Assembly (NCBI GenBank): GCA_030637895.1 | Contig: DAOWFP010000114.1 | Span: 1-32,886 of the forward strand | Length of the DNA stretch: 32,886 nt | From: Bacteroidota bacterium | GTDB taxonomy: Bacteria; Bacteroidota; Bacteroidia; Bacteroidales; GCA-2748055 | Direction of reading: 5' to 3' | In this document: positions 1 to 32,886 of the stretch, piece by piece | How positions within the stretch are numbered: position 1 is the stretch's first letter | How the letters are laid out: each line of letters begins with the position of its first letter | Translations under genes and position numbers: made by a program | The notes under the pieces: model-generated | Database searches by the model: none | What the model saw: the letters and a program-made list of their open reading frames with translations, nothing else | What the model was told of the DNA's origin: nothing

Positions 1-2
1 AA

Positions 3-653
3 TTAACAAAAATCATTTTGTGGGTGGTTGCTGGAATCTCCCTCATCGTGGTTCTTTTCTTCTACATCGGACCCAAGACAGTCTCTGACTATGAGGCACT
101 TGTGGACCGAGTTGATGACGGACTGAGCGGTATGGATATTGTTGCTCCATTAGCCCCCATGCCTGTCATAGATACATCTCTGACAGACTCTATTGCTATT
201 GCTGAGAATATCGCAGCCGTCCAGCAAGCTGAAGAGGAGCGTCTTGCTGCAGCAACTGCGGCGGCCGAGGCTCCACAGAAAACTGTCAAAGAACTGACAA
301 CTGGCTGGGAAGCTATACTCTATTTTCGTACCGATATAGCACTGATGTGGGCATATATCCTTATTCTCATCACTTTGATTGCTGCTATCGCGTTTCCGCT
401 TGTTGCTGTAATCTCCAACCCCAAAGCCCTCATAAGGTTACTGATAGTACTTGCAGGTTTTGCAGTGTTGGTGGTGGTTTCATACCTGTTGGCCAGCGAT
501 ACAGCCATGGAAATCATTGGTTACGATGGAACAGGAAACACTGATCCGGGAACCTTGAAGATGGTCGATACAGTCTTGTTTGTGACCTATATGCTGTTTG
601 GATTGGCTCTTGGATCAATTCTCTATGCCATTACTTCAAAGGCATTTAAATAA
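3..653 (+). CDS. Bacteroidota membrane protein upstream of ExbD genes, 5' truncated by the window edge
   Basis: Open frame continues upstream of the listed TTG start (LTKIILWVVAGISLIVVLFFYIGPKT...). Two or more hydrophobic segments. Immediately upstream of two exbD-like genes on the same strand. Confidence 0.6.
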   Translation, partial: LTKIILWVVAGISLIVVLFFYIGPKTVSDYEALVDRVDDGLSGMDIVAPLAPMPVIDTSLTDSIAIAENIAAVQQAEEERLAAATAAAEAPQKTVKELTTGWEAILYFRTDIALMWAYILILITLIAAIAFPLVAVISNPKALIRLLIVLAGFAVLVVVSYLLASDTAMEIIGYDGTGNTDPGTLKMVDTVLFVTYMLFGLALGSILYAITSKAFK

Positions 654-677
654 GAATCACTAGAAAAACAAAAACCG

Positions 678-1313
678 ATGGCATCAAGAGAAACACCGGA
701 AGTAAATGGAGGATCACTGGCTGATATTGCCTTTCTCCTGTTAATATTCTTTCTGGTTACTACTACCATGGATACCGACACCGGGATCACCAGGCTGTTG
801 CCTCCAGAACCCGATCCAGAACAGGAAGATGTTGAAGTGAAGGTAAACAAGCGAAATGTGCTGGTGGTGCTTCTCAACCGAAGCGACCTGCTGATGGTGG
901 GTGGAGAAGTAATGGATAGGCTTGCTTTGAAAGACAAGACCATTGAGTTCTTTACCAATCCGCTGTACAAAGAAGATCTGCCGGTTATGGAAGAGACTGA
1001 AATACAGTTTCCTCCTGGTAGTTCATCTCTTCTTCCCGAAGATGGAATGTGGAGGGGCGAGGTCTCCAAAGGGGTGATTTCGCTTCAAAACGACCGTTCA
1101 ACCACCTACGGGAAATACCTGCAGGTTCAGAACGAGTTAGTTGCAGCGGTAAACACTTTGAGAAATGACTTCTGTAACCTATACTTCGACAAGGATTACA
1201 GTGAGCTAAACACAAATAATCCCATTGAAGAGGAGATACAGCTGGGAATCCGGCAGAGGTATAAGATGAATATTTCCGAATCGGAACCTAAAAGTATAGG
1301 AGGGCGTAACTAA
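678..1313 (+). CDS. ExbD/TolR-family biopolymer transport protein (long periplasmic region)
   Basis: N-terminal 'GGSLADIAFLLLIFFLVTTTM' is the ExbD/TolR transmembrane signature with a conserved Asp. Followed by a second ExbD-like gene. Confidence 0.85.
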   Translation: MASRETPEVNGGSLADIAFLLLIFFLVTTTMDTDTGITRLLPPEPDPEQEDVEVKVNKRNVLVVLLNRSDLLMVGGEVMDRLALKDKTIEFFTNPLYKEDLPVMEETEIQFPPGSSSLLPEDGMWRGEVSKGVISLQNDRSTTYGKYLQVQNELVAAVNTLRNDFCNLYFDKDYSELNTNNPIEEEIQLGIRQRYKMNISESEPKSIGGRN

Positions 1314-1813
1314 TGTCTAAATTCAGAAAAAAAGGTGGGAAAGGTCTTCAGAAGATCAACACCTCTTCTCTTCCCGACATTGTTTTCATGCTGTTGTTCT
1401 TTTTCATGGTGGCAACAACAATGAGGGAAACTGAGATTCAGGTAAGAGTTAAAGTTCCTGAAGCCACAGAGGTAAAGAAGCTGGAGAAGAAATCTCTTGT
1501 GAGTTACATCTACATCGGACGCCCCATTGCACACGTGGCCAGGATGTATGGAACTGAACCCCTGATTCAGCTTAATGACAAGCTGGTCAGTGAAGAGGGT
1601 ATCCCCTATGAGGCGATTCAGGACTTTGTTCTGTTTGAGAGGGAAAAACTTCCCGAAGCTGATAAGAGCAAAATGGTCATATCCATGAGGGTCGACCAGG
1701 ATATTTCTATGGGTAAAGTAGATGATGTGAAACAGTCGCTCAGAAGAGCAAAAGCTTTGATTATCAACTATTCTGCGAAGAAGGAATATAGAAATCAGGG
1801 AAGGCAAAGGTAA
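1313..1813 (+). CDS. ExbD/TolR-family biopolymer transport protein
   Basis: 'INTSSLPDIVFMLLFFFMVATTM' ExbD/TolR signature. The TAATG junction with the preceding gene indicates an operon. Confidence 0.87.
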   Translation: MSKFRKKGGKGLQKINTSSLPDIVFMLLFFFMVATTMRETEIQVRVKVPEATEVKKLEKKSLVSYIYIGRPIAHVARMYGTEPLIQLNDKLVSEEGIPYEAIQDFVLFEREKLPEADKSKMVISMRVDQDISMGKVDDVKQSLRRAKALIINYSAKKEYRNQGRQR

Positions 1814-1834
1814 CAGGATTAGATCCAAAGACAC

Positions 1835-1868
1835 AGAGGGCACCCATTTGGGCTGCCCTCTTTTTTTG
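1835..1868 (+). terminator. Rho-independent terminator after the ExbD operon
   Basis: AGAGGGCA-CCCATTTGGGC-TGCCCTCT stem followed by a T tract. Confidence 0.8.
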
Positions 1869-1899
1869 TGTTTCCTCGCCATAGGTAGTCTCACCGCTA

Positions 1900-1923
1900 T
1901 AAAAATAAAAAGGGGCTAGCCCG
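1900..1923 (-). terminator. Possible weak terminator of the minus-strand PLD-like gene
   Basis: On the minus strand GGGCTAGCCCC is followed by TTTTTATTTTTA; short stem. Confidence 0.4.
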
Positions 1924-1965
1924 ATATGGGTGATGAGAAAAAAGAAAGCCTGTTGATGAAAGGAG

Positions 1966-2949
1966 CTATTCGTAGAGGGCGATATATACCTGGTCCACCA
2001 TATCCTGGAAGTTCTCAGGTTGATCAAAGATGGCACGTTTCTTCATGAATCGCTCTGTGTGGTAGAAGAGTTTGGTTTTATCAGACCCCGTATACTGCTC
2101 TATGGGGCTGTCAAAATAAAGGTCACTGATGTTTTTGTCATAGAGTTTCTTCACTGAGTTTCCGAGGCCAAAGAGTAGGTAATACTTGGAAATCGGTGTG
2201 GCCGGATTCTCATAGTCACAGTAGATCTTATCCACATAAGTTCCATTTTCATAGATCACCACCTCCCTGACGAATCCCTCATAGGTATAGAAAACCCACT
2301 CCCCATGGCGCTGGCGTGTTTTTTTAAACCCCTGGAATTTAATGGTTCCATCATTATAAAATTCCATCTCGGGAACATACATCTTGCCACTTGGGGCCTT
2401 CAATTTTCCATTGACCAGGATCCGGTCCTCAATACCGAAGTAGCTCAGGTAAGGCATATCCCGGATAATCTCCTCCGGATTTGAAGTATCTTCAGGCTTT
2501 TGGTAATTGGCACCAGCAAATACCTCTTCTGAATGTTCAATCAGTAGCTCCTGTTCATAAATACCATCCTCATAGGCTTTTCTGTCTCTCAATTTGGATA
2601 TTAGCAAACCCATATTACTGTGCTTGCTTCCACTCAAATCTGCCAGCCCCATGGATGTGAGGATTAACTCCTTCTCATTTCTGTAGAGAAAGGTATTGAG
2701 CTTATCATGATAAAGAATCCTCAGGTTCTTGAATTCTTTGTACCAGCGCTGGCCCCTGGTCTGGTTCCTTTCTTTTCCAAACACCACTGTGATACGGACA
2801 TTCCGCTGATCGGCCTGCTGAAACCTTAAAATCACACTCTCATGGAATTTCATTGCCGGAGTGAAGAATACGATCTCATTATTGGCCTCCGAAATCAAAC
2901 GGTCAATCTGGTACGATGTGCCCACTGGTGAAAGGAATTCGGCAGCCAT
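1966..2949 (-). CDS. Phospholipase-D-like domain protein with C-terminal MORN/YwqK-like repeat region
   Basis: N-terminal 'IDRLISEANNEIVFFTPAMKFHESVILRFQQADQRNVRITVVFG...ILYHDKLNTFLYRNEKELILTSMGLADLSGSKHSNMGLLI' resembles a PLDc-like fold (HxK, then SMGL/N). C-terminal 'EMEFYNDGTIKFQGFKKTRQRHGEWVFYTYEGFVREVVIYENGTYVD' resembles MORN_2/YwqK repeats. Confidence 0.6.
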   Translation of the reverse strand: MAAEFLSPVGTSYQIDRLISEANNEIVFFTPAMKFHESVILRFQQADQRNVRITVVFGKERNQTRGQRWYKEFKNLRILYHDKLNTFLYRNEKELILTSMGLADLSGSKHSNMGLLISKLRDRKAYEDGIYEQELLIEHSEEVFAGANYQKPEDTSNPEEIIRDMPYLSYFGIEDRILVNGKLKAPSGKMYVPEMEFYNDGTIKFQGFKKTRQRHGEWVFYTYEGFVREVVIYENGTYVDKIYCDYENPATPISKYYLLFGLGNSVKKLYDKNISDLYFDSPIEQYTGSDKTKLFYHTERFMKKRAIFDQPENFQDMVDQVYIALYE

Positions 2950-3066
2950 AAAATTGTTTCAAAAAGTTTTATCAAATTCTTCCTAACGAAATTATGCAAA
3001 AAACAAACTCCTTTTAAAGGAAATATTAACAACCATACGCTTTGGGACAGTTCCCCCTGGGGGGGG

Positions 3067-3090
3067 AAAAAAACCCTGATCAAATCAGGG
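3067..3090 (-). terminator. Rho-independent terminator downstream of tRNA-Arg
   Basis: Minus strand CCCTGAT-TTG-ATCAGGG followed by TTTTTTT: perfect 7-bp stem plus U tract. Confidence 0.8.
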
Positions 3091-3106
3091 CGGAAGAAAT
3101 TGTATG

Positions 3107-3179
3107 TGACCTCAGGAAGACTCGAACTCCCACCATGGGAACCGGAATCCCACGTTCTATCCAGTTAAACTATGAGGCC
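3107..3179 (-). tRNA. tRNA-Arg (anticodon CCG)
   Basis: Manual cloverleaf on the minus strand: acceptor GGCCTCA/TGAGGTC, D-arm GTTT/GAAC, anticodon stem TGGGA/TCCCA with loop TTCCGGT, T-arm GGGAG-TTCGAGT-CTTCC, discriminator A. 73 nt, no encoded CCA immediately after it. Confidence 0.92.
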
Positions 3180-3241
3180 AGAATGGACCGCAAAGTTAAT
3201 AGTTTTTTATAATTTCGCACACTGAATCAGAAGCTGACAGA

Positions 3242-5896
3242 ATGGACTATAAGTTTGCAGAAATTGAAAAGCGGTGGCAGGACTACTGGGAAAAGCATAA
3301 AACCTTTCGAACAGAGGATGACTTCTCCCTACCGAAGTTTTATGTACTGGATATGTTTCCCTACCCTTCAGGAACGGGATTACATGTGGGCCACCCCGAG
3401 GGATATACGGCTACTGATATCGTTGCCCGTTATAAAAGGATGAATGGCTTTAATGTGCTCCACCCCATGGGATGGGATGCCTTTGGATTGCCCGCCGAAC
3501 AATATGCCATCGAAACCGGTACCCATCCATCGCTGACAACACAGAATAATTGTGATAATTTCCGTAGGCAGATCAAGTCCCTTGGCCTGGGATATGACTG
3601 GGACCGTGAGGTCAATACAACTGATCCCGGATATTTCAAATGGACCCAGTGGATTTTTATCCGACTGTACAACACCTGGTTCGATGAAGTGCAGCAGAAA
3701 GGACGCCCCATTGAAGAGCTTGAGGTCCCTGTAGAGATAAAAGCTGTGGGAGAAGAGGCCATCAACGATTTTATTGCAGAAAAACGTCTTGCCTATTATG
3801 ATGATGCGCAGGTATGGTGGTGCCCGCACTGCAGGATCGTCTGTGCCAATGAAGAGGTACTCAATGACGGCACCCACGAAAAGTGTGGAAACCTTGTTGA
3901 GAGGAAGAATCTTAAACAATGGATGCTCCGGATACCTCAATATGCCGAGAGACTGCTGGATGGACTGGAAAATGTAGATTGGCCAGAGGGAGTTAAAGAT
4001 ATGCAGCGCAACTGGATCGGACGTTCTACCGGAGCTGAAGTAGATTTTCTGGTAGCGGAAAAAGGTGAAATCCTCAGGGTTTTTACCACCCGTCCCGACA
4101 CCCTGTTTGGTGCCACATACATGGTGGTTGCCCCTGAACATCCTCTTTTGAAGGAGCTTACAACAACGGAACAGTTTACAAAGGTGGATGCCTATGTGGC
4201 CCAGGCCGGACTAAAATCGGAATTGGATCGTTCAGACCTCTCACGAGAGAAGAGCGGGGTCTTTACAGGCTCTTATGCCATCAACCCGGTAAACAATACA
4301 AAGATTCCCATCTGGGTAGCCGATTACGTTCTGATGGGGTATGGAACCGGGGCCATCATGGCTGTTCCGGGTCACGATACCCGTGACTTTGAATTTGCCA
4401 CTGCTTTTTCACTCTCCATCCCCTGTATTCTTGATCCTGATACTGATGATAAAGATCTGCGCGAACAGGTCCTTAGAGGGGAAGCCTGCTGGACCGGCGA
4501 TGGACGCTATGTCAACTCTGCCTCGGAAGAGACCGGACTGAATATCAACGGGCTTTCCAAAGAGGAGGGGATTGCGAAGACCATACAATGGCTGGACCAG
4601 AATAAACTGGGTACAGAGGCCATCAATTACAAGATCAGGGACTGGCTATTCAGCCGGCAGCGTTACTGGGGAGAACCCTTTCCTGTAATCCACTGGGAAG
4701 ACGGTGAGATCTCATTGCTGGAGGAGTCCCAGCTGCCACTTCAACTTCCTGAAATGGAAAAATATGAGCCAGGCAGTCATGGTGAGTCCCCGCTGGCCAA
4801 TGCCACTGAATGGCTCCATGTGAGTGATTCCAATGGACGTAAAGGCAGGCGTGAAACCAATACCATGCCTCAATGGGCCGGATCATGCTGGTACTATCTC
4901 AGATACATAGATCCTAAAAATGATGAGGAGCCCTTCTCCAAAGCAAAGGAGAATTACTGGCTGCCCGTGGATCTCTATGTGGGAGGCGCCGAACATGCCG
5001 TACTTCACCTGCTCTATAGCCGCTTCTGGCATAAAGTACTTTTCGATCTGGGTATTGTCTCCACAGATGAGCCCTATACCAAGTTATTTAACCAGGGGAT
5101 GATCCTCGCTTTTGCCTATGAAACAGAGGCCGGGGCCAAGGTGGCCAGCGACCTGGTGGAGGAACGAGATGGTGCTTTCTATCATACCGAAACCGGGGAA
5201 CCCTTGAAACAGATTGTGGCCAAAATGTCCAAATCACTAAAAAATGTGGTGAATCCGGACGATGTTGTTTCCAGTTACGGAGCTGATTCGCTTCGACTCT
5301 ATGAGATGTTCCTTGGTCCACTGGATGCAGTAAAGCCCTGGGTCGAAAATGGGGTAAAGGGTGTCTATAACTTCCTGAACCGCGTCCATAAGTTTTTTGC
5401 TGATCCGGACCATTACCATTCTGGCGAGGAGGATCTGGAAATATTAAAGTCGCTGCACGCTACCATTAAAAAGGTGGGTGGCGATGTGGAGACGCTTCAT
5501 TTCAATACAGCCATCTCCCAGATGATGATCTTTACCAATCTCACCATAAAAAAAGGTAAGGTAAGCCGTCAGACCGCGGAAGCTTTTATCAGGGTGCTGG
5601 GTCCATTTGCTCCCCACCTGGCAGAAGAGATATGGAGCATTCTGGGCAACAGTGGCTCCATTGCCTTAGCTCCATGGCCCCCATTTGATGAATCAATGCT
5701 CCAGGAAGACTCCCACGAATATCCTGTTATGATCAATGGGAAGCTCAGGTTCAAGATTTTACTTCCACTGAACATGGAGGCTGAGGAGATCAGGGAACAG
5801 GTCCTGGCACATGAAACTGCCCAGAAGTGGACCGGAGGAGATGATCCCAAACGGTTTATCCATGTGCCTAAAAAGATTATCAACATCGTAGTATGA
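3242..5896 (+). CDS. leuS: Leucyl-tRNA synthetase
   Basis: HIGH-like 'PYPSGTGLHVGHP', KMSKS 'AKMSKSLKNVVNPDD', CP1 editing domain 'TTRPDTLFGATYMV'; full length, 884 aa. Confidence 0.98.
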   Translation: MDYKFAEIEKRWQDYWEKHKTFRTEDDFSLPKFYVLDMFPYPSGTGLHVGHPEGYTATDIVARYKRMNGFNVLHPMGWDAFGLPAEQYAIETGTHPSLTTQNNCDNFRRQIKSLGLGYDWDREVNTTDPGYFKWTQWIFIRLYNTWFDEVQQKGRPIEELEVPVEIKAVGEEAINDFIAEKRLAYYDDAQVWWCPHCRIVCANEEVLNDGTHEKCGNLVERKNLKQWMLRIPQYAERLLDGLENVDWPEGVKDMQRNWIGRSTGAEVDFLVAEKGEILRVFTTRPDTLFGATYMVVAPEHPLLKELTTTEQFTKVDAYVAQAGLKSELDRSDLSREKSGVFTGSYAINPVNNTKIPIWVADYVLMGYGTGAIMAVPGHDTRDFEFATAFSLSIPCILDPDTDDKDLREQVLRGEACWTGDGRYVNSASEETGLNINGLSKEEGIAKTIQWLDQNKLGTEAINYKIRDWLFSRQRYWGEPFPVIHWEDGEISLLEESQLPLQLPEMEKYEPGSHGESPLANATEWLHVSDSNGRKGRRETNTMPQWAGSCWYYLRYIDPKNDEEPFSKAKENYWLPVDLYVGGAEHAVLHLLYSRFWHKVLFDLGIVSTDEPYTKLFNQGMILAFAYETEAGAKVASDLVEERDGAFYHTETGEPLKQIVAKMSKSLKNVVNPDDVVSSYGADSLRLYEMFLGPLDAVKPWVENGVKGVYNFLNRVHKFFADPDHYHSGEEDLEILKSLHATIKKVGGDVETLHFNTAISQMMIFTNLTIKKGKVSRQTAEAFIRVLGPFAPHLAEEIWSILGNSGSIALAPWPPFDESMLQEDSHEYPVMINGKLRFKILLPLNMEAEEIREQVLAHETAQKWTGGDDPKRFIHVPKKIINIVV

Positions 5897-7170
5897 TAAA
5901 GCACAAGGGAATTAAAATCATAGGCTTGTTGCTTCTGGGTGGAGTGATGGGGATCAGCCTGCTTTTGTCAGCCTGTAAGACCACACCGACCCAGGCAGTA
6001 GCATCCACCCCGGTGGAGTCTGCTATTGATACCATTGTTCCTGCCACAGACGATTATGGGATTCCCATGGACCTGTATAATGTTGAGGAGGGAAAGGTTG
6101 GCCGTAATCAAACCCTCTCCGACCTGCTTCAGCCCCTGGGTGTAAGCTTGCAGGAAATCTACCAGATCTCGCTGCTCCCCGACAGCTTGGTTAATGAGCG
6201 GAAAATCAAGCAGGGGAATCCTTATCTTTTTTACTCCCTGAAGGATGCTCATTTGGAAGTTCCCCGGAATGCTGAGGCAATATTTATTTATGAAAAGGAT
6301 CAACTCAATTTTGTGGCCATAAGTATTGATCCGGATTCTATCTGGGCAAGAAATGGCAGGAAGCCAGTCGATACAAGGCAGCAGGTGGCCTCCGGCATCA
6401 TAGAAACTTCCCTGTGGGAATCCATGCTGGCAGCAGATGCGAATCCCATGCTGGCCATAGAGTTAAGCGAAATTTTTGCCTGGACCATTGATTTTTTTGG
6501 ATTACAGCAGGGCGATCAATATAAAGTGATCTATGAAGAATCCTTTGTGGATTCGAGCTCCATAGGTATCGATAGAATCACCGGAGCCTGGATCTGTCAC
6601 AATGAGACCGATTTCTGGGCAATTCCCTTTGTACAGGACAGCATCAGGAGCTTTTTCGATGAAGAGGGGAACAGTCTCCGTAAAGCATTTTTAAAGGCGC
6701 CCCTCAGGTTCTCCAGGATCAGTTCGGGTTTTTCCCATTCCAGATATCATCCTGTATTGAAAATCAGGCGTCCTCACCACGGAGTCGATTATGCGGCCCC
6801 AACTGGAACCCCGGTTCATACAGTGGGTGATGGTGTTATCACAAAGGTGGGCTATCAGAAGGGAGGTGGTGGAAACTATGTGAAAATCAAACACAACAGT
6901 GTTTATTCCACTACTTACATGCACCTGAGTGGTTTCGGCAAAGGTGTTAGACAGGGTGTTTATGTAAAGCAAGGTGATGTCATCGGGTATGTGGGAAGCA
7001 GCGGCCTGGCCACCGGTCCGCACCTCGATTTCAGGTTCTATAAGAATGGCAGTGCAGTCAACCCACTCAAAGTGGAGGCTCCTCCTGTGGAGCCCGTATA
7101 TGAAAAGAACAGGAGGGCCTATGGACTGATCCGGGTCTTCACCATCAGTTGGCTAAAGCTCCTTCAATAA
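5893..7170 (+). CDS. M23-family (LytM-like) peptidase lipoprotein
   Basis: Lipobox-like 'LLLSAC', HxGxD 'HHGVDY', central 'YMHLS', C-terminal 'GPHLDFRFYKNG'. 4-bp overlap with leuS. Confidence 0.88.
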   Translation: MIKHKGIKIIGLLLLGGVMGISLLLSACKTTPTQAVASTPVESAIDTIVPATDDYGIPMDLYNVEEGKVGRNQTLSDLLQPLGVSLQEIYQISLLPDSLVNERKIKQGNPYLFYSLKDAHLEVPRNAEAIFIYEKDQLNFVAISIDPDSIWARNGRKPVDTRQQVASGIIETSLWESMLAADANPMLAIELSEIFAWTIDFFGLQQGDQYKVIYEESFVDSSSIGIDRITGAWICHNETDFWAIPFVQDSIRSFFDEEGNSLRKAFLKAPLRFSRISSGFSHSRYHPVLKIRRPHHGVDYAAPTGTPVHTVGDGVITKVGYQKGGGGNYVKIKHNSVYSTTYMHLSGFGKGVRQGVYVKQGDVIGYVGSSGLATGPHLDFRFYKNGSAVNPLKVEAPPVEPVYEKNRRAYGLIRVFTISWLKLLQ

Positions 7171-7722
7171 GTTTTCAACCACCATAGGGTAAAATTTATA
7201 CTCCAGTTCATGAATCTTCTCGGCAAGGGAGTCTGGCGTTTCTCCAGAATCCAGGTCACATCTTGCCTGGAAGATAATATCACCTTCATCATATTCCGGG
7301 TTTACATAGTGAATGGTAATACCTGATTCCGATTCACCGGCCTCAATCACTGCACTGTGCACCCGGCTGCCATACATTCCTTTTCCCCCATATTTGGGAA
7401 GCAGTGCCGGATGGATGTTAACTATCTTATTTTCAAATGGTAAAAGCAGGTTTTCTGGCACAAGCCAGAGAAAACCCGCCAGGACGATATAATCAATGTC
7501 CCGTTCGATAAGCAGATCAAGCACTTCGTTTGAGCTGTAAAACTGCTCCCTGGTAAACACAAGCGATTCAACTTCATGGATTTGCGCCCGACCTATTACC
7601 CCGGCGCCCGGACGGTTGGTAAGTACGGTTCGGACCTCGCCAAAGGGACTCGTTCGAAAAAAATGAATCAAATTTTCGGCGTTTGTTCCTGATCCGGAGG
7701 CAAATATGGCTATGTTATTCAT
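7153..7722 (-). CDS. purN: Phosphoribosylglycinamide formyltransferase
   Basis: 'NIAIFASGSGTNAENLI' and 'NIHPALLPKYGGKGMYG' motifs; 189 aa. Confidence 0.95.
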   Translation of the reverse strand: MNNIAIFASGSGTNAENLIHFFRTSPFGEVRTVLTNRPGAGVIGRAQIHEVESLVFTREQFYSSNEVLDLLIERDIDYIVLAGFLWLVPENLLLPFENKIVNIHPALLPKYGGKGMYGSRVHSAVIEAGESESGITIHYVNPEYDEGDIIFQARCDLDSGETPDSLAEKIHELEYKFYPMVVENLLKEL

Positions 7723-7802
7723 TTTTCTTTGAAAATAGTCGAATTTTGCATTTCTTTGCAGCGTTAAAAATAACTAATATTATTAATTAAAATTTTATAG
7801 TC

Positions 7803-8039
7803 ATGTCTGACATTGCATCAAGAGTAAAAGCAATCATCGTAGACAAATTAGGTGTTGATGAGAATGAAGTAACTGCAGAAGCCAGCTTCACTAATGACCT
7901 GGGAGCAGATTCTCTTGACACAGTCGAGCTGATCATGGAATTCGAAAAAGAGTTCAACATGGGTATTCCCGATGATCAAGCTGAAAACATTTCTACTGTT
8001 GGTGATGCGATCAAATATATTGAAGAGAACGCAGAGTAA
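7803..8039 (+). CDS. acpP: Acyl carrier protein
   Basis: 78 aa with phosphopantetheine site '[14 protein letters not shown]'; upstream of fabF. Confidence 0.98.
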
Positions 8040-8070
8040 GGTTAGTATTTAGTTCCAAAACTTATTTGGT

Positions 8071-9318
8071 ATGAGACGGGTAGTTGTTACGGGATTGGGG
8101 GCGATTACCCCCTTGGGTAAGAATGTACAGGACTTCTGGGACGCACTTGTTAATGGTGTAAGCGGATGTGACTTGATTACTCGTTTCGATTCTGAGAAAT
8201 TCAAGACTAAATTTGCCTGTGAGATTAAGGATTACAACTCACTGGACTATTTTGACAGGAAAGAGGCACGCAAGCTGGACCCCTATGCCCAGTATGCCCT
8301 GATCGCTGCAGAACAGGCCTACCAGGATGCTGGCCTGGCAGATGCAGATCATGATAAGGACAGGGCTGGTGTTATATGGGCTTCCGGGATTGGAGGTCTG
8401 GATACTTTTACCCAAGAGATTGCAGGCTACGTGGAAGGTGGAAGAACTCCCAGGTTTAGCCCTTTCTTTATTCCAAAAATGATTGTTGATATTGCTGCAG
8501 GGCACCTGTCCATGAAATATGGATACAGAGGACCCAATTATGCTACTGTATCAGCATGTGCTTCATCAACCAATGCCATCATTGATGCATATAACCTGAT
8601 CCGTCTGGATATGGCAGATCTTTTTATAACAGGTGGTTCTGAAGCACCCGTAGTTGAAGCCGGAGTAGGTGGTTTTAATTCAATGCAGGCTCTCTCCACC
8701 AATAATGAAAATTATAAAAAAGCATCCAGGCCTTTTGATGCCAATCGTGATGGTTTTGTCATTGGTGAAGGCGGGGCCGGACTCATCCTGGAGGAGTTGG
8801 AACACGCCAAAAAGCGGGGTGTCAGGATCTATGCGGAACTGATTGGTGGCGGTATGTCGGCCGATGCGTACCATCTGACTGCTCCCCATCCCGAGGGTGA
8901 AGGAGCCACACTGGTAATGAAAAATGCCCTTCGCGATGCGAAGATTGCACCCGAAGAGGTCGATTATGTAAATGTTCATGGAACTGCCACCCCCCTTGGT
9001 GACCGTTCCGAAATTAAGGCCATACAACGTGTTTTCGGGGATCATGCCTATAAGCTCAATATCAGCTCCACCAAATCAATGACAGGTCACCTGCTGGGTG
9101 CAGCTGGAGCCATTGAATCTATGGCCGTGATCTTATCCATCGTTAATGGTATTGTACCCCCTACCATCAACCTGGAGACCCTGGACCCGGAAATTGATCC
9201 CAAGCTGAACCTCACAGTCAACAAGGCTCAGGAACGTGATGTAAAAGTGGGTCTGAGCAATACCTTTGGTTTCGGAGGACACAACACCTCTGCAGTTTTC
9301 AGGCTTTATAAGGATTAA
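8071..9318 (+). CDS. fabF: 3-oxoacyl-ACP synthase II
   Basis: Active-site 'VSACASSTNAI', 'NVHGTATPLGD', 'KSMTGHLLGAAGAIE'. Confidence 0.97.
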   Translation: MRRVVVTGLGAITPLGKNVQDFWDALVNGVSGCDLITRFDSEKFKTKFACEIKDYNSLDYFDRKEARKLDPYAQYALIAAEQAYQDAGLADADHDKDRAGVIWASGIGGLDTFTQEIAGYVEGGRTPRFSPFFIPKMIVDIAAGHLSMKYGYRGPNYATVSACASSTNAIIDAYNLIRLDMADLFITGGSEAPVVEAGVGGFNSMQALSTNNENYKKASRPFDANRDGFVIGEGGAGLILEELEHAKKRGVRIYAELIGGGMSADAYHLTAPHPEGEGATLVMKNALRDAKIAPEEVDYVNVHGTATPLGDRSEIKAIQRVFGDHAYKLNISSTKSMTGHLLGAAGAIESMAVILSIVNGIVPPTINLETLDPEIDPKLNLTVNKAQERDVKVGLSNTFGFGGHNTSAVFRLYKD

Positions 9319-9322
9319 GCAC

Positions 9323-10015
9323 TTGAATAACCGTAGATTCTATTTGGATCTGGTTCGAATGCTGGGATTTCTGCCCCGCAATCTATCCTTGTACAGGCTT
9401 GCCTTTATACCCAAATCTGCTCAACAAAAAAATCCCTCCGGGAATCTCCTCAATAATGAACGCCTGGAATACCTGGGTGATGCGGTGCTGGATGCTATTG
9501 TAGCCAACACCCTGTTTAACAGCTATCCCGAGGGTGATGAAGGATTTTTAACCAAACTGCGTGCCCGCATTGTCAAACGGAAAAATCTGGATTACCTGGC
9601 CACAAAAATTGGCATTCCGGCTTTGATTAATCCCGGAATTACTGCTGGCAGTAAATCAAAACACATTTATGGGAATGCGCTTGAGGCACTTATCGGAGCC
9701 ATCTACATCGACCGAGGTTATGGGGCGGCCAGAAAGTTCTTCGAAAGGAAGATCCTGATGAGACATATAGACCTTGTTCAACTGGCCCAGAAGGATCCTG
9801 ATTATAAAAGCAGGATCATCGAATGGACCCAGAAAAACAAGTTGGAAATTACTTTCCAAAGCAAAGAGGAGCATCTGGCGGGAAGTAAAGCGCCCTCTTT
9901 TGTCTCCGTCATCCTGCTAAATGAAGAGGAGAAAGGTACAGGGAGAGGCGATTCAAAAAAAGACGCCGAACAACAGGCAGCAAAAGCAGCATTGAAAAGC
10001 ATTCATAAAGTATAA
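9323..10015 (+). CDS. rnc: Ribonuclease III
   Basis: 'NNERLEYLGDAVLDAIVANTLF' RNase III signature and C-terminal dsRBD 'GRGDSKKDAEQQAAKAAL'. The listed ORF starts at 9266 inside fabF; in-frame TTG at 9323 or ATG at 9359 are more likely starts. Confidence 0.93.
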   Translation: MNNRRFYLDLVRMLGFLPRNLSLYRLAFIPKSAQQKNPSGNLLNNERLEYLGDAVLDAIVANTLFNSYPEGDEGFLTKLRARIVKRKNLDYLATKIGIPALINPGITAGSKSKHIYGNALEALIGAIYIDRGYGAARKFFERKILMRHIDLVQLAQKDPDYKSRIIEWTQKNKLEITFQSKEEHLAGSKAPSFVSVILLNEEEKGTGRGDSKKDAEQQAAKAALKSIHKV

Positions 10016-10016
10016 T

Positions 10017-10445
10017 ATGGGCGTGAAAAGACATAAGCTGGATATGGCCATTGAGGAGGATTTTTGCCTTCTGGGTGTGGTTACAGATGAACCAGACTAT
10101 AAGTTGTGCTGGATGATTAATCGTGCGCTTGACATGAACTTTGAGAAACAGGAGGAGCTACAGTTATTTCACCGCAAACTGGGTGAGGAGCAGGTGTTTT
10201 CCCTTTTTTCCTACCATGACAATGATGCCATGATAAGCTACAGAATCATCAGGAATCGAGCCGAAAACGGATACTACCTGGATGAACTAAAAAACATCGA
10301 CTACATGATCCATATCCAGGGAGAAATCAATACTAACAGGATCAGTGGGTTTATGCTTTCTGTGGGTGCACTGGAGCCAGTAAGAATGTGTGTTCCTTCA
10401 GATCTGAGCAGGATTAAAAACAAAGAGAGATTGCTGCTCTGGTAG
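10017..10445 (+). CDS. IPExxxVDY-family-like protein (Bacteroidota, downstream of rnc)
   Basis: Small protein with '...YYLDELKNIDYMIHIQGE'. Position directly after rnc matches the usual context of this family as I recall it. Confidence 0.55.
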   Translation: MGVKRHKLDMAIEEDFCLLGVVTDEPDYKLCWMINRALDMNFEKQEELQLFHRKLGEEQVFSLFSYHDNDAMISYRIIRNRAENGYYLDELKNIDYMIHIQGEINTNRISGFMLSVGALEPVRMCVPSDLSRIKNKERLLLW

Positions 10446-11726
10446 TCAGAATAACCACCTGATAAGGGGAACTATAACCGAAAAAACAGGGAGCTCCTGG
10501 TAGTTCTGATAACCCTCCCTGTAGAGTGAATCCAATATGGTTCCCTGCTGAATCACAGGTCTGAACATCTTTCGGTAGAAAGGAAGAAAACCTACTGCCA
10601 GGTCAAAAACCATATCGAGCAAAAAGAGCAAGCCGGCCACCACCAGGTAGACGTAGCCCGAAATCTGAATATCAAATCCGGGACCCAGTACAGAAATCAA
10701 GCTGAGAGAGACCAGCCAGATAATCACTTTTACGATCAGTCCGGGCGTAAGAAGGTAGCTGACCTTTGAACGCACCCTGGCCAGCTTCAGAAATATGCTT
10801 GAGCACGTTCCTCCAAGAATAAGTCCGGCTATAAACCTCCAAAGAATACTCTCCACGGGAAAAAAAATCAGGAAAGCCAGGATGGACAGAAACTTGAGCA
10901 AGGATGCCATCCGGTGAAAATATACCGCCCTTGTGCTACGGGGGACCACTACCCTTTTTACTTTATTCTTATACCGGGCACTGTGATTCAATGCACCGTA
11001 TGTTCGAGTCTCTATATCAACTGTCTTCAATAATTCTATTTTGTAAGCTTTGCCATCTGCCATGGTACTTCGGCAATAGCAGCACCTGTCTTTGCTTGGT
11101 TTGCCCGGAATAAGTTTAAAGAAACTTACCACCTCTTTCCAGGAGGTTCTGAATCGTCCAAGGTGAAACCATCGTTTTCTTTTCTGGTAGATAAATACCA
11201 GAAGAACAATACCCATGATTATAAAAACGGAGGTGCCAGCCAGGCTTCCCGGATCTCCGAATATGGCCAAAAGAACAGGCAATACCACCGCTGATAGGGC
11301 AAAGAGAAGGATGGCTCCATTGCCGGCATATTTCAAGAGCAGGATGGGATCGTGCCATTCCGGCCTTTTAAAATAATCATCCTGTTGCCTCTTTTTTTCT
11401 CTATGGGCCCTGGCCCGCTCTTGCATCTTCTCACGCTCCCTTTTATATACCTCGCCTGAAAGCTGCTCATCATATGATGTGGCATCATTCAAACCGGCTT
11501 CGGGATGTTCCAGAAGATAGTCATAGGCCTCGGTAATCTCCTGGAATTTTCTGGCGGCACCAGCCGACTTATTTCGGTCGGGGTGGTATTTCAGTGCAAG
11601 TTGACGATAGACGCTCTTAATCTGCTTCTTTGTGGCTCCTGGAGATAATCCCAGTACTTTGTGGTGGTTAAGCTGAGGCAAGGGGGTACTTTTTATGCAA
11701 GTTATTGATTCCCTATTAACCAACAA
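10446..11726 (-). CDS. J-domain (DnaJ-like) protein with multiple transmembrane segments; start uncertain
   Basis: 'HHKVLGLSPGATKKQIKSVYRQLALKYHPDRNKSAGAARKFQEITEAYDYLLEHPE' is a J-domain with HPD; followed by several hydrophobic stretches. The listed start is a TTG and a later one is possible. Confidence 0.85.
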   Translation of the reverse strand: MLVNRESITCIKSTPLPQLNHHKVLGLSPGATKKQIKSVYRQLALKYHPDRNKSAGAARKFQEITEAYDYLLEHPEAGLNDATSYDEQLSGEVYKREREKMQERARAHREKKRQQDDYFKRPEWHDPILLLKYAGNGAILLFALSAVVLPVLLAIFGDPGSLAGTSVFIIMGIVLLVFIYQKRKRWFHLGRFRTSWKEVVSFFKLIPGKPSKDRCCYCRSTMADGKAYKIELLKTVDIETRTYGALNHSARYKNKVKRVVVPRSTRAVYFHRMASLLKFLSILAFLIFFPVESILWRFIAGLILGGTCSSIFLKLARVRSKVSYLLTPGLIVKVIIWLVSLSLISVLGPGFDIQISGYVYLVVAGLLFLLDMVFDLAVGFLPFYRKMFRPVIQQGTILDSLYREGYQNYQELPVFSVIVPLIRWLF

Positions 11727-11761
11727 AAAAAGCTGCCCGTCGGGAGGACGAGCAGCTTTAC
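11724..11761 (-). terminator. Rho-independent terminator of the acidic secreted-protein gene
   Basis: Minus strand AAAGCTGC-TCGTCCTCCCGACGG-GCAGCTTTTTTT: strong stem with U tract. Confidence 0.8.
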
Positions 11762-11827
11762 ACCAATAAACCCTAAAACTAAACCAATTTGCCTGCTAAA
11801 GCATCTTAAACTACTTCTACTTGTATT

Positions 11828-12601
11828 CTATTTCTTTTTCTCCTTTTTAACAACTTCCACTTCTACTTCTACTTCTTCGTCATGGTCATGGTCACTGTCT
11901 TTGTCATGGTCTACATCGTGGTCCTCATGCAGATCTCCACCCTCAGTGATAACGATCACTTTCACATTTTCTCCATCACCCTCTTCTTTAATCAGCTTCA
12001 TAACCTTTACTTTCACCTCATCATCCCCCTTGATGATAAAGACATTTTCGTCCTCATCCATCATCTTCTCATCACCTTCGACTACAGTCCAGGAGCCATC
12101 TTCATGGCCCGAAACCACAACTTTTATCTCCTTCTTCATTACCACATCACCACCCTCATAATCTTCATCAACCAGGATATCAAAGGTGCTTCCATCATCG
12201 CTCTTCATAACAATCACATGCTTCCCATGGGGATGCTTACCATCATGCTTTTCCTCTGTCACCCAGACAGCGGAGTCTCCGCTAAACTCGGTGATTTCAG
12301 TTGTCTCTCCATCTTCGGAGATGAACACCATCGTTTTAGTTTCGCCGCTTCCGCTGTGTGCCGATGTATAGTTATAAGTGACATGCTCCTTATGTGGTTC
12401 ATCTCCACTTACAATTTCCATCATCTTCATTGCATGCTTAGCCTCATCGGCATCATCAAACAAGTAAGTGGTGTCCTTGACAAGCTTGCCATCCTTTTTC
12501 ACCTTGATGCTCATTTCGATTTGGTCCTGCGCCAGGAGTCCGGTCGAAAGAATAAGTGAAGCGGCAATGCTCAATATCCAAAAGGGTGTATTTTTCTTCA
12601 T
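11828..12601 (-). CDS. Exported acidic Asp/Glu/His-rich protein of unknown function
   Basis: Signal peptide 'MKKNTPFWILSIAASLILSTGLLAQ'. C-terminal tail 'GGDLHEDHDVDHDKDSDHDHDEEVEVEVEVVKKEKKK'. Strong terminator downstream. Confidence 0.75.
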   Translation of the reverse strand: MKKNTPFWILSIAASLILSTGLLAQDQIEMSIKVKKDGKLVKDTTYLFDDADEAKHAMKMMEIVSGDEPHKEHVTYNYTSAHSGSGETKTMVFISEDGETTEITEFSGDSAVWVTEEKHDGKHPHGKHVIVMKSDDGSTFDILVDEDYEGGDVVMKKEIKVVVSGHEDGSWTVVEGDEKMMDEDENVFIIKGDDEVKVKVMKLIKEEGDGENVKVIVITEGGDLHEDHDVDHDKDSDHDHDEEVEVEVEVVKKEKKK

Positions 12602-12722
12602 GTTCGTTTGCTTATTTGTTATGGGACAAATCTATTTCAGATTATCGTTAGATAGGTTTAAAGGAAGTTAAAGAATGTTAAAACACTCTGACTGAACCAA
12701 TGAGGAGAGCTATCTTTGGGCC

Positions 12723-14324
12723 ATGAGTCGAACCATTCTCTGGATAGTATCCCTGTTTCTTGCGCTGGCAATGGTGGCCATGATCCTGGTTCAGGCATAC
12801 TGGATCAGGCGCTCCCTGGAGTCGGAGGAGCACCAGCTTGGCCTGGTGGTTAATGATGTTCTTTCAGATATCTCCGACGAACTGGTTCAGAATGAAACTG
12901 TGATCACCATCCTCAATGAGATCCACCCCCCGGTAATTCAGCATCAAAGCCAGGCTGTGTGGAACTTCCATATTGATAGCCGCAGCTCCTATGACCGGAC
13001 TGAAAGCAGCGTGGATATTACCATTGAAGCACATGAACTTGATGAGGATGAGAATACCTTTACTTACACTTCACCCGATGTTTCTCTGACAAATCAAAGA
13101 GTGGAGATGATCAACGATTCGCTCCTGGTGGTGGTGGGTGAAGATATCACCATGCAGGATACCATTCTTGTTTCAGCCATGCACCCGGATCTGGTCAGGA
13201 GGGAACTGAGAGCGCAGGTAGCGAAGCAGGAATACTTTGTAGATCATGTTGTTAAGAAAATGCTTATGGAAGAGGGAGAGGTATTGGAAAATATCTCCGG
13301 GGGGATGATCGAATCATCTCTGTCTGAAAAACTAACATCCCGTGGTGTGGGTTATCCTTTCGAATATGCGGTGTATGAGATGGGTCACAAACCCATATTC
13401 AGTTCGGAGAATTTCAACGAATATGAGCAATGCAGGTATTTCAGGAGATCGCTATTTCCAAGCAGTGTTTTTAACCGCTTTGTTTACATCAGCGTCTATT
13501 TCCCTGAGGAGAAACAACTTCTTCGCAAGTCTATGGGAATCATGGGGGGGTCATCTCTGACGATCACTTTGTTTATTATTATCATGTTCAGCCTGACGCT
13601 CTATATCATGTTTAAACAGAAACGTCTCTCGGAGATGAAGAACGATTTTGTCAACAACATGACCCACGAATTAAAAACGCCCATCTCAACCATCAGTCTG
13701 GCATCACAGATGCTCAATGACAGATCGATTCCCGATGAACAGAAAAACCTGGGGCATATATCCAGGATCATTCAGACAGAGAGCAGACAGTTGGGTTACC
13801 AGGTGGAACGCGTACTCCAGATGGCTATTTTCGATCACGGTGAGCTGAAGTTGAAGCGCGAACCAGTTGATCTGCACGATATAATTGAAACAGTGGCGCA
13901 AAATTTCCTGTTGCAGATGGATAAACGGGGAGGAAAACTGGAATTTCAACCTGAGGCCGATCAATCGGTTGTCACAGGCGATCTGATGCACCTCACCAAT
14001 GTGGTCTCCAACCTGATGGAGAATGCCATGAAATACACCAGTCGCAATCCTGAAATTACCATCTCCACCATGAATGAACACAATTCTATTGTAGTCTCTG
14101 TGGCTGACAATGGAATCGGGATCAGCAAAGATGACCAGAAACGTATTTTCGATAAGTTTTACCGGGTCCCCACCGGGAATGTTCATAATGTGAAAGGGTT
14201 TGGGCTGGGACTTAGCTATGTCAAGCTAATTGTGGAGGAACATGGAGGCAGCATCAAAATAAAAAGCGAGTCCACTGTGGGCTCTCGTTTCGATATTCAC
14301 TTACCTTTAGAAGAGCAATCATAA
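12723..14324 (+). CDS. Sensor histidine kinase (RprX-like)
   Basis: N-terminal TM, ~240-aa extracytoplasmic region, second TM, H-box 'FVNNMTHELKTPISTISLASQML', N/G boxes 'NLMENAMKYT', 'DNGIGI', 'GFGLGLSYVK'. Confidence 0.95.
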   Translation: MSRTILWIVSLFLALAMVAMILVQAYWIRRSLESEEHQLGLVVNDVLSDISDELVQNETVITILNEIHPPVIQHQSQAVWNFHIDSRSSYDRTESSVDITIEAHELDEDENTFTYTSPDVSLTNQRVEMINDSLLVVVGEDITMQDTILVSAMHPDLVRRELRAQVAKQEYFVDHVVKKMLMEEGEVLENISGGMIESSLSEKLTSRGVGYPFEYAVYEMGHKPIFSSENFNEYEQCRYFRRSLFPSSVFNRFVYISVYFPEEKQLLRKSMGIMGGSSLTITLFIIIMFSLTLYIMFKQKRLSEMKNDFVNNMTHELKTPISTISLASQMLNDRSIPDEQKNLGHISRIIQTESRQLGYQVERVLQMAIFDHGELKLKREPVDLHDIIETVAQNFLLQMDKRGGKLEFQPEADQSVVTGDLMHLTNVVSNLMENAMKYTSRNPEITISTMNEHNSIVVSVADNGIGISKDDQKRIFDKFYRVPTGNVHNVKGFGLGLSYVKLIVEEHGGSIKIKSESTVGSRFDIHLPLEEQS

Positions 14325-14333
14325 TAGAATGAT

Positions 14334-15032
14334 ATGAATGAGATAAAAAGCCGGATATTGCTGGCAGAAGATGACGAGAACCTGGGATCCTTACTCCAGG
14401 AATACCTCCAGGCAAAAAATTATGAAGCTGACTGGGTCACCAATGGGGAGAAGGCTTTTCGACATTTTGAACAATTCCATTACGACCTTTGCCTGCTGGA
14501 TGTCATGATGCCAATCAAAGATGGTTTTACCCTGGCTTCCGAAATAAGGATCCTGAATAGCAGCATTCCCATTATATTTTTGACTGCAAAGTCCATGAAA
14601 GAGGATGTGCTTGAAGGATTTTCACTGGGGGCCGATGATTATATTACCAAACCATTCAGCATGGAAGAGCTGCTGTTCAGAATTGAAGCGATCCTTCGGC
14701 GAACAAAGGGAAGCCGGGGCATTGACAAAGAGATCTGGGAGATTGGTTCACTCACATTTGATGTGAATAAACAGATGCTCACCGGCAATGGATTGGAACA
14801 AAAACTGACAACCAAAGAGTCCGAACTGCTTAAGCTCCTGTGCAACAATATCAACCAGGTACTGGAGCGGAATTTTGCCCTAAAAGCAATTTGGATCGAC
14901 GATAACTACTTCAATGCCAGGAGCATGGACGTCTATATCACCAAGCTTCGCAAGTACCTGAAAGCAGATCCCGGAGTGCAGATCATCAATGTGCACGGGA
15001 AAGGTTACAAGCTGGTTCTGGATGAAGGATAG
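14334..15032 (+). CDS. OmpR-family response regulator (RprY-like)
   Basis: Receiver 'LLAEDDENLG...LCLLDVMMPIKDG...FLTAK' plus winged-helix DNA-binding C-terminus; 10 bp after the kinase gene. Confidence 0.95.
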   Translation: MNEIKSRILLAEDDENLGSLLQEYLQAKNYEADWVTNGEKAFRHFEQFHYDLCLLDVMMPIKDGFTLASEIRILNSSIPIIFLTAKSMKEDVLEGFSLGADDYITKPFSMEELLFRIEAILRRTKGSRGIDKEIWEIGSLTFDVNKQMLTGNGLEQKLTTKESELLKLLCNNINQVLERNFALKAIWIDDNYFNARSMDVYITKLRKYLKADPGVQIINVHGKGYKLVLDEG

Positions 15033-15046
15033 TAAGGAGGTTTAGC

Positions 15047-16834
15047 TTAATCAAGCTTAAGTACGGCAAGGAATGCTGACTGTGGAACTTCTATGTTTCC
15101 CACCTGACGCATCCTTTTCTTTCCTTTTTTCTGCTTTTCAAGCAGTTTCCTCTTACGGGTAATATCGCCACCATAACATTTGGCCGTAACATCTTTTCGT
15201 AATGCTTTAACCGTCTCCCTGGCTATCACCTTGGCACCAATGGCTGCCTGGATCGCTACCTCGTATTGCTGACGTGGAATAAGCTCTTTCAGCTTAACGC
15301 ACATTCTTCTGCCGAAATCGTAGGCATTATCCCGGTGAATCAAAGTGGAGAGCGCATCCACCATCTCCCCGTTCAACAGGATATCCAGCTTCACCAGATC
15401 AGCTTTCTGATATCCGTGGGGATGATAGTCGAAGGAGGCATATCCCTTGGAGATGCTCTTCAGTCTGTCATAAAAATCAAATACAATCTCGGCCAGGGGC
15501 ATCTCAAAAGTAAGCTCTACTCTATTACTGGTCAGATAGACCTGGTTTTTCAGGATTCCACGTTTATCCAGGCAAAGTTTCATAACTGATCCCACATACT
15601 CGGCCTGCGAGATCACCTGAGCAATGATAAAAGGTTCCTCAATATGATCGATGGCTGTGGAGACCGGTAAGCCCGATGGATTATGTACTTCCACCAGCTC
15701 CCCCTTTGTAGAGATCACGTTAAAAGAGACATTGGGTACAGTGGTGATCACATCCATATCGAACTCACGGTCGAGCCGCTCCTGGATAATCTCCATATGT
15801 AACAATCCAAGGAAACCACAGCGGAATCCAAAACCCAGTGCAGCTGATGATTCCGGTACAAATGTGAGGGATGCATCATTCAGTTGGAGTTTCTCAATGG
15901 AATTCCGAAGGTCTTCATAATCATCTGCATCAATGGGATAGATCCCGGCAAACACCATGGGCTTTACATCTTCAAATCCTGAAATGATTTCAGTGCATGG
16001 GCGATCAACATGGGTAATGGTATCCCCCACTTTCACCTCTTTGGAGGTCTTTATCCCTGAAATGATGTAACCTACATCACCGGCCGACAGAACATCCCTG
16101 GGCTCTGGACCCAGCTTCAGTACCCCAACCTCATCTGCATGGTACTCCTTCCCGGTTGCCACAAACTTCACCAGCTCTCCCTTGCGGATGGAACCGTTTA
16201 TAATCCGGAAGTAGGCAAAAATTCCACGGTATGAATTGAATACTGAATCAAATATAAGGGCCTGCAAGGGAGCATCCGGATCGCCTTCAGGAGCAGAAAT
16301 CCGCTCAATAATAGCTTCCAGGATCTCTTCCACACCCTGTCCCGTCTTCCCGCTTGCTTCGATAATCTCACTGCGATCGCAACCAATCAGATCCTCAATC
16401 TGGTCCTTCACATCATCGGGCATGGCACTATCCGAATCCATCTTGTTCAGCACCGGGATGATCTCCAGATCATGGTCAATGGCCTGATAGAGAACAGATA
16501 TGGTCTGAGCCTGGATTCCCTGTGTGGCATCTACAATAAGCAGGGCCCCTTCACAGGCTGCAATGGAACGACTCACCTCATAGGACAAGTCCACATGGCC
16601 TGCAGTATCGATCAGATTGAGCAGAAATTGTTTCCCCTCGTGTTCATGCTCCATCTGGATGGCATGACTCTTAATGGTAATCCCTCTTTCACGTTCCAGT
16701 TCCATATCATCCAGTACCTGGTCCTGGAAATCCCTTTCATCCAGGGTGCCGGTTTTCATGAGCAGCCTGTCAGCCAGTGTACTCTTACCATGATCGATGT
16801 GGGCAATGATGCAGAAGTTACGAATGTTAACCAT
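15047..16834 (-). CDS. lepA: Elongation factor 4 (LepA)
   Basis: '[23 protein letters not shown]', '[15 protein letters not shown]', 'NKMD', C-terminal '[33 protein letters not shown]'. Likely start at the internal Met (MVNIRN). Confidence 0.97.
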
Positions 16835-16878
16835 AAGAAATTGACCTATTTTTTGCGCCCACAAAGATAGTTATTCCC

Positions 16879-17009
16879 CGGGATAAATGTGTAAATCCCA
16901 TTTCACTCTTCAGGATATTGTCCTCGTCGCTTAAAATGCCACTTCGTGCCATTTGTAGGCTCCTCATTCAATATCCTTTCTAGTTTATGGACCTTCCCGA
17001 TTTATCCCG
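16879..17009. repeat. Nested palindromic (inverted-repeat) intergenic element
   Basis: Three nested arm pairs: CGGGATAAAT (16879-16888)/ATTTATCCCG (17000-17009); AGGATATTG (16912-16920)/CAATATCCT (16969-16977); AAATGcCAC-TTC-GTGcCATTT (16934-16954, one mismatch). Confidence 0.7.
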
Positions 17010-17021
17010 TCGAAAAGACAG

Positions 17022-17060
17022 GAAAAGAAAAGAGCCTGTTCCCGAAAGAACAAGCTCTTG
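17022..17060 (-). terminator. Rho-independent terminator downstream of groEL
   Basis: Minus strand AAGAGC-TTGTTC-TTTCGG-GAACAG-GCTCTTTTCTTTT. Confidence 0.75.
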
Positions 17061-17085
17061 AAGTTATATAGATGTAAGTAAAATA

Positions 17086-18729
<1,644 letters not shown>

Positions 18730-18740
18730 TTATTGGTTAC

Positions 18741-19022
18741 TTACTTGGAAATGAATAAGATATCACTCTGTGAAACAAGAAGATAGTCTTCTTCATCAAT
18801 GTTTAGTTCCTGTCCGGCAAATTTACCATAAAGAACCTGGTCGCCCACTTTGATCTCCATGGGTTCGTCCTTTTTGTCTGCTCCTACCATTACCACTTTT
18901 CCATTCTGTGGCTTTTCTTTCGCTGTTTCGGGAATGATGATACCACTGGCTGTTTTTTCCTCAGCCTCAGAAGGCTTAACAAGAATTTTACCTGCAAGGA
19001 TCTTACCTTTAAGTTCTGCCAT
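18741..19022 (-). CDS. groES: Co-chaperonin GroES
   Basis: 93 aa; 'ILVKPSEAEEKTASGIIIPETAKEKPQNGKVV...GDQVLYGKFAGQEL'; directly upstream of groEL. Confidence 0.98.
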   Translation of the reverse strand: MAELKGKILAGKILVKPSEAEEKTASGIIIPETAKEKPQNGKVVMVGADKKDEPMEIKVGDQVLYGKFAGQELNIDEEDYLLVSQSDILFISK

Positions 19023-19105
19023 TTTTGTTTTGTATTTTATAAGTTCGACATTATCAAAATCGCTTTCTCTTTATCATATTTTGTGCCAAAGGAGATAAAC
19101 AAAAA

Positions 19106-19139
19106 AAAAGTGTCAGTAATATGACATACTGACACTTTT
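19106..19139. terminator. Bidirectional hairpin terminator between secG and groES
   Basis: Perfect 13-bp stem AAAAGTGTCAGTA-(8 nt)-TACTGACACTTTT flanked by A/T tracts. Confidence 0.8.
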
Positions 19140-19164
19140 CATACTGAAATGAATATCTTTTCCC

Positions 19165-19512
19165 TTACTCTGTGTCACCTTCGGCAGGTTCAGTGCCAAA
19201 TGATTCAGGAAGATCAATGGTCTGAGCGGGCTGGTCCATAATGGTTTCGTCAAACTGGCCCTGGAGACGTGAATTATCAGCATCTCCCGCCTTGGGAACA
19301 GTGACCCCGGCCAGAAGACTGAAAACAATCAGGGCTGATCCCAAAATCCAGGTAGCTTTCTCAAGGAAATCGGCTGTTTTCCGAACACCCATGTATTGGT
19401 TGGATGATGAAAAGTTCGATGCCAGTCCACCACCTTTAGAATTCTGTACAAGTACGATTAAAATGGTAAAGATGCATGTGACAACAATCAATACCGTAAA
19501 TATAACAAACAT
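19165..19512 (-). CDS. secG: Preprotein translocase subunit SecG
   Basis: 'TILIVLVQNSKGGGLASNFSSSNQYMGVRKTADFLEKATWILG' is the SecG core. Confidence 0.93.
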   Translation of the reverse strand: MFVIFTVLIVVTCIFTILIVLVQNSKGGGLASNFSSSNQYMGVRKTADFLEKATWILGSALIVFSLLAGVTVPKAGDADNSRLQGQFDETIMDQPAQTIDLPESFGTEPAEGDTE

Positions 19513-19524
19513 ATTAGTGCCTCT

Positions 19525-20319
19525 TTATGAATGGTTTATATTCCTAATTTTCTCGATTTGAGCTGCAAAGTAAGCACTTTTTTCCGGATATTTCAAACTT
19601 AATTTCTCGTAGGCATAGATGGCCTTGGCATAGAGACCCTGCTTCACATAGATCTGAGCCAGAGTGTCAGTGATAAAACCATCATGTTCCCTGATAGAGG
19701 CAAGGGAAACATCTCCTTTCAGCGAGGTTTCCTTATCGGCCCGGATGGGACCCGATTCACCTCTTATAAAGCTTGTTATAAGGTGATTGTCGTTATTTTC
19801 CGGTTTCTCCTCTTCAACTAGCTCCTCTGAAGGAAGCTCAGTAGCTTCTTCAACAGAATCCTCAGCTGAATCCTCCACAGGAAGCTCAGTAGCTTCTTCA
19901 TCCAGAATCTCTAAAAGTTCCTCCACCGGTTCTTCATCCAGTTCAAGCAGATCGGTGCCTGATTCCTGGCCTGCATAGGGGGCATGCTGTTCAATAATAA
20001 CATCCGCGTGTTCATTGCTTTCCTCGGAAAATTGAATGATTTCTCCGATTTCATCTACTGGCTCGGGCTCGGGCTCCGGTTCTGAAGTTTGCTTTACCTC
20101 GCTTACCAGCTGTAATAGTTTTTTACGATTCATGGAATAGACAGCAGCTACCTTAAGTTGCTGTTTCTTCTCATAACCGAGTGCCTCCATAATACGAACC
20201 TTCAGTAGGTGAGCAGTACTGAACTCCGGAAATTTCCTGCACAGTTTATTCACCTCATCCAGGTCGGCAGGCGCATAATGATTGGTATTAAGCAGGCGTA
20301 TGATATCTGAAGCGTTCAT
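19525..20319 (-). CDS. TPR-like protein with acidic low-complexity linker
   Basis: C-terminal 'TDTLAQIYVKQGLYAKAIYAYEKLSLKYPEKSAYFAAQIEKI' resembles TPR. Middle Glu-rich repeat region. Lies between secG and the lptE-like gene. Confidence 0.7.
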   Translation of the reverse strand: MNASDIIRLLNTNHYAPADLDEVNKLCRKFPEFSTAHLLKVRIMEALGYEKKQQLKVAAVYSMNRKKLLQLVSEVKQTSEPEPEPEPVDEIGEIIQFSEESNEHADVIIEQHAPYAGQESGTDLLELDEEPVEELLEILDEEATELPVEDSAEDSVEEATELPSEELVEEEKPENNDNHLITSFIRGESGPIRADKETSLKGDVSLASIREHDGFITDTLAQIYVKQGLYAKAIYAYEKLSLKYPEKSAYFAAQIEKIRNINHS

Positions 20320-20330
20320 ATAAGCTAGGA

Positions 20331-20852
20331 TTACCAGGAAATAAATGCTTTATTGAATATATCTTCCACAAGGTTCTCAACAATAACTGTGATCAGTCCG
20401 TCTTCCACATCAGAAAGGTTCAGTTGTGCATCGTAATCTTCATAACGGCTGAAGCTGGTGTCATAATCCAGATCCGGCTCCACCACATTAATATATTTCA
20501 CCCGAACCGTAATGGTGAGTCTGTTTCGTGCTGCTGTTTCCTGAACGGTAATGGCAATGGGTCTGGTTTCGTATCTAGTAATTTCACCGGAAAACTGTAC
20601 ATCCCCACCCTGGTTGGAGAGATCAAGATTGGTATTTCCCTGTATCTTGTCCATCATGGCATCTGTAAACAGCTGGCTGAGCTGAGCCTGAACAAGCGCT
20701 GCCCGGTTCGGAAAATAGTCAACAGAATAGGTCTGCACTTCTTCTGAGATGTTAACCCCACTAAACGAGTAGTTTATGCCGCAGGCTGTCAATCCCGCCA
20801 CAAGGGTGATAATTATAGCAGTCAACCTGAAATATGGTGCAATCTTTCTCAC
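20331..20852 (-). CDS. LptE-like lipoprotein (LPS assembly, Bacteroidota type)
   Basis: Lipobox 'VAGLTACGINYSFSGVNI', then '...RNRLTITVRVKYINVVEPDLDYDTSFSRYEDYDA'. Gene order with secG and a sigma54 activator. Confidence 0.8.
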   Translation of the reverse strand: MRKIAPYFRLTAIIITLVAGLTACGINYSFSGVNISEEVQTYSVDYFPNRAALVQAQLSQLFTDAMMDKIQGNTNLDLSNQGGDVQFSGEITRYETRPIAITVQETAARNRLTITVRVKYINVVEPDLDYDTSFSRYEDYDAQLNLSDVEDGLITVIVENLVEDIFNKAFISW

Positions 20853-20855
20853 TTC

Positions 20856-22100
20856 CTATTCGATATTATACTCTTTGATTTTCCTGTAAAGGGTTCTTTC
20901 GGAGATTCCCAGGTCCTGTGCGGCATACTTCCGTTTCCCATTGTGCTTTTCCAGTGCCTTGATAATCAACTCAATTTCTTTGTCTTCCAGAGAAAGAGAC
21001 TCCTCAACGATCTCCTCTGTATCCAGAATGTGCTCATCTTCCCGCTCCTTACGAACAGAGCTTCGTTGGGTGATCAGATTTTCAGCATCCGCCGGCAGGT
21101 CATCAACAGTGGAATATAACTTCTTTATGATCCCCTCATTCTCCTGTTCAATATCGGTGCTGACTGATCCCTTTTCCATAATCTGGGCCACCAGCTTTTT
21201 CAGATCGTTCATATCGCTCTTCATGTCGAAAAGCACTTTGTAAAGAATCTCCCGCTCCGAATTAAAAGCTTCCTCTGCGATTGAGTCCTTATCGATCAGG
21301 GCTGGCAAGCGGGTTTTATGATAATCGGGCAGGTAATGCATCAGGGATGCTGCTGAGATTTCTCTATCCTGTTCTATAATGGAGATCTGCTCTGTGACAT
21401 TCTTCAACTGGCGCACATTTCCAGGCCATTCGTATTTTAACAAAACCTGGCGGGCCTCCTCATCCAGGCGGATGGCAGGCATGCGGTAGCGTTCTGAAAA
21501 GTCTGCCGCAAACTTCCTGAAAAGCAAAAGGATATCATCCCCCCGATCTCTCAGTGAGGGCATCTGGATGGGAACAGTATTCAAACGGTAGAAAAGGTCC
21601 TCTCTGAATTTACCTTTTTTTATGGCCTGGGCCACATCCAGGTTGGTGGCAGCCACCACTCTTACATCGGTCTTCTGAACTTTGGAGGACCCAACTCTTA
21701 TATACTCGCCTGTTTCCAGCACCCTTAAAAGTCGGACTTGCGTGGAAAGTGGTAGTTCGGCTACCTCATCGAGAAAGATGGTCCCCCCGTTTGAAACCTC
21801 AAAATAACCCTTTCGCGTATCATGTGCCCCTGTAAAAGCGCCCTTTTCATGACCAAACAGTTCTGAATCAATGGTACCATCAGGAATAGCTCCACAATTC
21901 ACTGCAATGTAGGGTCCATGTTTCCTTCCCCCAAGCGAGTGAATAATCTTGGGGAAGGCTTCCTTTCCAGTTCCACTCTCACCTGAGATCAACACGCTCA
22001 GGTCGGTAGGGGCCACCTGCCGTGCAATATCAATGGCCCTTTCGAGCCCGGGATAGGTCCCAATAATTGCAAACCGCTGTTTTATCTGCTGAATCTCCAT
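20856..22100 (-). CDS. Sigma-54-dependent transcriptional activator (AAA+ plus Fis-type HTH, no receiver domain)
   Basis: Walker A 'ISGESGTGKEAF', 'GHEKGAFTGAHDTRKGYFE' (GAFTGA loop), 'GTIFLDEVAELP', C-terminal Fis HTH 'NGKRKYAAQDLGISERTLYRKIKEY'. Likely start at the internal Met (MEIQQIKQ). Confidence 0.93.
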   Translation of the reverse strand: MEIQQIKQRFAIIGTYPGLERAIDIARQVAPTDLSVLISGESGTGKEAFPKIIHSLGGRKHGPYIAVNCGAIPDGTIDSELFGHEKGAFTGAHDTRKGYFEVSNGGTIFLDEVAELPLSTQVRLLRVLETGEYIRVGSSKVQKTDVRVVAATNLDVAQAIKKGKFREDLFYRLNTVPIQMPSLRDRGDDILLLFRKFAADFSERYRMPAIRLDEEARQVLLKYEWPGNVRQLKNVTEQISIIEQDREISAASLMHYLPDYHKTRLPALIDKDSIAEEAFNSEREILYKVLFDMKSDMNDLKKLVAQIMEKGSVSTDIEQENEGIIKKLYSTVDDLPADAENLITQRSSVRKEREDEHILDTEEIVEESLSLEDKEIELIIKALEKHNGKRKYAAQDLGISERTLYRKIKEYNIE

Positions 22101-22201
22101 GTTCCTTTCTGACAAAATAACCTGAAAGTATGACAAAATTACAATTTTAGCCGGATTCAAAAAGGTTTATCTTTATAGTTTCCTATTTTTGAAATAAAAA
22201 G

Positions 22202-22954
22202 GTGGCTGAATTCCTGGGCATTATACCTGCAAGATTTGCTTCGACCCGCTTCCCGGGTAAACCCCTGGCTATGCTGGGTGATAAACCAATGATCCAATGG
22301 GTTTATGAACGTGCATCTTCCCTCTTTGAACACCTGGTGGTGGCAACCGATGATAATCGTATTTACACTGCAGTAGGGCGTTTCGGCGGAAAAGTGCTAA
22401 TGACCTCTCCCGGACACACAAGTGGCACCGAGCGCTGTGCTGAGGCTGCCGGAATGTATGAGCAGCAGATGGGCCTTCATTTTGATCATGTGGTCAATAT
22501 CCAGGGCGATGAGCCACTGATTCAGCCGGAGCAACTGCAGACATTGATTGATTGCATACAGACTCCCGGAACCAGTATCGCCACTTTGATCAGGCCCCTA
22601 AAGTCCCATCAGGAGCTGGAAAATCCCAATGTGGTGAAAGTGGTGGTGGACCAGTCGTTCCGGGCACTCTATTTTTCCAGGGCCTCCATTCCGTTTATCA
22701 GGAGCTCAAGTGCTGAACAAAAGCCTGCAAACCTTCCTTTTTATACCCATATCGGGCTCTATGCTTTCCGGCGAGAGATCCTGAATCAGGTGGTAACATT
22801 GCCTCCATCGACGCTGGAGAAAGCCGAATCGCTGGAACAATTACGTTGGATGGAACATGGTATTACTATCCGGACCGCAGTTACCAATCTTCCATCGCTT
22901 GGCGTGGATACTCCGGAGGATCTGGAGTTTATCAGGAAAGAGGGATCCTTCTGA
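22202..22954 (+). CDS. kdsB: 3-deoxy-manno-octulosonate cytidylyltransferase
   Basis: 'GIIPARFASTRFPGKPLAMLGDKPMIQWVYERA' and 'VNIQGDEPLIQPEQL'. GTG start. Confidence 0.96.
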   Translation: MAEFLGIIPARFASTRFPGKPLAMLGDKPMIQWVYERASSLFEHLVVATDDNRIYTAVGRFGGKVLMTSPGHTSGTERCAEAAGMYEQQMGLHFDHVVNIQGDEPLIQPEQLQTLIDCIQTPGTSIATLIRPLKSHQELENPNVVKVVVDQSFRALYFSRASIPFIRSSSAEQKPANLPFYTHIGLYAFRREILNQVVTLPPSTLEKAESLEQLRWMEHGITIRTAVTNLPSLGVDTPEDLEFIRKEGSF

Positions 22955-22965
22955 TCCCCACTGTC

Positions 22966-25416
22966 CTACTCGTAATGCAAAGTCCTGGCCGGATTACCCC
23001 TGGCTGCACGATAGGCAAGCAGAGTTACAGAAATGATCGCAATCAACATGGCCGAAATGGCCGACACCATGTATATCCAGGGTTTGAATCCAATACTAAA
23101 AGGAAAAGCATGCAGCCAGTTCTGCATGAATAAATAAGCTGCTATCCAGGCCAGCAGAACAGAGATCCCCATCAAGAGTACTACTTCACGGGAAACCACA
23201 AGGATCACATCTCCTATGGAAGCTCCCATGGCCTTCCTGATTCCTATCTCTCTTGTTCTGCGGTGGGTATGATGAAGCGTCAGACCGACCAGGCCCAAAC
23301 AGGCAATAAAGGTGGCGAGCACGGCAAACAGAAGGGACAGCCGGCCCGTACGTCGCTCCTCTTTGTAATAGCTATCAAGCTCATCTTCAAGGAAAAAGAA
23401 CTGGAAGGGGGCATCTCCGGTCATAAGCATCCAGGTCTCTTTTATCTTGCTCAATGTAATTGGGATTCCTCTTCCTGCAACACCCAAGCGTACAGTTATA
23501 TACCCCGACCAATCCATTCCTTCCTCTTTGTACCGAAGCATATAAGGGCCAACGGGATCGCGCAAAGAGCTATGATGAAAATCCTCGACCACTCCAATGA
23601 TTCTCAATTGATTGGTATCACCATCAATGGTAGACTCCAGGATGATTGTATTAAAGGGATCGGTGATCCCAAATTCCGTTGCAGCTGCTTTGTTTATCAG
23701 GATGGCCGATTCATCGGAGGAGTATGAGGGATTAAAGAACCTGCTCTCTTCATCGGCCAGGCTGAAGTTATAGGTAAACATAAAACTTTCATCCACGTAG
23801 TTGGTTGAAAAGAGGAAATTGCTAGCTGCCTCTCTTCCCTTAATCTGGTAGGTTTCTGTACTGTTATTGTATCCCAGATAGGTAGTGGAGTTACTTGCGG
23901 CTATCACCCCCGGTATCTTCTCTATCTCTCGACAAAAGGTCTGGAGACTTGACTCCAGGGGATAGGTTCTTTTCAGTACCACCAGTTGCTCCTTATCGTA
24001 TCCCAGGTCCTTATTCAGCATAAAGCGTAACTGGTTGGAAACTACCAATGTGCCTACAATTATCGCCACAGATATGGTAAATTGGACAATGACCATCACA
24101 TTTCTGAAAATTCCGGCACGCTTGTTTCCTATAAATCCACCCTTGATTCCGTCAACCGGTGTAAATCTGGAGAGAAAAATAGCCGGATAGATCCCACTGA
24201 GGAATCCAACTATCAGAGCCAGAAGCAGCACAGCTGGTAACAGGTAACGGTACTGCTCCGATTCCATTCGCAGATTAAGATCCATGGTATGGTTAAACCA
24301 TGGCAATAAAAGCTCTACTAGAATCAAGGCAAAAGCAAGGGCCAGCAAACTCAGAATAACAGATTCTGACAGAAATTGACGAACCAGTAAGGTCCTGTTT
24401 GAACCTGCTGCTTTTCTGATCCCGATCTCCCTGGCCCTTGTTGCTGACCTGGCCGTGGAGAGGTTCATGAAATTGATGGAGGCAATCACCAGGATAAAAA
24501 ATGCCACCAGCCCAAAGATGTGAATATAGAGCCTGTCATTTACCGGGCGAAAGCAGCTATCCATTCCAACCTCTATATCGGGCTGGAGATGAATATCAAG
24601 TAGCGGCTGCAGGAATACACCATACTGGTTCCCGCCTTTGGCCCACTCTTCGGGTCCAACTCCCAGGATGGATTCAAGTTCTTCACGAATGTGTTCCGTC
24701 ATCACATCCGCCATCTTGCGTTCAACTTTCCCAGGATCTGCCCTGGGTTTCAGAAGCACATAAGAGAATAATGAATTTTGAAACCAGGTTACATTACTCT
24801 CCCAGTCGAGGGTCTCCATGGAAGCGATGAAATCAGCAAAAAAATGGGAATTCTCCGGCAAGCTCTCAAAAACTCCGCTTACATAATAATAGTTGCTGTC
24901 GCTATTCACGCTAAGGGGAAGTCCCAGTGGATCAGCCTCCCCAAAATAGAGTCTGGCTTTCTCCTCGGTAATGAGAATTGAATTGGGCTTCGAAAGTGCC
25001 GTGACCGGATCTCCCTTGATTAGTTTGATGCTGAAAATATCGAAGAGGCTTGCATCGGCAAAAAGAAAGTGATCTTCTATGTGTCGCTCCTCGTCATACC
25101 AGATTAGATTCTGGTTGTAGACATCGAATCTGACATAGTTTTCAATTTCAGGGATTTCTTCGGTAAATGTAGGGGCCATTACCATGGAGGTCCACGCTCC
25201 CCGGAACGACTGCTCACCCATCATGCCGTCAATGTATAATCTGTGGATCCTCTGTTTGTTCTCATGAAAACGATCAAAACTCAGCTCCTTGACAATAAAC
25301 AGTAATATTAGGATTGAACTGGCCAATCCGATGGCCAGTCCAGATACATTGATTAAAGTAAAGACCTTATTCTTACTGATATTTCTTAAGGCTACAGTAA
25401 AGAAATTTCTCCACAT
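22966..25416 (-). CDS. ABC transporter permease, FtsX/MacB type
   Basis: 'NFFTVALRNISKNKVFTLINVSGLAIGLASSILILLFI', two FtsX-like modules, 'RTREIGIRKAMGASIGDVILVVSREVVLL'. Confidence 0.92.
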   Translation of the reverse strand: MWRNFFTVALRNISKNKVFTLINVSGLAIGLASSILILLFIVKELSFDRFHENKQRIHRLYIDGMMGEQSFRGAWTSMVMAPTFTEEIPEIENYVRFDVYNQNLIWYDEERHIEDHFLFADASLFDIFSIKLIKGDPVTALSKPNSILITEEKARLYFGEADPLGLPLSVNSDSNYYYVSGVFESLPENSHFFADFIASMETLDWESNVTWFQNSLFSYVLLKPRADPGKVERKMADVMTEHIREELESILGVGPEEWAKGGNQYGVFLQPLLDIHLQPDIEVGMDSCFRPVNDRLYIHIFGLVAFFILVIASINFMNLSTARSATRAREIGIRKAAGSNRTLLVRQFLSESVILSLLALAFALILVELLLPWFNHTMDLNLRMESEQYRYLLPAVLLLALIVGFLSGIYPAIFLSRFTPVDGIKGGFIGNKRAGIFRNVMVIVQFTISVAIIVGTLVVSNQLRFMLNKDLGYDKEQLVVLKRTYPLESSLQTFCREIEKIPGVIAASNSTTYLGYNNSTETYQIKGREAASNFLFSTNYVDESFMFTYNFSLADEESRFFNPSYSSDESAILINKAAATEFGITDPFNTIILESTIDGDTNQLRIIGVVEDFHHSSLRDPVGPYMLRYKEEGMDWSGYITVRLGVAGRGIPITLSKIKETWMLMTGDAPFQFFFLEDELDSYYKEERRTGRLSLLFAVLATFIACLGLVGLTLHHTHRRTREIGIRKAMGASIGDVILVVSREVVLLMGISVLLAWIAAYLFMQNWLHAFPFSIGFKPWIYMVSAISAMLIAIISVTLLAYRAARGNPARTLHYE

Positions 25417-25564
25417 AACAGATCTCTTGCTCTGAATAAAGACAGTTTTCGTGCCACAATGTTTAGTCGGCTTTAGATAAATTAGTTATCTCTTCAACAA
25501 TAAGGGCCGATTGGGAAAAATATGTTCGAAAATGAACTTGAACTGCACGAAATAGAACAGTAGC

Positions 25565-26077
25565 TTATTTGTGCATTGAAACCCTGAATGTGTAAAGGGA
25601 GTGCTCTTTAGAAAGGTTTTCAAAAGCATACTCCAGCTTGCTGCCAGTGGTTTTTGCCATCTCGATAAAGCCAAGACCTGCCCCTCCTTTAGCTGAAAAT
25701 TTTCCGTTGGTAATCGTGGACTTGTAGAGCTCCTTTAATGCAAGACTATCATGGCTGTTCACTTTGTCGATCTTGCTCTTGAGGGGTTTCACTTCCTGCT
25801 TCTTAATCGGGTTTGTTGCCTCCATCTCAATCACCGAGTCGTTACAACTGATCTGGAAGCTTGGACAAAATCCCGGGATGCGTTTACCATTACATAGTAA
25901 CTGGTCACTGTATTTGGTGATGTTTTCCAATGCCTCTATCATCACAGAGATCATCTTCTTGTAAGTCTTGAAGGAGATATCATAGTCCTGAGCATGCACT
26001 TTAAATTCTGACAGCAACCAGTCAATGGTACTGAAAGAAAACGGCCCCTGGTATATCAGGATTGACTTGCTCAACAT
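25565..26077 (-). CDS. SiaB-family (DUF6272-like) protein kinase, HATPase-like fold
   Basis: N-box-like 'MIEALENITKYSD' and G-box 'AKGGAGLGFIEMAKTTGSKLEYAF'; size and architecture match SiaB/DUF6272 as I know it. Confidence 0.72.
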   Translation of the reverse strand: MLSKSILIYQGPFSFSTIDWLLSEFKVHAQDYDISFKTYKKMISVMIEALENITKYSDQLLCNGKRIPGFCPSFQISCNDSVIEMEATNPIKKQEVKPLKSKIDKVNSHDSLALKELYKSTITNGKFSAKGGAGLGFIEMAKTTGSKLEYAFENLSKEHSLYTFRVSMHK

Positions 26078-26112
26078 GATGAATCCGATTTAGTACTGAA
26101 ATTTAAGAAAAA

Positions 26113-26592
26113 CTATATTATAGTTTCATTCTTGTTTTCCACATACCCTACATCCTTCTGAAGTGATGCGCCATGACTGGCCTCAACGGCCAGCCTGTCG
26201 CATCTTTCATTTTCCGGAATACTAGCATGCCCTTTTATCCAAATAAACTGCACCTTATACTTTCGGTATAAGGGCAGGAGCTGCTGCCAGAGATCCACAT
26301 TCTTCTTGTTCTTAAAGCGTTTAGCTTCCCATGAGAAAACCCATCCTTTGTTTACCGCATCGGAAACATAACGTGAATCAGTATAGATCTTCACAATCAA
26401 ATCGTCCCGTTTCAAGGCTTCAAGTCCCCTGATCACAGCAAGCAGCTCCATCCGGTTGTTGGTGGTTAACCTGAAACCTTCAGAGAGCTCCCTGCGGTGC
26501 TTTCCATATATCATCACCACACCCAGTCCGCCTGGACCGGGATTACCCCGGGCAGCTCCGTCTGTATATATGACTATCTCACCCGGTGCCAT
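26113..26592 (-). CDS. rnhA: Ribonuclease HI
   Basis: 'IVIYTDGAARGNPGPGGLGVVM', 'NNRMELLAVIRGLEAL', 'IYTDSRYV', 'IKGHASIPENERCDRLAV'. Confidence 0.96.
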   Translation of the reverse strand: MAPGEIVIYTDGAARGNPGPGGLGVVMIYGKHRRELSEGFRLTTNNRMELLAVIRGLEALKRDDLIVKIYTDSRYVSDAVNKGWVFSWEAKRFKNKKNVDLWQQLLPLYRKYKVQFIWIKGHASIPENERCDRLAVEASHGASLQKDVGYVENKNETII

Positions 26593-26599
26593 GGTTGCA

Positions 26600-28753
26600 T
26601 TACTTTACCAGTGTCATCTCATCTACCAGATGCCCTGCCCCTGCATATTTGTCAATCACAAACAGGACATACCTGATATCCACATTGATGCATTTCTGCA
26701 ATTCGGTCTCAAAAGCCACATCTCCGCTCATGGCCTCCCAGTTGCCGTCAAAAGCTATACCGATCAGCTCGCCATTCGCATTCATCACAGGGCTGCCGGA
26801 GTTTCCACCGGTGATGTCGTTGTTGGTTGTGAAACAGACATTCAGGGTTCCATTCTCCCCGTAGGGTCCATAATCCTTGGTTTCATAAAACTCTTTGAGC
26901 CGTTCAGATACCACAAATTCGAAGTTGTTGGGATCCTCTTTTTCCATCACTCCTTCAAGGGTGGTATAGTGGGTATAGAGTACCGCATCCCTTGGGTAGT
27001 AATCACCCACCACTCCGTAATTCATACGCATGGTGGAGTTGGCATCGGAATAGAAATCCTTCTCGGGATACATCTCTATCTTTCCTTTCAGGTATAACCT
27101 GCTACCCCGGCTGTAGGGCTCTTCAAACTGGGCCATCTTGCCTCGTACCTCGAAAAGCTTCTGGAAACCCTGGACTGCCTGGTATCCGGGATCTTTCTTT
27201 AAAACTTTCAATGCTGGATTGTCCATAAATGCATTGTATCTGGCCTGATCGGTTAAAAACGACTTTTTAAAGTAGTTGTCCACATACTTGGCGGCATCGC
27301 CTTTGTACTTGGTTTTAGCCTCAAGGATGAAGGAGGGCAGATACTCATCACCCAATTCGTCCATCAACAGGGCAACCATGGCAGTCATCACTTTTTTATC
27401 GGTTGGTGCATTGTAATTTTTGTAGAATCCTTCAGCACGTTCCTTCAGAGCAGTGGTGATCGCATCAATCTTCTCCTGGTCAGGCTCCGGATCGGCAAGA
27501 GCCATCTCCAGCTCCCTCAGATTGCGCCCAAAACCCACAGTTTCTATTCCCTGATAATAGGCCTCAACTAAATAGCTGAAGGCAATCATCATCTCTTTCC
27601 TTCCCTCAACCGCAGTCTGTATATCATTCAGAGCATTTCCATAGAACGCTTTGCGCTCCTCGTTCTGATCAAGCCACTGGGTGAAATCCGCTTCCTCCTG
27701 CTGCTTTTTCTCAGTCACTTCTAATTTCTTCAATGCCTTACTCATCCCAATGGAATTCTTCCAATAATTTGAGGAGCGGGAGTGCTTGGATGCATACTGG
27801 ATGCGGACCTTCTCGCTGGCCTGCATATCTTCCATCATCAGGTCCAGTTTTATTCCCCTCACCTGGATACGTATGGGGTGATCAATCTCCAGGGATTCCT
27901 GAACCTCCCAGGAGGTCATATAACGGGAAGTGCCACCGGGATATCCCATCACCATGGCGAAATCTCCCATTTCATATCCCTTCACGGATATGGGGAGGTA
28001 GTATTTCGATTTCAAAGGAATGTTCTCGGGACTGTATTCTGCCGGTGAGCCATCGGGAGCTGTATAGACCCTGAACATTGAGAAGTCGCCGGTATGGCGA
28101 GGCCACATCCAGTTGTCAGTATCATGACCATATTTACCAATGGATTCGGGTGGTGCACCCACCAGGCGTAAATCCCTGTAGGTCTGGGTAATAAAAAGGA
28201 AATACCTGTTTCCGCTAAACATACTCCTTACTGTCGCTTCGTACTCATTTCCCTCAGTAGCTTCTGTGGTGATGGTTTCGGTAAGAGAGCGCACCTTTGA
28301 AGCGCGTTCCTGCATTCCCATCTGCTCGTTCAGTTCGGGAACGATCCTGTCTGTCACCTCTTCCATCCGTACCAGGAAGGTGATAGTCTTGCCTTCGTTG
28401 GGGAGCTCCTCATCCCTGGTCATGGCCCAAAAACCATCTTTCAGGTAGTCATGCTCGAGGGAACTGTGATTCTGAATTTCACCGTACCCACAATGGTGGT
28501 TGGTCAGCAATAGGCCGTCGGGTGAAACAAGTTCGGCTGTACAGGATCCACGATCCAGTGCACCTACAGCATCTTTCAGGCTGGCCTGGTTGATACTGTA
28601 AATTTGTTCGGCTGTTAACTGGAGTCCCATCTCGGTCATTTCATCCATGTTCACCTGCCCAATCAGGCTTAGCAGCCACATGCCCTCATCAGCATGTACT
28701 TTTACCTGGAAAGTAAATACCAGGGCAGTCATTAAAAGAATAAACTTCCTCAT
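26600..28753 (-). CDS. S46-family dipeptidyl-peptidase (DPP7-like)
   Basis: Signal peptide; 'GRSTCA-like' region 'DRGSCTAELVSPDGLLLTNHHCGYG', 'HDTDNWMWPRHTGDFSMFRVY', 'DITGGNSGSPVMNANGELIGIAFDGNWEAMSGD'. Confidence 0.95.
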   Translation of the reverse strand: MRKFILLMTALVFTFQVKVHADEGMWLLSLIGQVNMDEMTEMGLQLTAEQIYSINQASLKDAVGALDRGSCTAELVSPDGLLLTNHHCGYGEIQNHSSLEHDYLKDGFWAMTRDEELPNEGKTITFLVRMEEVTDRIVPELNEQMGMQERASKVRSLTETITTEATEGNEYEATVRSMFSGNRYFLFITQTYRDLRLVGAPPESIGKYGHDTDNWMWPRHTGDFSMFRVYTAPDGSPAEYSPENIPLKSKYYLPISVKGYEMGDFAMVMGYPGGTSRYMTSWEVQESLEIDHPIRIQVRGIKLDLMMEDMQASEKVRIQYASKHSRSSNYWKNSIGMSKALKKLEVTEKKQQEEADFTQWLDQNEERKAFYGNALNDIQTAVEGRKEMMIAFSYLVEAYYQGIETVGFGRNLRELEMALADPEPDQEKIDAITTALKERAEGFYKNYNAPTDKKVMTAMVALLMDELGDEYLPSFILEAKTKYKGDAAKYVDNYFKKSFLTDQARYNAFMDNPALKVLKKDPGYQAVQGFQKLFEVRGKMAQFEEPYSRGSRLYLKGKIEMYPEKDFYSDANSTMRMNYGVVGDYYPRDAVLYTHYTTLEGVMEKEDPNNFEFVVSERLKEFYETKDYGPYGENGTLNVCFTTNNDITGGNSGSPVMNANGELIGIAFDGNWEAMSGDVAFETELQKCINVDIRYVLFVIDKYAGAGHLVDEMTLVK

Positions 28754-28869
28754 ATCAATACAATTTATGTGATTTGAAAATTCAATTCCGGGAAAATGAT
28801 TTGCAAATATTGTAAAATTCTTCCTGAAACTACCATGTAAAAAGGTGTTATGTAAGCAAGTCCATATTT

Positions 28870-29472
28870 TTAAGAAAAGTCAAGCCGGGTCTGATCGTCC
28901 AAAAGCCTAAAAGAGCGCCGGTGGTAAGGTGTGGGGCCATGCTTGAGAATTGCCTTCCTGTGCTCCCTGGTGGGATAACCCATGTTTTTGTTCCAGCCAT
29001 AGAGGGGATACTCCTGGTACAGGGTAAGCATATATTCATCCCGCTGCGTTTTGGCCAGTATGGAGGCCGCAGCAATCGAAGCATATATCCCATCGCCCTT
29101 TACAATACAGGAATGAAGGATATTACCATAGGGCTTAAAGCGATTTCCATCGATCAGCAGATGTGAGGGAATCATCTTCAGTTTATCAAGCGCCCTGTGC
29201 ATGGCGAGAAAGGAGGCATTGAGGATGTTGATCTGATCAATTTCCTTCTCAGAGACTACCCCCACACCCCAGGCCAGTGCCTCCTGCTCAATCAGGGTTC
29301 TCAATAACTGTCTCTTTTTAGCAGAGAGTTTCTTGCTATCATCCAGTACCGGATTGCTGAAGTGATGGGGAAGAATTACTGCTGCTGCAAATACAGGCCC
29401 TGCGATACAACCTCTGCCAGCTTCATCGCAACCGGCTTCAACAGCTCCTTCAATATGAAATGGCTTAAGCAT
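28870..29472 (-). CDS. rnhB: Ribonuclease HII
   Basis: 'EAGCDEAGRGCIAGPVFAAAVILP', 'DSKKLSAKKRQLL', 'SIAAASILAKTQRDEYM'. Likely start at the internal Met (MLKPFHIEG). Confidence 0.96.
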   Translation of the reverse strand: MLKPFHIEGAVEAGCDEAGRGCIAGPVFAAAVILPHHFSNPVLDDSKKLSAKKRQLLRTLIEQEALAWGVGVVSEKEIDQINILNASFLAMHRALDKLKMIPSHLLIDGNRFKPYGNILHSCIVKGDGIYASIAAASILAKTQRDEYMLTLYQEYPLYGWNKNMGYPTREHRKAILKHGPTPYHRRSFRLLDDQTRLDFS

Positions 29473-30619
29473 CCGTATCCAACACACCCTCTACAGAATC
29501 CCATAACTTCTCTGCGGTATGGTCCCAGCTGAATAATTCACGCCGTTTTCTTCCTCGTTCGATCAACACCTCGCGCAATCCTTCTTCACGAACAATTCTG
29601 ATCATACCGTCCCGGATACTACCGGGACTTTCTGGAGAGGCAAAAAGCGCTGCATCTCCGGCAATTTCGGGAAGGCTGGTCACCTTGGAAGCGATTACAG
29701 GTATATCACATTTCATGGCCTCCAAAATGGGAATCCCGAATCCTTCAAAATAAGGAACAAAGGTCATGGCCCACGCTGCTCCAAGTACATCGTTTAGTTG
29801 ATCGGGTGACAGACGACCGGTAAAGATGACATCCTGCTTGTTCTTCATCTTATCGAGCTGCTCCTCCATGGGTTTGGTAAGAAAAAACTTCTCCCCAACC
29901 AACACCATTTTATAGTTCCCCCTGTTCTCGTCTTTAAAAAGTTGAAAAGCCTTCAGCAGGTTGGTGATGTTTTTCCTTGGGTGAATACTCCCCACAAAAA
30001 CAAAATAGGGTGAACCTCCGGTATAGGCTTTGCGCACTTCTACAGCCTGCTCCTCAGTAAGCGGATGGTACCTCTCATTGACCCCGTTGTATGCCAGATC
30101 TACCTTTTCTTCGGGGACCTCGTATTGATTGATAATATCTCTTCGTGAATATTCGGATACAGTTACAATCCGTGCAGCCCTGTGTGCAAATCTCGGAAAA
30201 TAGTACCTGTAGTATTTCCTCACCAACCAGGGAAGGTCGCCAGGACGGTGTACGAAATTGATATCGTGTATCACCGATACGGAAGGTGTTTTTGAGCTGA
30301 GGGGAATGAAGCCATCTGTGCTGAGAAAAAGATCCGGACGCTTCTTTTTAAGGAATCTTTTGACACGCATCTGAAACCAGAAATGCCAGAGAAAAGGGTG
30401 ACGTGTTGGCGGACCCAGCACCACCGGATGTACATTCTCTCCGAATACTACCTCATTGCTGTATTTGCGATCAAATAGAAAAATGAAATCAACTTCGGCA
30501 TGTGCTGCGGTGATCCGTTTTAAGGTTTCAAAGGTAAACCAACCAATACCATCAAGCTTTCCAGGCATCAGAAGCCTCGTGTTCACAGCAATCGTTCTTC
30601 TTTTTGTCTCCTGGTTCAA
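29465..30619 (-). CDS. Glycosyltransferase family 4-like (GT-B); start uncertain
   Basis: 'YFVFVGSIHPRKNITNLLKAFQLFK', 'VPYFEGFGIPILEAMKCDIPVIASKVTSLPEIAGDAALF'. The listed start is a TTG. Confidence 0.92.
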   Translation of the reverse strand: MNQETKRRTIAVNTRLLMPGKLDGIGWFTFETLKRITAAHAEVDFIFLFDRKYSNEVVFGENVHPVVLGPPTRHPFLWHFWFQMRVKRFLKKKRPDLFLSTDGFIPLSSKTPSVSVIHDINFVHRPGDLPWLVRKYYRYYFPRFAHRAARIVTVSEYSRRDIINQYEVPEEKVDLAYNGVNERYHPLTEEQAVEVRKAYTGGSPYFVFVGSIHPRKNITNLLKAFQLFKDENRGNYKMVLVGEKFFLTKPMEEQLDKMKNKQDVIFTGRLSPDQLNDVLGAAWAMTFVPYFEGFGIPILEAMKCDIPVIASKVTSLPEIAGDAALFASPESPGSIRDGMIRIVREEGLREVLIERGRKRRELFSWDHTAEKLWDSVEGVLDTDA

Positions 30620-30690
30620 AGCGTCTTCAATAAATATGGAACGAACTTATTACATTTGTATTGATTTAAAAAATATTTAAGCCCCTGGGT

Positions 30691-32124
30691 TTGAAAAAAC
30701 ACTTCATTACAAATCTGGCCCTGTTGATCTTTCTGAACCTGCTGATCAAACCAATCTGGTTCTTTGGCATTGAGGTTGGCGTACAGAACCAGGTGGGTGA
30801 AGAGGTCTATGGATTCTATTTCTCCCTTTTCAACTTCGCTTTCATCCTCAACATGTTTCTTGATGCGGGGATCAATAATTATAACAACCGGGCCATCGCC
30901 AGGGATAGCAGAGTGTTAAAAGGACACCTGGCAGCCATTATTCCCCTGAAACTCTCTCTTTCACTTATCTATGCAGGAGTTGTGCTGGTATCGGGAAAGA
31001 TTCTGGGCTACTCTCATGAACAGTTTCAAATGCTCTGGATACTGGTCCTTAACCAGTTTCTGGCCTCCTTTATACTTTATTTCAGAACCAATATCAGTGG
31101 CTTACAATTATACCGTACCGACAGCCTGCTCTCAGTGCTGGACCGAAGCCTGATGATTCTCTTTACGGGCTTGCTCCTCTGGGGGAACATAAGCAGTAAA
31201 CCTTTTCAAATTGAGTGGTTTGTATATGCGCAAACATTGTCCTATACCTTGACCCTGATTACCAGTGCAGCCATCGTCAGGTTCAGATCGGGCTCATTTT
31301 TTCAATTTTTCAGTTTATCAGCTTCGCTGAAGATTCTTCGCGCCAGCTACCCCTTTGCACTGCTTATCCTATTGATGGCTCTTTTCAACCGGGTTGATTC
31401 GGTAATGCTGGAAAGAATGCTTGAAAATGGCCGGGAACAGGCCGGGATCTACGCCCAGTCATTTAGAATATTTGAGGCCGCCACACAATTCTCCCTGCTA
31501 TTTGCCATGCTCTTGCTTCCCATGTTCTCCCGGATGATCCAGCTTAAACAGGATGTCAATGAACTGGTTCGAACAGCACTGCCTCTGCTGATGGTAGCAG
31601 GGCTCTCAGTAGCAACAATCGCTTACTATTATAAATTTGAGATTATCGACCTGCTATATCATTCGCATACTTCCTACAGCTCATCTGTTTTTGGTATTCT
31701 GATGATCGGCTATCTATTTGTCTCCATCTCTTATCTCTATGGTACACTGCTAACAGCGAATCATAACCTTCGGCAGCTGAACATGGTGGCGGGAACTACC
31801 GTAGTCATTAATATAGGGCTTAACCTGCTGCTAATTCCAAAATACCAGGCCATGGGAGCTGCCATTTCGAGCCTTGTTTCACAGGCTTTCTACGGCATAG
31901 TACAGGTTTTCCTCTCCATTCGCTTACTAAAGATCCCTGCCAATAAAGATATCTTAATCAAACTGGCAGGATTCCTTGTTGTCAACTTGCTTGCTGGATA
32001 CCTGTCCCGTTTACTCCCGGGATGGATTCCCGGGCTCCTTCTTCTGGCTGTCTCCTGCACAGGCAGTGCCTTTCTATTGGGTCTGTTCCGGCCATCTGCA
32101 TTGAAGGAAATATTCAGAAACTAA
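30691..32124 (+). CDS. Polysaccharide biosynthesis / oligosaccharide flippase-like membrane protein (MATE/Wzx type)
   Basis: 477 aa, about 12-14 hydrophobic segments, 'VGEEVYGFYFSLFNFAFILNMFLDAGINNYNNRAIA'. TTG start; divergent from a glycosyltransferase. Confidence 0.85.
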   Translation: MKKHFITNLALLIFLNLLIKPIWFFGIEVGVQNQVGEEVYGFYFSLFNFAFILNMFLDAGINNYNNRAIARDSRVLKGHLAAIIPLKLSLSLIYAGVVLVSGKILGYSHEQFQMLWILVLNQFLASFILYFRTNISGLQLYRTDSLLSVLDRSLMILFTGLLLWGNISSKPFQIEWFVYAQTLSYTLTLITSAAIVRFRSGSFFQFFSLSASLKILRASYPFALLILLMALFNRVDSVMLERMLENGREQAGIYAQSFRIFEAATQFSLLFAMLLLPMFSRMIQLKQDVNELVRTALPLLMVAGLSVATIAYYYKFEIIDLLYHSHTSYSSSVFGILMIGYLFVSISYLYGTLLTANHNLRQLNMVAGTTVVINIGLNLLLIPKYQAMGAAISSLVSQAFYGIVQVFLSIRLLKIPANKDILIKLAGFLVVNLLAGYLSRLLPGWIPGLLLLAVSCTGSAFLLGLFRPSALKEIFRN

Positions 32125-32131
32125 ATCAGAG

Positions 32132-32183
32132 TTGGCCACATCCATTTGAAAGAGATCCCCTGGCATTGGCCACATCCATTTGA
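32132..32183. repeat. Direct repeat of TTGGCCACATCCATTTGA (18 bp, two copies)
   Basis: Exact copies at 32132-32149 and 32166-32183, start-to-start distance 34 bp, just downstream of the flippase gene. Confidence 0.85.
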
Positions 32184-32358
32184 TCCGGCCCTTCGCTGCA
32201 TTACCACCAATCTCAATACATTTTTACGTGAAAAGAGCATATACACACATATTTTCGCCCATTAATAATTTTATACTCCTGTATATAAACATATTATCCT
32301 ATTATATATAGTGTTTTTTACTCTCATTAATTATTGATATATATGCTATGTTAGGAAG

Positions 32359-32664
32359 TTGTTGATTGTAAATGAGGACAGGAAGGTACTTTACGTCAGG
32401 CTTTGGTTATTTTTAGCCAACCAAAATCGATATAACAAGGTGGATCAAAATAATAACGAGAAACTCAGGAGGACCCATAGAACCTCCTTTCTCTTTAACC
32501 AGAGGGAGCAGGAAGCTATTAACCTCTATTGTGATAAGTATAAGATCAGAAACAAATCTAAATTTATGCGGGAGGTCATCATGACCGAAATCCTCAAGAA
32601 GTTTGATGAGGATTATCCCACGCTGTTCGAATTTGAAAAGCCCAACCTATTCGTCACTAAATAG
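32359..32664 (+). CDS. Small ribbon-helix-helix-like protein; start uncertain
   Basis: 'RRTHRTSFLFNQREQEAINLYCDKYKIRNKSKFMREVIMTEILKKFDEDYPTLFE' resembles RHH/Arc-type DNA-binding proteins of Bacteroidota. The N-terminal portion before 'NNNEKLRRTHRTS' may not be translated. Confidence 0.5.
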   Translation: MLIVNEDRKVLYVRLWLFLANQNRYNKVDQNNNEKLRRTHRTSFLFNQREQEAINLYCDKYKIRNKSKFMREVIMTEILKKFDEDYPTLFEFEKPNLFVTK

Positions 32665-32724
32665 CATGAGACGCCAAGCCTGGGAACAGGATAGCAATCA
32701 GATGATAGTAAAAACTGGTTCGTG

Positions 32725-32886
32725 TCAGATGATTTCCATAGAATAGATAATCGCCTCCAGCTGCCTTATCTTAACGCGTTTCTTCTGGTTGGGGTGATAG
32801 ACGTATCCATCCACAGTAACAATGCGACCGCGCTTTGCATCATATACCGAGTGACTTACAAAGGGACCACCCATAAACCCATTTTC
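32725..32886 (-). CDS. C-terminal fragment of a DUF4837-like lipoprotein family, truncated by the window edge
   Basis: Minus-strand translation from the window end: ENGFMGGPFVSHSVYDAKRGRIVTVDGYVYHPNQKKRVKIRQLEAIIYSMEII*. The 'GGPFVSHSVYD...VDGYVY' pattern resembles DUF4837 as I recall it. Confidence 0.6.
   Translation of the reverse strand, partial: ENGFMGGPFVSHSVYDAKRGRIVTVDGYVYHPNQKKRVKIRQLEAIIYSMEII

Follow-up and report, generated by a model that had tools for sequence, protein, structure and literature searches.

Genes and features of the groEL-lepA junction

The stretch of DNA analyzed here (termed the window; 32,886 nucleotides) contains groEL and lepA, both of which are encoded on the minus strand and confirmed by NCBIfam, and between which lies a palindromic element. 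The groEL intrinsic terminator, which consists of a 13-pair stem and a T-rich tail, occupies positions 17030-17059 (minus strand), and the lepA start codon positions 16834-16832, so that the element falls between the terminator and lepA, just where the preliminary description had placed it. Downstream of the element (16862-16869, minus strand) is the sequence TATCTTTG, which, from established knowledge of Bacteroidota promoters of the TAnnTTTG type, we take to be the -7 box of a predicted lepA promoter; this box or a near variant occurs a short way before the lepA start within the host family (among those members for which the region upstream of lepA was printed in the sense-strand direction). 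Because, in the direction of transcription, the groEL terminator precedes the element and the predicted lepA promoter follows it, the element lies outside both predicted transcripts. A tRNA gene (3107-3179, minus strand) is the only above-threshold Rfam match in the window.

The element was described as three nested inverted repeats with one shared centre (at about 16944), and the coordinates, when checked in the sequence, bear this out. The outer arms CGGGATAAAT (16879-16888) and ATTTATCCCG (17000-17009), as read on the plus strand, are centred on 16944; the middle arms AGGATATTG (16912-16920) and CAATATCCT (16969-16977) on 16944.5; and the inner repeat AAATGCCAC-TTC-GTGCCATTT (16934-16954), which has 8 pairs and one C/C mismatch, on 16944. 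The first of the outer arms overlaps the stretch just upstream of the lepA -7 box. When positions 16868-17020 are folded as RNA, the minus strand yields -47.9 kcal/mol and its dinucleotide shuffles -29.65 (sd 3.38), giving a z of -5.40 (0/200); the plus strand yields a z of -5.36 and the minus strand, with DNA parameters, a z of -4.31 (0/200). In the proposed comparison with shuffled sequence, the element thus folds clearly better.

Structure of the repeat

Two covariance models were used: R1, built from six copies with the window copy among the seeds, and R2, built from 89 copies. The sense strand of the repeat is the minus strand of the window, where the repeat core of 76 nt spans 16905-16980 (92.5 bits and E 1.2e-16 with R1, for which the window copy is a seed; 81.7 bits with R2). 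The unit folds as a single strand of about 76 nt, in which three helices stack on one another, their stems variable but covarying, around a conserved unpaired module. Helix 1, which is seen both in the RNA fold and in the pairing across 125 copies, joins a 5' arm at 16969-16977 (AGGATATTG on the minus strand) to a 3' arm at 16912-16920 (CAATATCCT on the minus strand). The module (GCC-U.. / UUCA-GC) is divided into a 5' half, GAGGAGCCTAC (16955-16965, minus strand), which contributes helix 2 with a tandem G.A followed by CCT and is defined by conservation over 89 copies, and a 3' half, AGCGACGAGG (16922-16931, minus strand), which completes helix 2 and is defined by conservation and by pairing across copies. 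Helix 3 (16934-16954, minus strand) ends in a C-GAA-G triloop (loop 16943-16945) of a class common among the copies. The outermost repeat lies outside this conserved core, and the outer arms extend only some of the copies. A small ORF across the element (ATGAGGAGC...) was also considered and rejected: its ATG is not retained in G013 or G003.

A dispersed family of copies

The preliminary description had proposed searching the genome and its relatives for further copies. Using blastn, only the window copy is found in the host genome (at E 0.001), while sister species have copies both at the lepA site (G013 and G003) and at other places (G009, G015 and G017). The structural models reach further: R1 yields about 109 matches in 16 of 18 host-genus genomes and none in ten genomes from other genera of the host family, and R2 yields five copies in the host genome (G000) and 85 matches in six genomes of one second genus, which belongs to another family of the same order. 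With stricter filters, R2 finds no copy in a further 193 genomes of the order, nor are any found in 395 genomes of the phylum. Copy numbers (5 in G000, 17 in the G015 regions and 34 in G040) are to be read in light of the facts that the host genome is 59% complete, that the genomes searched are drafts and MAGs (named relatives of the host being sediment-type MAGs), and that the E-values of home-made models are rough. Plasmids and phages, when searched by blastn, yield none; a phage origin was rejected because the structural model does not accept the four exact pattern matches seen in viral contigs, which fall within or close to coding frames of phages. The element is one copy of an apparently undescribed, scattered family of hairpin-forming repeats shared by two genera of uncultured Bacteroidota.

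This distribution bears on the suggestion that the element is a structured 5' leader acting in cis on lepA. Homologous copies do precede lepA in both G013 and G003, as such a leader would require; however, the groEL-lepA junctions of several close relatives (G002, G005 and G007) lack the element, with no R2 match in L025, L036 or L039, and more than 100 copies, that is, most of them, occur away from lepA. Moreover, the element cannot well be a leader of lepA because the predicted -7 box conserved across the family separates it from the start codon. The leader reading is therefore scarcely credible. The lepA copy is instead an old resident common to three species, for which no role in lepA expression is claimed here. 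The suggestion of a small RNA gene likewise finds no support, as the element has no promoter-like site, sits between a terminator and the next promoter, and matches nothing in Rfam at the gathering score, either in the window or at 20 copy loci.

Selective constraint on the fold

Covariation among homologues, another check that had been proposed, is strong. Over 125 distinct copies, 90.4% of stem cells are paired, versus 63.1% for shuffled copies, and 727 cells are changed on both sides, versus 201 shuffled (0/500); such double-sided changes occur in all 22 pairs, and sliding the partners abolishes the signal. Within helix 1, 96% of cells are paired. Because the copies were found using a structural model, which favours paired copies, the second-genus rows, which played no part in model building, were also considered alone: 91.6% of their cells are paired versus 69.5% shuffled, with 123 versus 34 double changes. 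Contrasting with these variable stems, the unpaired CC-U, A, UU-A and G hardly vary (95-100% conservation, with the CC and T of the module at 97% over 89 copies), while in helix 2 about 20 copies have tandem G.A/A.G where most others have Watson-Crick pairs.

Three further features concern the strand that folds and its ends. First, G.T pairs far outnumber A.C pairs within the stems of the copies (86 versus 14), which suggests that it is the sense strand (i.e., the minus strand of the window) that folds. Second, a C-GNA-G triloop ends 57 of the 122 copies with a resolvable hairpin; these loops belong to the d(GCGAAGC) class of mini-hairpins, which are unusually stable as DNA. (The exceptional stability of such short hairpins has been discussed; PMC10527192.) Third, the 5' foot reads G[AG]A, and 56 of 126 copies carry a GNAG motif at their 3' foot.

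The outer flanks, too, pair with their own partners better than with swapped ones (-9.55 versus -7.45 kcal/mol; 0/5000 permutations), and paired runs 10 to 12 bp long occur in the copies from the window, G004 and G017. Palindrome growth by template switching could be an alternative source of outer-arm pairing, though it would leave the retained unpaired module unexplained.

Placement and spread

Based on approximate gene calls (the longest open frames), the copies chiefly have neighbours that converge (43) or run in tandem (40); few stand between divergent genes (2) or inside a gene (3). They are also polar: a stop codon is at most 20 nt away from the 3' end in 36 of 66 cases, and from the 5' end in 3 of 60 (Mann-Whitney p 9e-11). 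Close pairs are mostly inverted, with their 5' ends facing each other (19 of 24, a count that leaves out the G014 and G011 arrays and comes from 25 rows in which one locus was entered twice). G014 and G011 contain a G+C-rich subfamily (L087, L141, L142, L145 and L146) whose near-identical copies are arrayed about 20-100 nt apart, with the orientation alternating.

That the family has spread follows from the near-identical copies found at unrelated places: those of G014 and G011 are 95-99% alike, whereas their flanks are unrelated. Conversely, the ung, gmk, dxs and lepA sites are common to several species, and there the stems have changed and yet still pair, which points to both age and constraint in place; copies of the family are old and their flanks diverged. 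The junction between dxs and aldehyde dehydrogenase holds the element in genera of two families, with intermediate genera lacking it (L067, L074, L092, L115, L180 and L183). The retention of pairing at shared sites while the stems change suggests, furthermore, a host function rather than merely a mobile relic.

One form that such a function might take is that of an RNA element at the 3' ends of genes, serving in read-through transcripts either to block exonucleases or to insulate the neighbouring gene against antisense transcription. The strong, polar placement at stop codons, the covariation seen where different species share a site (ung, gmk and lepA) and the tolerance of G.T in the sense strand all speak for this, and indeed a transcribed RNA would fit G.T tolerance and a position close to the ends of genes just as well. 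Against it, the window copy is set off from both genes, by the groEL terminator on one side and the predicted lepA promoter on the other; the reverse complement is what the nearest gene's mRNA contains, and there each tolerated G.T becomes an A.C; the element is missing from most of the homologous intergenic regions; and a T5 run follows the fold in just 8 of 124 copies (sense) or 12 of 122 (antisense). T runs near the element mostly point inward from the flanks (28 of 122 and 25 of 124), and because they so seldom follow it, the element is not an intrinsic terminator, a role that was rejected for this reason. On balance, a host-functional RNA element seems unlikely, though it keeps some weight.

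Comparison with known systems

The placement of the copies, their inverted dimers and their closeness to stop codons are those reported for REP families (PMC3733652, PMC3116915). Like REPs and REPINs (BIMEs), the copies are dispersed extragenic palindromes, mostly between convergent or unidirectional genes, often in inverted pairs tens of bases apart and with ends touching stop codons. Unlike REPs, however, which are single hairpins of about 20-65 nt, the element has a core of 76 nt (up to about 130 nt in all), three helices and a conserved internal loop; it lacks a GT[AG]G or CGTC foot at its 5' side, having GNAG at its 3' foot instead; its stems vary freely with covariation; its 1-34 copies per genome are few for REPs; and no RAYT adjoins its copies, whereas REPs are moved by a TnpA-REP (RAYT). 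Because it lacks the GTAG/CGTC foot, the short length and the RAYT neighbour, the element is filed as REP-like rather than as a REP.

The earlier proposal of a REP- or MITE-like palindrome thus stands in its REP-like half, given the copies, covariation, inverted pairs and extragenic placement, and falls in its MITE half. A classical MITE, moved by a DDE transposase acting on conserved terminal inverted repeats, would likewise be palindromic, dispersed, non-coding and extragenic; here, however, the letters of the terminal arms vary among copies while their pairing is retained, and the conserved letters are internal, which makes this origin highly improbable.

Two other systems involve folded single strands. 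Integron attC sites likewise conserve structure while their stem letters vary, and are recognized as a folded single strand; unlike attC, the element has no RYYYAAC/GTTRRRY boxes in its consensus and forms no cassette arrays, standing instead between housekeeping genes. The subterminal hairpins of IS200/IS605 elements are folded single-strand DNA as well, and such elements occur in both genera that carry the repeat; yet the Y1 genes of both genera belong to IS200/IS605-type elements or encode a class 2.1 protein, and no copy of the repeat is found at their ends.

A further parallel may be that of Bacteroidetes TnpA-REP subclass 2.6, which one survey describes as flanked by 'atypical secondary structures' without a GT[AG]G foot and with copies elsewhere in the genome (PMC6006769). 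As described there, these structures resemble the element in phylum, in the missing foot and in having copies across the genome, and they could be its relatives or even identical to it, the comparison being one of descriptions rather than of sequences. They differ in that no subclass 2.6 transposase is recognized in the host genus and in that R2 finds nothing near 11 Y1 loci of sister genera.

Search for a mobilizing enzyme

Among 28 Y1 loci of both genera (in draft genomes), a Y1/HuH transposase beside a copy was found in one chance-like case, and this single copy lies outside the homologous IS block. G003, which is 98% complete, carries copies and has no Y1 match at all. A recurring neighbour protein family was also sought as a mobilizer and rejected: recurrence is confined to homologous sites (dxs/aldehyde dehydrogenase, ung, gmk and sugar isomerase), with no common mobile gene. 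Nor is there a lagging-strand bias as judged by GC skew (22 of 51 positive in three genome groups).

Sister genera (L233, L235, L237, L239, L240, L241 and L242) contain Y1 genes with a subclass-1.2 type motif (Y--xQxxHH), and short, perfect palindromes (e.g., GCCACGAAGTGGC and CCGTGGGCTGTCGCCCACGG) cluster in the flanks of these genes, although PMC6006769 gives no REP for subclass 1.2.

Proposed nature of the element

The element is best explained, with reasonable though not full confidence, as belonging to a structured, REP/REPIN-like repeat dispersed outside genes, whose folded sense strand would be the acting form and which would have been spread by an enzyme that recognizes the fold. Its dispersal, its fold and its placement are directly observed. 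We infer that this strand acts as DNA rather than RNA, probably as single-stranded DNA, because the window copy lies outside the predicted transcripts, the C-GNA-G loops are stable as DNA, and G.T but not A.C is tolerated. A protein would read the folded single strand, and its existence and kind we likewise infer; the family would have spread in the manner of REPs through an enzyme comparable to the HuH transposases of REPs, which would recognize the fold and possibly has since been lost. Against this explanation count the absence of a Y1/HuH neighbour and of an orientation bias by GC skew, which an element acting on the lagging strand might show. So do the copy numbers, which are low for REPs, the pairing retained at shared sites, which suggests a host function, and the equally good fit of a transcribed RNA to G.T tolerance and gene-end placement. 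A less likely reading is that the family represents a new class of bacterial repeats recognized by their fold, with drifting, covarying stems, a retained C-GNA-G loop and G.A/CCU module, a constant polarity relative to stop codons, a non-RAYT protein handler and a host function at the 3' ends of genes.

REP-type repeats usually are recognized through their conserved letters and their RAYT gene. Here it is the folded shape that is preserved while the letters change, so that the family is nearly invisible to sequence search and conspicuous by its structure; hence, similar orphan families may be common. Its covariation at homologous sites and its fixed polarity at stop codons together lead to two testable claims, namely that selection maintains the fold where it stands and that some factor would read that fold.
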